A program made the translations under genes and the position numbers. A DNA stretch of 64,000 nt. It comes from Rhizobacter sp. AJA081-3 (GTDB lineage: Bacteria > Pseudomonadota > Gammaproteobacteria > Burkholderiales > Burkholderiaceae_C). The notes beneath the pieces were generated by a model, which searched no databases, had not been told where the DNA came from, and saw only the letters and a list, made by a program, of their open reading frames with translations. Shown one piece after another: positions 1 to 64,000 of the stretch (position 1 is the first letter of the stretch; every line of letters starts with the position of its first letter). The stretch spans positions 4,216,001-4,280,000 of the forward strand of contig NZ_CP059067.1 of the NCBI RefSeq assembly GCF_017795745.1, read 5' to 3'.

Positions 1-1
1 G

Positions 2-286
2 CTCGGCAAGGCGGGCTGCGAAGGTGTGACGCTGACGCCGGCCAACAGCTGCTCGATCACGGTGACCTACGCACCCAGCACCAGCGTCGTGTCCACCCCC
101 GACCTCGTGTTCACGATGAAGCAGGGCGCCTCGACGACCACCTTCGAGCGCGTGCTGTTCCTCAATGGCAGCATCGCCTCCACCACGCCGCCGGCCGACG
201 AGAGCGGCGGTGGCGCCCTCGGCCTGGGCTGGCTGGCCGCGCTCGGCGGGGCGGTGGCCGCGCTGGCCCGGCGCCGCCGCGCCTGA
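2..286 (+). CDS. C-terminal part of a surface/secreted protein with GlyGly-CTERM-like tail (5' partial)
   Basis: The reading frame is open from the first bases of the window, so the gene starts upstream; only about 94 residues are visible. The visible part (TLTPANSCSITVTYAP) looks like the end of an Ig-like beta-sandwich repeat of the choice-of-anchor type. It ends with a Gly-rich stretch (ESGGGALGLG), a hydrophobic helix and an Arg cluster (ARRRRA), the layout of a GlyGly-CTERM sorting signal processed by rhombosortase. That implies envelope delivery, usually through type II secretion. Its TGA directly abuts the stop of the convergent uvrA, with no base between them. The family of the missing N-terminal part cannot be told. 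Confidence 0.7.
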   Translation, partial: LGKAGCEGVTLTPANSCSITVTYAPSTSVVSTPDLVFTMKQGASTTTFERVLFLNGSIASTTPPADESGGGALGLGWLAALGGAVAALARRRRA

Positions 287-3200
287 TCAGGCCGGCACCA
301 CCGCCTTCGCCGCCGCACCGCGCGCCAGCACCGGGCGCAGGGCGACTCCGGTGTGGCTGGCCGCCACGCGCACCAGCGCTTCGGGCGGGCACTGCGCGAC
401 GATGCCGCCACCGCGGTCGCCGCCTTCGGGCCCGAGGTCGATGATCCAGTCGGCCTCGGCGACCACATCGAGGTCGTGCTCGATCACCACCACGCTGTGG
501 CCGCCATCGACCAGGCGGTGCAGCACGCGAATCAGCTTCTCCACGTCAGCCATGTGCAGGCCCACCGTCGGCTCGTCGAGCACGTACAGCGTGTGCGGCG
601 CCTTGTTGCCGCGCCGCGTGACGTCGTCGCGCACCTTGGTCAGCTCGGTGACGAGCTTGATGCGCTGCGCCTCGCCGCCCGACAGCGTCGGCGAGGGCTG
701 GCCGAGCGTGAGGTAGCCCAGGCCCACGTCCTTGAGCAGCTGCAGCGGGTGGCTGATCGCGGGCATCGAGGCGAAGAAATCCACCGCCTCGTCGATCTCC
801 ATCGTCAGCACCTCGCCGATGTTCTTGCCGCGCCAGGTGACGGCCAAGGTCTCGGCGTTGAAGCGCTGGCCGTGGCAGACGTCGCAGGGCACCTTCACGT
901 CGGGCAGGAAGCTCATCTCGATGGTGCGCAGGCCCTGGCCTTCGCAGGCCGGGCAGCGGCCGTCGCCGGTGTTGAAGGAAAAACGCGCCGGCGCGTAGCC
1001 ACGGGCCTTGGCCTCCAGCGTGTCGGCGAACAGGCGCCGGATCACGTCCCAGAAGCCGATGTAGGTGGCAGGGCAGGAGCGCGGCGTCTTGCCGATCGGC
1101 GTCTGGTCGACCTCGAGCACGCGATCGATCTGCTGCCAGCCCTCGATCGACGCGCAGCCCTGCCAGTTCGGCTTCGAGCCACGCACGTTGATGAACTGCA
1201 GGTTGGCCAGCAGCACGTCGCGCGCCAGTGTCGACTTGCCGGAGCCGCTGACGCCCGTCACCGCCACCAGCCGGCCCAGCGGCACCGGCACATCGAGGTT
1301 CTTCAGGTTGTGCAGCGCGGCACCGCGCAGCATCAGCCTGGGCTCCGTGGCCACCACCGCGCGGCGCGGCTTCAGCGGGTGCCGCATCGGGTGCGCGAGG
1401 AAGCGCCCGGTGACGGACTCGGCATTCGCCGACAGCGTCGCCGCACTGCCCTCGGCGACCAGCCGGCCGCCGCGCTTGCCGGCGCCCGGGCCGATGTCGA
1501 TGATGTGGTCGGCGCGGCGGATGGTGTCCTCGTCGTGTTCGACGACCACCAGCGTGTTGCCCTTGTCGCCGAGCTTGTGCAGCGCGTCGAGCAGGATCTG
1601 GTTGTCGCGCGGGTGCAGGCCGATGGTCGGCTCGTCGAGCACGTAGCAGACGCCCTGCAGGTTGCTGCCGAGCTGCGCCGCCAGGCGGATGCGCTGCGCC
1701 TCGCCGCCCGAGAGCGTGGGCGCTGCACGGTCGAGCGTGAGGTAGCCCAGGCCGACCTCCTCGAGGAACTCGAGGCGGCTCTGGATCTCCGTGACCACGT
1801 CGCGGGCGATGTCGGCATCGCGGCCGACCAGGCGCAGCGCCTCGATCCACCGGCGGCAGTCCGACACGCTCATGCGTGCCACCGCAGTGATCGCCTCGTT
1901 CTCGAAGGTCACGCCGCGCGAGGCGAGGTTCAACCGCGTGCCGCCGCAGTCGGGGCACGGCGCGTCGACCAGGCCGTCGACCTCGGGCTCCTCCGACGGG
2001 AAACTCTGCTCGCGGCCCTTGTTGTCGTCATCGTCGCGTTTCGAGTCGTCGTAGGCCTTGCGCTGCTCGCGCGTCAGCGCGAGGCCGGTGCCGACGCAGG
2101 TGGTGCACCAGCCGTGCTTGCTGTTGTAGCTGAACATGCGCGGGTCCAGCTCGGGGTAGCTGGTGCCGCAGACCGGGCAGGCGCGCTTGGTCGAGAACAC
2201 CTTCACCGTGCCGATGCGCACGGTCGGCGTGCCGGCGAGCATCGCGCCCTTCAGGCCATCCAGCGGCGCGAGCAGGTGCATCACGCCCTTGCCGAGCTCC
2301 AGCGCCTTGGCCAGCAGTTCGCGCAACTCGGCCTCGTTGTCGGGCGACACGATGAGGTCGCCCACCGGCAGCTCCAGCGTGTGCTCCTTGAACCGGTCCA
2401 GGCGCGGCCACGGGTCCACCTTGAGGAACTCGCCGTCGACGCGCAGGTGCGAGTGGCCGCGCGCCTTGGCCCACTTGGCGAGATCGGTGTAGACGCCCTT
2501 GCGGTTGACGACCAGCGGCGCGAGCAGGCCGACGTGCTGGCCCTTGTGGTCGCGCAGCAGCTGTGCCGCGATGCTCTCCGCACTCTGCGGCTTCACCGGT
2601 GCGCCGTCCTTGCTGCAGTGCTGCAGGCCGAGCTTCACGTAGAGCAGGCGCAGGAAGTGCCACACCTCGGTGGTGGTGGCCACCGTGCTCTTGCGCCCGC
2701 CGCGCGAGAGGCGCTGCTCGATTGCGACCGTCGGCGGGATGCCGTACACCGCATCCACCTCGGGCCGACCCGCCGGCTGCACGATGCTGCGCGCATAGGC
2801 GTTCAGCGATTCGAGGTAGCGCCGCTGCCCCTCGTTGAAGAGAATGTCGAAGGCCAGCGTGCTCTTGCCCGAGCCCGACACGCCGGTGACGACGTTGAAC
2901 TTGCCGCGCGGGATGTCGACGTCGAGCGACTTCAGGTTGTGCTCGCGCGCGTTGACGATGCGGATCACCTGCTCGCTGACACGGCGCTCGTCTCGCGCTG
3001 CCTTGACGAGGAACTGCAGCGGCACGCCCTCCTCGGCCACCGGCACGCCGATGCCGATGGCGCGCTCGTAGTCGGCCAGCGCCTTGCCGGTGTGCGAGGC
3101 CGGGTGGCGCTTCACTTCCTCCGGCGTACCGACGCAGACCACCTGCCCGCCGGCGTCGCCGCCCTCGGGGCCGAGGTCGACCAGCCAGTCGCTGGCGCGG

Positions 3201-6025
3201 ATCACATCGAGGTTGTGCTCGATGACGATGATCGAGTGGCCCGCCTCCAGCAGCTTGCGGAAGGCGCGCATCAGCTTGGCGATGTCGTCGAAGTGCAGCC
3301 CGGTGGTCGGCTCGTCGAACAGGTACAGCGTGCCCTTGCGCGCCAACGGCTGGCGGCTTGCCGCGCCGTTCTGCGAGGCCTCGGCGAGGAAGCCCGCGAG
3401 CTTGAGGCGCTGGGCCTCGCCGCCCGACAGCGTGGGCACCGGCTGGCCGAGCTTCACGTACTCGAGGCCGACATCGACGATCGGCTGCAGCACGCGCAGC
3501 ACCTCGCGATCGTCGCGGAACAACTGCACCGCCTCGCTGACGGTGAGCTCGAGCACGTCGGCCACCGACAGGTCGCGGATCACGTCGCCGGGCAGGCGGC
3601 GGTCGATCTTCACGTCGAGCATCTCGGCGCGGTAGCGGCGGCCGTCGCAATCCTGGCAGCGCAGGTAGACGTCGCTGAGGAACTGCATCTCGACATGCTC
3701 GAAGCCCGAGCCGCCGCAGGTCGGGCAGCGGCCGTCGCCGGCGTTGAAGCTGAACATGCCGGCGCCGTAGCCGCGCTGCAGCGCCAGCGGCGCCTGCGCG
3801 AACAGCTTGCGGATCTCGTCGAAGGCGCCGACATAGCTCGCCGGGTTGGAGCGCGCCGTCTTGCCGATCGGCGACTGGTCGACGAAGACGGCGTCGGTGA
3901 GCCAGTCCGCGCCGAGCAGGCGGTCGTGCTCGCCGGGCGTCTCGGTGGCCTTGCCGAAGTGGCGTTGCAGCGCCGGGTAGAGCACGTCCTGAATCAGCGT
4001 GCTCTTGCCCGAGCCCGACACGCCGGTCACGCAGACCAGGTGATGCAGCGGGAAGGCCACCGTCACATTCTTCAGGTTGTGCTCGCGCGCACCCTCGACG
4101 ATCAGCTTCGGCGTGGCCTCCGACACCAGCCGCTTGATGCCCATGCTGACGTGCTTGCGCCCGCCGAGGTAGGCGCCGGTGAGCGTGTCGGCGGAGCGGA
4201 TCGCCTCGGGCGTGCCGTCGAAGACGATGGTGCCGCCGCGCTCGCCGGGGCCGGGGCCCATGTCGATGAGGCGGTCGGCGGCGAGCATCACCGCCGGGTC
4301 GTGCTCGACGACGACCAGCGTGTTGCCCGCGTCGCGCAGCCGGTGCATGGCCTCGACGATGCGGTTCATGTCGCGCGGGTGCAGGCCGATGCTCGGTTCG
4401 TCGAGCACGAACATGGTGTTGACCAGCGAGGTGCCCAGCGCCGTCGTCAGGTTGATGCGCTGCACCTCGCCGCCGGACAGCGTGCGGCTCTGCCGGTCGA
4501 GCGTGAGGTAGCCGATGCCGACGTCGCACAGGTACTTGAGCCGCGTCTGGATCTCGCCGAGCAACAGCTTGAGCGCCTCGTCGAGCATGCTGCTGGGCAG
4601 GCTGATGCGGTCGAAGAAACGGCGGATGCGGTCGATCGGCAGCAGCATCAGGTCGTGCACCGTCAGGCCGGGCAGTGCCTCGAGCTGCGCGCGCGACCAG
4701 TTCACACCCTGCGGCATGAAGCGCCGCGCCGGCTCGAACACCGAGTCGGCATCTTCCTTGGTGCCCAGGCGCCACAGCAGCGCCTCGGTCTTCAGCCGCG
4801 CACCGCCGCACACATGGCAGGGCGTGTAGCTGCGGTACTTGGACAGCAGCACGCGGATGTGCATCTTGTAGGACTTCGATTCGAGGTACTCGAAGAAGCG
4901 CTTGACGCCGTACCACTGCTTGTTCCAGTTGCCGTTCCAGTTCGGCGAGCCGTTGATCACCCAGTCGCGCTGGCCTTCGGTGAGCGCCGACCACGGCGTG
5001 TCACGGGGGATGCCCGCCTCGCCGCCGTACTTGAGCAGGTCGTCCTGGCATTCTTTCCAGGCCGGCGTCTGCATCGGCTTGATGGCGCCGGAGCGCAGCG
5101 TCTTGCGGTGGTCGGGAATGACCAGGCCGTAGTCGACACCGATCACGCGGCCGAAGCCACGGCAGGTGTCGCAGGCGCCGTAGGCCGAGTTGAAGCTGAA
5201 CATCGCAGGCTGCGGATCGGCGTAGCGCAGGTCGCTGTCGGGGCAGTGCAGGCCGGTGCTGAAGCGCCACAGATCCGGCTCACCCTCCTCTTTCAAGGCG
5301 TAGACGTTGACACGCCCGCTGCCGCGCTTGAGCGCCATCTCGATGGCCTCGACGGCGCGGACCTTCTCGGTGCCCTGCAGGCGGAAGCGGTCGGCCACCA
5401 CGTCGAGCAGCGTGCGCGGGCCGGTTGGCGAGGCCACCTCGCGCTGCGCCTGCACGCGGGTGAAGCCACTGGCCGCAAGCCATTGCTCGATGTCGGCTTC
5501 GCTGGTGCCCGCGGGCAGTTCGACCGGGAAGGTGACGACCAGTCGCGGATCGGCCTCCTTCGTGCGCGCCATCAACTCGGCGTAGATCGTCTCCGGCGAA
5601 TCGTGACGCACGCGCTGCGCGGTCTGCTTGTCGAACAACTCGGCGGCGCGCGCGAACAGCAGCTTCAGGTGGTCGTTCAGCTCGGTCATCGTGCCGACCG
5701 TCGAGCGCGAGCTGCGCACCGGGTTGGTCTGGTCGATGGCGATGGCCGGCGGCACGCCGTCGACACGGTCGACCGCCGGGCGGTCCATGCGGTCGAGGAA
5801 CTGGCGTGCATAGGCGCTGAAGGTTTCGACATAGCGCCGCTGGCCTTCGGCATAGAGCGTGTCGAACACCAGGCTGGACTTGCCCGAGCCGCTGGGCCCG
5901 GTCACGACCGTCATTTCTCCGGTGCGGATGTCGAGGTCGAGGTTCTTCAGGTTGTGCTGGCGGGCCCCGCGGATGCGAATCGTGCCGATGCCACCGTTCT
6001 TGCCGGTCTCGCTGCTGCTGTCCAT
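287..6025 (-). CDS. uvrA: Double-length UvrA (excinuclease ABC subunit A, tandem fusion)
   Basis: This is a 1912-residue UvrA-family protein, about twice the usual 940-960. Four P-loops (GPSGSGKS or GVSGSGKS) lie near residues 43-50, 673, 1053 and 1596, and four LSGGE ABC signatures are present, so two full UvrA units are joined in one chain. CxxC zinc-finger pairs (CHVCGG, CPTCGG, CPVCG, CPACEG, CDVCHG) follow the family pattern. UvrA recognises DNA lesions as a dimer and loads UvrB in nucleotide excision repair. A tandem form could act as an intramolecular dimer, which is inference. The ATG at 6025 precedes the conserved IRIRGARQHNLKN. The Asp/Lys-rich insertion near residues 1335-1350 (KRDDDDNKGRE) is unusual. 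Both units look intact, so it is not decaying. Confidence 0.93.
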   Translation of the reverse strand: MDSSSETGKNGGIGTIRIRGARQHNLKNLDLDIRTGEMTVVTGPSGSGKSSLVFDTLYAEGQRRYVETFSAYARQFLDRMDRPAVDRVDGVPPAIAIDQTNPVRSSRSTVGTMTELNDHLKLLFARAAELFDKQTAQRVRHDSPETIYAELMARTKEADPRLVVTFPVELPAGTSEADIEQWLAASGFTRVQAQREVASPTGPRTLLDVVADRFRLQGTEKVRAVEAIEMALKRGSGRVNVYALKEEGEPDLWRFSTGLHCPDSDLRYADPQPAMFSFNSAYGACDTCRGFGRVIGVDYGLVIPDHRKTLRSGAIKPMQTPAWKECQDDLLKYGGEAGIPRDTPWSALTEGQRDWVINGSPNWNGNWNKQWYGVKRFFEYLESKSYKMHIRVLLSKYRSYTPCHVCGGARLKTEALLWRLGTKEDADSVFEPARRFMPQGVNWSRAQLEALPGLTVHDLMLLPIDRIRRFFDRISLPSSMLDEALKLLLGEIQTRLKYLCDVGIGYLTLDRQSRTLSGGEVQRINLTTALGTSLVNTMFVLDEPSIGLHPRDMNRIVEAMHRLRDAGNTLVVVEHDPAVMLAADRLIDMGPGPGERGGTIVFDGTPEAIRSADTLTGAYLGGRKHVSMGIKRLVSEATPKLIVEGAREHNLKNVTVAFPLHHLVCVTGVSGSGKSTLIQDVLYPALQRHFGKATETPGEHDRLLGADWLTDAVFVDQSPIGKTARSNPASYVGAFDEIRKLFAQAPLALQRGYGAGMFSFNAGDGRCPTCGGSGFEHVEMQFLSDVYLRCQDCDGRRYRAEMLDVKIDRRLPGDVIRDLSVADVLELTVSEAVQLFRDDREVLRVLQPIVDVGLEYVKLGQPVPTLSGGEAQRLKLAGFLAEASQNGAASRQPLARKGTLYLFDEPTTGLHFDDIAKLMRAFRKLLEAGHSIIVIEHNLDVIRASDWLVDLGPEGGDAGGQVVCVGTPEEVKRHPASHTGKALADYERAIGIGVPVAEEGVPLQFLVKAARDERRVSEQVIRIVNAREHNLKSLDVDIPRGKFNVVTGVSGSGKSTLAFDILFNEGQRRYLESLNAYARSIVQPAGRPEVDAVYGIPPTVAIEQRLSRGGRKSTVATTTEVWHFLRLLYVKLGLQHCSKDGAPVKPQSAESIAAQLLRDHKGQHVGLLAPLVVNRKGVYTDLAKWAKARGHSHLRVDGEFLKVDPWPRLDRFKEHTLELPVGDLIVSPDNEAELRELLAKALELGKGVMHLLAPLDGLKGAMLAGTPTVRIGTVKVFSTKRACPVCGTSYPELDPRMFSYNSKHGWCTTCVGTGLALTREQRKAYDDSKRDDDDNKGREQSFPSEEPEVDGLVDAPCPDCGGTRLNLASRGVTFENEAITAVARMSVSDCRRWIEALRLVGRDADIARDVVTEIQSRLEFLEEVGLGYLTLDRAAPTLSGGEAQRIRLAAQLGSNLQGVCYVLDEPTIGLHPRDNQILLDALHKLGDKGNTLVVVEHDEDTIRRADHIIDIGPGAGKRGGRLVAEGSAATLSANAESVTGRFLAHPMRHPLKPRRAVVATEPRLMLRGAALHNLKNLDVPVPLGRLVAVTGVSGSGKSTLARDVLLANLQFINVRGSKPNWQGCASIEGWQQIDRVLEVDQTPIGKTPRSCPATYIGFWDVIRRLFADTLEAKARGYAPARFSFNTGDGRCPACEGQGLRTIEMSFLPDVKVPCDVCHGQRFNAETLAVTWRGKNIGEVLTMEIDEAVDFFASMPAISHPLQLLKDVGLGYLTLGQPSPTLSGGEAQRIKLVTELTKVRDDVTRRGNKAPHTLYVLDEPTVGLHMADVEKLIRVLHRLVDGGHSVVVIEHDLDVVAEADWIIDLGPEGGDRGGGIVAQCPPEALVRVAASHTGVALRPVLARGAAAKAVVPA

Positions 6026-6060
6026 GGGCCTCCAGGGCGAAGGGAAAGCATTCTAGGGAC

Positions 6061-6103
6061 GTGCCGGCGATCGTGCAGATGTTCACGATCGCGCCTCCGG
6101 CAC
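6061..6103. promoter_or_regulatory. Nested inverted repeat in the uvrA / binding-protein divergent region
   Basis: GCGATCGTG (6067-6075) and CACGATCGC (6084-6092) form a perfect 9-bp inverted repeat with an 8-nt spacer. GTGCCGG (6061-6067) and CCGGCAC (6097-6103) form an outer repeat. It lies between divergent uvrA and the substrate-binding gene, 36 nt above the uvrA ATG. It could be an operator or a leader hairpin. No LexA-type CTG-N10-CAG box was recognised. Confidence 0.4.
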
Positions 6104-6178
6104 CGGCTATCGTCGGCCCCGTAGACTCGCCACACTCGCTGGTTGTGGCGCCGCCTGGCGCATTCACGGAGATTCAAG

Positions 6179-7291
6179 ATGAAACGAATCGTGCACTGGC
6201 TGGCCGCTGTCCTGGGCCTGTGCATCGCCGCCTCCGCGGGGGCACAGATCGTCATCGGGCAGACATCGGGCTTCTCCGGCCCAGTGGCCGCCGGCGTCAA
6301 GGAAGTCTCCGACGGCGCCAAGCTGTACATCGACGCCACCAACGCCAAGGGCGGCGTCAACGGCCAGTCGATCGAGATCGTCGCCATGGACGACAAGTTC
6401 GACCCCAAGCTCGCCGGCGAGAACGCCAAGGCGCTGATCACCGAAAAGAACGTCGCGGCGCTGTTCCTCAGCCGCGGCACGCCGCACACGCAGGCTATCG
6501 TGCCGCTGCTCGAGCAGTACAAGGTGCCGCTGATCGCGCCCTCCACCGGCGCCATGGTGCTGCACAAGCCGGTCAACCCCTGGGTGTTCAACGTGCGCGC
6601 CACCTACCAGCGCGAGGCCGAGCGCGCGGTGCAGCACCTCAGCCTGATCGGCATGGACCACATCGGCGTGATCCACGTCGAAGACACTTTCGGCGCCGAC
6701 CTGCTCGAAGGCGCGAAACGGGGCTTCTCGGGCGTGGGCAAGAACGCCGTCTTCATCGAGAAATACGATCGCGCCAAGTGGGACTTCTCGAAGATCGCGC
6801 CCCTGGTGGCCAGCTCCGGCGTGCAGGCGGTGCTGTTCATCGGTTCGGGCAACGCGGTGGCCGACGGCATCGAGGCGATCCGCAAGGCCGGCTCGCGCGC
6901 GCAGATCGTCACCTTCTCGAACAACGCCTCGGGCGGCTTCGTCAAATCGCTCAAGGAGAACGCCCGCGGCGTCATCGTCACGCAGGTGTTCCCCTACGAG
7001 CGTTCGCTGTCGGCGCCGATGGTGAAGGAAGCGCACGACCTTGCCGTGGCCAAGGGGCTGGAAGGCGTGTCGCCGGCGATGCTGGAAGGATTCGCCGCGG
7101 CCAAGGTGCTGGTGGCCGCGCTCAAGCGGGCCGGACCGAATCCGACGCGCGCAAAGATCCAGCAGGCGCTGGAGGGCATGAGCAAGGTCGACATCGGCGG
7201 GCTCGAAGTGAGCTACAGCGCGACCGACCACACCGGCCTGGACTTCGTCGACCTGTCCATCATCGGCACCGACGGGAAGTTCCGCCGCTGA
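6179..7291 (+). CDS. Periplasmic substrate-binding protein, branched-chain amino acid (LivK/Peripla_BP_6) type
   Basis: This 370-residue protein has a Sec signal peptide (MKRIVHWLAAVLGLCIAASA, cleavage about GAQ) and a type I periplasmic-binding fold, with the opening IVIGQTSGFSGPVAAGVKE typical of Liv/Peripla_BP_6 receptors. The ATG at 6179 was preferred over an upstream in-frame GTG because the signal peptide starts there and GGAG lies 8 nt before it. No permease or ATPase gene is next to it, so it is an orphan receptor. Its stop overlaps the start of the GntR gene by one base (TGATG), so the two are probably co-translated. In this superfamily ligands range from amino acids to aromatic and aliphatic acids; the ligand here is unknown. 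Confidence 0.85.
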   Translation: MKRIVHWLAAVLGLCIAASAGAQIVIGQTSGFSGPVAAGVKEVSDGAKLYIDATNAKGGVNGQSIEIVAMDDKFDPKLAGENAKALITEKNVAALFLSRGTPHTQAIVPLLEQYKVPLIAPSTGAMVLHKPVNPWVFNVRATYQREAERAVQHLSLIGMDHIGVIHVEDTFGADLLEGAKRGFSGVGKNAVFIEKYDRAKWDFSKIAPLVASSGVQAVLFIGSGNAVADGIEAIRKAGSRAQIVTFSNNASGGFVKSLKENARGVIVTQVFPYERSLSAPMVKEAHDLAVAKGLEGVSPAMLEGFAAAKVLVAALKRAGPNPTRAKIQQALEGMSKVDIGGLEVSYSATDHTGLDFVDLSIIGTDGKFRR

Positions 7292-7992
7292 TGAGCCTGC
7301 CGCGGCCCCGCGCTCGCAGCAGCCCGCAGCGCCGCGTCGCGCCGGTGCTTCGCGTCAGCGGCACGCTGGACCAGACCGTCTACGACGCGCTGTTCGACGC
7401 CGTCATGCAGGGTCGCCTGAAGCCCGGCCAGCGGCTCGGCGAGGCGGGGTTGTGCGAGCAGTTCCAGGTCAGCCGCACCGTGGTGCGCCAGGCCCTTCGC
7501 CGGCTGGCCGAATCGCAGATCGTCGAGATCGTGCCGAACAAGGGCGCCACCGTGGCGGCTCCCGGTCCCGAAGAGACACGCGAGGTGTTCGAGGCGCGGC
7601 GCGCCATCGAAGGCGCCATCATGCGCGCCGTGGCGGCACGCATCGGTGCGCTCGACCTGCAGAGGCTGCAGGCGCGCCTGGATGCGGAGCATGCCGCGCT
7701 GCACGAAGGCGACCACGGCCGCTGGGTCTCGCTGGCCGGCGGCTTCCATCTCGCATTGGCGCAGTTGTGCGGCAACCGCGTGCTGCAGCGCCTGCTCACC
7801 GAGCTGATGACACGCTGCTCGCTGATCGTCGCGCTCTACGAGGCGCCGGGCGAGGCCGCGTGCGAACACGACGAGCACCAGCGCATCGTCGAGCTGCTCG
7901 GGCTGCGCGACGGCGACGGCGCGGCCGCGCTGATGGACCAGCACCTGCGCGCGCTCGAGTCGCGCCTGGCCCTGCCGCGCACGGCGAGCTGA
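7291..7992 (+). CDS. GntR-family transcriptional regulator, FCD (FadR-like) subgroup
   Basis: This 233-residue protein has an N-terminal winged helix-turn-helix (about residues 25-90: YDALFDAVMQGRLKPGQRLG, then FQVSRTVVRQALRRLAESQI) and an all-alpha FCD ligand-binding domain with Asp/His metal-ligand positions (about 100-225). Such regulators are usually repressors released by small carboxylates. It is coupled to the upstream binding protein by a one-base overlap. Two palindromes containing TGTATACA lie 70-160 bp downstream of its stop, before the BMP-family gene. They match the GTATAC-centred operators common for FCD regulators, so control of the downstream operon is likely but inferred. The effector is unknown. 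Confidence 0.87.
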   Translation: MSLPRPRARSSPQRRVAPVLRVSGTLDQTVYDALFDAVMQGRLKPGQRLGEAGLCEQFQVSRTVVRQALRRLAESQIVEIVPNKGATVAAPGPEETREVFEARRAIEGAIMRAVAARIGALDLQRLQARLDAEHAALHEGDHGRWVSLAGGFHLALAQLCGNRVLQRLLTELMTRCSLIVALYEAPGEAACEHDEHQRIVELLGLRDGDGAAALMDQHLRALESRLALPRTAS

Positions 7993-8059
7993 GTTCGCCG
8001 GCACAGCACGGGCTTGGGTCGGGATGACCCAAGTTGGGCGCGAGACGCCCTCATTTGGT

Positions 8060-8073
8060 GAATGTATACATTC
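8060..8073. promoter_or_regulatory. GTATAC-centred palindrome, candidate GntR operator 1
   Basis: GAATGTATACATTC is a perfect 14-bp palindrome in an AT-rich island between the GntR gene and the BMP-family gene. FadR/FCD regulators commonly bind dyads centred on GTATAC. It shares the 8-mer TGTATACA with the site at 8134-8155. Confidence 0.6.
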
Positions 8074-8133
8074 CCGTATTGCTCAACTTATCTCAATTAA
8101 ATCAATGACTTAATTCGCATCAACGGCTGGCAC

Positions 8134-8155
8134 TGATTGTGCCTGTATACAATCA
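8134..8155. promoter_or_regulatory. Inverted repeat with TGTATACA, candidate GntR operator 2
   Basis: TGATTGT (8134-8140) and ACAATCA (8149-8155) form an inverted repeat with an 8-nt spacer, and the right part contains TGTATACA (8144-8151). It lies 45 nt before the BMP-family ATG, a position where binding would block transcription or early elongation. The centre-to-centre distance to operator 1 is about 78 bp. Confidence 0.55.
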
Positions 8156-8199
8156 GCCGGCCCGGCTCCGGCACCCCTTCACCCCACAGGAGCCCACCC

Positions 8200-9279
8200 A
8201 TGCAACGTCGTCGTCTGCTGCTCGCCTCCGGCATTGCTGCCACCGCACCCGCCCTCTGGCCGGTGGCGGCCCGCGCGGCCGCGCCACTGAAGATCGGCTT
8301 CATCTACTCCGGCCCGATCGCCGACATCGGCTGGACCTACCAGCACGACCTCGGCCGCCTGATGGTCGAGAAGGAGTTCGGCAACAAGGTGCAGACGGTC
8401 TACGTCGAGAAGGTGCCCGAGTCGGCCGACGCCGACCGTGTGATCCGCCAGCTCGTCAACGACGGCTGCAAGATGATCTTCACCACCTCGTTCGGCTTCA
8501 TGGACCCGACGATCCGCGTGGCCGCCGATTTCCCCGACGTGGCCTTCGAGCATTGCTCGGGCTACAAGACTGCCAAGAACGTGGGCATCTACCAGACGCG
8601 CTTCTACGAGGGCGCCTATCTCATCGGCCTGCTCGGCGGCAAGATGACGAAGACCAATACCTTCGGCTACGTGGCGCCCTTCCCGATCCCCGAGGTGATC
8701 CGCAACCTGTCGGCCTGGACGCTCGGCGCACGCGCCGTCAATCCGAAGGTGGGCGTGAAGGTGGTGTGGATCAACTCCTGGTACGACCCGGGCCGCGAGC
8801 GCGAAGCCGCGCAGGCGCTGATCGACCAGGGTGCCGACGTGCTCTACCAGAACACCGATTCCTCGGCCGTGGTTTCGCTCGCGCAGAGCAAGGGCCTGTA
8901 CGCGTTCGGGCAGGACTCCGACATGACGCGCTTCGGCCCGAAAGCCCACCTGTCGGGCAACACGCTGAACTGGGGTGTCTACTACGTGCACAAGGTGCGC
9001 CAGATGCTCGAGGGCAAGTGGAAGTCCGAGGACACCAAGTGGGGCATGAAGGAAGGCATCGTGCAGGTGGTGCCGCCCAATGCCGAGGTGCCCAAGGACG
9101 TGGCGGCGCTGTTCGAGGCGAAGAAGGCCGAGATCCTGGCTGGCAAGTTCCACCCCTTCACCGGCCCGATCAAGGACACCACCGGCGCCGTGCGCGTGCC
9201 CGCCGGCCAGACGCTGGCCGAGGACGAGCTGTGGAAGATGAAGTGGTACGCCGACGGCGTGCTCGGCAAACAACCCTGA
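8200..9279 (+). CDS. BMP-family (PnrA-like) periplasmic substrate-binding protein
   Basis: This 359-residue protein has a signal peptide with an Arg run (MQRRRLLLASGIAATAPA), possibly Tat-exported, ending near ARAA. The mature part opens KIGFIYSGPIADIGWTYQHD, the hallmark of the basic membrane protein/PnrA family, which binds nucleosides or purine-like ligands for ABC import. The ATG at 8200 has a good AGGAG (8188-8192); the longer in-frame start at 8137 would read through the operator and was rejected. It heads a short run with a flavin reductase-like gene and a deaminase, which fits uptake and processing of a nucleobase-type compound. No permease or ATPase is adjacent. Confidence 0.87.
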   Translation: MQRRRLLLASGIAATAPALWPVAARAAAPLKIGFIYSGPIADIGWTYQHDLGRLMVEKEFGNKVQTVYVEKVPESADADRVIRQLVNDGCKMIFTTSFGFMDPTIRVAADFPDVAFEHCSGYKTAKNVGIYQTRFYEGAYLIGLLGGKMTKTNTFGYVAPFPIPEVIRNLSAWTLGARAVNPKVGVKVVWINSWYDPGREREAAQALIDQGADVLYQNTDSSAVVSLAQSKGLYAFGQDSDMTRFGPKAHLSGNTLNWGVYYVHKVRQMLEGKWKSEDTKWGMKEGIVQVVPPNAEVPKDVAALFEAKKAEILAGKFHPFTGPIKDTTGAVRVPAGQTLAEDELWKMKWYADGVLGKQP

Positions 9280-9295
9280 CCCGGGACCGTTGACG

Positions 9296-9931
9296 ATGGA
9301 GATCGACTTCGCGCAGCTCACCGCCTATCAGCGCTACAAGCTGATGGCCAGCCTGATCGTGCCCCGTCCGATCGCCCTCGTCACCACGCTGGGCGCCAGT
9401 GGCGTGGCCAATGCCGCGCCCTTCTCCATGTTCAACATGCTCGGCGAGGACCCGCCGATCGTGATGCTCTCCATCAACCGGCTCAAGGACGGCCGGTTGA
9501 AGGACACGGCGGCGAACATCCTGGCCAATGGCGAGTTCGTCGTGCACATCAGCGACGAGGCGATCGCCGCGAAGATGCATGCCTGCGGCGAGTCGCTGCC
9601 GCCCGAGGTCAGCGAGCTGGAGCGGTTCGGCCTGCACGCCCTGCCCTCGCAGACCGTCAAGCCACCGCGCATCGCCGAGGCGCCGGTGGCCTTCGAGTGC
9701 GTGCTGCACGAGAAGCTCGAGACCGAGAGCCGCTACGTCTTCATCGGCCGCGTGCTGTGGCTGCATGCGCGCGATGGCCTGGTCGATGCGCAGACCTGGC
9801 GCGTGCGCCTGCAGGACTACCACCCGGTGGGCCGCTTCGGCGCGAGCTTCTACATCACCACGCGCGACCGCTTCGCGATCGACGGGCAGGACCGCGAAAG
9901 CCGCGCCAGTACGCCGATCGACGAGATCTGA
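9296..9931 (+). CDS. Flavin reductase-like protein (FMN-binding split barrel)
   Basis: This 211-residue protein is of the DIM6/NTAB flavin reductase-like group. The opening (YKLMASLIVPRPIALVTT) and ANAAPFSMFNMLGEDPP carry the RP-A-V-T and A-P-F motifs around the FMN phosphate. Members bind FMN; some reduce flavin for a partner monooxygenase, while others have unknown roles. The ATG at 9296 was chosen over the in-frame TTG at 9290; neither has a strong ribosome site. It lies 16 nt after the BMP binding protein and 14 nt before the deaminase, so it is probably co-transcribed with both. No monooxygenase is encoded nearby, so its partner is unknown. Confidence 0.8.
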   Translation: MEIDFAQLTAYQRYKLMASLIVPRPIALVTTLGASGVANAAPFSMFNMLGEDPPIVMLSINRLKDGRLKDTAANILANGEFVVHISDEAIAAKMHACGESLPPEVSELERFGLHALPSQTVKPPRIAEAPVAFECVLHEKLETESRYVFIGRVLWLHARDGLVDAQTWRVRLQDYHPVGRFGASFYITTRDRFAIDGQDRESRASTPIDEI

Positions 9932-9945
9932 ACAAGGAGCCCCGC

Positions 9946-10425
9946 ATGCCCATCACCGACGCCGACCACGAACCGATGCGCCTGGCCATCGAGGCCTCGC
10001 GCGAGGCCGTCGCCGAGGGCAACATGCCCTTCGGCGCCACGCTGGTGTCGCCCGAAGGCGCCCTGCTGTGGACGGCGAGGAACAACCAGGTCACCCGCGG
10101 CGACTGCACCGGCCACGCCGAGCTCGTGCTGGTGCGCGAGGCCACCGCGAAGCTGGGCGCCGAGGCATTGCGCGGCGGCACGGTGTACGCCAGCGGCGAG
10201 CCCTGCGCGATGTGCAGCGGCGCGATGTTCTGGGCCGGCATCCGCCGCGTGGTGTTCGCCGCCTCGCAGCAGGACATCATCGACGCGCTGGGCGGCGACC
10301 AGCTGCCGATCCGCAGCGCCCAGGTCTACGCTGGTGCGTCGCCGGCGGTGCAGGTCGACGGCCCGCTGCTGGGATCCAGTGCGATCGAGGTCCTGCGCGA
10401 GGCAGGCCGCCAGCTCAGCCGGTGA
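9946..10425 (+). CDS. Nucleoside/nucleobase deaminase (cytidine deaminase fold, guanine deaminase-like)
   Basis: This 159-residue zinc hydrolase carries HAE (in GHAELVLVREA) and PCAMC (in GEPCAMCSGAMFWAGI), the zinc ligands and proton-shuttle Glu of the CDA/GuaD/TadA fold. The order and spacing resemble guanine deaminase-like and related base deaminases more than tRNA-specific TadA. AAGGAG precedes the ATG at 9946. Its place after a BMP-type nucleoside receptor suggests that an imported base or nucleoside is deaminated in the cytoplasm. The exact substrate cannot be read from the sequence. Its last 11 bases overlap the convergent LysR gene. Confidence 0.85.
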   Translation: MPITDADHEPMRLAIEASREAVAEGNMPFGATLVSPEGALLWTARNNQVTRGDCTGHAELVLVREATAKLGAEALRGGTVYASGEPCAMCSGAMFWAGIRRVVFAASQQDIIDALGGDQLPIRSAQVYAGASPAVQVDGPLLGSSAIEVLREAGRQLSR

Positions 10426-11308
10426 GCACCGGGCGCAGCGCGTCGATCTCTTCCACGACGAAATCGAAGAAGGCGGCGACACGCGGAGTGCGCCGCAGCT
10501 CGGCCGTGGTGAGGATGCGCCAGATGCGCGCCAGTTCGGGCACCGGGCCGAGCACGCGCACGAGTTCCGGCTCGGCGTCGGCGATCGCCGTCGGCAAGGG
10601 CGCGATGCCGACACCGGCCTTCACCGACTGCAGCACGCCCAGCACGCTGTCGTTGCGCGCCGCCATGCGCGCGGCCGGCGCGACGCTGCGCAGCCAGACT
10701 GCCGCCCGGTGGCCGGACATCGCCTCGTCGAACCCGACCAGCGCATGCTGCGCGAGATCGTCGACGGCCTGCGGCTGGCCCCGGCGGGCCACGTAGCCCC
10801 GGCTGGCATAGACGGCCCACAGCGAATCGCCGATCTTGCGGCCAATCAGCGCGCCATCGACGGTGTCGCCGGAGCGCAGCGCCACGTCGATCTCGCCCTT
10901 GGCCAGATCGAGGTAGCGGTCGCTCATCACGAACTCGACGCGCAGGCCCGGGTACCGGGCATGGAATCGGTCCAGCAGGCCCGAGGCGGTGAGTCGCGAG
11001 ACCAGCGGCTCCGGGCAGGTGACACGAACGACACCGATGGCTTCGCGCCGGGCCGACTCCAGGTGCTGTTCGAGCGCTTCCACTGCCTGTGCCACCTGGC
11101 GGGCGTGCGGCAGGATCTCCCGGCCAAACTCGGTGAGACGGTATCCCGCGGCCTCGCGCTTGACGAGCGACTGGCCGATGCGGCGCTCCAGTTCCGCCAC
11201 GCGGCGCTGCACGGTCGACGGATCGACGCCCAGCGCGCGGCCGGCCGCCAGGGTGCTGCCATGCTGCGCGAGCGCCAGCAGGTAGCGCAGGTCGTTCCAG
11301 TCGAACAT
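10415..11308 (-). CDS. LysR-family transcriptional regulator
   Basis: This 297-residue protein has the standard LysR layout. The N-terminal winged HTH (DLRYLLALAQHGSTLAAGRA, then LGVDPSTVQRRVAELERRIG) spans residues 1-60 and is followed by a linker helix and a periplasmic-binding-like effector domain. The ATG at 11308 starts the canonical MFDWNDL; longer in-frame extensions have no LysR similarity. It is divergent from a small secreted cupin with 96 bp between them, the usual LysR target arrangement. Its 3' end overlaps the deaminase gene tail-to-tail. The effector and regulon are unknown. Confidence 0.9.
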   Translation of the reverse strand: MFDWNDLRYLLALAQHGSTLAAGRALGVDPSTVQRRVAELERRIGQSLVKREAAGYRLTEFGREILPHARQVAQAVEALEQHLESARREAIGVVRVTCPEPLVSRLTASGLLDRFHARYPGLRVEFVMSDRYLDLAKGEIDVALRSGDTVDGALIGRKIGDSLWAVYASRGYVARRGQPQAVDDLAQHALVGFDEAMSGHRAAVWLRSVAPAARMAARNDSVLGVLQSVKAGVGIAPLPTAIADAEPELVRVLGPVPELARIWRILTTAELRRTPRVAAFFDFVVEEIDALRPVLTG

Positions 11309-11404
11309 GGCCGCATCATGCGGCAGTTCTGCGGCCCCCCGCTGCAGACTTGCGGCTCCCGCGACGTGCAGCGGCGCCCTAAGCTGCGCGCGAAGGAGAC
11401 GCCC

Positions 11405-11785
11405 ATGACCCCCCATCGCTTGGCCCTCGCACTGCTGCTCGCCCCGCTGGCCGCGCTCGCCCAGGACGCCGTCACCACCGACGGCGACAAGTACACGCTC
11501 GTTCTGGAAAACGCGCAGGTGCGAGTGCTGTCCTACCGGGACCTGCCGGGGCAGCGCACGCACGAACACCGCCACCCGGCCTTCGTGGCAGTGGCGCTGG
11601 CACCATTCCAGCGCGTGCTGCACCTGCCCGACGGCAAGCGCATGCGCCGCGAGTTCCGCGCCGGCGAGGTGATGTGGTCCGACGCGCAGACGCACATCGG
11701 CGAGAACGTCGGCAACACGCCGACCGAGGTGGTGCTCATCGAGCTCAAGCCCGCACCGCCGACGGCCGCCTGCGGCAGTCGCTGA
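11405..11785 (+). CDS. Small secreted cupin-fold protein
   Basis: This 126-residue protein has a clear signal peptide (MTPHRLALALLLAPLAALA, cleaved before QDAV). The mature part has a small single-cupin pattern with HEHRHPAF near residue 58 and DAQTHIGEN near residue 98; the histidines could bind a metal. AAGGAG lies 6 nt before the ATG. It is transcribed divergently from a LysR gene that may control it. The enzymatic role, if any, is unknown; related small cupins are usually annotated only by fold. Confidence 0.72.
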   Translation: MTPHRLALALLLAPLAALAQDAVTTDGDKYTLVLENAQVRVLSYRDLPGQRTHEHRHPAFVAVALAPFQRVLHLPDGKRMRREFRAGEVMWSDAQTHIGENVGNTPTEVVLIELKPAPPTAACGSR

Positions 11786-11800
11786 ATCGCACCGCCCTGC

Positions 11801-12325
11801 TCAGGCCGCAGCGTCCAGGCGGAAGATCGCCCGGACGTCCGGGCCGAGGGGCGGCGGCGCGAGTGGCCGGCCGGCCAGGGCGGGCACCACCTCGTCCGTA
11901 CCCACCACGCCCTTGCGGCCCATGAACAGCGTCGTCACGTAGGCGGTGCACACCGGGCGACCGGGGTCGCTGGACCGGTAGAACTCATGCTGGAAATAGA
12001 ACCAGCGCTCGTCCCAGTGCACGATGCGCGTGTGCAGCTCGAAGCGCTCGAAGGGCTTGAGCGAACGCCGGTAGTGGATGTGGGCCTGGCCCACCGGCGC
12101 GACCCAGCGGTTGCGCACCACGCCACGGAACAGGTCGCAGCGCAGCAGGAAGTCGATGCGCGCGATGTCCATCAGCGACTGGTAGCGGCCGTTGTTCATG
12201 TGGCCGAAGGCGTCGATGTCGCCGGGCAGCACGCGCCAGCGCGTCACGCAGGTGGCGTGCGGGTCGAGCGTGGGCAGGCGGGCGGCGCGGACGAAGGTCT
12301 TGAGCAGGCGAAGAAGGGCAAGCAT
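11801..12325 (-). CDS. Hotdog-fold acyl-CoA thioesterase family protein
   Basis: This 174-residue protein is of the 4HBT/THEM6-like hotdog group. The sequence DIDAFGHMNNGRYQSLMDIA carries the D-x-x-x-H-M-N-N-x-x-Y signature of acyl-CoA thioesterases. Other conserved parts (HIHYRRSLKPFERFEL, WDERWFYFQHEF) fit single-domain family members. The ATG at 12325 gives the normal N-terminus; a GTG at 12340 is also in frame. It follows the alpha/beta hydrolase by 39 nt and may be the last gene of the polyester operon, where it could release acyl groups from CoA. That assignment is inference. Confidence 0.8.
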   Translation of the reverse strand: MLALLRLLKTFVRAARLPTLDPHATCVTRWRVLPGDIDAFGHMNNGRYQSLMDIARIDFLLRCDLFRGVVRNRWVAPVGQAHIHYRRSLKPFERFELHTRIVHWDERWFYFQHEFYRSSDPGRPVCTAYVTTLFMGRKGVVGTDEVVPALAGRPLAPPPLGPDVRAIFRLDAAA

Positions 12326-12364
12326 GGTGTCCGGTACCACGCAGCCTCGGCCGGAATCCGGACA

Positions 12365-13201
12365 TCACCCCGCCAGGAAACGCTCCACCAGGGCGAACTG
12401 CGCCGGCGTGTTCAGCGCCGGTGCGTGGCCGCAGCCGGCGATCTCGACCACCACCGCGCGCGGCCCGCGATTGCGCATCTGCTCGGCGGTGTCGGCCAGC
12501 AGCAGGTCGGAGTCCTCGCCGCGCAGGCACAGCACCGGGATGTCCAGCGTGTCCCACTCGTCCCACCGCAGGTAGTCGTCGTCGTGGTGGGTGAACTGCA
12601 TCACCATCGCCGGGTCGTAGTGCGGCGTGACGCGGCCGTCGGGCAGGCGCCGCACCGAGGTCTCGGTCAGGCGCCGCCACTGCGCAGCGCTCAGCCAGCC
12701 GTAGGGCTTGTAGACGGTGCGGAAGTACTGCTCCAGCTCGCTCACGGTCGCGAAGGCCGCCGGGCTGCCGGCGTAGCTGCGGATGCGCTGGATCGCCGCG
12801 TCGGCGAGCTGCGGGCCGTTGTCGTTGAGCACCAGCCGGCGGATGCGGCCCTGCAGCGCGGTCGCTGCGGCGACGATGCCGATGGCCCCGCCCATCGAGG
12901 TGCCGAGCCAATGGAAACGCTCGATGCCCAGCCCGTCGACCAGCGCGGCGGCCAGCTTCACGTAGAACGCCAGGCAGTACTCCTGCTCGGGCGCCGGGCT
13001 CCATTGGCTGAGTCCGCGGCCGATCGTGTCGGGGCAGATCACCCGGTAGCGCTGCGAGAGGTGCCGTGCGATGTCGTCCATGTCGCGGCCAGTGCGCGCC
13101 AGGCCGTGCCAGGCGATCACCGTCTCGGCATGCCGCGAGCCCCACTCGGTGTAGTGGAGTTCGCGGCCTTCGCAGGCGATGTAGTTCGACGTGAAACTCA
13201 T
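12365..13201 (-). CDS. Alpha/beta-hydrolase, cytoplasmic
   Basis: This 278-residue alpha/beta-hydrolase has no signal peptide. The oxyanion region is IAWHGLARTGRD, the nucleophile elbow is WLGTSMGG (Ser in G-T-S-M-G), an Asp follows in LRGEDSDLLL, and the catalytic His is in GCGHAPALN. It starts 13 nt after the 3HB oligomer hydrolase stop, on the same strand. A role in cleaving small imported esters such as 3-hydroxybutyrate dimers would fit the context but is not shown by sequence. Epoxide hydrolase or other esterase roles are alternatives. Confidence 0.83.
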   Translation of the reverse strand: MSFTSNYIACEGRELHYTEWGSRHAETVIAWHGLARTGRDMDDIARHLSQRYRVICPDTIGRGLSQWSPAPEQEYCLAFYVKLAAALVDGLGIERFHWLGTSMGGAIGIVAAATALQGRIRRLVLNDNGPQLADAAIQRIRSYAGSPAAFATVSELEQYFRTVYKPYGWLSAAQWRRLTETSVRRLPDGRVTPHYDPAMVMQFTHHDDDYLRWDEWDTLDIPVLCLRGEDSDLLLADTAEQMRNRGPRAVVVEIAGCGHAPALNTPAQFALVERFLAG

Positions 13202-13214
13202 GCCGCCTCGGCTC

Positions 13215-15416
13215 TCAGTCGGGAACCACCAGCGTGTTGCCCTGCATGCGGATCGCGTCGGCCTGCGCCGGGCGGCGAACGATCGGCGGCACGTTGTCGG
13301 CGGTGATCGCCGGCGCGGCACCGGCCACCCCGCCGCGCGGCACGGTGCGCACCACCTGGCTGTCGGGCAGCGGCTGGCCGTGGCGCAGGTGCGCATACAT
13401 CGCGTCGAGCGCGCGGTTCAGGTAGACGTGCAGCGGGATGTAGCGCGTGTCGTAGCCGCCCAGCAGCGTCGGCAGGCCGATGAAGGTGTCGAAGTGCTGC
13501 GCGTTGGTGACCTCGATGTACGACAGCCGGCTGTGCCGCCCCTCGACGCGCTTGTTCAGCGCCGTGTAGGGCCGCGAGCTGTGGTTCACCGGGATCAGCG
13601 CGTCGGCGCGGCCGTGCACGATGATCGCCGGCTTGCGCTGAAGGTTGCCGCTGCGCAGCGTCTCGCCAATCCCCTGCTGCAGCGCCAGTGCCTTCGCGTC
13701 GCTGCCGGTGAGCAGGTTGCGCAGGCACAGCGCGCCGTCGAGGTTGAAGTCCTGCTTGAAGGTCGAGGGCGACAAGGACACCAGGTCGCGCAGCACCCGG
13801 CCCGGGCTCAGGTTGTTGATGAGCTGCACGCCCGAAGACGGCGGCACGCCGTTGCCGGTGGCGGCCATCGCCGCGAGAGACGCTGGCAGCAGCGTGTCGA
13901 CTTCGAACGAGGCCGTCGTGGCCGCATAGCTGTAGCCGCACAGCGAATCGGCCACGCTGGAGCGCGACAGCGCATTGCCGAAGGTCACCGCCACCGCCGG
14001 CGCCACCTCGAAGGCGGCGAGCGACGCATGCAGCACCGCCGACTCCGGCTCCCAGCCGTAGGCCGCCAGCTTGGCGAGCGCTTCGTCGGCCTGGCCGGTG
14101 GTGGTGTCGGCCGTCAGCAGGCCCTTGGCCTTGAGCGAGGCGCAGCGGTTGGCGGCAAACGCCGCCACCACGAAGCCGATGCCCGGCGCGCCGGCCACCT
14201 GCGGCGACAGCGCCGCGCAGCTCTGGAACAGGTTGGCCTGCGTGGTGTAGTCGTACAGCACCTTGCCGGCGGTGGCCTGCAGCACGCCACCGCGTTGCAC
14301 GGCGATGCCGGCGTCCTGCGGCAGCTCGACGGCCGGTTCGGACACGGCCACGCCGTCGATCAGGCGCTCGCGGTCGAGCTCGGCGGCCGACAGCGCCGAG
14401 GCGCCGCCGTTGCTGACGCTCGAGGCGATCACCAGGGTGTTGGCCGGGCGGATCGTGCGCAGCGTCTCGCCCTTCGGCAGCGCGATGCCGTAGCGCTCGT
14501 TCAGCGCCCAGTAGGCGAACTCGATCGCCTGCAGCGTGAAGCGACCCCAGTCCTTCTCGGGGTTGCGCTGCGAGTGCGCATGCTTGAAGGCGAAGCGGTT
14601 CGGCGTGGCGGCGTTGAAGGCGGCAAGCTGCGCCGCGTCCAGCGGCGCGCGGAACTGCGCCGAGTCGCCGGCCGCGGCGGCCGTGGCACGCGTGCCGTCG
14701 ATCAGCGGCACGGTGTCGGCCACCAGGTCGTGCGCGGCGGCGCCGGTGCCCTTGTCGGTGTAGGCCACCGCGCAGCCGCGCTTGAGGCCCCACTCGCCGG
14801 TGCTGATGCCGCCGTACACGCCGCGCGAACCCGACGAGGTGGCGGTGACGATGCAGGGCTTGCGCGGGTCGAAGTGGGCCGGAACCTGCACCATCAGCAC
14901 GACGTTCTGCGACACGGCACTGCCATCGGCACCGCGGCTGTAGGCGATGTACTCGGTGCCGGCGATCCGGCCTTCGCCGGCGGTCACCGTACCGTCGGCC
15001 GCCACGTTCGGGCCGTAGAGCGTGCCGTAGCCGCCGGCCGCCGTCATGTCGACGATGGCGCGGTAGTTGTTGTAGATCGCCGCGCGGCGCAGCTCGGCTG
15101 CGCTGGGCGCCAGCGCATTGGCGTAGCCCGGCGCCACGACGCTGGCCAGGCCGGTCTTGCCCAGGCCGGCAGTCAGCAGGTCATCGGTCGTGCCGTCATA
15201 GGCTGTCTTGCGCACCTCGCCGGCGATGAATCGCGGGAGGCGGTTGAACAGGCCACGCGGGCCGCGGTCGGCCCGCTCATCGGCGCCGCGATCGCGGTCG
15301 GTCGAGGCGGTCTGCGCCGTGGCGCGCGCGTCGGCCGTGGCCGCTTCGCCGCCGCCCCCGCAGGCCGCGGTGAGGGCCGCCGCCGCCAGCGGTGCGAACA
15401 GGTTCTTCGTCTTCAT
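13215..15416 (-). CDS. D-(-)-3-hydroxybutyrate oligomer hydrolase
   Basis: This 733-residue protein matches the 3HB-oligomer hydrolase family (usually about 700 residues), which cleaves oligomers released from PHB to the monomer. It starts with a lipoprotein-like leader (LAAAALTAACGGGGE, lipobox-like, with Thr at -3), so it is probably exported or outer-membrane anchored. The likely nucleophile Ser335 sits in S-V-S-N-G (ASSVSNGGAS), the motif described for this family instead of a standard lipase box. HSSRPYTALN and VTNAQHFDTFIGLP carry probable catalytic His residues. Its ATG overlaps the LivM stop (ATGA), placing it in the transporter operon. An in-frame ORF continues upstream through livM but has no family similarity. 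Confidence 0.9.
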   Translation of the reverse strand: MKTKNLFAPLAAAALTAACGGGGEAATADARATAQTASTDRDRGADERADRGPRGLFNRLPRFIAGEVRKTAYDGTTDDLLTAGLGKTGLASVVAPGYANALAPSAAELRRAAIYNNYRAIVDMTAAGGYGTLYGPNVAADGTVTAGEGRIAGTEYIAYSRGADGSAVSQNVVLMVQVPAHFDPRKPCIVTATSSGSRGVYGGISTGEWGLKRGCAVAYTDKGTGAAAHDLVADTVPLIDGTRATAAAAGDSAQFRAPLDAAQLAAFNAATPNRFAFKHAHSQRNPEKDWGRFTLQAIEFAYWALNERYGIALPKGETLRTIRPANTLVIASSVSNGGASALSAAELDRERLIDGVAVSEPAVELPQDAGIAVQRGGVLQATAGKVLYDYTTQANLFQSCAALSPQVAGAPGIGFVVAAFAANRCASLKAKGLLTADTTTGQADEALAKLAAYGWEPESAVLHASLAAFEVAPAVAVTFGNALSRSSVADSLCGYSYAATTASFEVDTLLPASLAAMAATGNGVPPSSGVQLINNLSPGRVLRDLVSLSPSTFKQDFNLDGALCLRNLLTGSDAKALALQQGIGETLRSGNLQRKPAIIVHGRADALIPVNHSSRPYTALNKRVEGRHSRLSYIEVTNAQHFDTFIGLPTLLGGYDTRYIPLHVYLNRALDAMYAHLRHGQPLPDSQVVRTVPRGGVAGAAPAITADNVPPIVRRPAQADAIRMQGNTLVVPD

Positions 15417-16498
15417 GCCTTGTCTCCTCCGGGTGGTGCGCGTCTCATCGCGCGCAGTCGCCCCACCACGCCGGTGGGGAAGTGATAAACCGACAACACG
15501 AACAGCAGGCCCAGCCAGAGCAGCCAGCGGTCGGGCGAGACGAGCGCCGCGAGCACGGGCACACCCTCCAGCGCCGATGCGCCGAGCTTGAGCAGGTCCT
15601 GCAGGTAGTTCTGCGCGATGACGAACAGCACCGAGCCGATCACCGCGCCATACACCGTGCCCATGCCGCCGATGACGACGACGAGCAGGATGTCGAGCAT
15701 GATCTCGAAGGACAGCGAGGTGTCCGGCCCCTGGTAGCGCAGCCACAGCGCGAGCAGGCAGCCAGCCAGCGTGGCGAACAGCGCCGACAGCACCGAGGCC
15801 AGCGTGCGCCACACCACCGTGCGGTAGCCGATCGCCTCGGCGCGGAAGTCGTTCTCGCGGATCGCCTGCAGCACGCGGCCGAAGGGCGAGTTGACGATGC
15901 GCAGCAGCGCCAGAACGAGCAGCGCCGCGACACCGAACAGCAGGTAGTAGGTGACGAAGCGCCCATCGACCGATGCGCCCAGCAGCGGCGCGTCGAGGTA
16001 CAACGTGCCGGGCTGCAGCGCCTCGGGCACCTTGAAGTTCAGGCCGTCCTCGCCGCCGGTGAAGTCCGACAGCTGCGAGGCCAGCGTCAGGAAGGCCGAG
16101 GCCACAGCCAGCGTGATCATCGCGAAGAAGATCGCCTTCACGCGCAGCGAGGCCAGGCCGATGAGCAGCGCCAGCGCCAGCGACACGAGCAGCGCCGCGC
16201 CCGTGCCCAGTGCCACCGCGCCCCAGCCCGGGCCCAGACGCGTGCTGGCGATGGCGATGCCGTAGGCGCCGATGCCGAAGAACATCGTGTGCGCGAAGCT
16301 GACGATGCCGGTGTAGCCGAGCAGCAGGTCGAAGCTGGCCACCAGCACGATGAAGACGATGATCTTGGCCGCCACGTTCAGCGCCTTCGTGCCGGGGAAC
16401 AGGAAGGGCGTGAGCGCCAGACCGAGCACGATGGCCACGAGCAGGATCGCCAGCCAGCGGCTGCGCGGGAGGTCGTCGGAGAGCAGGCGTCGAATCAT
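15413..16498 (-). CDS. livM: Liv-type ABC transporter permease, LivM subunit
   Basis: This 361-residue inner-membrane permease has about 10 hydrophobic segments and LivM landmarks: FDLLLGYTGIVSFAHTMFFG (the substrate-path motif after TM2-3), RVKAIFFAMITLA, and SPFGRVLQAIRENDFRAEAI (the EAA loop that contacts the ATPase). It forms the membrane pore with LivH. Two coupling signals stand out: it starts 5 nt after the livH stop, and its stop overlaps the 3HB oligomer hydrolase start. Ligands of Liv-type systems include amino acids, amides, aromatic acids and short-chain acids. The two flanking PHB-degrading genes suggest 3-hydroxybutyrate or its short oligomers here (inference). Confidence 0.9.
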   Translation of the reverse strand: MIRRLLSDDLPRSRWLAILLVAIVLGLALTPFLFPGTKALNVAAKIIVFIVLVASFDLLLGYTGIVSFAHTMFFGIGAYGIAIASTRLGPGWGAVALGTGAALLVSLALALLIGLASLRVKAIFFAMITLAVASAFLTLASQLSDFTGGEDGLNFKVPEALQPGTLYLDAPLLGASVDGRFVTYYLLFGVAALLVLALLRIVNSPFGRVLQAIRENDFRAEAIGYRTVVWRTLASVLSALFATLAGCLLALWLRYQGPDTSLSFEIMLDILLVVVIGGMGTVYGAVIGSVLFVIAQNYLQDLLKLGASALEGVPVLAALVSPDRWLLWLGLLFVLSVYHFPTGVVGRLRAMRRAPPGGDKA

Positions 16499-16503
16499 CG
16501 TGC

Positions 16504-17502
16504 TCACCGGTTTGCCACGGGGTACAGGCCCTGCGGCCGCCACAGCAGCACCGCCACCATCAGCGCGATGCTCGCGAAGGCGGTGAACACCGGCGCGACG
16601 AAGCCGGTGTAGTTGACCAGCAGGCCGACCAGCAGCGCACCGACGAAGCAGCCCAGCGTCGAGCCGAGGCCGCCGATGATGATGACGATGAAGATCAGCA
16701 CGTTGACCTGCGCGCCGAGCTGCGGAATGACGTTCTGCTGGAACAGCCCCCACATCACGCCACCCAGGCCGGCCAGGGCCGAGCCGACGACGAACACGCC
16801 GACGAACAGGCGGCGGATGCGGTAGCCGAGCGCCTCGACCATCTCGCGGTCCTGCACGCCCGCGCGCACCAGCAGGCCGATCTTCGTGCGCACCAGCACG
16901 TGGAGCATGGCGGCGAGCACGAAGGCGCCGATGGCCACCGCGAGCACGCGGTACTTGCCGATCGCGGCGTCGCCGATCAGGATGGAGCCGCGCAGCGCCT
17001 CGGGCAACGCGAGCGGGCGCTGCTCGGGGCCCCAGATCACCTTGATCAGCTCCTCGCCGATGATCATGCCGCCCATGGTGATGAGGATCTGCTTGAGGTG
17101 CTGGCCGTACACCGGCCGCACCATCACGCGCTCGAAGGCCCAGCCGATGGCACCGGCCAGCGCCATCGCCGCCACCATCGCGGTGAACACTGCCACCAGG
17201 TTGCGCACGAGGCTGTCCACCGACGTCCAGTCGGCCATGCCGGCGAACACCGTGGTCGCCACGTAGGCGCCGAAGGCGATGAACACGCCGTGGCCGAAGT
17301 TCAGCACGTCCATCAGGCCGAAGACGAGCGTGAGGCCCGAGGCGGTGACGAAGACGATCATGCCCATGGCCAGGCCGGCGATGGTCAGCGTCAGCCAGGT
17401 CGAGGGCGAACCGATCAGCGGCAGCGCCAGCAGCGCGAGCAGCGGCACCAGGGCCAGCGGCAGCCAGTCGAAGCTGGCCTTCGGGATGGCGGCGGTGCTC
17501 AT
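16504..17502 (-). CDS. livH: Liv-type ABC transporter permease, LivH subunit
   Basis: This 332-residue membrane permease contains FGLMDVLNFGHGVFIAFGAY, the LivH signature, and LVRAGVQDREMVEALGYRIR, the cytoplasmic EAA-like loop. VNVLIFIVIIIGGLGSTLGC marks the conserved late helix. LivH and LivM normally form a heterodimer driven by LivG and LivF. Its ATG overlaps the livF stop by 4 nt (ATGA), which implies translational coupling and fixed stoichiometry. Length is somewhat above the typical 290-310 because of an N-terminal extension of about 25 residues before the first helix. Confidence 0.92.
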   Translation of the reverse strand: MSTAAIPKASFDWLPLALVPLLALLALPLIGSPSTWLTLTIAGLAMGMIVFVTASGLTLVFGLMDVLNFGHGVFIAFGAYVATTVFAGMADWTSVDSLVRNLVAVFTAMVAAMALAGAIGWAFERVMVRPVYGQHLKQILITMGGMIIGEELIKVIWGPEQRPLALPEALRGSILIGDAAIGKYRVLAVAIGAFVLAAMLHVLVRTKIGLLVRAGVQDREMVEALGYRIRRLFVGVFVVGSALAGLGGVMWGLFQQNVIPQLGAQVNVLIFIVIIIGGLGSTLGCFVGALLVGLLVNYTGFVAPVFTAFASIALMVAVLLWRPQGLYPVANR

Positions 17503-18233
17503 TGGTGCGCTCCCAGCGACAGACCGAGCAGGCGCTGCTGAAGCGCGTCGTTCTCCGCCAGCTCGGCCATGGCGCCGCGGTGCACGACGCGGCCGTCGTC
17601 CATCACCGCGACGGTGTCGCCCAGCGCCCGGGCCATCGCGAAGTTCTGCTCGACCAGCAGCACGGTGGTCTGCGTTGTCTTCAACTCGCGCAGCGCGGCG
17701 ATCAGGTTGCCGACGATGGCCGGTGCCAGGCCCTTGCTCGGCTCGTCGATCAGCAGCAGCCGCCGCGGCTCGACGATGGCGCGCGCGATGGCCAGCATCT
17801 GCTTCTGCCCGCCCGACAGCTTGCCGGCCGGATACAGCCAGAACTTCTTCAGCGCCGGGAACAGGCCGAAGATCCAGTCCAGGCGCTGCGTGTCGATGTC
17901 GTCGATGCGGCGTGCACCACGCGCGGCGAGCAGCAGGTTCTCGCGAACCGTCAGGTCGCCGAAGATGCCCATGCTCTCGGGCACGTAGGCGATGCCGAGC
18001 TGCGCGATGTCGGGCGTGGGGCGGCGATGGATGGTCGCGCCTTCGAAACTCACCGTCCCCGCCGACGCGGCCCACAAGCCCATGATCGTGCGCAGCGTGG
18101 TCGTCTTGCCGGCGCCGTTGCGACCGAGCAGCATGGTCACCTGGCCCAGCGGCACCTCGAAGTCCACGCCATGCAGGATGTGGTAACTGCCGATGTGGGT
18201 GTGCACGCCTTCGAGCTTGAGGAGCGTGCTCAT
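17499..18233 (-). CDS. livF: Liv-type ABC transporter ATPase, LivF subunit
   Basis: This 244-residue ABC ATPase has Walker A GRNGAGKTT, signature LSGGQKQMLAIARA, Walker B LLLIDEPSKGLAP and switch His replaced in the usual LivF manner (LLVEQNFAMA). AQLGIAYVPESMGIFGDLTV is the Q-loop/LivF-specific region. It energises import through LivHM together with LivG. Four-base ATGA overlaps link it to livG upstream and livH downstream. Confidence 0.93.
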   Translation of the reverse strand: MSTLLKLEGVHTHIGSYHILHGVDFEVPLGQVTMLLGRNGAGKTTTLRTIMGLWAASAGTVSFEGATIHRRPTPDIAQLGIAYVPESMGIFGDLTVRENLLLAARGARRIDDIDTQRLDWIFGLFPALKKFWLYPAGKLSGGQKQMLAIARAIVEPRRLLLIDEPSKGLAPAIVGNLIAALRELKTTQTTVLLVEQNFAMARALGDTVAVMDDGRVVHRGAMAELAENDALQQRLLGLSLGAHQ

Positions 18234-18988
18234 GCCGGCTCCTCCACCGTGCTGGTGCCGAGGTAGGCGCTCTGCACCACCGGCGAGGCGATCACCGCCT
18301 CGGGCTCGCCGTCGGCGACGAGCTGGCCGTTGTGCAGCACGATGATGCGGTCGGCCAGCTCGCGCACGACGTCCATCTTGTGCTCGACGAGCAGGATGGT
18401 CTTGTTGCGCTGCTGCTTGAGCGCGCGGATCAGGTCCAGCACCACCGGCACGTCGTCGACGCTCATGCCGGCCGTGGGCTCGTCGAACATGTAGACGCTC
18501 GGCTCCAGCGCCATCAGCATCGCCACCTCGAGCTTGCGCTGGTCGCCGTGCGGCAGGCTGGCGGCGGGCGCGTCGGCGCGGTCGGCCAGCTTGACGCGGT
18601 CGACGAGCAGGTGCGCCCGCTCCAGGGTGTTGCGGTGGTCGCTCCACACCGACCACAGGTTCAGGCCCTCGCGGCGGCGCGATTGCACGGCCAGGCGCAC
18701 GTTCTCCAGCACCGACAGGTTGGGGAACAGCTGCGTCAGCTGGAAGGCTCGGCCGATGCCGCGGTGCGTGCGCTGCGGCGTGGCCTCGTTCGTGATGTCG
18801 GCGCCGTTCAGGTGCACCGAGCCTTCGCTGGCGCGCAGCTGGCCGGAGATCAGGTTGAAGTAGGTCGTCTTGCCCGCGCCGTTGGGCCCGACGATGGCCG
18901 TCAGCGTGCCGGGCTCGAAGCGGCACGACACATGGTCGACGGCCACGTGGCCACCGAAGCGGATGGTGAGGTCCTTCGTCTCGAGCAT
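18230..18988 (-). CDS. livG: Liv-type ABC transporter ATPase, LivG subunit
   Basis: This 252-residue ABC ATPase has Walker A GPNGAGKTT, Walker B VYMFDEPTAGM and switch His in LLVEHKMDVV. The family landmark RGIGRAFQLTQLFPNLSVLE contains the Q-loop. The ABC signature is atypical: LPHGDQRKLEVAM instead of the usual LSYGEQR, with Pro at the second position and Asp for Glu. It starts 8 nt after the PHB depolymerase stop, so an extracellular enzyme gene sits between the receptor and the ATPases of the same transporter. Confidence 0.92.
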   Translation of the reverse strand: MLETKDLTIRFGGHVAVDHVSCRFEPGTLTAIVGPNGAGKTTYFNLISGQLRASEGSVHLNGADITNEATPQRTHRGIGRAFQLTQLFPNLSVLENVRLAVQSRRREGLNLWSVWSDHRNTLERAHLLVDRVKLADRADAPAASLPHGDQRKLEVAMLMALEPSVYMFDEPTAGMSVDDVPVVLDLIRALKQQRNKTILLVEHKMDVVRELADRIIVLHNGQLVADGEPEAVIASPVVQSAYLGTSTVEEPA

Positions 18989-18996
18989 GGGGCAGG

Positions 18997-20496
18997 TCAG
19001 GGGCAGGTGCCGATCACGTAGAAGTTCGGCGCGGTCTGCTTCAGCGTGGTGGTGACGAACACGTTCCACAGGCCCATGTTCTGGTTCGAGCCGTTGGCCA
19101 ATGCGAAGCCGCCGGACACATGGGCGCGGCCGGCCGTGGTGTGCGCGTAGTTCGACGCGGTGAAGCAGGTCGCCGCCACGCTGCCGGTGGTCGTGCCGGT
19201 GGCCGGCGCGGACGCGGTGCTCTCGGCGCCGTTGGCGTCGACCGCGGTCACCGTCCAGCTGTAGGTGGTGGCGGCAGCCAGGCCGCTGTCGGTGTAGCTC
19301 GTGGCCGCGACCGGCGCGGCGGTGACACGGCCACCGTTGCGATAGACGTGGTAGCCCGCCGCGCCGCTGACGCCGGCCCAGGCCACCACCATGCTGCTGG
19401 CGGTGGCGCCCGAGGTCGCCACGCCGGTCGGCGCGGCCAGCGCGGTACCGCCACCACCGCCGCCGGAGCCCGTGCCGGACGCAAGCCGGTCGACCATCGC
19501 CTTGATCGCCGCCACCTGCGTGCCGGCTCGCTGCGCGAAGTTGCCACCGTACCAGCCGATCCAGTCCCAGCAGCCGTTGGGGTTGGCCAGCGAGCCGCTG
19601 GCGGCGGTGGCGCGGCTGCTGCTGTCCACACGCGTCTGCGGGAACAGCACGACGATGCGGTTGGTGTCGGCCCAGCGTGTGTAGCCGGTGCTCTTGAGGA
19701 ACCTGTCGCCGATGGTCGCGACGTTCTGCTGGCAGCCGTGCAGCGCCACGTGCAGCCGGCAGCTCGCGCCGGCAGCGCACTCGGCCGGCACGTAGACCCA
19801 ACCGGTGGGCGCCACGCCCGCGTTGGTGGTGAACGCGGTCTGGTCGAACTCGATGTAGTTGGCGGCCGCCGGCGTGTTGTTGCGTGCGTTGAGCGTGCCG
19901 TAGAACTTCGACAGCACGGCCTTGGCGCCGTCGTAGCCGCAGTTGCTGATGTAGGGCGAGACGCTGCTGCTGCAGGCGTTGTTGCCGGTGGCGTCGAAGT
20001 CGGTCGGGAACACATGCGCCGTGCTGTTGCGGCGCACGAACTCCAGGTTGGCCGCGGCCACGCCGTTGTTCTGGTACTGCGTCTGCAGCGCCAGCATCGG
20101 GTTGGGCCCGACGGTGAAGTCGCTGTTGCCGACGAACAGGAAGATCTTCTGCGCGGCGATGTTGCTCTTCGCGTCGATCGCCGTGCCGCTCCAGTTGTTG
20201 ATGTCGGCCTGCATCGTGCTCAGCGCCGAGCTGGAGATGCTCGCGTTGTACATGCACGCGGTGTAGCTGGCGTGCCCCGCGCACATGTACGGCCCGCCGG
20301 CGAACACGCCCACGCCCTTGAAGGTGGCCGAGTGCGCCACGCCGAGCTGGTTGGCCATGAAGCCGCCCGACGACAGGCCCGAGACGGTGATCTGGGCCTT
20401 GTCGATGACGAGCTGCGGCAGCGCCACGGCGGCAAAGGCCGTCGATGACACGAACGCCGCGACGCCCGCGAGTCCTCGCAGGAAAACCGACTTCAT
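18997..20496 (-). CDS. Extracellular poly(3-hydroxybutyrate) depolymerase, type 2 catalytic domain, Fn3 linker, C-terminal binding domain
   Basis: This 499-residue secreted esterase has a signal peptide (residues 1-23). The lipase box G40-L-S42-S-G is close to the N-terminus, the likely acid is Asp126 (GNSDFTV), the likely base is His161, and the oxyanion-type His253 (ALHGCQQ) comes last. This order is the circularly permuted type 2 arrangement of PHB depolymerases. A Gly run (344-350) leads into an Fn3 domain (about 352-440) and a C-terminal domain (444-498, ATCFTASNYAHTTAGRAH) like known short polyester-binding domains. A strong AGGAGG lies 6 nt before the ATG. It starts 39 nt after the Liv-type receptor stop. 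Secretion through the type II system is likely (inference). Confidence 0.92.
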   Translation of the reverse strand: MKSVFLRGLAGVAAFVSSTAFAAVALPQLVIDKAQITVSGLSSGGFMANQLGVAHSATFKGVGVFAGGPYMCAGHASYTACMYNASISSSALSTMQADINNWSGTAIDAKSNIAAQKIFLFVGNSDFTVGPNPMLALQTQYQNNGVAAANLEFVRRNSTAHVFPTDFDATGNNACSSSVSPYISNCGYDGAKAVLSKFYGTLNARNNTPAAANYIEFDQTAFTTNAGVAPTGWVYVPAECAAGASCRLHVALHGCQQNVATIGDRFLKSTGYTRWADTNRIVVLFPQTRVDSSSRATAASGSLANPNGCWDWIGWYGGNFAQRAGTQVAAIKAMVDRLASGTGSGGGGGGTALAAPTGVATSGATASSMVVAWAGVSGAAGYHVYRNGGRVTAAPVAATSYTDSGLAAATTYSWTVTAVDANGAESTASAPATGTTTGSVAATCFTASNYAHTTAGRAHVSGGFALANGSNQNMGLWNVFVTTTLKQTAPNFYVIGTCP

Positions 20497-20535
20497 GCTT
20501 GCCTCCTCAGGCGGCTGTCGCCGCACTCGTGTGGC

Positions 20536-21735
20536 TCAACGCTTGTTGCGGATCGGCACGGCCATCTCTTCGGCCTTGATCTCGCGCACCAGCTCGGGCA
20601 CGCCCCAGGCGAAGGCCGGGTCCACCTTGATCTTGAAGTGGTACATCGACTGCATGGCCTGGTGGTCTTCCTTGCGGAAGCTCATCTTGCCCTTGGGCGT
20701 CTCGAAGCTCATGCCCTCCATGGTCTTGATGAGCTTCTCGGTGTTCGCGTCGCCGGCGGTCTTCTTCAGCGCCTCGACCACCGCGATCGCCGCGCTCATG
20801 CCGCCCGCGGTGAAGAAATCCGGCGGGTTCTTGAACTGCTTGTAGTGGTTGGCCACCAGCCACTCGTTGACCGGGTTCTTCGGGATGCCGAAGTAGTAGT
20901 AGGTCGCGCCTTCCATGCCGGGGAAGTTCTTGTACGAGGCCATCGCCGGCAGGATGTTGCCGCCGGTGGCGATTTCGATGTTGTAGCGCTTGAGGTCGAG
21001 ATCGGCGATCTTGAACGGGTTGCCGGCGCCGGCCCAGATGATGAAGATCACCTTGCGGCCGGGCTGGTCCTTCAGCTTGTCGATCAGGCGCTGCGCACCG
21101 GCGGTGAAGTCGGTGGTGTTGGTCGGCAGGTATTCCTCGTGGACGATCTTGGCGCTCTTCACCGCGTCCTTGAAGGCCTTCACGCCATCGCGGCCGAAGG
21201 CGTAGTCCTGCGCCAGCGTGGCGATGCTGGTGCCGGCCTTGTCGAGCGCGACGGCGTTGCTGATCGCGTCCTGGCTGCTGTTGCGGCCGGTGCGGAAGAT
21301 GTACTTGTTCCACTTGTCGCCGGTGATCGAGTCGGCCACGGCCGGCTCGACGAGCAGGATCTTCTTGTACTCCTCGGCGACCGGCAGCAGCGCGAGCGCC
21401 ACGCCGCTGGAGGTGGGGCCGACGGCGATGTCGGCCTTGTCGTCGCCGTAGGCGGCGGCGAGCAGGCTCTTGCCCACGTCGGGCTTGCCCTGGTCGTCCT
21501 TCTCGATGACGACGAGCTTCTTGCCCGCCACCGTCATGGTGCCGCCGGTAGCGTAGTCCAGGCCCATCATGAAGCCGGTGGCGGTCTGCTTGCCGTAGGC
21601 CTCGAGCGGGCCGGTCTTGCTGTAGACGTGGGCGATCTTGATCTCGCCCTTGGACTGCGCGAAGGCGAAGGGGAGGCGCTCCAGGGCGGCGACGGCCAGG
21701 GTGCCGAGCCAGAGGCGGCGGTGGGCGTGGGGCAT
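20536..21735 (-). CDS. Periplasmic substrate-binding protein (Liv/Peripla_BP_6 type) of the PHB operon
   Basis: This 399-residue receptor has a signal peptide (MPHAHRRLWLGTLAVAALER, cleavage near FAQ). The mature part KIAHVYSKTGPLEAYGKQTA is typical of Liv/AmiC/Urt-like type I binding proteins. Other landmarks are IAVGPTSSGVALALLPVAEE and QDYAFGRDGVKAFKDAV. It is the first gene after a near-consensus sigma-54 promoter and heads the run depolymerase-LivG-LivF-LivH-LivM-oligomer hydrolase, so it is the dedicated receptor of that transporter. 3-hydroxybutyrate or its oligomers are the likely ligand, from context only. A branched-chain amino acid or another hydroxyacid cannot be excluded. Confidence 0.88.
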   Translation of the reverse strand: MPHAHRRLWLGTLAVAALERLPFAFAQSKGEIKIAHVYSKTGPLEAYGKQTATGFMMGLDYATGGTMTVAGKKLVVIEKDDQGKPDVGKSLLAAAYGDDKADIAVGPTSSGVALALLPVAEEYKKILLVEPAVADSITGDKWNKYIFRTGRNSSQDAISNAVALDKAGTSIATLAQDYAFGRDGVKAFKDAVKSAKIVHEEYLPTNTTDFTAGAQRLIDKLKDQPGRKVIFIIWAGAGNPFKIADLDLKRYNIEIATGGNILPAMASYKNFPGMEGATYYYFGIPKNPVNEWLVANHYKQFKNPPDFFTAGGMSAAIAVVEALKKTAGDANTEKLIKTMEGMSFETPKGKMSFRKEDHQAMQSMYHFKIKVDPAFAWGVPELVREIKAEEMAVPIRNKR

Positions 21736-21797
21736 GCGGTGTGTCTCCGTGAGATGGCAACAGGGTGGGCACTTGTCGGCCCGTGCCGATCAAAAAC

Positions 21798-21812
21798 GCA
21801 AACGCTGTGCCA
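21798..21812 (-). promoter_or_regulatory. Sigma-54 (-24/-12) promoter of the PHB uptake/depolymerase operon
   Basis: Read on the minus strand, the bases are TGGCAC (21812-21807), five spacer bases AGCGT, then TTGC (21801-21798). Every defined base of TGGCACR-N4-TTGCW is matched except the final W (G here). The invariant GG and GC dinucleotides are correctly spaced. Transcription would start near 21787, about 50 nt before the ATG at 21735. A sigma-54 activator is encoded about 1 kb upstream on the same strand. Confidence 0.82.
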
Positions 21813-21856
21813 CTCGGCACCGTGCAAACCCTGATCTCCGCCCGGGGCGGCCGCAT

Positions 21857-22774
21857 TCACTGCATGAACGAGAACGACCGCATGGTGCGCAACTGCGGCG
21901 ACGCTTGCGCGGCGCCGGCATCGAAAGGGTGGTCCAGTCGCCCGTAGCCACCGATGATGCGCATCACGTAGGCGCGCGTCTCGGCATAGGGCGGCACGCC
22001 GCGGTAGCGGTTCACGGTGCCTTCGCCGGCGTTGTAGGCGGCGGCGACCAGCGGCACGTTGCCTTCGAAGTAGGCCATCAGCCAGTGCAGGTAGGCCATG
22101 CCGCCGCGGATGTTCTGCTCGGCGTCGTAGGGCCTGAAGACGCCGAAGCGCGCCGCGGTGTCGGGGATCAGCTGCATCAGGCCCTTGGCGTTCTTCGGCG
22201 ACAGCGCGGCCGTGTCGTAGTTGGACTCGACCTTGATGAAGGCGAGCACCAGGCGCGGCGACAGCTTGTAGGTCGGCGCGAGCCGCTTGACGATCTCCAC
22301 GATGTGGCTCGGCGCATCGGGCGGCAGCACCTCGGGTGCGCGCACCGGGGGGCGCGCCGGCGGCCGCTCGGTCATCTGCGGTGGCGCGCGGTCGATCATG
22401 CATTCGGGCACGTAGTTGGGCGGGCCACCCACATTGGCCAGCATGCGCACCGCCTGCTCCAGGCCCTGCTCGGCCGCCGCGTGGAAGAAGAAGGCGGCCG
22501 TCGCATCGCTGCGCTCCACGCCGCGGCCGTTGGCGTACATCCAGCCGAGGTTGAACTGCGATTCGGCATCACCCAGGCGGGCAGCCTTGCAGTACAGCTG
22601 CGCGGCCTTCTCGGCATCGCGCTCCACGCCCTCGCCGTTCTCGTAGCCCAGCGCCTCGCTGCGCAGCAGCGTGCGCAGGCTGCGTTCGGCCTCGCCCTCC
22701 GCGGGCGACACGGTGGCCCGCGCCGGCGCCGCCAGCAGCAGGCAGACCAGTCCCAGGAAGGACAGGCATTGCAT
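21857..22774 (-). CDS. Lytic transglycosylase (SLT domain) with Sel1-like repeats
   Basis: This 305-residue exported protein has a signal peptide (MQCLSFLGLVCLLLAAPARA). Two Sel1-like repeats (about residues 40-110: YENGEGVERDAEKAAQLYC, then GDAESQFNLGWMYANGRGV) precede a Pro-rich linker. The C-terminal SLT domain has catalytic Glu in LAFIKVESNYD, then LMQLIPDTAARFGV and AAYNAGEG. It would cleave peptidoglycan glycan strands. The ATG at 22774 was preferred because the signal peptide begins there; an in-frame ATG at 22816 would give 319 residues. It lies between the sigma-54 activator and the PHB operon, so it might help a secretion apparatus pass the wall (inference). Confidence 0.87.
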   Translation of the reverse strand: MQCLSFLGLVCLLLAAPARATVSPAEGEAERSLRTLLRSEALGYENGEGVERDAEKAAQLYCKAARLGDAESQFNLGWMYANGRGVERSDATAAFFFHAAAEQGLEQAVRMLANVGGPPNYVPECMIDRAPPQMTERPPARPPVRAPEVLPPDAPSHIVEIVKRLAPTYKLSPRLVLAFIKVESNYDTAALSPKNAKGLMQLIPDTAARFGVFRPYDAEQNIRGGMAYLHWLMAYFEGNVPLVAAAYNAGEGTVNRYRGVPPYAETRAYVMRIIGGYGRLDHPFDAGAAQASPQLRTMRSFSFMQ

Positions 22775-22845
22775 GTTTCGCGTACAACTTCCGCCAATGA
22801 GCCGTACGAGTTTCATGCACTGCCCGGATATCGGACACATCTGGC

Positions 22846-24309
<1,464 letters not shown>

Positions 24310-24317
24310 GGGGCGCT

Positions 24318-24336
24318 GTGTCGGAAAGTCGGACAC
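24318..24336. promoter_or_regulatory. Inverted repeat before the sigma-54 activator gene
   Basis: GTGTC (24318-24322) and GACAC (24332-24336) form an inverted repeat with a 9-nt spacer, 9 nt above the chosen ATG of the sigma-54 activator. It could be an autoregulatory site or part of its leader. The repeat is short, so it may be chance. Confidence 0.3.
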
Positions 24337-24408
24337 TGTAGTCGACCGATGCGGAAACACCACCCCCTCGGGCTGGGGACGGGCATGGCTGACCGATCAC
24401 CCTGTTCT

Positions 24409-24436
24409 TGTAATTATGAATTAGTAATTGTAGAGT
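24409..24436 (+). promoter_or_regulatory. AT-rich promoter/operator region of the malonate operon
   Basis: In otherwise GC-rich DNA there is an AT island with two overlapping dyads: TAATT-ATG-AATTA (24411-24423) and AATTA-G-TAATT (24419-24429). TTGTAA (24409-24414) and TAGAGT (24431-24436), 16 bp apart, could be -35/-10 boxes of a sigma-70 promoter. The GntR start is 28 bp further on. Repression by that GntR protein is likely. Confidence 0.45.
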
Positions 24437-24463
24437 GGCCGTGAACTCATCGTCAGAACGCGC

Positions 24464-25153
24464 ATGGCCGATCCAATACCGCTCCGCCCTTCATCGCTTC
24501 ACGAAGAAGTGGCCACTCGCCTTCGAAACATGGTGTTCGAGCGCCAGCTGGCACCGGGCCAGTGGGTCGACGAGCTGGCGCTGGCGCGCGAGTGGCAGAT
24601 CAGCCGCACGCCGCTGCGCGAGGCGCTGAAGGTGCTGGCTTCCGAGGGCCTGGTGGTGTCGGTGCCGCGGCAGGGCTGCAAGGTGGCCGAGATGTCCGAG
24701 GACGATGCCGACCAGTTGCTGCCGGTGATGGCACTGCTCGAGGGCCGTTGCGCCTACGAGGCGGTGCGCCGTGCCGGCGAGGCCGACATCCGGCGGCTGC
24801 AGGTGCTGCACGAGCAGCTCGAGAAACATGCCGCCGCGAAGAACATCGACGGCTACTACCGCGCCAACCACGAGTTCCACAGCGCCGTGCAGGCGATGGC
24901 CGGCAACCGCTGGCTCGACCGCGCCACCGGCGACCTGCGCCGTTTCGTGCGCCTGCTGCGCGGCCGGCAGCTGCACTGGCCGGGCCGCATGGAGGCGTCG
25001 ATCAACGAGCATCGCGTGCTGCTCGACGCCATCGTGCAGCGCGACGCGGCGCGCGCCGAGCGTGTCATGCACGACCACCTGCTCGCCCAGCTCGCCGCGC
25101 TGAAGGCGCTGCGCCTGCACGAGACCACGCAGGGAGCACCCCATGCTGGATGA
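24464..25153 (+). CDS. GntR/FCD regulator of the malonate operon (MatR-like)
   Basis: This 229-residue regulator has a winged HTH (about 12-75: SLHEEVATRLRNMVFERQLA, then WQISRTPLREALKVLASEGL) and an FCD ligand domain (about 90-215) with metal-site pattern (ANHEFHSAV, INEHRVLLDAI, HDHL). Its gene overlaps the malonyl-CoA decarboxylase gene by 11 bp. MatR of rhizobia, a GntR protein, senses malonate and controls matABC. The same job is inferred here from context. The AT-rich dyads just upstream are candidate autoregulatory operators. Confidence 0.85.
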   Translation: MADPIPLRPSSLHEEVATRLRNMVFERQLAPGQWVDELALAREWQISRTPLREALKVLASEGLVVSVPRQGCKVAEMSEDDADQLLPVMALLEGRCAYEAVRRAGEADIRRLQVLHEQLEKHAAAKNIDGYYRANHEFHSAVQAMAGNRWLDRATGDLRRFVRLLRGRQLHWPGRMEASINEHRVLLDAIVQRDAARAERVMHDHLLAQLAALKALRLHETTQGAPHAG

Positions 25154-26441
25154 GATCAAGAGCGCCGCACGCAAGGTCAACAGCGCACGCCACCTGCGCG
25201 GCCTGCTGATCGACTGCCGCCGGCTGCTCTCCGAGCGCGGCGAGGCCAACAGCGTGGCCATTGCGCGCAACGTGGTGGCGCGCTTTCGCGAGCTGCCGGA
25301 GGATGAGCAAGCCAGCTTCTTCGAGCGCCTGTCGCGCGACTTCAGCCCCGACCCGAAGCTGGTGTTGCGCCATGCGCAGGCCTATGCCGAGTCGCCGAAT
25401 GCGCAGACGCTGCTGAGCCTGACGCGCAGCGCCGAGCCACTGCGCCAGGAACTGTTGCGCCGCATCAACCGCTCGCCCGGCGGCACCGGCAGCATCGTCG
25501 CGATGCGCCGCGCCCTGCTCGCCCGCGTGAACAAGCAGCCCGAGCTGCAGGCGGTGGAGGCCGACTTCCTGCACCTGCTCTCGAGCTGGTTCAACCCGGG
25601 CTTCCTGCGGCTGCAACGCGTGGACTGGAACTCGCCAGCGCAGCTGCTCGAGCAGATCATCCGCCACGAGGCGGTGCACACCATCGACGGCTGGGACGAC
25701 CTGCGCCGGCGCCTGCAGCCGGATCGCCGCTGCTTTGCCTTCTTCCACCCGCAGCTGCCCGACGAGCCACTCATCTTCGTCGAGGTGGCGCTGCTGCCGG
25801 CGATGCCCGAGGCCATTGCGCCGCTGATCGACAAGGCCTCCGAGCCGCTGCCGCCGGCCCAGTTCAAGGTGGCGGCGTTCTACTCGATCAGCAACTGCCA
25901 GCCGGGGCTCAAGGGCGTGTCGCTGGGCAACTTCCTGATCAAGCGCGTGGCCGAGGAGCTCAAGCGCGAGCTGCCGCAGCTCAGGACCTTCTGCACGCTC
26001 TCGCCGATCCCCGGCTTCGCGCGCTGGGTGCGCGCCGGCGCGCCCTGCGCGGGCCTGACGAAGACGCGGGCGCAGCGGCTGGCGGAAGCACTGGCCACGC
26101 TCACGCACGCCTGCGGCGGCGATCTCGACCGGCTCACCCATGCCGCCGGCCTGCGCGCCCTGCCGGCCGAGGCCTCGCAGGCGCTGCTGCGCCTGGGCGC
26201 CTACTACCTCGGCTGGCACGCCACCGCCGAGGGCGGCGACCCGGTGGCACGCTTCCACCTCGACAACGGCGCCCGTCTCGAACGGCTCGACCCTCTCGCC
26301 GACCTGTCGGCCAAGGGCCTGCGCCAGTCGTTCGGCCTGATGGTCAACTACCTCTACGACCTCGACAAGGTAGAGACACACCATGAGAAGTTCGTCCAGG
26401 GAGAAGTGGCACAGTCACGCCTCCTGTCGTCGCTGCTCTGA
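25143..26441 (+). CDS. matA: Malonyl-CoA decarboxylase
   Basis: This 432-residue protein shows the helical N-terminal domain and the GNAT-like catalytic C-terminal domain of MatA/MCD. Recognisable parts are HEAVHTIDGWDDLRRRLQPD, RRCFAFFHPQLPDEPLIFVE, SISNCQPGLKGVSLGNFLIK and FCTLSPIPGFARW. It converts malonyl-CoA to acetyl-CoA and CO2. With the malonyl-CoA synthetase at 28293 it forms the two-step malonate catabolic route. It starts inside the 3' end of the GntR gene (11-bp overlap). Confidence 0.94.
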   Translation: MLDEIKSAARKVNSARHLRGLLIDCRRLLSERGEANSVAIARNVVARFRELPEDEQASFFERLSRDFSPDPKLVLRHAQAYAESPNAQTLLSLTRSAEPLRQELLRRINRSPGGTGSIVAMRRALLARVNKQPELQAVEADFLHLLSSWFNPGFLRLQRVDWNSPAQLLEQIIRHEAVHTIDGWDDLRRRLQPDRRCFAFFHPQLPDEPLIFVEVALLPAMPEAIAPLIDKASEPLPPAQFKVAAFYSISNCQPGLKGVSLGNFLIKRVAEELKRELPQLRTFCTLSPIPGFARWVRAGAPCAGLTKTRAQRLAEALATLTHACGGDLDRLTHAAGLRALPAEASQALLRLGAYYLGWHATAEGGDPVARFHLDNGARLERLDPLADLSAKGLRQSFGLMVNYLYDLDKVETHHEKFVQGEVAQSRLLSSLL

Positions 26442-26465
26442 CCATTCCCCAACCACGGAGACACC

Positions 26466-27449
26466 ATGAACCGAACCCGCCCGTCCCGCCTGCGCCGTGC
26501 CACGCTGGGGCTCGCGCTTGCCGCCGCGGCCCCCTGGGCCGCCGCCCAGGCCTGGCCTGCCAAGCCGGTGACCATCGTCGTGCCCTTCCCGCCCGGTGGG
26601 GGGACCGACGCCTTCGCGCGGCCGCTGTTCGCGGTGATGACGAAGAACCTGGGCAAGCAGTTCGTCATCGACAACCGCGGCGGCGCCGGCGGCACGCTGG
26701 GCGCGGGCATCGCGGCCAAGGCGGCGCCCGACGGCTACACCTTCTTCATGGGCGCCGTGCACCACACGATCGCGCCGTCGATGTACCCCAAGCTCGACTA
26801 CAACATCGAGTCCGACTTCGCACCCGTGGGCCTGATCTCCAGCGTACCGCAGGTGATCGTGGTGAACCCGCAGCGTGTGGCCGCCACCGACCTGCCGGGC
26901 CTGCTGGACTTCATCCGCAAGAACCCGGGCAAGCTGAACTACGCCTCCGCGGGCAACGGCACCTCGCACCACCTGGCCGGCGAGCTGTTCAAGCTGCAGA
27001 CCAAGACCTTCATCACGCACATCCCGTACCGCGGCGCGGGCCCGGCGCTGCAGGACCTGATCGCCGGCCAGGTGGACATGATGTTCGACGGCCTCGGCTC
27101 GTCGGCCAATCACATCAAGGGCGGGCGCATCAAGGCCATCGCAGTGGCCAGCGAGAAGCACGCGCCGGGCTTCCCCAACGTGCCGACCTCCAAGGAAGGC
27201 GGCGTGCCGACCTACCAGGTCGCCACCTGGTACGGGCTGTGGGCTCCCAAGGGAACGCCCAAGGAGGCCATCGACGCCATGCAGGCGGAGATGCGCAAGG
27301 CGTTGAACTCCGACGAACTGAAGACCGCCTGGAACGGCCTGGGTGCCGAGACGCCGAACCTCTACGGCGACGCCTTCGGCAAGTTCGTCGGCAGCGAGGT
27401 GAAGCGCTGGGCCGAAGTGGTCAAGGCCTCGGGCGCGAAGCTGGACTGA
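26466..27449 (+). CDS. Bug/TctC-family periplasmic substrate-binding protein
   Basis: This 327-residue Bug-family receptor has a signal peptide (about residues 1-27, ending AAPWAAAQA). The family opening WPAKPVTIVVPFPPGGGTDA and the ligand-loop region DNRGGAGGTLGAGIAAKAAP are both present, as is HIPYRGAGPALQDLIAGQVD. Such receptors serve tripartite tricarboxylate transporters or signalling. No TctA/TctB membrane genes are nearby. Its place between the malonate decarboxylase and synthetase genes suggests malonate or a related dicarboxylate as ligand (inference). A 24-nt gap follows matA. Confidence 0.9.
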   Translation: MNRTRPSRLRRATLGLALAAAAPWAAAQAWPAKPVTIVVPFPPGGGTDAFARPLFAVMTKNLGKQFVIDNRGGAGGTLGAGIAAKAAPDGYTFFMGAVHHTIAPSMYPKLDYNIESDFAPVGLISSVPQVIVVNPQRVAATDLPGLLDFIRKNPGKLNYASAGNGTSHHLAGELFKLQTKTFITHIPYRGAGPALQDLIAGQVDMMFDGLGSSANHIKGGRIKAIAVASEKHAPGFPNVPTSKEGGVPTYQVATWYGLWAPKGTPKEAIDAMQAEMRKALNSDELKTAWNGLGAETPNLYGDAFGKFVGSEVKRWAEVVKASGAKLD

Positions 27450-27467
27450 ACATGGAGTCCTGCTGAG

Positions 27468-28259
27468 ATGGCCGGCTCGATCACGCTGGAGCGCAGCGAA
27501 GGCGACGGCGTCGCCTTCCTGACGCTGTCGAACCCGGGCAAGCTCAACGCGATCGATATCGCGATGTGGCGCGAGCTGCATGCGCTGATGCTGCACCTGC
27601 AGGCGCTGCCGCCCGAAGATGCGCCGCATGCGGTGATCGTGCGCGGCGCCGCGGGCCAGTTCGCCTCCGGCGGCGACATCGTCGAGTTCGCCAGCTTTCG
27701 CTTCGAGGAGCACTCGCTGCGCGACTTCCACGAGAACGTCGTCGCGCCAGCGCTGCACGCGCTGCTCGACTGCGACATCCCACTGTATGCGCAGATCGAG
27801 GGCGCCTGCATCGGCGGCGGGCTGGAGATCGCCGCCTGCTGCGACATCCGCATCTGCGGCGAAGGCAGCCGCTTCGGCGCGCCGATCGCCCGGCTCGGCT
27901 TCCCGATGGCGCCGCTGGAGATCGACGTGGTGGCGCGCCTGGCCAGCGAGCCGCTGCTGCGCGAGATGCTGCTCGAGGCCCGGCTGCTGACCGCCGCGGC
28001 GGCGCTGCAGCACGGCCTGGTGCATGCCGTGGTGCCCGACGCCGAGGTGGCCGTGCTGACGCTGCGCCGCGCGCAGGCGCTGGCCGTGCTGTCGCCGCAA
28101 GCCGCGCGCATCAACAAGCGCACGCTGCGCCAGTTCAGCACCGGCGGCCCGACGGACGCGCAGCGCGAGGCCCACTACGCCTACGCCGACAGCCACGAGC
28201 ACCGCGAAGGCGTGACCGCCTTCATCGAGAAGAGAACGCCGAAATTCCAGAGGGGCTGA
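27468..28259 (+). CDS. Enoyl-CoA hydratase/isomerase family protein
   Basis: This 263-residue crotonase-fold protein contains GAAGQFASGGDIVEFA (oxyanion-hole region), IEGACIGGGLEIAACCDIRI (second oxyanion strand) and LGFPMAPLEIDVVARLA. The position of the usual first catalytic Glu, near residue 110, is within GACIGGGLEIA; at the second site the usual E is replaced by the APLE sequence, so hydratase activity is uncertain. It lies 18 nt after the Bug receptor and 33 nt before malonyl-CoA synthetase. Its substrate in the malonate operon is unknown; decarboxylase or hydrolase activity of crotonase-fold members is possible. Confidence 0.83.
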   Translation: MAGSITLERSEGDGVAFLTLSNPGKLNAIDIAMWRELHALMLHLQALPPEDAPHAVIVRGAAGQFASGGDIVEFASFRFEEHSLRDFHENVVAPALHALLDCDIPLYAQIEGACIGGGLEIAACCDIRICGEGSRFGAPIARLGFPMAPLEIDVVARLASEPLLREMLLEARLLTAAAALQHGLVHAVVPDAEVAVLTLRRAQALAVLSPQAARINKRTLRQFSTGGPTDAQREAHYAYADSHEHREGVTAFIEKRTPKFQRG

Positions 28260-28292
28260 CCGACCCAAGGCGGCCGGCGGCACGGAGAGACC

Positions 28293-29837
28293 ATGAGCCA
28301 CAACGACAACCTGTTCGTCGCGCTGCGCGACGCCTTCCCGGCCGAACGCGGCCGCACCGCGATCGAGACGGCCGACGGCCCCGGCGCGCCGCTCTTCTAC
28401 ACCTGGGACGACCTCGACCGCGCGACGGCGATGATCGCCAACCTGCTCGCCTCGCTGGAGCTGCCTTCGGGCGCGCGCGTGGCGGTGCAGACCGAGAAGT
28501 CGGTCGAGGCGCTGCTGCTCTACCTCGCGGTGCTGCGCGCCGGCTACGTGTTCCTGCCGCTGAACACCGCCTACCAGGCCGCCGAGATCGAGTACTTCAT
28601 CGGCAACGCCGAGCCCAGCGTGGTGGTGTGTTCGGGCAAGAACTTCGGCTGGGTGTCGAAGATCGCCTTCAAGGCCGGCACCCGCCATGTCTTCACGCTC
28701 AACGAAGACCGCAGCGGCACGCTGCTCGAGCGCGCGGCCTGGCATGCCGACCGCCACGAGCCGGCGCAGAAGCACGCCGACGACCTGGCCGCCATCCTCT
28801 ACACCAGCGGCACCACCGGGCGCAGCAAGGGCGCGATGCTGACCCACGGCAACCTGCTGTCCAACGCGCGGGTGCTGAAGAGCTACTGGGGCTGGACCGA
28901 CGGCGACGTGCTGATCCACGCGCTGCCGATCTTCCATGTGCACGGACTCTTCGTCGCCTCGCACGGCGCGCTGCTCAACGGCAGCAAGATGATCTGGCTG
29001 GCGAAGTTCGACCCCGCCACGGTGGTCAGGCGCCTGCCGGAGGCGACCGTCTTCATGGGCGTGCCCACGCTGTACGTGCGCCTGCTCGCCGAGCCTGGCT
29101 TCGGGCGCGAGGCCTGCCGCCGCATGCGCCTGTTCGTGGCCGGCTCGGCGCCGCTGCTGATCGAGACCTTCAACGAGTTCCGCGAGCGCACCGGCCACAC
29201 CATCCTCGAGCGCTACGGCATGAGCGAGACGGTGATGCTCACCTCCAACCCCTACGCCCCGAAGGACGGCGAGCGCCGCGGCGGCACGGTGGGCTTCCCG
29301 CTGCCCGGCGTGGGCGTGCGCGTCAGCGGCGAGAACGGCCAGCCCTGCCCCGCCGGCGAGATCGGCGGCATCGAGGTCAAAGGCCCGAACGTCTTCCACG
29401 GCTACTGGCGCATGCCGGAGAAGACGAAGGAAGAGTTCACCGCCGACGGCTGGTTCAAGACCGGCGACGTCGGCAAGATCGACGAGCGCGGCTACGTGAG
29501 CATCGTCGGGCGCAGCAAGGACCTGATCATCACCGGCGGCTACAACGTCTACCCGGCCGAGATCGAGGGCTACCTCAACGAGATGGAGGGCGTGGCCGAG
29601 AGCGCAGTGGTCGGCGCGCCGCACCCCGACTTCGGCGAGGGCGTGGTGGCGGTGGTGGTGGCGCGCCCCGGCGCGAAGCCCGACGCGGCGGCGCTGATCG
29701 CCGCATTGAAGTCGCGCATCGCCAACTTCAAGGTGCCCAAGCACCTGTTCGTCGTCGACGACCTGCCGCGCAACACCATGGGCAAGGTGCAGAAGAACCT
29801 GCTGCGCGACAAGCACAAGGGACTGTTCGGTGCCTGA
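28293..29837 (+). CDS. matB: Malonyl-CoA synthetase
   Basis: This 514-residue ANL-superfamily adenylating enzyme forms malonyl-CoA from malonate, ATP and CoA. The P-loop AILYTSGTTGRSKGAMLTHG, A5 ERYGMSETVMLTSNPY, A7 GWFKTGDVGKID, A8 YVSIVGRSKDLIITGGYNVY and A10 PRNTMGKVQKN are intact. HALPIFHVHGLFVA and RRGGTVGFPLPGV match characterised MatB proteins, in which an Arg in this area reads the distal carboxylate. With matA in the same operon the assignment is firm. Its 3' end overlaps the next small gene by 8 nt. Confidence 0.93.
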   Translation: MSHNDNLFVALRDAFPAERGRTAIETADGPGAPLFYTWDDLDRATAMIANLLASLELPSGARVAVQTEKSVEALLLYLAVLRAGYVFLPLNTAYQAAEIEYFIGNAEPSVVVCSGKNFGWVSKIAFKAGTRHVFTLNEDRSGTLLERAAWHADRHEPAQKHADDLAAILYTSGTTGRSKGAMLTHGNLLSNARVLKSYWGWTDGDVLIHALPIFHVHGLFVASHGALLNGSKMIWLAKFDPATVVRRLPEATVFMGVPTLYVRLLAEPGFGREACRRMRLFVAGSAPLLIETFNEFRERTGHTILERYGMSETVMLTSNPYAPKDGERRGGTVGFPLPGVGVRVSGENGQPCPAGEIGGIEVKGPNVFHGYWRMPEKTKEEFTADGWFKTGDVGKIDERGYVSIVGRSKDLIITGGYNVYPAEIEGYLNEMEGVAESAVVGAPHPDFGEGVVAVVVARPGAKPDAAALIAALKSRIANFKVPKHLFVVDDLPRNTMGKVQKNLLRDKHKGLFGA

Positions 29838-30063
29838 GGCCGCGGCACCGGAATCGCGCTGCCCGCGCTGCGGCGGCGAGTTCCATTGCGGTGTCTCGGA
29901 CGCCGGGCCCTGCGCCTGCACGACCCTGACGCTGACGCCCGCACTGCGCGCCGAACTCGGCGCCCGATTCCAGGGCTGCCTGTGCCTGGCCTGCCTGCGC
30001 GAACTCTCGGCCGAGCCGTCCCGGGTATCCTGCACTCCATGTACGCCCGATTCTTCGGCCTGA
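29830..30063 (+). CDS. Small cysteine-rich protein (CWC family-like)
   Basis: This 77-residue protein starts with GTG inside the end of matB. It has CPRCGGEFHCG, PCACTTL and GCLCLACLRE, a pattern of four CxC/CxxC-type pairs like the cysteine-rich CWC family; here the eponymous CWC reads CAC. Zinc binding is likely. Its end overlaps exeA by 25 nt, so it is encoded across the junction between the malonate genes and exeAB. The function of the family is unknown. Confidence 0.65.
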   Translation: MPEAAAPESRCPRCGGEFHCGVSDAGPCACTTLTLTPALRAELGARFQGCLCLACLRELSAEPSRVSCTPCTPDSSA

Positions 30064-31694
30064 GGCAACAGCCTTTCTCGATCGCTCCCGATCCGCGCTA
30101 CCTCTACATGAGCGAGCGCCACCGCGAGGCGTTGGCGCACCTGCTGTACGGCGTGCGCGGCGGCGGCGGCTTCGTGCTGCTGACCGGCGAGATCGGCGCG
30201 GGCAAGACCACGGTGTGCCGCTGCTTCCTCGAGCAGATCCCCAAGCGCTGCAACGTCGCCTACATCTTCAACCCGAAGCAGACCGTCACCGAGCTGCTGC
30301 GCTCGGTGTGCGACGAGTTCCGCATCCCGCGCCGGCCCGAGGGCGCGACGGTGAAGGACTACGTCGACGCGCTCAACGAGTTCCTGCTGCACACGCACTC
30401 GGTCGGCCAGACCAGCGTGCTGATCATCGACGAGGCGCAGAACCTGTCGGCCGACGTGCTCGAGCAGCTGCGCCTGCTGACCAACCTCGAGACCAACGAG
30501 CGCAAGCTGCTGCAGATCGTGCTGATCGGCCAGCCCGAGCTGCGCACCATGCTCGCGCGGCCGGAGCTGGAGCAGCTCGCGCAACGCGTCATCGCTCGCT
30601 TCCACCTGCAGGCGCTGACACCGAAGGAGACCGTGCAGTACATCCGCCACCGCCTCGCGGTGGCCGGCATGAACCGCCCGCTGCCCTTCGAGCGCGACGC
30701 GCTCAAGCGCATCCACCAGCTCTCGCGCGGCGTGCCGCGGCGCATCAACCTGCTGTGCGACCGCGCGCTGCTCGGCGCCTATGCGGGCAACCGGCCGGCG
30801 GTGGACGCCGCGATCGTCGACAAGGCCGCGGCCGAGGTGTTCGACGGCACGCTGCCACCCGAGACGACGCCAGCCCGGCCGGGCTGGCAACGCGCCGCGA
30901 TGGCGGCTGCGGCGGTAGGCGGCTTGGCGCTGGCGGTGTGGGCCGGCGTAGCCTACGAGCGCCGCGCCGCGGCGGGCGCGACCGCCGCCGCCGCACCGGC
31001 CAGCGCCGTGGCCCTGGCGGCGTCAGCGCCCGCCTCGGCGGTGGCAGCGGCCGCGTCAGCGGCGACCGCAGCTGCATCCGCAGCCTCGGCCGCCGCCGCG
31101 GCGGTGCCGGCCGACCCGAAGGCCGTGCTCGCCTCGGCCTTCCGCAGCGAGAAGGACGCCTGGCGCGCGCTGGCCACGCAGTGGAAGCTGACGCTCGACG
31201 ACGGCGAGCCCTGCGCCGCCGCTGCGAAACAACAGCTGCAGTGCTTTCGCAGCAGCAGCACGCTGGCGCTGATCCGCCTGCTCGACCGGCCGGTGCTGCT
31301 GACGCTGCAGCCCGGCGGCGGCAAGCCGGCCTACGCGCTGCTCACCGGCCTGTCGATGCGCCAGGCGACGCTGCGCACCGAGGTCGGGCTGCAAGCGCTG
31401 CCGCTGGCCTCTCTGGCCGAGGTGTGGCGCGGCGAATTCGCGACGCTCTGGCGCTCGCCGCCCGGTTATGCCGACGGTGCGCCCGTGGACTGGCTGTCGA
31501 CGCAGCTCGCCGCCGCGCAAGGCATGCCGGCGCCGAGCGCGCCGACGCGCTTCGACGCCGCGCTGCGCAGCCGGCTCAATGCCTTCCAGGTGGCGCAGGG
31601 CCTCAAGCCCGACGGCCTGGCGGGCCCGCTGACGCTCATGCAGATCAACCGCGCCACCGGCGTGGACGAGCCGCAGTTGCAGGACGAAAGGTAA
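30039..31694 (+). CDS. exeA: ExeA/GspA-type ATPase of type II secretion assembly
   Basis: This 551-residue protein begins MYARFFGLRQQPFSIAPDPR, the ExeA opening. The AAA+ domain (about 1-270) has Walker A GEIGAGKTT and Walker B LIIDEAQNL. One transmembrane helix follows (about 290-307, AAAAVGGLALAVWAGVAY), then an Ala/Ser-rich linker (about 310-360), then a C-terminal domain ending in a peptidoglycan-binding repeat (FDAALRSRLNAFQVAQGLKP). With ExeB it remodels peptidoglycan so that the GspD secretin can assemble. The in-frame ORF extends upstream, but the family start is the ATG at 30039. Confidence 0.92.
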   Translation: MYARFFGLRQQPFSIAPDPRYLYMSERHREALAHLLYGVRGGGGFVLLTGEIGAGKTTVCRCFLEQIPKRCNVAYIFNPKQTVTELLRSVCDEFRIPRRPEGATVKDYVDALNEFLLHTHSVGQTSVLIIDEAQNLSADVLEQLRLLTNLETNERKLLQIVLIGQPELRTMLARPELEQLAQRVIARFHLQALTPKETVQYIRHRLAVAGMNRPLPFERDALKRIHQLSRGVPRRINLLCDRALLGAYAGNRPAVDAAIVDKAAAEVFDGTLPPETTPARPGWQRAAMAAAAVGGLALAVWAGVAYERRAAAGATAAAAPASAVALAASAPASAVAAAASAATAAASAASAAAAAVPADPKAVLASAFRSEKDAWRALATQWKLTLDDGEPCAAAAKQQLQCFRSSSTLALIRLLDRPVLLTLQPGGGKPAYALLTGLSMRQATLRTEVGLQALPLASLAEVWRGEFATLWRSPPGYADGAPVDWLSTQLAAAQGMPAPSAPTRFDAALRSRLNAFQVAQGLKPDGLAGPLTLMQINRATGVDEPQLQDER

Positions 31695-31698
31695 GCCG

Positions 31699-32367
31699 AT
31701 GTCCTACATCCTCGATGCCCTGCGACGCGCCGATGCGGAGCGTGAGCGTGGCGGCGTGCCGGGCCTCCACACGCAGCCGACACCGAGCGCCGGCGACGAC
31801 GACGAGGCCAGCGCGCCCGCGCGCGGCCTGCGGCCCTGGCACTGGGTCGTGCTCGGCCTGGCCGGCGGGCTGGCCGCGGCGGTGGCCTGGCAGTGGCCGG
31901 GCAGCGAGGTGCCGACGGCGCCGCTGCCAACGCCGCCGGTGCCGATGGCGGCCGCGCCGGCCCTGGAGTCTGCGCCGGCACCGGTGCCGGTCGTCACGCC
32001 GCGTCCTGCGCCGGCTCCCGTGGCGGCGCCACCGGCCACGCCGGTGGAGATCGCGCCGATGCGTGCGACACCCAAGCCTGCTCCCGCAACCGCCAGCGCG
32101 GCCGCGCCCGCGCCGGTCGCCCCGGCCGCCGCACCGACACGCGTGGCCTCGCTGGCCGATCTGCCGGTGGAGGCGCGCCGCGGCCTGCCGCCTCTGGCCT
32201 TCGGCGGCTCGATCTACTCGAACACGCCGGCCAACCGCCTGCTGATCGTCAACGGCCAGCTGATGCACGAGGGCGATGCGCTCGGCCCCGGCGTCACTCT
32301 GGAGCAGATCAAGCCCAAGGCCGCGGTGCTGAACATCGGCGGCCAGCGTTTCGAGATCGGGCTCTGA
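31699..32367 (+). CDS. exeB: ExeB/GspB-type inner-membrane partner of ExeA
   Basis: This 222-residue protein begins with MSYILDALRRADAERERG, a hallmark of GspB. One transmembrane helix follows (WHWVVLGLAGGLAAAVAW), then a long Pro/Ala periplasmic spacer, then the C-terminal GspB domain (LPPLAFGGSIYSNTPANRLL, ending in GGQRFEIGL). It starts 4 nt after the exeA stop. The structural gsp genes are not in this window. The secreted PHB depolymerase and GlyGly-CTERM protein are possible clients of that system (inference). Confidence 0.9.
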   Translation: MSYILDALRRADAERERGGVPGLHTQPTPSAGDDDEASAPARGLRPWHWVVLGLAGGLAAAVAWQWPGSEVPTAPLPTPPVPMAAAPALESAPAPVPVVTPRPAPAPVAAPPATPVEIAPMRATPKPAPATASAAAPAPVAPAAAPTRVASLADLPVEARRGLPPLAFGGSIYSNTPANRLLIVNGQLMHEGDALGPGVTLEQIKPKAAVLNIGGQRFEIGL

Positions 32368-32381
32368 GAAGCTGCGAATGA

Positions 32382-32443
32382 GCCGGCCATGAAAACGGCC
32401 GGCGCGGTCGCGAGACCGGCCGGCCGAGACGGGCAAACGCCCG
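32382..32443. terminator. Cluster of GC-rich hairpins between convergent genes
   Basis: Between exeB and the convergent 49-residue gene, GCCGGCC (32382-32388) pairs with GGCCGGC (32397-32403). The same GGCCGGC can pair with GCCGGCC (32419-32425) around GGTC-GCGA-GACC, and CGGGC (32430-32434) pairs with GCCCG (32439-32443). There is no T-tract, so factor-independent termination is uncertain; a bidirectional stop or end-protecting structure is likely. Confidence 0.5.
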
Positions 32444-32450
32444 CGGCAGA

Positions 32451-32600
32451 CTACTTCGGTGCGGAGGCCGGCGCGGCGGCCGGGGCGTGGGTCGCCTCGG
32501 CACCGTGCTTCTCGCCACCCATGTCGATGTCACCGCCCTTCATCAGCACGAAGATGGCGAGGGCGGAGAACACCGCGAAGCCCAGAAGGATCTTCCACAT
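32451..32600 (-). CDS. Small single-span membrane protein, 49 residues
   Basis: This ORF, MWKILLGFAVFSALAIFVLM plus a KGGDIDMGGEKHG segment and an Ala/Pro-rich tail ending ASAPK, was found by reading the minus strand downstream of the MHS transporter. AGGAG lies about 9 nt before the ATG, and the start is 18 nt after the transporter stop, so co-transcription is very likely. The N-terminal helix should anchor it in the inner membrane. It may be a small partner or stabiliser of the transporter (inference). Codon choice is GC-rich like the neighbours. Confidence 0.75.
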   Translation of the reverse strand: MWKILLGFAVFSALAIFVLMKGGDIDMGGEKHGAEATHAPAAAPASAPK

Positions 32601-32618
32601 GGTCCGGGTCTCCTGCGC

Positions 32619-34295
32619 TCAGTCCTGGGCGTAGATGTCGACGTCCTTGGTCTCGCGCACGAACAGCATGCCGATGACGAAGGTCGCGCCGGCGATGATG
32701 ATCGGGTACCACAGGCCGTTGTACATGTTGCCGGTCTGCGCCACGATGGCGAAGGCGGTGGTGGGCAGCAGGCCGCCGAACCAGCCGTTGCCGATGTGGT
32801 ACGGCAGGCTCATCGAGGTGTAGCGGATGCGCGTGGGGAACATCTCCACCAGCATTGCGGCGATCGGGCCGTACACCATGGTCACCAGGATCACCAGGAT
32901 GACCAGGATGCCGATGATCAGCGGCTTGTTCATCTTCGCCGGGTCTGCCTTGGCCGGGTAGCCGGCTGCCTTGAGCGTGTCGGCCACGCTCTTCTTGAAC
33001 TCGCCGTCCTTCTTCTTCGCTTCGTCGGCGGCGATGCCCTTGGACGTGTAGCTGGCGATCACGGTCTCGCCGATCTTGATGGTGGCGGGCGTGCCGGCGG
33101 CGGCCGCTTCGTTGTCGTAGCTCACCGAGCTGGCGGCCAGCACCTGCTTGGCGATGTCGCACGAGCTGGTGAACTTGGCGGTGCCGGTCGGGTTGAACTG
33201 GAACGAGCACTCGGCCGGGTCGGCGGTGACGACGACCTTGTTCTTCGCCTGCGCGGCGGCGAGGTCGGGGTTGGCCGCCTCGGTCAGCGCCTTGAACAGC
33301 GGGAAGTAGGTCAGCGCGGCGATCAGGCAGCCGGCCATGATGATGGGCTTGCGGCCGATCTTGTCGGACAGCGAGCCGAAGATGATGAAGAACGGCGTGC
33401 CGATCAGCAGCGAGATGGCGATCATGATGTTCGCCGTCGCGCCGTCGACCTTCAGCGCCTGCGTCAGGAAGAACAGCGCGTAGAACTGGCCCGTGTACCA
33501 GACCACGGCCTGGCCGGCGGTCAGGCCGATCAGCGCCAGGATGACGATCTTCAGGTTCTTCCACTGGCCGAAGGACTCGGTTAGCGGCGCCTTCGAGGTC
33601 TTGCCCTCTTCCTTCATCTTCTTGAAGGCGGGCGACTCGTTCATTGACAGGCGGATCCACACGCTGATGGCCAGCAGGGCGATCGAGACGATGAACGGGA
33701 CACGCCAGCCCCACTCGGCGAAGGCCTGCTCGCCGATCAGCGTGCGGGTGCCGAGAATCACCATCAGCGACAGGAACAGGCCCAGCGTCGCGGTGGTCTG
33801 GATCCACGACGTGTAGGCGCCGCGCTTGCCGTGCGGCGCATGCTCGGCGACATAGGTCGCGGCACCGCCGTACTCGCCGCCCAGGGCCAGGCCCTGCAGC
33901 AGGCGCAGGCCGATCAGGATGACCGGCGCGGCCACGCCGATGCTGGCGTAGGTGGGCAGGATGCCGACGATGAAGGTCGACAGGCCCATGATCAGGATGG
34001 TGACCAGGAAGGTGTACTTGCGGCCGATCATGTCGCCCAGGCGGCCGAAGAAGATGGCCCCGAACGGACGCACGATGAAGCCGGCAGCGAAGGCCAGCAG
34101 CGCGAAGATGAAGGCCGAGCCGGCATCCAGCCCCGAGAAGAACTGCTTGGCGATGATGGCCGCCAGCGAACCGTAGAGATAGAAGTCGTACCACTCGAAG
34201 ACGGTGCCGAGCGAGGACGCGAAGATGACCTTCTTTTCCTCTGCGGTCATCGGCGTCGCCGTGGCGGCCTTGCCGCCCATCGTGCTGGTTGCCAT
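32619..34295 (-). CDS. MFS transporter, metabolite:H+ symporter (MHS) family, with large loop insert
   Basis: This 558-residue transporter is of the ProP/ShiA-like MHS group: ASSLGTVFEWYDFYLYG, FFGRLGDMIGRKYTFL, GLRLLQGLALGGEYGGAATY and SLSDKIGRKPIIMAG are standard landmarks. It is about 110 residues longer than most MHS proteins. The extra part, about residues 350-460, contains CSFQFNPTGTAKFTSSCDIA with two cysteines that could form a disulfide in the periplasm, and a Lys/Ala-rich stretch. Substrates of the family are carboxylates and osmolytes; here it is unknown. CAGGAG lies 6 nt before the ATG. Its promoter region shares a CTGAC-repeat element with the DUF485-actP operon, which suggests co-regulation with acetate transport. 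Confidence 0.9.
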   Translation of the reverse strand: MATSTMGGKAATATPMTAEEKKVIFASSLGTVFEWYDFYLYGSLAAIIAKQFFSGLDAGSAFIFALLAFAAGFIVRPFGAIFFGRLGDMIGRKYTFLVTILIMGLSTFIVGILPTYASIGVAAPVILIGLRLLQGLALGGEYGGAATYVAEHAPHGKRGAYTSWIQTTATLGLFLSLMVILGTRTLIGEQAFAEWGWRVPFIVSIALLAISVWIRLSMNESPAFKKMKEEGKTSKAPLTESFGQWKNLKIVILALIGLTAGQAVVWYTGQFYALFFLTQALKVDGATANIMIAISLLIGTPFFIIFGSLSDKIGRKPIIMAGCLIAALTYFPLFKALTEAANPDLAAAQAKNKVVVTADPAECSFQFNPTGTAKFTSSCDIAKQVLAASSVSYDNEAAAAGTPATIKIGETVIASYTSKGIAADEAKKKDGEFKKSVADTLKAAGYPAKADPAKMNKPLIIGILVILVILVTMVYGPIAAMLVEMFPTRIRYTSMSLPYHIGNGWFGGLLPTTAFAIVAQTGNMYNGLWYPIIIAGATFVIGMLFVRETKDVDIYAQD

Positions 34296-34317
34296 GTATT
34301 GCTCCTGAAAGTGCGAA

Positions 34318-34333
34318 GCCGCCCCCTGGCGGC
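34318..34333. promoter_or_regulatory. Leader hairpin of the MHS transporter gene
   Basis: GCCGCC (34318-34323) and GGCGGC (34328-34333) form a 6-bp stem with loop CCCT, 23 nt above the start codon. The DUF485-actP leader has a comparable stem (GGCTC/GAGCC, 43466-43479) at the same distance from its ATG. Confidence 0.4.
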
Positions 34334-34358
34334 ACGGAGCGCACTGTCGACGCAGGCT

Positions 34359-34395
34359 CTGACCGGCTTCTGACGCTGGCCCAACACAGGCTGAC
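34359..34395 (-). promoter_or_regulatory. CTGAC-repeat element upstream of the MHS transporter
   Basis: On the plus strand CTGAC occurs at 34359, 34370 and 34391, spaced 11 and 21 bp, that is on one face of the helix. The core TCTGACGCTG, then two variable bases, CCAAC, three variable bases and GGCTGAC, is repeated at 43514-43540 upstream of DUF485-actP. It lies 64-100 nt above the ATG, where an activator would bind. Confidence 0.55.
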
Positions 34396-34460
34396 AAACT
34401 CAGGCATAACCCGGAGCCCGCATTTCTCGATGTGAGATTCAGCGGACTTCTCAGGGAAAC

Positions 34461-36626
34461 TCAGTAGCTCACGCGGGCGAAGTAGGTCTTCTGCGCGGCC
34501 TCGCGCGCCTGGCCCAGCGTGTGGATGCCACGTTCGGCCAGCAGCGGGATCAGCTTGAGGAAGATCTCGGCCGTGACCATCGCATCGCCCACGGCGGTGT
34601 GCCGGCCCAGGATCGGCACGCCCAGGCGCTCGGCGATCGCCTCCAGGCGGTGCGACTCCTGCTGCGGGTGCACCACGGCCGACAGCAGCAGCGTGTCGAG
34701 CACTGGCTGGTCGAACACCACGCCCGTGGCAGCCTGCTTGAGCTCGAGGAAGCGCATGTCGAAGGCGGCGTTGTGGGCCACCAGCACGGTGTCCTGCGCG
34801 AAGGCGTGGAAGGCGGGCAGCACGGTGTCGATGGCCGGCGCGCCGGCCACCATGGCGGGCGTGATGCCGTGGATCGGGATCGAAGCCTCGGGGATGTCGC
34901 GCCGCGGGTCGACGAGCTGCTCGAAGCAGTCCTCGCGGCGCAGCTTGCCGGCGACGATGCGTGTGGCGCCGATCTGGATGATCTCGTCGCCCTCGGAAGG
35001 CGCGAGGCCGGTGGTCTCGGTGTCGAACACGGTGTAGCTGAGCTCGGCCAGCGGGTGGTCGGCCAGTTCGCGGGACTGCTCGCTGGCGCGGAACAGGTCG
35101 AAGTCGTAGACCTCGGGCCGGCTCTCGCTGCGCACGAACTGCGCCGCATCGAGCTGCTCGCTGCTCGCCGCCAGTGGCAGCAGCAGACGGAAGAAGGACT
35201 CGTGGCGCACCCGCTCGCGCTCGAACCAGAAGGCGCCATCGTGGCGCTCGACGACGTCGCGCACCGTCAGCGCCAGGCTCTCGGTGCCGATGCGCATGGT
35301 GTCGGTCTCCCAGCCCATCACCGTCTCGGTGCTCATCGCCTGGCCGATCCAGGCCAGGTCGAGCCGCGCGCGGCCCGCGGCCACGGCCAGCCGCAGCTGC
35401 ACCAGCTTGATCTCGTACTCGTCGACGAGCCGCCCGGCCAGGTAGACCAGCGCCTGCAGCACGGAGAAGCTGTCGACCTTCAGCCACAGCGCGGCATCGA
35501 CGCCGTCGGTGGCCACGCGGCAGCCACACTGCGCCTCGATGCGCCGCGCCGCGGCGGCCACCAGGTCGGCGCCGAGCATCTCCTCGAGCGGCCAGCGGGT
35601 CTTCATGGTCTGCGCGGTGTGGCTGGCGAGCTGCTGGATGCGCTGGCTCATCGCCCCGACCTCGTCGCGGATGACGCCGTGGAAACGCTCGCGCGTGGCG
35701 GCATCGACGTCCTCGTAGTCGAGCATCTCCACCGCCGCCTGCAGGTTGCCCAGCGAGGCGCGGCTGCCTTCGGTCAGGCCGTGCAGGAGCTTGTCGCGCT
35801 CGGACTCGTCGGCGAAGTCGCGGGTGATGTTCTCCAGCATCAGCACGAAGCCGTTCAGCGCGGCTTCGTCGTTAGAGGCATCGATGGCACGAACAGGGGC
35901 CATCTGCACCCGCAGCAGCTGCCCGGCGCGCGTGCCGGTGACGAACTGCGCCGACGGGTGCGCCGCGCCGCGCTGCAGGCGCTGCTGGACGCTCTCCAGC
36001 GCATGGGCGATCAGCGCGCGGTCGAACACGGTGTAGATCGAGCGGCCCAGGCCGATCAGCTCGGCGCCGCCGCCCACCGCGGGCGCGGTGGAGAGCGCGC
36101 GGAACTGCGTGCGCGCGCGGCTGTTGTAGAGCAGGATGCGGCCGTCGAGGTTGCAGACGACGACGCTCTGCGTCAGCTCGGCCATCAGCGCGGCCAGGCG
36201 GTTGCGCTCCTGCTCGACACTTCGGCTGGCCTCGCGCACCTGCTCGGCGACGTCGGCACGCAGGCCGTCGCGCTGGCGCGCGAGCTGGTTGATCACCTCG
36301 GCCAGCGCCTTCGTTTCGGCGCTGCCTTCGGGCGCGATCTCGCGCTGCACGTCGGCGGCAAGCAGCACGCGCGCTTCTTCCGCCAGCCGCGCCGAAGCGG
36401 CCACCCAGCGCAGGTAGGCGGCGCGCGCCAGCCAGCCGAGCACGCCCGACAGGACCAGCCAGCCCAGCAGCAGCAGTGCGCCGCGCGGCTCGAGCATCGC
36501 GCCCAGCGCGGTGCGCTCGGCCGGCTCCAGCGTGGCCGTGAACAGGCCCCAGCCGCCCAGCGCCCACAGCGCCAGCACGGCGCCCGGCGCCAGCGTTGCG
36601 GCAACTTCGCGCTTGTCGACCTTCAT
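34461..36626 (-). CDS. Membrane PAS / kinase-like / DEDDh 3'-5' exonuclease fusion
   Basis: This 721-residue fusion has two N-terminal helices (about 12-35 and 48-68), a linker, a PAS domain (about 140-250), a helical region like a histidine-kinase dimerisation domain (about 275-345), a degenerate ATP-binding region, and a C-terminal DEDDh exonuclease (531-721). In the kinase region the H-box is GSRASLGNLQAA, with no phospho-accepting His. The exonuclease motifs are intact: DTETTG, VAHNAAFDMRFL and HTAVGDAMVTAE. Exonucleases of this class accompany CrbS-type kinases in other bacteria. Its start overlaps the receiver gene stop (ATGA). Whether it acts on DNA, RNA or nucleotides is unknown. Confidence 0.85.
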   Translation of the reverse strand: MKVDKREVAATLAPGAVLALWALGGWGLFTATLEPAERTALGAMLEPRGALLLLGWLVLSGVLGWLARAAYLRWVAASARLAEEARVLLAADVQREIAPEGSAETKALAEVINQLARQRDGLRADVAEQVREASRSVEQERNRLAALMAELTQSVVVCNLDGRILLYNSRARTQFRALSTAPAVGGGAELIGLGRSIYTVFDRALIAHALESVQQRLQRGAAHPSAQFVTGTRAGQLLRVQMAPVRAIDASNDEAALNGFVLMLENITRDFADESERDKLLHGLTEGSRASLGNLQAAVEMLDYEDVDAATRERFHGVIRDEVGAMSQRIQQLASHTAQTMKTRWPLEEMLGADLVAAAARRIEAQCGCRVATDGVDAALWLKVDSFSVLQALVYLAGRLVDEYEIKLVQLRLAVAAGRARLDLAWIGQAMSTETVMGWETDTMRIGTESLALTVRDVVERHDGAFWFERERVRHESFFRLLLPLAASSEQLDAAQFVRSESRPEVYDFDLFRASEQSRELADHPLAELSYTVFDTETTGLAPSEGDEIIQIGATRIVAGKLRREDCFEQLVDPRRDIPEASIPIHGITPAMVAGAPAIDTVLPAFHAFAQDTVLVAHNAAFDMRFLELKQAATGVVFDQPVLDTLLLSAVVHPQQESHRLEAIAERLGVPILGRHTAVGDAMVTAEIFLKLIPLLAERGIHTLGQAREAAQKTYFARVSY

Positions 36627-36994
36627 GCCGCCGACAGCATCTCGCGCACCTTCTCGGCCAGTTCCTTGGTCGAGAAGGGCTTGGTCATGTAGGCATCGGC
36701 ACCCATGGCACTGCCCTTGGCGATGTCGGTGTCACGGCCCTTGGCGCTGAGCATGAGGATCTTCACGCCGGCCAGCGCCTCGTCGGCACGCACGGCCTGG
36801 CAGACCTCGAAACCGCTCATGCCCGGCATCATCACGTCCAGCAGCACCAGGTCGGGCCGCGTGCTGCGGATCGCCTCGAGCGCGGCCGGGCCGTCGCGCG
36901 CGATGCTCACCGCGTGGCCTTCGCGCTTCATCAGGAACTCCAGCGAGATGACGATGTTCGGCTCGTCATCGGCAATCAGCACGCGCTTGTTCAT
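36623..36994 (-). CDS. Single-domain response regulator (receiver only)
   Basis: This 123-residue CheY-like receiver has acidic pocket DDEP at the N-terminus, phospho-Asp in LVLLDVMMPGMSG, the Ser/Thr switch in LMLSAKG and Lys in MTKPFSTKEL. There is no output domain. It is translationally coupled on both sides by ATGA overlaps, to the symporter-kinase upstream and to the PAS-exonuclease downstream. In the CrbSR system of Vibrio and Pseudomonas the regulator has a LuxR-type DNA-binding domain, so here the output must go through another protein. The downstream pseudokinase fusion is an obvious candidate. Confidence 0.92.
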   Translation of the reverse strand: MNKRVLIADDEPNIVISLEFLMKREGHAVSIARDGPAALEAIRSTRPDLVLLDVMMPGMSGFEVCQAVRADEALAGVKILMLSAKGRDTDIAKGSAMGADAYMTKPFSTKELAEKVREMLSAA

Positions 36995-39645
36995 GCGCCT
37001 GTCTCCTCTTGTTGTCTTGTCCACGGCAGCTCGAAGGCGAAGCAGGCGCCCCGTCCCGGCTCGGACCGGAGCCACATCCGCCCGCCGAAATGCTCGACGA
37101 TCTGGCGGCTGATCGGCAAGCCCAGGCCGGTGCCCTGCGGTCGATTCGCCGCGTCGCCACCTTGGCGGAATTTCTCGAACACGAGTTGCTGCTGATCAAG
37201 GGGCACGCCCGGGCCGTTGTCGACCACCTCGACCTGCGCGGCACGCGCATCGATTGTCAGCCTCACCTCGACCCGGCCGCTGCCCGCCGGCACGAACTTG
37301 GCCGCGTTGCTCAGCAGGTTGAGCAGCACCTGCAGCAGCCGGTCGCGGTCGGCGTGCAGCGTCGGCACCGCCTCGGGCTGCTGCACGCTCACCAGGGCAC
37401 CGCGCTCGCGGAACACCTCGGCCGTCGTCTGCACCGCATGGGCGATCAGCTCGCGCAGGTCGATTTCGTCGTTGCGCCATTCGGCGTGGCCGGACTCGAT
37501 CTTCGCCATGTCCAGCACCTGGTTCACAAGGCGGCTCAGGCGCTCGGCCTCGCCGACCACCAGGCCGAGGAACTGCTGGCGCTGCTCGCCAGCCATGTCG
37601 GGGTCGTCGCGCATCAGCTCGGCGAAGGCGCGGATCGAGGTCAGCGGCGTGCGCAGCTCGTGCGTCACCGAGGACATGAAGTCGTCCTTCAGGCGGTCCA
37701 GGCTTTCCAGCTGGCGATTCAGCGCACGCACCTGCGAGGCTTCGTCGAGCATGCGCAGGATGTCTTCCGGCGCCAGCGGCTCCTCCTCGACCACCGAGGC
37801 CATCACCGCGCGGGCCGAGGCGCTGCCGATCGCGCCGGCCAGCTGCGTCTCGACATGCTGCACGAGCTGCGCGTCGGGGGCGATGCGCTCGACGTCCGCC
37901 ACGCCGGCACGCCGAGCATAGTCGGCGAACAGGCGCTGCGCCGGCTCGGCGCCGAGGAAGCGCGTGGCCAGCTGCTGCAGTTCGGCCAGCCGCGCGCGGC
38001 CGCGCCAGAACACCGGCGCGCCGGCCGAGCGCTGGAACACGTCGACGAACAGCAATGCCTGCGTCGCCTCGCGTGCCGACGGCGCACGGGCCAGCGACAC
38101 CGCCACATATAGCCCGGCATTGGCCAGCAGGCTCCACAGCAGCGCATGGGTGAGGCTGTCCAGCCCGGTGAGGCCGAGCAGTTGCTCGGGCCGCAGCAGC
38201 GCGATGCCGAACGGCCCGTCGGTCAGGAAGCCGGTGGCCAGCCAGCCCGACTTGGCGATCGACGGCAGCAGCAGCGTCCAGCTCCACAGCGCGAAGCCGG
38301 CCAGCAGCCCGGCCAGCGCGCCGGCGCGGGTGCCGCCCTTCCAGTACATGCCGCCGAGCAGCGCGGGCGCGAATTGCGCCACCGCGGCGAAGCTGATCAG
38401 CCCGATGCTGACCAGCGCATAGGCCTCGCCGGCGACGCGGAAGTACAGGTAACCCAGCAGCAGCAGCACGACGATGACCACGCGCCGCACCGCCAGCGGC
38501 ACACCGCTGAGGTCGCTCGAGGCGCGGTGCCGCAGGCGCAGCAGCAGCGGCATCACCAGGTCGTTGCTGACCATGGTCGACACCGCGATGGCCTCGACGA
38601 TCACCATGCCGGTGGCCGCCGACAGCCCGCCGATGAAGGCCACCAGCGCCAGCCACGACTGGCCGTTGGACAGCGGCAGCGAGAGCACGAAGGTCTCGGG
38701 GTCGGCGCCGCCCACGCCGAAGTGCAGCAGCCCGCCCAGCGCGATCGGCAGCACGAACAGGTTGATCAGCAGCAGATAGGCCGGGAAGGCCCAGGTGGCG
38801 CGCTGGACGTGGCGCTCGTCGACGTTCTCCACCACCATCACCTGGAACTGGCGCGGCAGGAAGATCACCGACAGCATGGCCAGCAGCGTGAGCGCGAACC
38901 ACTGCCCGCCGGCGAACTTCGACTCGCCGCCGAGCCCGGACAGGCCGCTCAGCGCGGGCTGCGCCGCGGCGCGCGCGAAGATGTCGCCGGGGCCATCGAA
39001 CAGGCCCCAGCAGACGAAGATGCCGATGGCCAGGAAGGCGAGCAGCTTGACCACCGACTCGAAGGCGATCGCCGCGACCATGCCTTCGTGGCGCTCGCTG
39101 GTGTCGAGGTGGCGCGTGCCGAAGGCGACGGTGAAGCCGGCCAGCGCGAGCGCGATGTACAGCGTGCTGTCGCTCCACCAGGGCCCGCTGCCGCCGTGCG
39201 TGCCGGTGAGCACCGTCAGGCCGCTGGCGATGGCTTTGAGCTGCAGCGCCACGTAGGGCAGGATGCCCACCAGAGCGATCAGCGTGACCAGCGCGGCCAG
39301 CGTGCGGCTCTTGCCATAGCGGCTGGCGATGAAGTCGGCGATCGAGGTGATGCGGTAGCTGCGCGCGATGCGGATCATCTTGCGCAGCAGCGAGCCGGCC
39401 AGCAGCATCGCCAGCGTCGGGCCGAGGTAGATGGGCAGGAACCACAGGCCCGACGAGGCGGCGCGGCCGATGCTGCCGAAGTACGTCCAGGCGGTGCAGT
39501 ACACGCCCATCGACAGCGTGTAGACCCAGGCATTGCCGATCACCGAGCGGCCCGCGCGCGCACGCCGGTCGGCCCAGTGCGCCACGCCGAACAGCATCAG
39601 CAGGTAGGCGAACGAGGCGGCGAGGACCAGCGGGGCGGACAGCAT
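36991..39645 (-). CDS. SSS-family symporter fused to sensor histidine kinase (CrbS-like)
   Basis: This 884-residue protein has an N-terminal sodium:solute symporter domain with about 13 helices (residues 1-500: YTLSMGVYCTAWTYFGSIG, SYRITSIADFIASRYGKSRT, TLLAMLSVIFLPRQFQVMVV), a linker with PAS-like helices, and a complete kinase: H-box SSVTHELRTPLTSI, N-box NLLSNAAKF, G1 VVDNGPGVP and G2 GTGLGLPIS. CrbS proteins of this build control acetate use (acs, actP). The neighbouring ActP-DUF485 operon supports the same role. The phosphate most likely passes to the coupled receiver. The small membrane gene starts 14 nt upstream. Confidence 0.92.
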   Translation of the reverse strand: MLSAPLVLAASFAYLLMLFGVAHWADRRARAGRSVIGNAWVYTLSMGVYCTAWTYFGSIGRAASSGLWFLPIYLGPTLAMLLAGSLLRKMIRIARSYRITSIADFIASRYGKSRTLAALVTLIALVGILPYVALQLKAIASGLTVLTGTHGGSGPWWSDSTLYIALALAGFTVAFGTRHLDTSERHEGMVAAIAFESVVKLLAFLAIGIFVCWGLFDGPGDIFARAAAQPALSGLSGLGGESKFAGGQWFALTLLAMLSVIFLPRQFQVMVVENVDERHVQRATWAFPAYLLLINLFVLPIALGGLLHFGVGGADPETFVLSLPLSNGQSWLALVAFIGGLSAATGMVIVEAIAVSTMVSNDLVMPLLLRLRHRASSDLSGVPLAVRRVVIVVLLLLGYLYFRVAGEAYALVSIGLISFAAVAQFAPALLGGMYWKGGTRAGALAGLLAGFALWSWTLLLPSIAKSGWLATGFLTDGPFGIALLRPEQLLGLTGLDSLTHALLWSLLANAGLYVAVSLARAPSAREATQALLFVDVFQRSAGAPVFWRGRARLAELQQLATRFLGAEPAQRLFADYARRAGVADVERIAPDAQLVQHVETQLAGAIGSASARAVMASVVEEEPLAPEDILRMLDEASQVRALNRQLESLDRLKDDFMSSVTHELRTPLTSIRAFAELMRDDPDMAGEQRQQFLGLVVGEAERLSRLVNQVLDMAKIESGHAEWRNDEIDLRELIAHAVQTTAEVFRERGALVSVQQPEAVPTLHADRDRLLQVLLNLLSNAAKFVPAGSGRVEVRLTIDARAAQVEVVDNGPGVPLDQQQLVFEKFRQGGDAANRPQGTGLGLPISRQIVEHFGGRMWLRSEPGRGACFAFELPWTRQQEETGA

Positions 39646-39658
39646 GTCGGTGCGCTCG

Positions 39659-39859
39659 CTAGTCGTCGCCGGGCGCTTCGGCGACCCAGGCCGCCAGGCC
39701 GATCAGCAGCGCCCAGCCGCCGAACAGGGCCAGCGGCAGCAGCGGGATGCCGGCGATCGTGCCGGCGCGGTCCCACAGCGTGAGCAGCGGGAAGTTCAGC
39801 AGCCCCCAGCCGGCGGCGAAGAGTGCGAGCAGCCGCTGGTTGCGCAGGCGTTCGGACAT
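39659..39859 (-). CDS. Small two-span membrane protein, 66 residues
   Basis: This 66-residue protein, starting MSERLRNQRLLALFAAGWG, has two hydrophobic helices (about 9-29 and 38-58) joined by a short charged turn (WDRAGTIAG) and ends WVAEAPGDD. It sits 13 nt before the CrbS-like gene and 24 nt after the CBS/DUF294 gene, so it belongs to the same operon. Small membrane proteins beside symporters often act as accessory subunits, as DUF485 does for ActP; that role is inferred here. No named family was recognised. Confidence 0.78.
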   Translation of the reverse strand: MSERLRNQRLLALFAAGWGLLNFPLLTLWDRAGTIAGIPLLPLALFGGWALLIGLAAWVAEAPGDD

Positions 39860-39883
39860 CGTCGTGCTCCCTTCACGGCGCCG

Positions 39884-41326
39884 TCACAGCGCATCGAGCC
39901 GGAAGCGCTGGCGCAGCAGCGCGCGAAAGCGCTTGTTGATCGCTAGCGCGTCCTTGAGCTGGTCGCCATCCATCGTGCTGAGCTCCGACGGGCGCACCAG
40001 ATTGCCCGGCGTCTCGCCTTGTTCGCGCTGGCGCAGCTGGTGGCGCAGCTTCAGCGCCATCAGGTAGTGCAGCGCCTCGAGCAGGTCGCGGCCGAGCTCG
40101 GGCTCGACGATGCCACGCTCGACGAGGCGGCGCAGCCGCGCGGCCGTGCCGCTCTCGTGCACGCCGTGCTGCAGGCTGAGCGCACGCACGCCGTGCACGA
40201 TCGGGAAGGTGCCGAGCTTCTTCAGGTCCAGCGGCTGCTCGTCGTTGCGCGCGGTCAGGCGCTGCCACCAGCGCTGCGGCTCGTCGAACTGATCGGCCGC
40301 CGCCGCGAAGCGCGCGAGGAACGCATCGCCGCCGGCGAGGATGCGGTCGAGGTGCTCGCGCACCTCGCGCAGCAGGGTGGCATCGCCGGCCACCGCGGCG
40401 GCGTCGTAGAAGATCGCCAGGTGCATCGGCCCGTCCGGGCCAGCCCCGTAAATCCATTCGCGCAGCGTCTCGCGGAAGCTCGACACCGACGCGCGCCACA
40501 TCGGATTGGTCAGCATGATCTGCCCGGGGCAAGGCGGGTAGCCGAACTCGGCCAGCGCGGCGTTGAAGTTCGCCGCGATCTCGGCCAGGCGCGGATGATC
40601 GAAGCCGTCGCGCAGCAGCAGCGCGTTGTCCTGGTCGGTCTTGAGGATCTGCTCGCCGCGGCCTTCGCTGCCCATCACCAGCAGGCAGCTGTTGGCCACC
40701 AGCTCCGGCGGCGCGAGCAGGCTCCACAGCCGCGCGAAGAGGCGGTGGTTCATCTCGCCGACCAGCCGCGCGATGCGCTCGATCTTGATGCCGCCGTCGT
40801 GCAGCAGGCCGACCATCGCGTCGATGCGCAACGCCGCGGCCTTCAGGTCGTCCACCGATTCGGCCTCGTCGATCTGCACCGCGACGATGTGCGAATGGTT
40901 GGCGACGAAGCTCACCAGGTCGAGCTGGCCGAGCACGCCCAGCACCTGCTCGCCGTCACGCACCAGCAGCCGGTGCACGCGGTGGCGCACCATCAGCCAC
41001 AGCGCCTCGAACAGCTCGGCGTCGGCGTCGATCTCGATCAGGCCGAAGCGCGACACCTCGCGCACCGCCAGCGCGGCCGGCGGCACGTCGCGCAGCAACG
41101 CATCGCGCAGGTCGGTGGTGGTGAAGATGCCCAGGCGCTCGCCGTCCGCCGTGGCGTCCTTCACCAGGGCAACGGTCAGGCCCTGCTGCGAGAGCAGCCG
41201 GCACACCGACACCAGGTCGAGCCCGCCATTGACGTAGAAGGGCTTTCGCACGTAGGCGTCGCGCACGCGCGCGGTGACCAGCGAGAGCATCTCGCGTTGC
41301 GATTCAGGTCCGCGGCTTGTCGGCAT
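39884..41326 (-). CDS. CBS-domain nucleotidyltransferase-like protein (DUF294)
   Basis: This 480-residue soluble protein has a pair of CBS domains (about 25-150; LGIFTTTDLRDALLRDVPPA and VRHRVHRLLVRDGEQVLGVL), followed by a DUF294 nucleotidyltransferase-like domain with GSEGRGEQILKTDQDNALLL, the G-S-x-x-R-x-E and D-x-D metal/nucleotide motif, and a DUF294 C-terminal helical domain. It lacks the cNMP domain that some relatives carry at the N-terminus. In many proteobacteria the gene is linked to crbS and the exonuclease. It may bind adenine nucleotides and report energy state to the acetate switch (inference). The ATG at 41326 was chosen; 41290 is an alternative. Confidence 0.87.
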   Translation of the reverse strand: MPTSRGPESQREMLSLVTARVRDAYVRKPFYVNGGLDLVSVCRLLSQQGLTVALVKDATADGERLGIFTTTDLRDALLRDVPPAALAVREVSRFGLIEIDADAELFEALWLMVRHRVHRLLVRDGEQVLGVLGQLDLVSFVANHSHIVAVQIDEAESVDDLKAAALRIDAMVGLLHDGGIKIERIARLVGEMNHRLFARLWSLLAPPELVANSCLLVMGSEGRGEQILKTDQDNALLLRDGFDHPRLAEIAANFNAALAEFGYPPCPGQIMLTNPMWRASVSSFRETLREWIYGAGPDGPMHLAIFYDAAAVAGDATLLREVREHLDRILAGGDAFLARFAAAADQFDEPQRWWQRLTARNDEQPLDLKKLGTFPIVHGVRALSLQHGVHESGTAARLRRLVERGIVEPELGRDLLEALHYLMALKLRHQLRQREQGETPGNLVRPSELSTMDGDQLKDALAINKRFRALLRQRFRLDAL

Positions 41327-41355
41327 GGGCGGGGGCGATCGAGAGGCGGATGTGA

Positions 41356-41392
41356 GAGCGGGACTGCAGGCAGTGTGCCTGCAGTCCCGCTC
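41356..41392. terminator. Perfect 17-bp hairpin downstream of actP
   Basis: Arms 41356-41372 and 41376-41392 are exactly complementary (GAGCGGGACTGCAGGCA and its complement), with a GTG loop. It begins 26 nt after the actP stop and ends 29 nt before the DUF294 start. No T-tract follows on either strand, so it is either a termination site helped by other factors or an RNA-stabilising end that reduces read-through from DUF485-actP into the sensor operon. Confidence 0.65.
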
Positions 41393-41418
41393 AGGGGGCT
41401 TGATGCCTGTCTAGGCGA

Positions 41419-43137
41419 TCAATGGCCGCTGGCGCCCGAGGCACCGATGCCGGTTTCCGAACGCACCTGCTGGGCGAGGAAGCCCGCGCGGTCCTGCTGG
41501 GCGCGTGCGCCGCGGTCGAGCACCGAGAACAGCCAGATGCCGACGAAGCCGATGGTCATCGAGAACAGCGCCGGCGAGGTGTACGGGAACAGCGCCGAGC
41601 CCTTGGGGTTGCCCAGCGTGGCTTCCCACACCGACGGCGACACCACGGTCAGCACCACCGACGAGATCAGGCCGAGGAAGCCGCCGATCACCGCGCCCTT
41701 GGTGGTGCAGTCCTTCCACAGCACGCTCATGAAGAGCACCGGGAAGTTGGCCGAGGCCGCGATCGCGAAGGCCAGAGACACCATGAAGGCGATGTTCTGC
41801 TTCTCGAAGGCGATGCCCAGCGCGACGGCGACGATGCCCAGCGCGATGGTGGTCATCTTCGAGACGCGCAGTTCGGAGGCGCTGTCGGCCTTGCCCTGCT
41901 TGATCACCGTGGCATAGATGTCGTGCGACACCGCCGAGGCACCCGACAGCGTCAGGCCCGCCACCACCGCGAGGATGGTCGCGAAGGCCACCGCAGAGAT
42001 GAAGCCGAGGAACACGTTGCCGCCCACCGCGTTGGCCAGGTGGATGGCGGCCATGTTGCCGCCGCCCAGCAGGCCGCCCTTGGCGTCGAGGAACTGCGGG
42101 TTGGTCAGCACGAAGGTGATCGCGCCGAAGCCGATGATGAAGGTCAGCAGGTAGAAGTAGCCGATCCAGCCGGTCGCCCACATCACCGACTTGCGCGCTT
42201 CCTTGGCGCTCGGGACCGTGAAGAAGCGCATCAGGATGTGCGGCAGGCCGGCCGTGCCGAACATCAGCGCCATGCCGAAGCTGATCGCGGAGATCGGGTC
42301 CTTCACGAAGTTGCCCGGGCCCATGATCGACTGGCCGATCTTGGCGGCTTCCTCGGCGGTCTTGCCGGTGGCCAGGGCGGCCTTGATCTCGACTGCCTTG
42401 GCGAACATCGCCTCCGGGCTGAAGCCGAAGTTCCACATCACCATGAAGGCCATGAACGAGGCGCCGCCGAGCAGCAGGCAGGCCTTGATGATCTGCACCC
42501 AGGTGGTGGCCGTCATGCCGCCGAACAGCACGTAGACCATCATCAGCGCGCCAACGATGACCACGGCGATCCAGTACTCCAGGCCGAACAGCAGCTTGAT
42601 GAGCTGGCCCGCGCCGACCATCTGCGCGATCAGGTAGAACGCGACGACGACCAGCGTGCCCGAGGCTGCGAAGATGCGCACCGGCTTCTGCTCGAAGCGG
42701 AATGCGGCCACGTCGGCGAAGGTGAACTTGCCGAGGTTGCGCAGGCGTTCGGCCATCAGGAAGGTGATGACCGGCCAGCCGACCAGGAAGCCGATCGAGT
42801 AGATCAGGCCGTCGAAGCCGGAAGCCATCACCGCAGCGGAGATGCCCAGGAACGAGGCCGCCGACATGTAGTCGCCGGCGATCGCCAGGCCGTTCTGGAA
42901 GCCGGTGATGCCGCCGCCGGCGGTGTAGAAGTCGGCCGCGCTCTTGGTGCGCGCCGCGGCCCACTTGGTGATGAACAGCGTGGCGATCACGAAGATGCCG
43001 AACATGCCGATGGCGGTCCAGTTGGTCGCCTGCTTCTGCGCCTGGCCGAGGTCGGCGCCGGCGGCGATGGCCAGCGCGGGCACGCTCAGCGCGGCCAACG
43101 TCAGCACGCGGCGGGTGGAATCGGAGAAGCGGCTCAT
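41419..43137 (-). CDS. actP: Cation/acetate symporter ActP
   Basis: This 572-residue SSS-family symporter has an N-terminal leader-like helix ([20 protein letters not shown], as in E. coli ActP) and about 13 further helices. [20 protein letters not shown] and [20 protein letters not shown] are core sodium-site motifs, and [20 protein letters not shown] is conserved in acetate permeases. It imports acetate and other short monocarboxylates with Na+ or H+. A loop around [20 protein letters not shown] is longer than usual. Its ATG overlaps the DUF485 stop (ATGA). The CrbS-like kinase operon downstream is the probable regulator. Confidence 0.93.
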
Positions 43138-43442
43138 TTCAGCACTCCCTTGCGGATGGCTTCGGTCAGGTCGTCGTACTGGCTGTTGGCGCGCTGCACG
43201 TAGAACGCGGTGATGACGATGGTGAAGACGATGACGCCGAAGCCGATGGGAATGCCCATCGTCATCACGCCGTCGCCCAGGCGCTGCGACAGGAAGGGCT
43301 TGTTGAACGCCACCAGCAGGATGAAGCCGTAGTACACGACCATCATCGCCAGCGTGAGCCACCAGCCGAAACTCGAGCGCTTGGCCTTGAGTTCCAGGTA
43401 CTTGGGGTGGGTCGAGATCTTTCGGACCAGATCGTCTTCCAT
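43134..43442 (-). CDS. DUF485 membrane protein (YjcH-like), ActP partner
   Basis: This 102-residue protein has two helices (about 28-48 and 63-83): [20 protein letters not shown] leads into the first helix and [20 protein letters not shown] is the second. DUF485/YjcH proteins are nearly always encoded just before ActP and are thought to aid its assembly or function. The ATG at 43442 has CAGGAG 6 nt before it; a longer in-frame ORF runs through the promoter and was rejected. Its stop overlaps the actP start. Confidence 0.92.
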
Positions 43443-43465
43443 CGTTGTCTCCTGTTCGTGTGAAT

Positions 43466-43540
43466 GGCTCCCGCGAGCCCTGCGTGAATACTCCACGCGT
43501 GGACTGACCCCCCTCTGACGCTGAGCCAACGGGGGCTGAC
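43466..43540 (-). promoter_or_regulatory. DUF485-actP promoter region with CTGAC repeats, palindrome and hairpin
   Basis: CTGAC occurs at 43504, 43515 and 43536 (spacing 11 and 21 bp), giving the same 37-bp element (43504-43540) as upstream of the MHS transporter, with about 29 of 37 bases identical. A perfect palindrome TCCACGCGTGGA lies at 43492-43503 and a GGCTC/GAGCC stem at 43466-43479. Distances to the ATG match those of the MHS gene within one or two bases. Confidence 0.58.
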
Positions 43541-43620
43541 GTGGAACTGATGCGGAACTGACAGTGCGCGCCGCGGGGCCGAACCGGCTTGAGCCGGATC
43601 AAGTCGCGGGCCGCGGGGCT

Positions 43621-44262
43621 TCAGGTGCGCCGCACGCCCGGCGGGGCGGTGCCGGCCGCGTCCCAGTCGGGACCGGCGAACCACGGGTCGCCGCGCAGGC
43701 AGGCGGCCAGCATGTCCAGGGCGTCGAGGCCCCAGAAATATCTGCCGTCCACCTCGATGGTCGGCACGCCGAAGATGCCGGCCGCCAGGGCCTGGCCTGT
43801 CAGGTCCTTGAGCGACTGCTTGACGGACTCGTCGTCCGCCGCGCGCGGGGGTGCCAGCCGGGCCTGCAATTCGGCCAGGCGCTGCGCGTCGTTGGCGTCG
43901 GCACCGCCGCGCCATACATGGTGGAACACCTGCTCGCACTGCCATCGATTCGGCGCGCCGCCCTCGGGCGCACTGGCGTGCAGCAGGCGCAGCAGGGCCA
44001 GCGGGTTGAAGGGGTGCTGCGCCGGCGTGTCGATGGGAATGCCCAGACGGTGCGCGGCCCAGGCGATCTGGCGGAAGGTCCAGGCCCGCTTGGGTTCGAT
44101 CTCGGCCGGGCCCTTCTGGCCCCACTGCCTGAGCAGCCCGGCGAACAGGATGGGCCGGTACTCGACGCTGTACGACAGCCCTTCGAGCGCCTGCGGCAGT
44201 TGCTCGAAGGCGAGATAGGCGTAGGGCGAGATCGGGTCGAACCAGAAGCGCAGGTGCTTCAC
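43621..44262 (-). CDS. 2-hydroxychromene-2-carboxylate isomerase-like (DsbA/GST-kappa fold)
   Basis: This 213-residue protein starts with GTG and has the thioredoxin-like DsbA/HCCA isomerase fold. WFDPISPYAYLAFEQLP carries the Ser at the active-site position, and ALAAGIFGVPTIEVDGRYFW has the cis-Pro loop. HCCA isomerases use glutathione to isomerise ring-fission products of naphthalene-like aromatics, but many genomic relatives have unknown substrates. It is the last gene of a run with HMG-CoA lyase, YbaK and DUF1289; its GTG overlaps the DUF1289 stop (GTGA). A second, different paralogue is at 53642. Confidence 0.85.
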   Translation of the reverse strand: MKHLRFWFDPISPYAYLAFEQLPQALEGLSYSVEYRPILFAGLLRQWGQKGPAEIEPKRAWTFRQIAWAAHRLGIPIDTPAQHPFNPLALLRLLHASAPEGGAPNRWQCEQVFHHVWRGGADANDAQRLAELQARLAPPRAADDESVKQSLKDLTGQALAAGIFGVPTIEVDGRYFWGLDALDMLAACLRGDPWFAGPDWDAAGTAPPGVRRT

Positions 44263-44465
44263 GAGGCCTGGCCCTTCATCGCGGCGAGCACCTCGCGGCG
44301 CTGCGGCAGCAGCTTCCACACGGCACGCTTGTGCTGGTCGTCGAGCACCGACCAGGCGGCGATCTCGTCGATCGTGCGCAGGCAGCCCTCGCACCATCCG
44401 GAGCCGGCGTGCATGCGGCACACGCTGATGCAAGGCGACGGGATGGCGGACACGTCGGCCTTCAT
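44259..44465 (-). CDS. DUF1289 small cysteine protein
   Basis: This 68-residue protein is of the DUF1289 family: PCISVCRMHAGSGWCEGCLR contains the four conserved cysteines (CxxxC and CxxC), probably a small zinc site, followed by DEIAAWSVLDDQHKRAVWKL. It is joined by overlaps to YbaK upstream (ATGA) and to the HCCA isomerase-like gene downstream. The function of the family is unknown. Confidence 0.87.
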   Translation of the reverse strand: MKADVSAIPSPCISVCRMHAGSGWCEGCLRTIDEIAAWSVLDDQHKRAVWKLLPQRREVLAAMKGQAS

Positions 44466-44953
44466 GCCTGCACCACGTCGGCCACCGGCGCGCCGGTCAG
44501 CGACTCGAGCTGCGCCGGGCTGAGGCGGAACACCCCGTTGGGGTGGCCGGCGGCGGCCCAGATCTCGTCGAAGCGGAACAGCTCGCGGTCGATCAGCGTC
44601 ACCGCCGGTGTGGCGTGCGCGAGCGGCGACACGCCGCCGATGGTGAAGCCGGTGCGCGCTTTGACGAAATCGGCATCGGCGCGGCCGAGCGCGCCCACCT
44701 GCGCGGCCACCTTCTTCTCGTCGACCCGCTTGTCGCCCGAGGTGACGACGAGCACCGCCACCTCGTCGAGCTTGCGCCGGAAGATCACGCTCTTGGCGAT
44801 CTGGCCGACCTGCACGCCCAGCGCGTCGGCCGCCTCCTGCGAGGTGCGCGCCGAAACTTCCAGCCACAGCGGCGCATGCGGATGGCCACGATCGGCCAGC
44901 GCCTGAGCGACGCGGCGAAAGCCCTCGGGCCGATCGTTCGGCTCTGCAGTCAT
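44462..44953 (-). CDS. YbaK/EbsC-family aminoacyl-tRNA deacylase-like protein
   Basis: This 163-residue protein has the YbaK/ProX fold. VGQIAKSVIFRRKLDEVAVL contains the conserved Lys of the deacylase pocket, and GFTIGGVSPLAHATPAVTLI has the GG-x-SP motif. Such proteins hydrolyse mischarged tRNAs, for example Cys- or Ala-tRNA(Pro); the precise specificity is not readable. Its start overlaps the HMG-CoA lyase stop (ATGA). Confidence 0.88.
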   Translation of the reverse strand: MTAEPNDRPEGFRRVAQALADRGHPHAPLWLEVSARTSQEAADALGVQVGQIAKSVIFRRKLDEVAVLVVTSGDKRVDEKKVAAQVGALGRADADFVKARTGFTIGGVSPLAHATPAVTLIDRELFRFDEIWAAAGHPNGVFRLSPAQLESLTGAPVADVVQA

Positions 44954-45864
44954 GCCGCCACCTTCTCGCGTTTGGCCAGCAGAGCCTTGCCGGCGCGCGA
45001 GACCGGCGGGCGGCCGAGCACGCCGGAAATGAAGGCGCCGGCATCGACCAGCGCATCGAGATCGATGCCGGTGGCGATGCCCAGGCCGTTCAGCATGAAG
45101 ACGACGTCTTCGGTCGCGACATTGCCGGTGGCGCCCTTGGCATACGGGCAGCCACCGAGGCCGGCCACGCTGGTGTCGAAATGGTGGATGCCCATCTCCA
45201 GGCAGGCGTAGATGTTGGCCAGCGCCTGACCGTAGGTGTCGTGGAAGTGGCCGCTGACCTCGGCGAGCGGGAAATGCCTCAGTGCGCGCTCCATCGCCGC
45301 CTGAACACGCTTGGGCGTGCCCGTGCCGATGGTGTCGGCGATGCCGCAGTGGTCGACGCCGATGGCCTTCATCAGCCGCACGACATGCTCGACCTCATCA
45401 GGGCTGACCTCGCCCTGGTAGGGGCAGCCCAGCGCGCAGGAGACGGCGGCGCGCACCTTCAGGCCGTGCTCATGCGCCATCGCCACCACCGGCGCGAAAC
45501 GCTCGACCGACTCGGCGATCGAGCAGTTGATGTTGCGCTGGCTGAAGGCCTCGCTGGCCGCGCCGAACACCACCACCTCGTCGGGCCGTGTCGGCAGTGC
45601 CGCTTCCAGGCCCTTCAGGTTGGGAGTGAGCACTGAGTAGCGCACACCCGGCTGGCGGGAGATGGCGGCCATCACGGCCGCGTTGTCGGCCATCTGCGGC
45701 ACCCACTTCGGGCTGACGAAGCTGGTGACCTCGATTTCGCGCAGGCCGGCGGCCTGCAGCCGATGCACGAGTTCGACCTTGTGCGCGGTATCGACGGACT
45801 GCTTCTCGTTCTGCAGCCCGTCACGCGGACCGACATCGACGATTTTCACGCTCGAAGGAATCAT
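44950..45864 (-). CDS. Hydroxymethylglutaryl-CoA lyase
   Basis: This 304-residue DRE-TIM metallolyase splits HMG-CoA to acetyl-CoA and acetoacetate, the last step of leucine breakdown. VDVGPRDGLQNEKQSVDTAH is the DxxxRDGxQ signature, SGHFHDTYGQALANIYACLE carries the metal-binding His pair, and SVAGLGGCPYAKGATGNVAT has the catalytic Cys. ATG at 45864. It starts a four-gene run and lies 500 bp from the methylcrotonyl-CoA carboxylase genes, but a plus-strand gene separates the two. Confidence 0.93.
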   Translation of the reverse strand: MIPSSVKIVDVGPRDGLQNEKQSVDTAHKVELVHRLQAAGLREIEVTSFVSPKWVPQMADNAAVMAAISRQPGVRYSVLTPNLKGLEAALPTRPDEVVVFGAASEAFSQRNINCSIAESVERFAPVVAMAHEHGLKVRAAVSCALGCPYQGEVSPDEVEHVVRLMKAIGVDHCGIADTIGTGTPKRVQAAMERALRHFPLAEVSGHFHDTYGQALANIYACLEMGIHHFDTSVAGLGGCPYAKGATGNVATEDVVFMLNGLGIATGIDLDALVDAGAFISGVLGRPPVSRAGKALLAKREKVAA

Positions 45865-45969
45865 GACAAATGTCTCGCTGAGGGCGGCGGCGCCTGTGGC
45901 TTCCACTCACTTAGGGATGGTCGTAACGGATCGGATACAGGAAGATACAAACATCGATCAGGACCCGCA

Positions 45970-46359
45970 GTGGACACCAGCACCCGCCTTCGCATTGCCA
46001 CCCGCATTCATTTTGCGCTGCTTCGCCATTACGGCGCGAAGGTGGAGATCGGAGCCCTCATGAAAGCCGAGGGTGATGTGCGCGAGGCCATCTGGGTCTG
46101 CGAGGCTTCCGGCGACGCCGAACTGGCCACCATGGCCCGGCAGTTGCGCCTGGCCAACGATGAAGAGTCTGCTGCGGCCGCTCCTGCCGTGACGGCTCCC
46201 GTGGCCGCCACGCCGCAGGAAACCCCCTGGTCCGGCAACACCTCCGGCTTCGGCGTCTCGCGCCCGATCGGCCTGGACGTGGCCAAGGCCGAATCGACCG
46301 CCAACTGGCTGAAGCCGGCCACCTGGGTGCGCCGCGCTGCGCCCGCGCGCAACAGCTGA
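45970..46359 (+). CDS. Hypothetical protein, 129 residues
   Basis: The frame starts with GTG; no ATG is available in frame nearby. The N-terminal half (RLRIATRIHFALLRHYGAKV through EASGDAELATMARQLRLAND) is predicted helical, and the C-terminal half is Ala/Pro-rich with a WSGNTSGFGVSRPIGLD segment. There is no signal peptide. It is divergent from HMG-CoA lyase and ends 4 nt from the convergent carboxylase gene. It resembles no family I can name; coding potential is supported by its length and third-position GC. Confidence 0.6.
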   Translation: MDTSTRLRIATRIHFALLRHYGAKVEIGALMKAEGDVREAIWVCEASGDAELATMARQLRLANDEESAAAAPAVTAPVAATPQETPWSGNTSGFGVSRPIGLDVAKAESTANWLKPATWVRRAAPARNS

Positions 46360-46363
46360 GCGT

Positions 46364-48367
<2,004 letters not shown>

Positions 48368-48374
48368 GCGGACC

Positions 48375-48995
48375 TCACACGGACGGTTGGCTGCCACGCA
48401 GCCAACCCGAAGCGCGGCCTATCAGCGCGCGCAGGAACTTGCCGAGCACGACGATCAGGCCGATCGCCACCAGGATCGACAGAACGAGCACTGCCGCCAG
48501 CACCACCGGATGTGTCCACGACAGCCACAGCACGGTGGGAACGAAGGCATCGCCGGCCAGCGACATGCCGATGTTGGAAAAGGGCTCGGGCGAGGTATTC
48601 ACCGCCGCGCGCGTGGTTGCTTTCGCCACATGGCTGGTGGCGGCGAGCGTGCCGCCAAGCAGCGCAGCCAGCGTGGCCCAGGTGGCCTGGTCGGCGCCGA
48701 ACACCGCGGCCGCCAACGCCGCGCCCGCCGGGATGCGCACCAGCGTGTGCACCAGGTCCCACAGCGTGTCGACCCCGGGGATCTTGTCGGCGAAGAACTC
48801 GACGAAGAGCATGAAGCCGCTGGCACCGAGCATCGCCGGATGCTTCAGCACATGCAGGCCTTGCGGCAGCTCGACCCAGCCGAAGTAGCCGGCTGCGCCG
48901 GTAAGGAACACGACGAGGTACAGGCGCAGGCCACTCGCCCAGCCGAGCGCCGCAGCGATGGCGAGAAGTTGGGCGGTGTCCAGCGTGGCCGGCAT
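48375..48995 (-). CDS. DUF4126 membrane protein
   Basis: This 206-residue membrane protein has about five helices (TAQLLAIAAALGWASGLRLY, LYLVVFLTGAAGYFGWVELP, PAGAALAAAVFGADQATWAT, WTHPVVLAAVLVLSILVAIG). VEFFADKIPGVDTLWDLVHT is the conserved DUF4126 segment. It lies between the hydratase and the biotin subunit of the leucine cluster, 7 nt before the carboxylase and 3 nt after the hydratase, so it is co-transcribed. The role is unknown; a membrane protein is unusual within an otherwise cytoplasmic pathway. Confidence 0.85.
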   Translation of the reverse strand: MPATLDTAQLLAIAAALGWASGLRLYLVVFLTGAAGYFGWVELPQGLHVLKHPAMLGASGFMLFVEFFADKIPGVDTLWDLVHTLVRIPAGAALAAAVFGADQATWATLAALLGGTLAATSHVAKATTRAAVNTSPEPFSNIGMSLAGDAFVPTVLWLSWTHPVVLAAVLVLSILVAIGLIVVLGKFLRALIGRASGWLRGSQPSV

Positions 48996-48998
48996 CGT

Positions 48999-49784
48999 TC
49001 AGCCCTGCCAGGACGGCGCGCGCTTGCCGAGGAAGGACTGGATGCCCTCGCGTCCCTCGGCACTGGCACGGATGTCGGCGATGCGGCGCGCGGTGTCGGC
49101 GCGCAGATCGGCATCGATCGGGCGGCCGCCGACGTCCTGCACCAGCTGCTTGCAGGCACGCACCGCCATCGGCCCGTTGGCCACCAGCGTGGCGACGAGT
49201 TCGTCGACCTTCGCATCGAGTGCCTCGCTCGCGCAGAGCTCGTGCACGAAGCCCATCGCCTTCGCCTGTGCGGCGTCGAATCGCTCGGCGGTGATGAACC
49301 AGCGACGCGCCGCCTGCTCGCCCATCGCGCGCACGACATACGGGCCGATGGTCGCCGGCAGCAGGCCGAGCTTCGCTTCGCTGAGGCAGAAGTTCACGCC
49401 CTCGGCGGCGATGAGCACGTCGCACACCGCCGCCAGCCCGAGGCCGCCCGCATAGCAGTCGCCGTGGATGCGCCCGACCACCGGCACCGGGCAGCTGTAG
49501 ATCGTCCACAGCATGTCGGCCAGCGCCTGCGCGTCGGCGCGGTTCTCGTCCCAGCTGTAGCCGGCCATCGCGCGCATCCAGTTCAGGTCGGCGCCGGCGC
49601 AGAAGGCCTTGCCGTGGCCACCGAGCACGATGCAGCGCAGCGAGGCGTCGGCGCCGAGGCCCGCGAAGGTCTGCATGAGCTCGGCGATCACGCCCTCGTT
49701 GAAGGCGTTGCGCACGTCCGGGCGATTCAGGTAGACGCTGGCCACGTGGCCGTCTCGGCGCACATCGAGGGTGGTGGTGCTCAT
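48999..49784 (-). CDS. liuC: Enoyl-CoA hydratase, probably methylglutaconyl-CoA hydratase
   Basis: This 261-residue crotonase has GKAFCAGADLNWMRAMAGYS (first oxyanion loop) and GRIHGDCYAGGLGLAAVCDV (second), then EAKLGLLPATIGPYVVRAMG with the catalytic Glu. ADLNWM and SEAKLGLLPATI are frequent in 3-methylglutaconyl-CoA hydratases. It lies between the acyl-CoA dehydrogenase and DUF4126 genes in the leucine cluster. The ATG at 49784 starts the conserved MSTTTLDVRR; a longer in-frame ORF runs into the dehydrogenase gene. Confidence 0.9.
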   Translation of the reverse strand: MSTTTLDVRRDGHVASVYLNRPDVRNAFNEGVIAELMQTFAGLGADASLRCIVLGGHGKAFCAGADLNWMRAMAGYSWDENRADAQALADMLWTIYSCPVPVVGRIHGDCYAGGLGLAAVCDVLIAAEGVNFCLSEAKLGLLPATIGPYVVRAMGEQAARRWFITAERFDAAQAKAMGFVHELCASEALDAKVDELVATLVANGPMAVRACKQLVQDVGGRPIDADLRADTARRIADIRASAEGREGIQSFLGKRAPSWQG

Positions 49785-49792
49785 GGTCGACC

Positions 49793-50926
49793 TCAGTAGC
49801 GCTTGGCGGCTTCGTCGAGCATCACCTCGGTGGCGCCACCACCGATGGCGAGGATGCGCGCGTCGCGCCACAGCCGTTCGATGGCTGTGCCGCGCATGTA
49901 GCCCATGCCGCCGTGGAACTGCTGGCAGGCCTGCACCACCTCGTTGACCAGCTCGCCCGTCAGCGACTTGAGCATCGACACGTCCTGCACCACGTCGCGC
50001 CCCTGCGTGACCATCCAGGCGCAGTGGTACATGTATTGCCGCGCCGCGCGCACCTTGGCGTCGAGCATGGCCAAGCGCTGGCGCACCACCTGCTTGTCGA
50101 ACAGCGTGGCGCCGAAGGCGCGGCGGTCGCGCACGTACTCCAGCGTCATCTTCAGCGCCTGCGTGCAGTGGCCCACCGCCATCGCGGCCAGCGCGATGCG
50201 CTCGGTCTGGAAGTTCTTCATCACCGAGTAGAAGCCCTTGTCGACCTCGCCCAGCAGGTTCGCGGCCGGGATGCGGCAGTCTTCGAACACCAGCTCGGCG
50301 GTATCCGACGACAGCCAGCCGGTCTTCTCGAGCGAGCGCCCGACGCTGAAGCCCGGCGTGCCTTTCTCGACGATGAGCATCGAGATCGCGTGCCGGGCCG
50401 TGCCGGTGCGCGCGGCGATGAAATACAGGTCGGCGTGCACGCCGTTGGTGATGAACAGCTTGGTGCCGTTGAGCACCCAGTGATCGCCGTCCCGCCTGGC
50501 GGTGGTCTTCAGCCCGGCCACGTCGGAGCCGGCGCCCGGCTCGGTGATGCCCACCGCGGTGATCGTCCGCCCCGCCGTCACGCCCGGCATGTACTTCGCC
50601 TGCTGCTCGGCGCTGCCCGCGTGGTGCAGGTGCGGGCTGGCCATGTCGGTGTGCACGAGCACGGTGATGATGAATCCGCCGAAGGTCGACTGCGACAGCG
50701 CTTCGGCGAATACCAGGTTGGTCAGCGCATCGGCTTCGGCGCCGCCGTGTTCGCTGGCATACATCAGCCCGAGCAAACCGGCGTCACCCATCTTGCGCAG
50801 CACCTCGCGCGGCGTGAAGCCGTCGCGCTCCCACTGTTCGGCAAAGGGCTCGACCTCGCGGGCGATGAAGCGCGCGATCTGATCGCGGAGCTGTTCGTGT
50901 TCGTGGCTGAGGTAGATGTTGTCCAT
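49793..50926 (-). CDS. Acyl-CoA dehydrogenase of the leucine cluster
   Basis: This 377-residue FAD enzyme has AVGITEPGAGSDVAGLKTTA (substrate/FAD signature 1), TAELVFEDCRIPAANLLGEV, and GMGYMRGTAIERLWRDARIL followed by AIGGGATEVM (signature 2 area). The catalytic base position near the end reads GGGAT, where Glu is found in other groups, so it differs from isovaleryl-CoA dehydrogenase, whose C-terminus ([11 protein letters not shown]) is encoded at the window end. It may act on a related branched acyl-CoA, such as a citronellyl-CoA-like substrate. It starts 11 nt after mccB. Confidence 0.87.
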   Translation of the reverse strand: MDNIYLSHEHEQLRDQIARFIAREVEPFAEQWERDGFTPREVLRKMGDAGLLGLMYASEHGGAEADALTNLVFAEALSQSTFGGFIITVLVHTDMASPHLHHAGSAEQQAKYMPGVTAGRTITAVGITEPGAGSDVAGLKTTARRDGDHWVLNGTKLFITNGVHADLYFIAARTGTARHAISMLIVEKGTPGFSVGRSLEKTGWLSSDTAELVFEDCRIPAANLLGEVDKGFYSVMKNFQTERIALAAMAVGHCTQALKMTLEYVRDRRAFGATLFDKQVVRQRLAMLDAKVRAARQYMYHCAWMVTQGRDVVQDVSMLKSLTGELVNEVVQACQQFHGGMGYMRGTAIERLWRDARILAIGGGATEVMLDEAAKRY

Positions 50927-50937
50927 GGCCACCAGGC

Positions 50938-52560
50938 TCACATGCGGAACACGCCGAACTTCGCCTCGGGAATCGGCGCGTTCAGGCTGGCGCTGATCGC
51001 CAGCGCGAGCACGCGGCGCGTGTCGGCCGGGTCGATGACGCCGTCGTCCCACAGTCGCGCACTCGCGTAGTACGGATGCGCCTGGTGTCCGAACTGGTCG
51101 AGGATGGGCTGCTTGAACGCCTTCTCCTCCTCGGCCGACCAGGCGCCGCCCTTGGCCTCGATGCCGTCGCGGCGCACCGTGGCCAGCACGCTGGCCGCCT
51201 GCTCGCCGCCCATCACCGAGATGCGCGCGTTCGGCCACATCCACAGGAAGCGCGGGCTGAAGGCGCGGCCGCACATGCCGTAGTTGCCGGCGCCGAAGCT
51301 GCCGCCGATGATGACGGTGAACTTCGGCACGTTGACGGTGGACACCGCCGTGACCATCTTCGCGCCGTGCTTGGCGATGCCCTCGGCCTCGTACTTGCGA
51401 CCGACCATGAAGCCGGTGATGTTCTGCAGGAAGACCAGCGGGATCTTGCGCTGGCCGCACAGCTCGATGAAGTGCGCGCCCTTCTGCGCGCTCTCGCTGA
51501 ACAGCACGCCGTTGTTGGCGACGATGCCCACAGGCAACCCCTCGATATGCGCGAATCCGGTGACCAGCGTGGTGCCGTAGCGCGCCTTGAACTCGTCGAA
51601 CTCGCTGCCGTCGACGATGCGCGCGATGATCTCGTGCACGTCGTAGGGCTTGCGCGCGTCGGTGGGGATGATGCCGTGCAGCTCGGCCGCATCGAACAGC
51701 GGCGCGCGCGGTGCGGCCAGGCGTTGCTCGTGGGCCTTGCGCCAGTTGAGGTTGGCCACGGCGGCGCGCGCGATCGCCAGCGCATGCGTGTCGTTGTTGG
51801 CCAGGTGGTCGGCCACGCCCGACAGGCGGGTGTGCACGTCGCCGCCACCGAGGTCTTCGGCGCTGACGATCTCACCGATCGCCGCCTTCACCAGCGGCGG
51901 GCCGGCGAGGAAGATGGTGCCCTGGTTCTTCACGATGATCGACTCGTCGCTCATCGCCGGCATGTAGGCGCCGCCGGCGGTGCACGAGCCCATCACCACC
52001 GCGATCTGCGGGATGCCCTGGGCGCTCATGTTCGCCTGGTTGAAGAAGATGCGGCCGAAGTGGTCGCGGTCAGGGAAGACGTCGTCCTGGTTGGGAAGGT
52101 TGGCGCCGCCGCTGTCGACCAGGTAGATGCAAGGCAGCCGGTTCTGGATGGCGATCTCCTGCGCGCGCAGGTGCTTCTTCACCGTCATCGGGAAGTAGGT
52201 GCCGCCCTTCACCGTGGCGTCGTTGCAGACGATCATGCACTCGACGCCGCTGACGCGGCCGATGCCGGCGATCAGCCCCGCGCCCGGCGCGGCGTCGTTG
52301 CCGCCCTTTTCCTTGTACATGTCGAGCGCGGCCAGCGGCGCCACTTCGAGGAAGGGCGTGTCCGGGTCGAGCAGCATCTCGACGCGATCGCGCGGCAGCA
52401 GCTTGCCGCGCGCGGTGTGCTTGGCGCGCGCGGCGTCCCCGCCGCCCTGGGCAATCTGCGCGAGCTTCGAGTTCAGGTCCTCGACCAGCGCGCGCATCGC
52501 GGCAGCGTTGGCCTTGAAGTCCTCCGAACGGGGGCTGAGATTCGAGGCAAGAACGGGCAT
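50938..52560 (-). CDS. liuB: Methylcrotonyl-CoA carboxylase carboxyltransferase beta subunit
   Basis: This 540-residue carboxyltransferase has two crotonase-like halves. [40 protein letters not shown] and [20 protein letters not shown], with the GG-N oxyanion sites, are standard for MCC beta. [20 protein letters not shown] is a typical C-terminal part. With liuD it makes 3-methylglutaconyl-CoA. The ATG at 52560 is 42 nt downstream of a perfect 22-bp palindrome that probably controls the cluster. Confidence 0.93.
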
Positions 52561-52602
52561 GGAGTCTCCACGGATCGGCCGACTGTGGCACCGGATCGGC
52601 AC

Positions 52603-52624
52603 TTGACGTTTACGTAAACGTCAA
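52603..52624. promoter_or_regulatory. 22-bp perfect palindrome, LiuR-type operator
   Basis: The half-site TTGACGTTTAC (52603-52613) is followed at once by its exact complement GTAAACGTCAA (52614-52624). It is 42 nt above the liuB ATG. MerR-family LiuR regulators control leucine/isovalerate genes in proteobacteria and use dyads of this type. No liuR gene is in the window. Confidence 0.75.
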
Positions 52625-52668
52625 CCGCGGATTCTATCGGCTGGCCGGCCCGCGTCGGCCCCTGCGGC

Positions 52669-53226
52669 TTACCCGTAGATGTCGGGCTCGCGCCAGCCGA
52701 GTTCGGCCATGTCGGCGCTGCGCAGCGACGCATCACTGGGCATGAGGAACTCGTCGAGCTGCGGCGGCGCCAGGCCCATCGTCGAGAGCATCCCATGCAG
52801 CTGGCCGCGGTGGTGGGTCTGGTGCATGAACAGGTGCGCCAGCACGTGGGCGGCACGGTCGCGCTGAACCTCGCGGCCGCGGTCCATGTCGACGATCGCA
52901 TCGCAGCCGGCGTCATCGAGTGCGTCGCACCAGGCGATCAGCCGCTCGTCGCTGGCTCGCTGGCGCGGCGCCAGCTCGGCGAGCGTGGCGGCGGGCACGA
53001 AGGCGGCGTACTGCTGCGGCAACCCGGGCTCGCCGTGCAGAGCGCCGATGTAGTACTGGTCGACCGCCAGGATGTGGTTCAGCGTGGCGGCCAGGCTGCC
53101 GAAGAAGCTCACGCGCGGCGCCTGGAACTCGGCATCGCTCATGGCCGCCATGGCGCGGTGCAGGCGGTGATTGGCCAGGCGGTTGGCGCGCGCCTGGATG
53201 CGCAGTTGGCCGGCCAGCGACAGCAC
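52669..53226 (-). CDS. DinB-family putative metalloenzyme
   Basis: This 185-residue four-helix protein has the metal-binding His set of DinB/YfiT-like proteins: LNHILAVDQYYIGALHGEPG, then HLFMHQTHHRGQLHGMLSTM. The start is GTG at 53226, 6 nt after the rhodanese stop; the first ATG would remove the opening helix. Members are thiol-dependent metal enzymes (for example bacillithiol or mycothiol transferases) or of unknown function. The gene is downstream of a rhodanese and a DsbA-like gene on the same strand, which suggests thiol chemistry (inference). Confidence 0.83.
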   Translation of the reverse strand: MLSLAGQLRIQARANRLANHRLHRAMAAMSDAEFQAPRVSFFGSLAATLNHILAVDQYYIGALHGEPGLPQQYAAFVPAATLAELAPRQRASDERLIAWCDALDDAGCDAIVDMDRGREVQRDRAAHVLAHLFMHQTHHRGQLHGMLSTMGLAPPQLDEFLMPSDASLRSADMAELGWREPDIYG

Positions 53227-53232
53227 GATGGC

Positions 53233-53640
53233 TCAGCCCTTCTTCGCCGCGTGGACGGGCTTGGCCTCAGTGGGCGCGCCGGAGGTCTTCCAGGCGCCGA
53301 AGCCGCCGTCGACATGGGCGACACGCTCCATGCCCATGTCCATCAGCGTCTTCGTCGCCAGCGCCGAGCGCCAGCCGGCGGCGCAGAACAGCACGTACTC
53401 CTTGTCCTGCGCGAACACGTCGCGGTGGTAGGGCGAGGCCGGGTCGACCCAGAACTCCAGCATGCCGCGCGGCGCATGCACCGAGCCGGGAATCACGCCC
53501 TCGCGCTCGAGCTCGCGCACGTCGCGGATGTCGACGAACACCACGCCAGGGTGGCCGTGCAGCGCGCGCGCCTGCTCCACCGTGTAGGTGGTGACCTGGG
53601 CCATCGCCTCCTCGACGAGGGAGGCCGCTGTCTTCTTCAT
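53233..53640 (-). CDS. Rhodanese-domain sulfurtransferase
   Basis: This 135-residue single rhodanese domain has the active-site loop VLFCAAGWRSALATKTLMDM (Cys followed by A-A-G-W-R-S), preceded by VVFVDIRDVRELEREGVIPG, the CH2A-type motif. It carries a persulfide for sulfur transfer or detoxification. There is no signal peptide, so it is cytoplasmic. ATG at 53640; the next upstream gene (HCCA isomerase-like) ends one base away. The C-terminal tail is Lys-rich (KPVHAAKKG). Confidence 0.9.
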   Translation of the reverse strand: MKKTAASLVEEAMAQVTTYTVEQARALHGHPGVVFVDIRDVRELEREGVIPGSVHAPRGMLEFWVDPASPYHRDVFAQDKEYVLFCAAGWRSALATKTLMDMGMERVAHVDGGFGAWKTSGAPTEAKPVHAAKKG

Positions 53641-53641
53641 G

Positions 53642-54253
53642 TCAGAAGGGTCCCTTCTCGAGCCAGCGCTCGATCTGCGGCCGTCGGTCGTTGCCCCAGA
53701 AGGGCTCGCCATCGACCATGAAGAACGGCGCGCCGAACACGCCGGCGGCGATGGCCGCCTCGTTCTCCTGTTTCAGGCGCAGCTTCCAGGTGGTGTCGTT
53801 CCATACGGCTTCGGCCGCATCGGCGCCGATGCCGAAGTCTTCGGCGAGCTGGCGCAGCTGCTGCGGGTCACTCAGGTCGACGCCGCGCGCGAAGTAGGCG
53901 CGCAGGCAGTTGCGCGCCCATTGGGTGGCGCGGTCCCCGCCCTGGTCGGCGAGCCACCAGAACACGCGCGCCGCGTTCTGCGTCGGGATCGGGAAGGCGT
54001 CCGGGTTCTTCAGCGGCACGCCGGCGAACCGCGCCGAGCGCTCGAAGTCGTGCAGCGAGTACTCGCGCTTGATCGGGTACGACACCGGGCTCTTCAGCTC
54101 GGCGGCCTGGAAGGTGGCGCCCAGCAGGATGGCCTTCCAGTTCACCGTGCGGCCGTGGCGAGCCGCCAGCGCATCGATCCATTCGGAGGCGATGTACGAG
54201 TACGGCGACGAGAAGTCGAAGTAGAAGTCGATCGGGCGCGGCAGGGTCGTCAT
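53642..54253 (-). CDS. 2-hydroxychromene-2-carboxylate isomerase-like protein (second paralogue)
   Basis: This 203-residue DsbA/GST-kappa-fold protein has YFDFSSPYSYIASEWIDALA with the active-site Ser pair, and AIAAGVFGAPFFMVDGEPFW with the cis-Pro loop. It is closer to the canonical isomerase motif FDFSSPYSY than the paralogue at 43621. It is followed by rhodanese (1 nt) and DinB (6 nt), so the three form a small operon. The substrate is unknown; glutathione-dependent isomerisation or conjugation is likely. Confidence 0.86.
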   Translation of the reverse strand: MTTLPRPIDFYFDFSSPYSYIASEWIDALAARHGRTVNWKAILLGATFQAAELKSPVSYPIKREYSLHDFERSARFAGVPLKNPDAFPIPTQNAARVFWWLADQGGDRATQWARNCLRAYFARGVDLSDPQQLRQLAEDFGIGADAAEAVWNDTTWKLRLKQENEAAIAAGVFGAPFFMVDGEPFWGNDRRPQIERWLEKGPF

Positions 54254-54365
54254 GGGTGACAGCGTAGCGCCTGCCGATGAGGCTCGCGTGGTCGATTTCC
54301 CTCACCCGGGAACAGGGCCGGCCTGCTTGCGCCGCGTCATGCCGCCGCCGGACATGGCGGCTAGC

Positions 54366-54992
54366 ATGCACTCGATGGGTTTGTCGCTTGCGTTGGTGAT
54401 CTTCGCGCTGGCCGTTGCGCTCGCGCTGCGGCCGTGGCGGGCCTTGCGCGCCGATGGCGTGTTGCAGCCGTGGTTGGCCTGCCTGGTGCTGCTGCCCTGG
54501 GTGTGGGCGGCGCAGCGCGTCATGCCCGGCGGCGTGTCGGTGCAGCTGTCCGGGGCCTGCCTGCTGGTGCTGATGGTCGGCTGGCCGCTGGCCGTGCTGA
54601 GCCTGTTGCCGATTGCCGCGATCGGCGCTTGGCTGGGAGGCATCGCCTGGCCGCAAGCCCTCGACCATCTGGCCTGGAATGGCATGGTGGCCGCCACGCT
54701 GGCCCTGTTCATCGGCCTGGCAACGCGACGCTGGCTTCCCCACCACCCGTTCGTGTTCATCCTCGGACGCGGCTTCATCGTCACCGCCCTGGCGATGATG
54801 GCCGCCGGCACGATGTCGGCCTACGTGCAGCCGCCGCCCGAAAGCACCGAACTCGGCTCGGTGCTGCTCGGCCACTGGCTGATGGCCTGGGGCGAGGCCT
54901 TTTCCACCGGCATGCTGGTGGCGATTTTCGTGGCCTTCAAGCCGGAATGGCTGGCCACGTGGTCGGACGCGCGCTACCTGCCGAAGGACTGA
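54366..54992 (+). CDS. CbiM/NikM-like energy-coupling factor transporter permease
   Basis: This protein has about 208 residues and about six helices. The start MHSMGLSLALVIFALAVALA and the end GHWLMAWGEAFSTGMLVAIF followed by ARYLPKD resemble betaproteobacterial CbiM-type S-components, whose C-terminus reads LMAWAEAF and DDARYL in relatives. CbiM/NikM proteins bind Co2+ or Ni2+ with an N-terminal Met-His; here the N-terminus is MHS, which would keep the second-residue His. No ATPase or T-component is next to it. The start at 54366 was chosen partly because it keeps this His; 54339 and 54375 are other in-frame ATGs. Metal uptake is inferred. Confidence 0.68.
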   Translation: MHSMGLSLALVIFALAVALALRPWRALRADGVLQPWLACLVLLPWVWAAQRVMPGGVSVQLSGACLLVLMVGWPLAVLSLLPIAAIGAWLGGIAWPQALDHLAWNGMVAATLALFIGLATRRWLPHHPFVFILGRGFIVTALAMMAAGTMSAYVQPPPESTELGSVLLGHWLMAWGEAFSTGMLVAIFVAFKPEWLATWSDARYLPKD

Positions 54993-54995
54993 GGC

Positions 54996-56453
54996 TCAGC
55001 CGCGCCAGAACTGCGGCGTGAAGAGCACCAGCACCGACAGCAGTTCCAGCCGGCCGAGCAGCATGACCACGCTGCACACCCAGGTCTGCAGATCGCTCAG
55101 CCCCTGGTAGTTGCCGGCGGGCCCGACCTGCCCGAGTCCGGGGCCGGTGTTGTTGATGCAGGCCACCACCGCGGTGAAGGCGCTGACGATATCCAGCCCG
55201 GTGAACAGCAGCAGCAGCGTCGCCGCCACCATCACGCCTCCGTAGATCAGCATGAAGGCCAGCACGGAGAAGATCACCTGGTTGGACACCAGCGCGCCGC
55301 CCAGCGTCACAGGCACGACAGCGCGGGGGTGAACGATGCGCGTGAGCTCCCGCTTGGCCGCCTTGAGCATGACCAGCGATCGGATCAGCTTGATACCGCC
55401 GCCTGTGGATCCGGCACAGGTGGCGAAGCCGCACAGGAACAGCATCAGCACTGGCGCGAACAGCGGCCACTGGCCGTAGTCCACGGTGGCGAAGCCGGTG
55501 GTCGTGGCCACCGACACGACGCTGAAGGCGGCGTGCCGCAAGGCCACGGCGAAGTCCGGGTAGACACCATGCGCAAGCAGGAACAGCGTGACCAGCAGGA
55601 CCGAGCCAACCATCAGCGCGAGAAAGGCGCGCGCCTCGATGTCTAGCCACAACGGCAGCAGCGAGCGCCTGCGCCAGACCACGAAGTACAGCGCGAAGTT
55701 CACGCCCGACAGCAACATGAAGAAGATCGCTACCGCTTCGATGGCCGCAGAGTCGAACGCACCGAAGCTCGCGTCATAGGACGAGAAGCCGCCCAGACCC
55801 ATGGTGCTGCACATGTGCATGAAGGCATCGGCCCAGCCCATCCCCGCGAGATGGAAGGCGAAGAAGCACACGGACGCCAGCGCGAAGTAGACGGTCCACA
55901 GACCGCGCGCCGTTTCCGCAATGCGCGGTGTGAGCTTCTGGTCCTTCATCGGCCCTGCCGACTCGGCCTTGAACAGCTGCGCGCCGCCCACCCCGAGAAG
56001 CGGCAGGATGGCCACGACCAGCACGATGATGCCCATGCCGCCGATCAGCACCATGAAACAACGCCACACGTTGATCGAGGTCGGCAGTCTCTCCAATCCG
56101 GTGAGCACCGTGGCGCCGGTGGTGGTCAGGCCGCTGACGGCTTCGAAGTAGGCGTCGGTGAAGCTCAGTTCCGGAAGGTGCAGCATCAAGGGCAGCGTGC
56201 CGAAGGCCGGCAGCACCGACCACACCAGCGTCACGAGCAGGAAGCCGTCGCGCGGCTGCAGCTCGCGGCGACGCCTTCTCGTGGTGATGAACAGCGCCAG
56301 CCCGGCGCCGAAGGTGATGGCCATCGCCTGAGCATGTGCGGCCAGCGCGCCATCCTGGCCGAACAGTGCGAAAGACAGCGGCACGGCCATCGTGACGCCG
56401 AAGACCATCAATACGGCCGCGAGGACCGGCAGGACGCGCAGCAGGCTCGCCAT
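54996..56453 (-). CDS. trkH: Trk-type potassium transporter, TrkH subunit
   Basis: This 485-residue TrkH/KtrB-fold membrane protein has four pore regions: SGLTTTGATVLTGLERLP (first filter), CSTMGLGGFSSYDASFGAFD, VVSVATTTGFATVDYGQWPL and VVACINNTGPGLGQVGPAGN, each with a Gly in the selectivity filter. It forms the K+ pore and is gated by TrkA. It begins 3 nt after trkA stops, so they form an operon. It ends 3 nt from the convergent CbiM-like gene. Confidence 0.94.
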   Translation of the reverse strand: MASLLRVLPVLAAVLMVFGVTMAVPLSFALFGQDGALAAHAQAMAITFGAGLALFITTRRRRRELQPRDGFLLVTLVWSVLPAFGTLPLMLHLPELSFTDAYFEAVSGLTTTGATVLTGLERLPTSINVWRCFMVLIGGMGIIVLVVAILPLLGVGGAQLFKAESAGPMKDQKLTPRIAETARGLWTVYFALASVCFFAFHLAGMGWADAFMHMCSTMGLGGFSSYDASFGAFDSAAIEAVAIFFMLLSGVNFALYFVVWRRRSLLPLWLDIEARAFLALMVGSVLLVTLFLLAHGVYPDFAVALRHAAFSVVSVATTTGFATVDYGQWPLFAPVLMLFLCGFATCAGSTGGGIKLIRSLVMLKAAKRELTRIVHPRAVVPVTLGGALVSNQVIFSVLAFMLIYGGVMVAATLLLLFTGLDIVSAFTAVVACINNTGPGLGQVGPAGNYQGLSDLQTWVCSVVMLLGRLELLSVLVLFTPQFWRG

Positions 56454-56456
56454 GGC

Positions 56457-57872
56457 TCAGAACATGAAGGTCGCGCCGACCTGGAAGAGCTTCTCGATGT
56501 CGCGGACCATGCGCTTGCGCGGCACGAACACGATGACGTGGTCGTCGCTCTCGATCACCGTGTCGTGGTGCGGGATGATGACCTGACGTGTACCTCCATC
56601 GGCAGCATCCCCTCGCACGATCGCGCCGATCTGCGTGCCCGGCGGCAGCGGGAGTTCGTCGATGCGCCGGCCGACCACCTTGGAGGAACGGCGGTCGCCG
56701 TGCGCCACCGCCTCCAGCGCCTCGGCCGAGCCGCGGCGCAGGCTGTACACGGCCTCGACGTCGCCGCGCCGCACGTGCGCGAGCAGTTCGCCGATGACGG
56801 TCTGCGCCGGCGACAGGGCGATGTCGATCTGCGTGCCCTGCACCAGGTCGGCGTAGGCGCGGCGATTGATCAGCGAGAGCACGCGTCGCGCGCCCATGCG
56901 CTTGGCCAGCAGGCAGGCCATGATGTTGTCCTCGTCGTCGCTGGTCAGCGCGAGGAAGAGGTCCGTATCCTGCACGTTCTCGTCCTCGAGAAGATCCTCG
57001 TCGGTGCTGTCTCCCTGCAGAACCAGCGTCTCGCTGCTCAGCTGCGTGCTGAGGTACTCGCAGCGAATGGCGTTGGTTTCGATGATCTTCACCCGGCAGT
57101 CCGACTCGATCTCGCGCGCCAGCCGCAAGCCGACGCGGCCGCCGCCGGCGATCATCACGCGGCGCACCGGCTCGTCGCGCCGGCGCAGCGCATCGAGCAC
57201 GCGGCGGATGTCGCGCGTGGCCGCGAGCACGAACACCTCGTCGCCGGGCTCGATGCGCGTGGTGCCGTCGCAGACCACCTGGCGGTCCACGCCCACTTCG
57301 TCACTGCGGTAGATGGCGACGAATCGCATCTCGACATGGGGCACGAGCTGGGGCAGTTCGCTGATCACGTGCCGCACCATCGGCCCGCCGCTGACGGCAC
57401 GCACCGCGATCAGGCTGACAGCGCCGTCGGCGAACTCCAGCACCTGCAGCGCCTCCGGGTACTCGATCAGCTTGCGGATGTAGGTGGTGAGCGACTCCTC
57501 GGGGCAGATCACCTGGTCGACGGCGAAACCGGTCTTGGCCATCAGCTCGCTGCCGTGGACGAACTCCGGCGAGCGCAGGCGAGCAATCGTGGTGGGAATG
57601 TTGAACACGTCGTGCGCCACCTTGCAGACGACCAGGTTGGTCTCGTCCAGCGGCGCGCAGGCGATCAGCATGTCGGCGTCGGCCGCGCCGGCGGCCTGCA
57701 GCACCGAGGGCTGGATGCCGTTGCCGGTCACGCCGCGCAGGTCCAGTCGATCCTGCAGTTCGCGCAGGCGCTGCGGGTTGGTGTCGATCACCGTGATGTC
57801 GTTCTGCTCCGACACCAGGCTCTCGGCCACGCTTTCGCCGACGCGGCCTGCCCCGAGAATGATGATGTTCAT
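56457..57872 (-). CDS. trkA: Trk potassium transporter NAD-binding peripheral subunit TrkA
   Basis: This 471-residue protein is built from two RCK units (Rossmann plus TrkA-C). The first is MNIIILGAGRVGESVAESLV with the Asp of the nucleotide site in DITVIDTNPQRL; the second starts VRRVMIAGGGRVGLRLAREI. TrkA binds NAD(H) and ATP/ADP and gates TrkH. Its ATG at 57872 is preceded, 3 nt away, by a strong 10-bp hairpin that covers the place where a ribosome-binding site should lie. A longer in-frame ORF upstream crosses this hairpin and was rejected. Confidence 0.94.
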   Translation of the reverse strand: MNIIILGAGRVGESVAESLVSEQNDITVIDTNPQRLRELQDRLDLRGVTGNGIQPSVLQAAGAADADMLIACAPLDETNLVVCKVAHDVFNIPTTIARLRSPEFVHGSELMAKTGFAVDQVICPEESLTTYIRKLIEYPEALQVLEFADGAVSLIAVRAVSGGPMVRHVISELPQLVPHVEMRFVAIYRSDEVGVDRQVVCDGTTRIEPGDEVFVLAATRDIRRVLDALRRRDEPVRRVMIAGGGRVGLRLAREIESDCRVKIIETNAIRCEYLSTQLSSETLVLQGDSTDEDLLEDENVQDTDLFLALTSDDEDNIMACLLAKRMGARRVLSLINRRAYADLVQGTQIDIALSPAQTVIGELLAHVRRGDVEAVYSLRRGSAEALEAVAHGDRRSSKVVGRRIDELPLPPGTQIGAIVRGDAADGGTRQVIIPHHDTVIESDDHVIVFVPRKRMVRDIEKLFQVGATFMF

Positions 57873-57875
57873 GTT

Positions 57876-57899
57876 GTTCGCACCGTCTGCGGTGCGAAC
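57876..57899 (-). promoter_or_regulatory. Hairpin between acyl-CoA dehydrogenase and trkA
   Basis: GTTCGCACCG (57876-57885) and CGGTGCGAAC (57890-57899) form a perfect 10-bp stem with a 4-base loop. The outer end is the last base of the dehydrogenase stop codon and the other end lies 3 nt from the trkA ATG. There is no T-tract. It could be a transcription end for the upstream genes or hide the trkA start region. Confidence 0.6.
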
Positions 57900-59029
57900 T
57901 ATGCCAGCGCGCGGCCGATGAGGATCTTCTGCACGTCCGAGGTGCCCTCGTAGATCTGGCACACGCGCACGTCACGGTAGATCCGTTCGACCGGAAAGTC
58001 GCTCACGTAGCCGTAGCCGCCCAGCGTCTGGATCGCCGCGCTGCACACGCGCTCGGCCATCTCGCTGGCGAACAGCTTGGCCATCGCCGCCTCCTTCAGG
58101 CAGGGCCGGCCGGCGTCCTTCAGGCTCGCGGCATGGTGTATCAGCTGGCGCGCCGCCTCGATCTGCGTGGCCATCTCGCCGAGGCGGAACTGCACCGCCT
58201 GGTGCTCGAAGATCGGCTGGCCGAAGGCGACGCGCTCCTTCGAGTAGGCCAGCGCCACCTCGAAGGCGGCGCGCGCCATGCCCACGCTCTGCGCGGCGAT
58301 GCCGATGCGTCCGCCCTCCAGGCCCGACAAGGCGATCTTCAGGCCCATGCCTTCGTCAGCAATCAGGTTCGCGGCCGGCACGCGGCAGTTCTCGAACAGG
58401 ATCTGCGCGGTGTCGCTGCTGTGCTGGCCCATCTTGTCTTCCAGCCGCGCCACGGTGTAGCCGGGCGCGGTGGTGGGCACGATGAAGGCGCTGATGCCAC
58501 GCTTGCCCGCTGCCTTGTCGGTGACGGCCATGACGATGGCCACGTCGCCGTGCTTGCCACTGGTGATGAACTGCTTGACGCCGTTGAGCACGTAGTCAGC
58601 ACCATCCCGCACCGCGGTGGTCTTCAGCCCGTCGGCCTGCGAGCCGACATGCGGCTCGGTCAGGCAGAAGGCGCCGAGCATCTCGCCGCGCGCCAGCGGC
58701 TTGAGCCAGCGCTCCTTCTGCGCGTCGTTCGCCCAGGCCATCAGGATCGAGCACACGGGGCAGTTGTTCACGCTCACCACGGTGGAGGTGCCGCCGTCGC
58801 CGGCGGCGATCTCCTCCAGGATGATGGCCAGGGCCAGGTAGTCGAGCCCGGCGCCGTCCCATTCGGTGGGCACGGCCACACCGTAGCAGCCGAGCGCCGC
58901 CAGGCCCTTGAGCTCCTCGGCCGGGAAGTGGTGCTCCTTGTCCCAGCGCGCGGCGTGCGGCGCGATCTGGTCCTGCACGTAGCTGCGCACGGCGTCCTGC
59001 ACCGCGAGATGATCGTCGCTCAAGAGCAT
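57899..59029 (-). CDS. Acyl-CoA dehydrogenase (short/branched-chain type)
   Basis: This 376-residue FAD enzyme has [20 protein letters not shown] (signature 1), [20 protein letters not shown] and [20 protein letters not shown] (signature 2), with a catalytic Glu in [14 protein letters not shown]. Short-chain dehydrogenases (butyryl-type) have the Glu here. It converts an acyl-CoA to the trans-2-enoyl-CoA. With the downstream-coded SDR and thiolase (next upstream on the minus strand) it fits a beta-oxidation set. ATG at 59029. Confidence 0.9.
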
Positions 59030-59039
59030 CGGTTCCCCC

Positions 59040-59705
59040 TCACCAGTCGATCGCGCTGCCGTCGTAGTTGAGGAAGCGTCCGTTGTCCTTGGGCGCCAGC
59101 GCGGCGATCACGCCGCGCATGCCGGCCACGCTCTGCTCGGCCGTGATGTCGGCGCCCGAGCCGCCCATGTCGGTGCGCACCCAGCCGGGGTGGAAGCTCA
59201 CGCAGCAGGCCTTGCCGGCCCACTCGAGCGAGATGTCCTTGAGCACCGAGTTCGCCGCCGCCTTCGAGGCGCGGTACAGCCAGCTGCCGGTGGCCGCACG
59301 CATGCCGATCGAACCCATCTTCGACGACAGCAATGCCAGCTTCGCGCCCGGCGCGAGCATGTCGGCCAGCTGCGGCAGCACGCGCATCGGTGCCAGCACG
59401 TTGGCATGCATGGTGTGGTCGAAGTCCGCGTCGGTGGGCGGCGCCAGGCCGGTCTGGCGCTGCAGCACGCCGGCCCCATGCACGATCACATCGAAGGCCG
59501 CGCCATCGAGCTGCCAGGCCAGGCGCGAGGTGCTCTCGGCGCTGGTGACGTCGAGTGTGATCGCCGTGGCGCCTTGCGCGTGGAGCGCGGCGAGCGCTTC
59601 CTCTCTGCGTGCCGTGGCCGTGACCTTCCAGCCGTCGGCGAGGTACTGGCGCACGAACTCCGCGCCGATGCCCCGCGACGCGCCGATGATCAAGGCGTGG
59701 CTCAA
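59040..59705 (-). CDS. Short-chain dehydrogenase/reductase, TTG start
   Basis: This 221-residue SDR has the nucleotide motif LIIGASRGIGAEF (G-x-x-x-G-x-G), the NNAG-equivalent HGAGVL, catalytic Ser in LALLSSKMGS and YRASKAAANS (Y-x-x-x-K). The thiolase stop overlaps the only fitting start, TTG (59705), in TTGA, giving M-SHALIIGASRG. A later start would cut the Rossmann motif. It oxidises or reduces a hydroxy/keto substrate with NAD(P); the substrate is unknown, though the neighbours suggest an acyl compound. Confidence 0.86.
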   Translation of the reverse strand: MSHALIIGASRGIGAEFVRQYLADGWKVTATARREEALAALHAQGATAITLDVTSAESTSRLAWQLDGAAFDVIVHGAGVLQRQTGLAPPTDADFDHTMHANVLAPMRVLPQLADMLAPGAKLALLSSKMGSIGMRAATGSWLYRASKAAANSVLKDISLEWAGKACCVSFHPGWVRTDMGGSGADITAEQSVAGMRGVIAALAPKDNGRFLNYDGSAIDW

Positions 59706-60880
59706 AGCATCTCCACGGCCAGCGCCGTCGCCTCGCCGCCGCCGATGCAAAGCGCGGCCACGCCCTTCTTCTTCCCCTGCTTGCGCAAGGCGCCGAGCAG
59801 CGTGACGACGATGCGCGCGCCGGAGGCGCCGATCGGGTGGCCGAGCGCGCAGGCGCCGCCGTGCACGTTGACGATCTCGTGCGGCAGCTTGAACTCGGCC
59901 ATGGCCGCCATCGTCACCGCGGCAAAGGCCTCGTTGACCTCCCACAGGTCGATGTCCTTCACGGCCCAGCCGGTCTTCTTCAGCACCTTCTCGATCGCAC
60001 CCACCGGCGCGGTGGTGAACCAGTCCGGTGCCTGCGCGTGCACGGCATGGGCGGCGATGCGCGCGATCGGCTTGAGCCCCATCGCCTTGGCGGTCGACTC
60101 GCGCATCAGCACCAGCGCGGCGGCGCCGTCGGAGATGCTCGACGAGGTGGCGGCAGTGATCGCGCCGTCCTTCTTGAACGCGGGCTTCAGGCCCGGGATC
60201 TTGTCGAGCTTGGCCTTGAAAGGCTGCTCGTCCCACTTGATCACGGTGTCGCCGGCCTTGCCCGGCAGCGTGACAGGGGCCATCTCCCAGTCGAAGCTGC
60301 CGTCCTCGTTGGCCTTCTTGCTGCGCTGGGTGGAGGCGATGGCGAACTGGTCCATCGCCTCGCGGGTGAAGTTGTACTTGCCCACGCACTGCTCGGCGAA
60401 CACGCCCATCGCCTTGCCGCGCTCGTAGGCGTCTTCCAGGCCGTCCAGGGCCATGTGGTCGTAGACGGCGCTGGCGCCGTACTTGATGCCCTTGCGCGCG
60501 AACATCAGGTGCGGCGCGTTGGTCATGCTCTCCATGCCACCCGCCAGCACCACGTTGGCCGAACCGGCGGCCAGCATGTCGTTGGCGAACATCATCGCGC
60601 GCATGCCCGAGCCGCACATCTTGCTCATCGTGACGGCACCGGTGCTGTCGGGCAGGCCGGCCTTGCGCATCGCCTGGCGCGCCGGTGCCTGGCCCTGGCC
60701 GGCCATCAGGCAGTTGCCGAACAGCACCTCGTCGACGGCGTCGCCGGGCACGCCGGCGCGCTCGACCGCGGCCTTGATGGCCACCGCGCCCAGTTCCCAG
60801 GCAGCGAGGTTGGAGAAGTCGCCGAGCAGGCCACCGATGGGCGTGCGGGCGGCGGAGACGATGACGATGGAATCAGGCAT
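59702..60880 (-). CDS. Acetyl-CoA C-acyltransferase (thiolase)
   Basis: This 392-residue thiolase has the nucleophile Cys in VTMSKMCGSGMRAMMFAND, the His of NEAFAAVTMAAMA, and the second Cys in GGACALGHPIGASGARIV and CIGGGEATALAVEML. It fits the biosynthetic/degradative type II thiolases that handle acetoacetyl-CoA or 3-ketoacyl-CoA. In a PHB-metabolising bacterium it may work in either direction. ATG at 60880. It starts a run thiolase-SDR-acyl-CoA dehydrogenase, with the first two coupled. Confidence 0.92.
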   Translation of the reverse strand: MPDSIVIVSAARTPIGGLLGDFSNLAAWELGAVAIKAAVERAGVPGDAVDEVLFGNCLMAGQGQAPARQAMRKAGLPDSTGAVTMSKMCGSGMRAMMFANDMLAAGSANVVLAGGMESMTNAPHLMFARKGIKYGASAVYDHMALDGLEDAYERGKAMGVFAEQCVGKYNFTREAMDQFAIASTQRSKKANEDGSFDWEMAPVTLPGKAGDTVIKWDEQPFKAKLDKIPGLKPAFKKDGAITAATSSSISDGAAALVLMRESTAKAMGLKPIARIAAHAVHAQAPDWFTTAPVGAIEKVLKKTGWAVKDIDLWEVNEAFAAVTMAAMAEFKLPHEIVNVHGGACALGHPIGASGARIVVTLLGALRKQGKKKGVAALCIGGGEATALAVEML

Positions 60881-60891
60881 GAGAGGCTCCT

Positions 60892-61380
60892 TCAAGAGGG
60901 GATGAGGGATGTGGCGCGCTCCTCCTGCGCGACACGCTTGATGTAGCTCTGGAACTGCGGGTCTTCGCCGCGCAGCAGCAGGGGCAGCGCGTTGTGGAAG
61001 TCGTCTCGGCGACACCATTCGCGCATGTAGTCGTCCCACGAGTTCCAGCGCCGCTGCTCGGTGGGCGACATGGTCTCCTTGAACGCGACCAGGTAGGCGC
61101 GCTCGAACAGCGAGATCAGCATGTCGAAGATCACCAGCATGCGGTCGTTCTGCTCGGGTGTGGGGCTGGGCAGCGCGCTGGTCGTGCGCAGCTGCAGGTC
61201 GGAGTTGGCCAGCACGATCTTCAGGAACTCGTTGTACGCGTCGGAGAGGTGCTGGTAGGCCTCTTCCTCCTCGTTCTCGCGCTCCTTGCGCTGCTCGGCC
61301 AGGAACACCCACACCGCGAACGGCAGCGCCACCACCGTCACGACGAAGCTGGCGAATTCGAAGGCGTCGCGCCAGTTCAT
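60892..61380 (-). CDS. Membrane-anchored hypothetical protein, 162 residues
   Basis: The N-terminus is a single helix (FEFASFVVTVVALPFAVWVF) followed by a charged coiled coil (EQRKERENEEEEAYQHLSDA) and a cytoplasmic helical domain with SPTEQRRWNSWDDYMREWCR. No family was recognised with confidence. It sits 7 nt after aceK and 11 nt before the thiolase, so it may be co-transcribed with both. A role linked to either neighbour is not shown. Confidence 0.75.
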   Translation of the reverse strand: MNWRDAFEFASFVVTVVALPFAVWVFLAEQRKERENEEEEAYQHLSDAYNEFLKIVLANSDLQLRTTSALPSPTPEQNDRMLVIFDMLISLFERAYLVAFKETMSPTEQRRWNSWDDYMREWCRRDDFHNALPLLLRGEDPQFQSYIKRVAQEERATSLIPS

Positions 61381-61387
61381 CAGCGCC

Positions 61388-63172
61388 TCAGATGCCGGCC
61401 TCGAGCGCCTCGGCCTCGGTGTGCGCCTGGTGGCGGAAGCGCTTGCGCTGCTCGTAGGGAAACACGTCGTGCACGTGGCCGGCGAGGATGCGCTCCTTGT
61501 GGCCTTGCCAGAAGGCGACGTCGAGCAGGTCGGCGTGGTGCTTCAGGAACACCTCGCGCACGGCCGTGTTGCCGAGCAGGAAGGGGCCGAAGGTCTCCGG
61601 GAAGACGTCGCGCGGGCCGACGTGGTACCAGATCTCGCCGGACATCTCTTCCTCCTCATTGCGCGGCTCGGGCACGCGGCGGAAGTTGCAGTCGGTCAGG
61701 TACTCGATCTCGTCGTAGTCATAGAACACCACCTTGCCGTGGCGCGTGACGCCGAAGTTCTTCCAGAGCATGTCGCCGGGGAAGATGTTGGCGCGCACCA
61801 GGTCCTTGATGGCGTTGCCGTACTCGATGACGGCGTGCTCCATCTGCCGCGGGCTGGCCTCCTGCAGGTAGATGTTCAGCGGGATCATGCGCCGCTCGAT
61901 GTAGACGTGGCGGATCACCAGCGTCTCGCCGTCTTCCTCGAGCAGGCTGGGGCAGTAGTGCTGGAGCTCGGCGATCAGTTCCTCTTCGAAGCGCGAGCGC
62001 GGGAAGGCGACGTTGCTGTACTCCAGCGTGTCGGCCATGCGGCCCACGCGATCGTGCGTCTTCACCAGCAGGTACTTGCTCTTGATGAGCTCGCGCGAGG
62101 TCTCCTTCGGCGGCGGGTAGAAATCCTTGATGACCTTGAACACGTAGGGGTAGCTCGGCAGGTCGAACACCAGCATCACCATGCCCTTGATGCCCGGCGC
62201 GATGCGGAACTTGTCGCTGCTGTGGCGCTGGTGGTAGAGCAGGTCGCGGTAGAAGATGTTCTTGCCCTGCTTCTGCAGGCCGATGGCGTTGTACAGCTCG
62301 CTCTTGGGCTTGCGCGGCATCATCGAGCGCAGGAACTGCACGCAGGCCGAGGGCACTTCCATGTCGACCATGAAGTAGGCGCGCGCGAAGCTGAACAGCA
62401 TCAGCAGGTCGTCCTCGCCGAACAGCGCGGCGTCGATGGCCAGCTGCCCGTGCGGCGTGTGCAGGATGGGCAGCGCGAACGGCACCTCGTTGAAGCCGTT
62501 GATGATCTTGCCGACCGCGTAGGCGCCCTTGTTCCGGTAGAACAGCGACGACAGCACCTGCAGCTGGAAGTTCGCCCGCATGCGGAACTCGCCCAGCCGC
62601 GAGATCACCGCCGCGAGCACATGGTCGACGTCGCGGCCGAGATCCTCGAACTCGCGCGCGAGCTGGAAGTTGTCGATCACGCGCAGCAGCGTGTCGCGCA
62701 GCGTGTCCTTGGTCGGGTAGTAGGCGCGGTAGGTCGGCAACGAGGCCGGCTCGTCGTTCTCGATGTACTCGGTGCTCACCGCCGGGCGCACGAAGATGAA
62801 GTCGTTGCGGAAGTAGCTGCGGTGCAGGATCTTCGTCGTCACCGAGTTGAAGAAGGTCTCGGCGAGCTCGGGCTGGTGGTGGTTGGTGAGCAGGCCGATG
62901 TAGTGCAGCTTGACCTGCTGCCACACGTCCATCGGCAGGGTCGATGCCTGGAATTCCTTCTGCAGCCGCTCGGCCGCCTCGTCGACGCGCTTGTCGTAGA
63001 ACTCGATGCGCTCGCGCTGGGCGCGCTGCTGGCCGTGCCAGTCGGCCTGCTCGAAGCGGCGCTTGGCCTGCGCGCTGGTCTCGCGGAACAGCCGGTAATG
63101 GCGGTTGAAGCCGTCGAGCAGCGCCTGCGCGATGTCGAAGCCGCGTGAGTCGGTGAGGCGGGTCGGGAACAT
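61388..63172 (-). CDS. aceK: Isocitrate dehydrogenase kinase/phosphatase
   Basis: This 594-residue AceK has the expected length. [20 protein letters not shown] and [20 protein letters not shown] are family landmarks, and [20 protein letters not shown] has the Asp pair of the kinase-like active site. It phosphorylates or dephosphorylates isocitrate dehydrogenase, sending carbon to the glyoxylate shunt on acetate or fatty acids. This fits the acetate and PHB genes in the window. ATG at 63172. The carbonic anhydrase gene ends 13 nt upstream of it. Confidence 0.95.
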
Positions 63173-63185
63173 CGCGCGCCGTCCT

Positions 63186-63869
63186 TCAGGGCTTGCCGTT
63201 CTTGCGGATGGCGTCGTAGCGCGTCTTCAGCGCGCCCAAGGCCAGGCCGTAGGCGGCCGCCACCTCGCCGGCGTTCGCCACGGTGATCTTCAGGTCTTCC
63301 AGCAGGCCGTTGTGCAGGCCGTAGACCCAGCCGTGCACCACCACCGACTGGCCGCGCTCCCAGGCGTCCTGCACCACGGTGGTCTCGCAGACGTTGAGCG
63401 ACTGCTCGAGCACGTTCAGCTCGCACAGCGCCTTGAGCCGGAGCGTGTCGTCTTCCATGCCGTCGATCCAGGTGCGGTGCTTGTTGCGCACGTCCTGCAC
63501 GTGGCGGATCCAGTTGTCGGCCAGGCCGACGCGGCGGTTGTGCAGCGCCGCGGCCACGCCGCCGCAGCCGTAGTGGCCCACCACCATGATGTGGCGCACC
63601 TGCAGCATGTCGATGGCGAACTGCATCACCGACAACGCGTTGAGGTCGGAGTGAACCACCACGTTGGCCACGTTGCGGTGCACGAACACATCGCCCGGCA
63701 ACAGGCCGAGGATCTCGTTGGCTGGCACGCGGCTGTCGGCGCAGCCGATCCACAGGTACTGCGGCGCCTGCTGCGCCAGCAGGCTGGTGAAGAAACCCGG
63801 CGTGCGCCGCTCGGTGTCGGCGGCCCAGCGCCGGTTGCTTTCGAACAGTTCTTCGAGGGAGGTGCTCAT
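63186..63869 (-). CDS. can: Beta-carbonic anhydrase
   Basis: This 227-residue zinc enzyme interconverts CO2 and bicarbonate. Zinc ligands and dyad are [20 protein letters not shown] (Cys, Asp-Arg pair) and [20 protein letters not shown] (His and Cys). The length and arrangement match the E. coli Can type. It supplies bicarbonate for carboxylases, including the biotin-dependent ones here (inference). ATG at 63869. The gene is 13 nt upstream of aceK on the same strand. Confidence 0.94.
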
Positions 63870-63897
63870 GGCACGGCAGTTTACGCAGCCGCCCCGC

Positions 63898-64000
63898 TCA
63901 CATCGTCTCGGCGAACAATTCCCGACCGATCAGCATCCGCCGGATCTCGCTCGTGCCCGCGCCGATCTCGTACAGCTTGGCGTCGCGCCACAGGCGCCCG
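63898..64000 (-). CDS. C-terminal end of isovaleryl-CoA dehydrogenase (5' end outside the window)
   Basis: Only 33 residues plus the stop are visible, [20 protein letters not shown] then [13 protein letters not shown]. The [21 protein letters not shown] pattern is typical of isovaleryl-CoA dehydrogenase C-termini. It is about 11 kb from the carboxylase cluster; the leucine pathway may therefore be split in this genome. The carbonic anhydrase start is 28 nt downstream. Confidence 0.8.

Follow-up and report, generated by a model that had tools for sequence, protein, structure and literature searches.

Among the described systems, the HbcR/RpoN pair of Pseudomonas is the closest counterpart of the locus presented here. 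HbcR is an RpoN activator that responds to (R)-3-hydroxybutyrate (3HB) (PMC10482368), and its PAS domain comprises residues 17–123 (PMC8694187). According to Lundgren et al. (2015), as cited in PMC8694187, HbcR (PA2005) controls (R)-3-hydroxybutyrate catabolism in Pseudomonas together with RpoN. A second point of reference is the general scheme of IHF-assisted sigma-54 promoters, in which the enhancers are located 100–150 bp upstream (PMC7057263). Extracellular degradation of PHB is described to start with an induction lag (PMC13372988). No dedicated activator of an extracellular PHB depolymerase, nor one of the sigma-54 type, is named in the searchable literature, although absence there is not proof.

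In the window, i.e., the entire analysed stretch of 64,000 nucleotides, a sigma-54 activator gene, a lytic transglycosylase gene (SLT gene) and an operon headed by the gene of a substrate-binding protein (SBP) follow each other on the minus strand (Table 1). The activator resembles HbcR: it combines PAS (PF08448), AAA+ (PF00158) and Fis-type HTH (PF02954) domains without a receiver domain, it is associated with a sigma-54 promoter and its putative targets serve the use of 3HB. However, HbcR targets a GntP permease and a 3HB dehydrogenase, whereas here a LivK/LivGFHM-type ABC transporter, a PHB depolymerase and an oligomer hydrolase are concerned. The DNA palindrome is a different one as well, and in the genus of the window the candidate enhancers are found about 1 kb away.

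Table 1. Features of the locus, listed in the direction of transcription (positions within the window).
Feature	Position	Strand	Evidence
Sigma-70-like promoter for the activator gene, CTGACG-18-TACAAT	24427..24456	-	only sigma-70-like site in 21600-24600
Palindrome immediately preceding the activator gene, GTGTCCGACTTTCCGACAC	24318..24336	-	matrix match; shared by all six activator-carrying genomes of the genus
Sigma-54 activator, HbcR-like	22846..24309	-	likely ATG 24309 within ORF 22846-24363
Probable enhancer (UAS) 1, GTGTCCGATATCCGGGCAG	22820..22838	-	best match in 22 kb; place kept in six genomes
Probable enhancer (UAS) 2, TTGTACGCGAAACATGCAA, degenerate, overlaps SLT start	22769..22787	-	matrix match; place kept in six genomes
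Lytic transglycosylase (SLT, Sel1 repeats), between probable enhancers and promoter	21857..22774	-	domain match; start at 22774
Conserved AGGGTTT block upstream of the promoter	21826..21832	-	GGGTT invariant in six genomes of the genus
Predicted sigma-54 (-24/-12) promoter, TGGCACAGCGTTTGCG	21797..21812	-	motif match, top score, conservation, invariant boxes in the genus
Ribosome-binding site of the first operon gene, CGGAGAC	21743..21749	-	invariant block in the genus alignment
Periplasmic substrate-binding protein, LivK-like (Peripla_BP_6), operon gene 1	20536..21735	-	domain match; orthologue in 17 relatives
Extracellular PHB depolymerase, type 2 catalytic domain and fn3	18997..20496	-	NCBIfam NF050059, 371 bits (cut-off 280)
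LivG-like ABC ATPase	18230..18988	-	domain match, cross-genus comparison
LivF-like ABC ATPase	17499..18233	-	domain match, cross-genus comparison
LivH-like permease	16504..17502	-	domain match, cross-genus comparison
LivM-like permease	15413..16498	-	domain match, cross-genus comparison
3-Hydroxybutyrate oligomer hydrolase (PF10605)	13215..15416	-	Pfam 3HBOH, 1025 bits
Alpha/beta hydrolase, conserved last gene of the core operon	12365..13216	-	ORF 12365-13396, start provisional

The kinship to HbcR is reflected by sequence comparison and gene neighborhood. The activator and a protein of Pseudomonas gingeri, which served as comparison partner instead of PA2005, are reciprocal best hits with 49–51% identity, and the P. 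gingeri gene order of activator (bEBP), GntP permease and 3HB dehydrogenase (BDH) corresponds to the HbcR gene setting. Both proteins form sister branches of one supported clade (95/98), while 13 other activators of the window's own genome fall outside. In Mariluticola, a relative of the activator, a 3HB dehydrogenase and the same type of transporter adjoin, and in Cupriavidus a relative is oriented divergently from GntP and 3HB dehydrogenase genes. Another clade member is encoded on Azospirillum lipoferum plasmid AZO_p5 (L106), beside mannonate dehydratase and TRAP transporter genes. Since this member occurs in another gene setting, the ligand is not readable from kinship alone, and the clade may in part have changed its ligand. 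Judged from the gene setting, 3HB or a close relative is the likely signal of the activator. A contig scan returned mostly unrelated bEBPs among the matches listed.

The second gene of the operon belongs to the type 2 extracellular PHB depolymerases (NF050059) and its 3HBOH gene to the 3HB-oligomer hydrolases (PF10605). The initial annotation had assigned the promoter to a PHB operon, and this assignment holds with one correction: across genera, the operon core consists of the LivK/LivGFHM-type uptake system and the alpha/beta hydrolase, while PHB depolymerase and oligomer hydrolase are accessory and present or absent depending on the genus. Because of this gene company, the cargo of the transporter is presumably 3HB or its oligomers.

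The 15 bases TGGCACAGCGTTTGC at 21798–21812 on the minus strand comprise the core TGGCAC-N5-TTGC with canonical spacing (10 nt between GG and GC). The sole departure from the consensus TGGCAC-N5-TTGCW is the missed final W, with a G at 21797. Between the C of the −12 GC (21798) and the start codon ATG, whose A is at 21735, the distance is 63 nt, and the position of the site predicts a transcript start at 21786–21787. In all these points the initial annotation, which expected the start near 21787, was correct. The element resides in the 121-nt intergenic gap between the stop of the SLT gene (21857) and the start codon of the SBP gene, and its strand is the correct one for the operon. With a simple sigma-54 score, it ranks first of about 128,000 window positions, and the genome contains one rpoN gene (PF04552 match, 219 bits). 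By chance, 0.34 occurrences of the bare pattern are expected per 64-kb window, thus the string alone is unremarkable and not beyond chance. Allowing up to one mismatch to the consensus including W, we found one match in the window compared to 2.6 expected in shuffles, while a pattern count over the whole genome gave 20 occurrences versus 6 for the reversed control. What lifts the promoter call above chance are its position and its conservation. The same 15 bases are also found outside the window, at G000:C1:3300991-3301005 (minus strand), where the gene of another sigma-54 activator of this genome (L008) lies at a distance of about 1.2 kb. The AGGGTTT block at 21826–21832 occurs once in the window; it is kept in several other genera as well, often within a GGGTT(A/T)NCCC-like palindrome.

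From where the activator might act on this promoter is suggested by a 19-bp palindrome with the consensus TTGTCTGAAATTCAGACAA. In other genera, it is present in 2–3 copies 55–190 bp upstream of the −24 box, and in compact genera, in which activator and first operon gene are adjacent, the copies are typically located at about −110, −91, and −68 from the −24 T. A matrix trained exclusively on other genera was applied to 22 kb of the window, and its three best matches are those at 22838, 24336, and 22787. In 6/6 genomes of the genus with the activator, a palindrome pair is located at −922 to −1026 and none closer to the promoter. The pairs are helically phased, with a spacing of 33 bp in four of the six genomes. 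The SLT gene sits elsewhere in G012 and G015, genomes without the enhancer-SLT-promoter arrangement. On this comparative basis we lean slightly toward the view that the palindromes at 22769–22838 act as remote enhancers on the promoter.

One might argue instead that sigma-54 promoter and activator are as proposed, yet without any remote enhancers. The activator would then work from solution, from unrecognised sites in the 3′ end of the SLT gene or from the GGGTT block, which is conserved just upstream of the promoter, and the palindromes would only autoregulate an activator-SLT unit. In support of this explanation, no palindromes of the genus set score lower than the two of the window (8.8 and 8.0 versus up to 20.2 in G007), and a further copy lies directly before the activator gene. 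In addition, G013 keeps the promoter without near palindromes: none was detected within 1.4 kb upstream of the promoter, and over 12 kb no score exceeded 5.3. There, promoter and operon reside on a different contig from the activator (L083/L252), thus the promoter is driven otherwise or the link is broken in this genome. However, all other examined genera have palindromes 55–190 bp upstream of the promoter. Furthermore, the genus of the window retains the helically phased pairs, yet no sigma-54 site that would belong to the SLT gene itself is present below them. Action without remote enhancers thus appears possible, but rather doubtful. Independent of this question, the palindrome at 24318–24336 is a possible autoregulation site of the activator.

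Returning to the palindromes as candidate enhancers, their occurrence beyond the operon is limited. In G015 (L092/L251; G015:C1:682900 region), a palindrome pair and a sigma-54-like site were found between 3HB dehydrogenase and TonB-receptor genes, and this TonB-receptor gene is a likely second target of the activator. An exact palindrome search in 19 genomes yielded few additional sites. A match at 1446117 of the window's own genome was rejected, as its gene setting is unrelated, and another at the start of a deoC-like gene in G037 looks accidental. Near the activator relatives of Mariluticola, Burkholderia and P. gingeri the palindrome was not found, thus among the examined groups it is confined to the betaproteobacterial branch.

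Compact genera, with tandem palindromes at −68/−91/−110 and often an IHF consensus between these and the promoter, resemble the IHF-assisted sigma-54 promoters mentioned above. The IHF consensus WATCAANNNNTTR is present in the majority of compact loci and starts there 17–19 nt upstream of the −24 T. The count is eight exact sites and two with one mismatch, with an expectation of 0.004 exact sites per 132 nt; the loci with an exact site upstream of the SBP gene are L064, L066, L062, L060, L065, L067, L157, and L159. In contrast, the IHF consensus was found in no member of the window's genus at the SLT-SBP gap, where the palindromes are the distant ones. We interpret this loss as fitting a longer loop without need of a sharp bend. 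One might tentatively propose, at somewhat less than even confidence, that throughout the genus the enhancer naturally acts across an intact and unrelated SLT gene, through a loop of about 1 kb for which the compact-type IHF bend is dispensable.

Which activator serves the promoter was addressed by gene co-occurrence. Within a family-level set of 25 genomes, the own genome counted, orthologues of the first operon gene and of the activator always occur together: 18 genomes possess both and 7 neither (Fisher p = 2e-6, uncorrected for kinship). This supports the initial annotation, which had linked the operon to the enhancer-binding protein encoded nearby, and the probable enhancers about 1 kb upstream, beyond the SLT gene, can now be added to that link. 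Two congeners (G003 and G005) lack activator, SBP and transporter, either through loss or because these were never present, but their locus has GntR, malonyl-CoA decarboxylase, SLT, PHB depolymerase and oligomer hydrolase, with the last three flanked by the same neighbours. At the corresponding locus of both (L253, L254), neither the sigma-54 site nor the palindrome was detected. Such a joint loss of site and activator, the strict co-occurrence, the adjacency in most genomes and the palindromes adjoining the promoter in compact genera all speak against control by another sigma-54 activator of the genome, e.g., a regulator of nitrogen or carbon starvation. Although 15 strong bEBP genes are encoded there, we consider such control very improbable. 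In contrast, the activator encoded at 22846–24309 very probably controls the promoter at 21797–21812.

Scanning homologous loci for the same element, as proposed in the initial annotation, revealed the −24/−12 site upstream of the orthologous first gene in 17/17 relatives carrying that gene. It is usually the top-scoring position of the whole 4-kb locus, while the chance rate for such a site is about 1% per 130 nt. The site is likewise present in all five named loci from another collection in which activator and SBP genes are adjacent (Polaromonas MAG, uncultured beta-proteobacterium, Hydrogenophaga borbori, Quisquiliibacterium transsilvanicum, and Burkholderiales PBB3). When six genomes of the genus are aligned, GGGTT, TGGCAC, TTGC, and CGGAGAC stand out as the main invariant blocks of the SLT-SBP gap. 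The N5 spacer is variable while both boxes around it are constant, and the base after TTGC, the W position, varies among relatives too. A consensus scan of 21600–24600 detected no sigma-70-like promoter before the operon, as its sole match precedes the activator gene. Even if the bare pattern has the chance expectation given above and no terminator was found between SLT gene and operon, a mere chance match was rejected on account of the conservation in relatives, named loci and genus alignment, and expression of the operon from another promoter or by SLT read-through is most improbable. Given position, conservation and the single rpoN gene, the reading of 21797–21812 as a sigma-54 promoter, already put forward in the initial annotation, is very probably correct.

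Taken together, these sequence comparisons point, with good confidence, to a sigma-54 promoter that drives a PHB/3HB operon and to an activator that would sense 3HB or a close derivative, bind the palindrome pair, loop over about 1 kb and open the promoter. The activator is probably made from the sigma-70-like promoter at 24427–24456. Traces of 3HB that enter the cell would bind to it, probably via the PAS domain, and the activator would then occupy the pair of 19-bp palindromes in the activator-SLT gap. A DNA loop of about 1 kb, including the SLT gene, would bring it to the promoter, where the complex of sigma-54 and polymerase would be opened at 21786 through ATP hydrolysis. More 3HB, set free by depolymerase and oligomer hydrolase, would then be imported by the transporter, resulting in a positive loop. 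Through the palindrome at 24318–24336, the activator may limit its own expression.

The principle of such a control is already known from HbcR/RpoN; what is new are the target operon and the displaced candidate enhancers. Since the positions of regulator, promoter and candidate enhancers are given with single-base precision, a soluble-product switch, i.e., 3HB or oligomers that turn on depolymerase and uptake, becomes directly testable. Furthermore, the family offers natural variants of one promoter, from those with putative enhancers close by and an IHF site to those with putative enhancers 1 kb off and no IHF site, and this series is useful for studying the evolution of sigma-54 loops.
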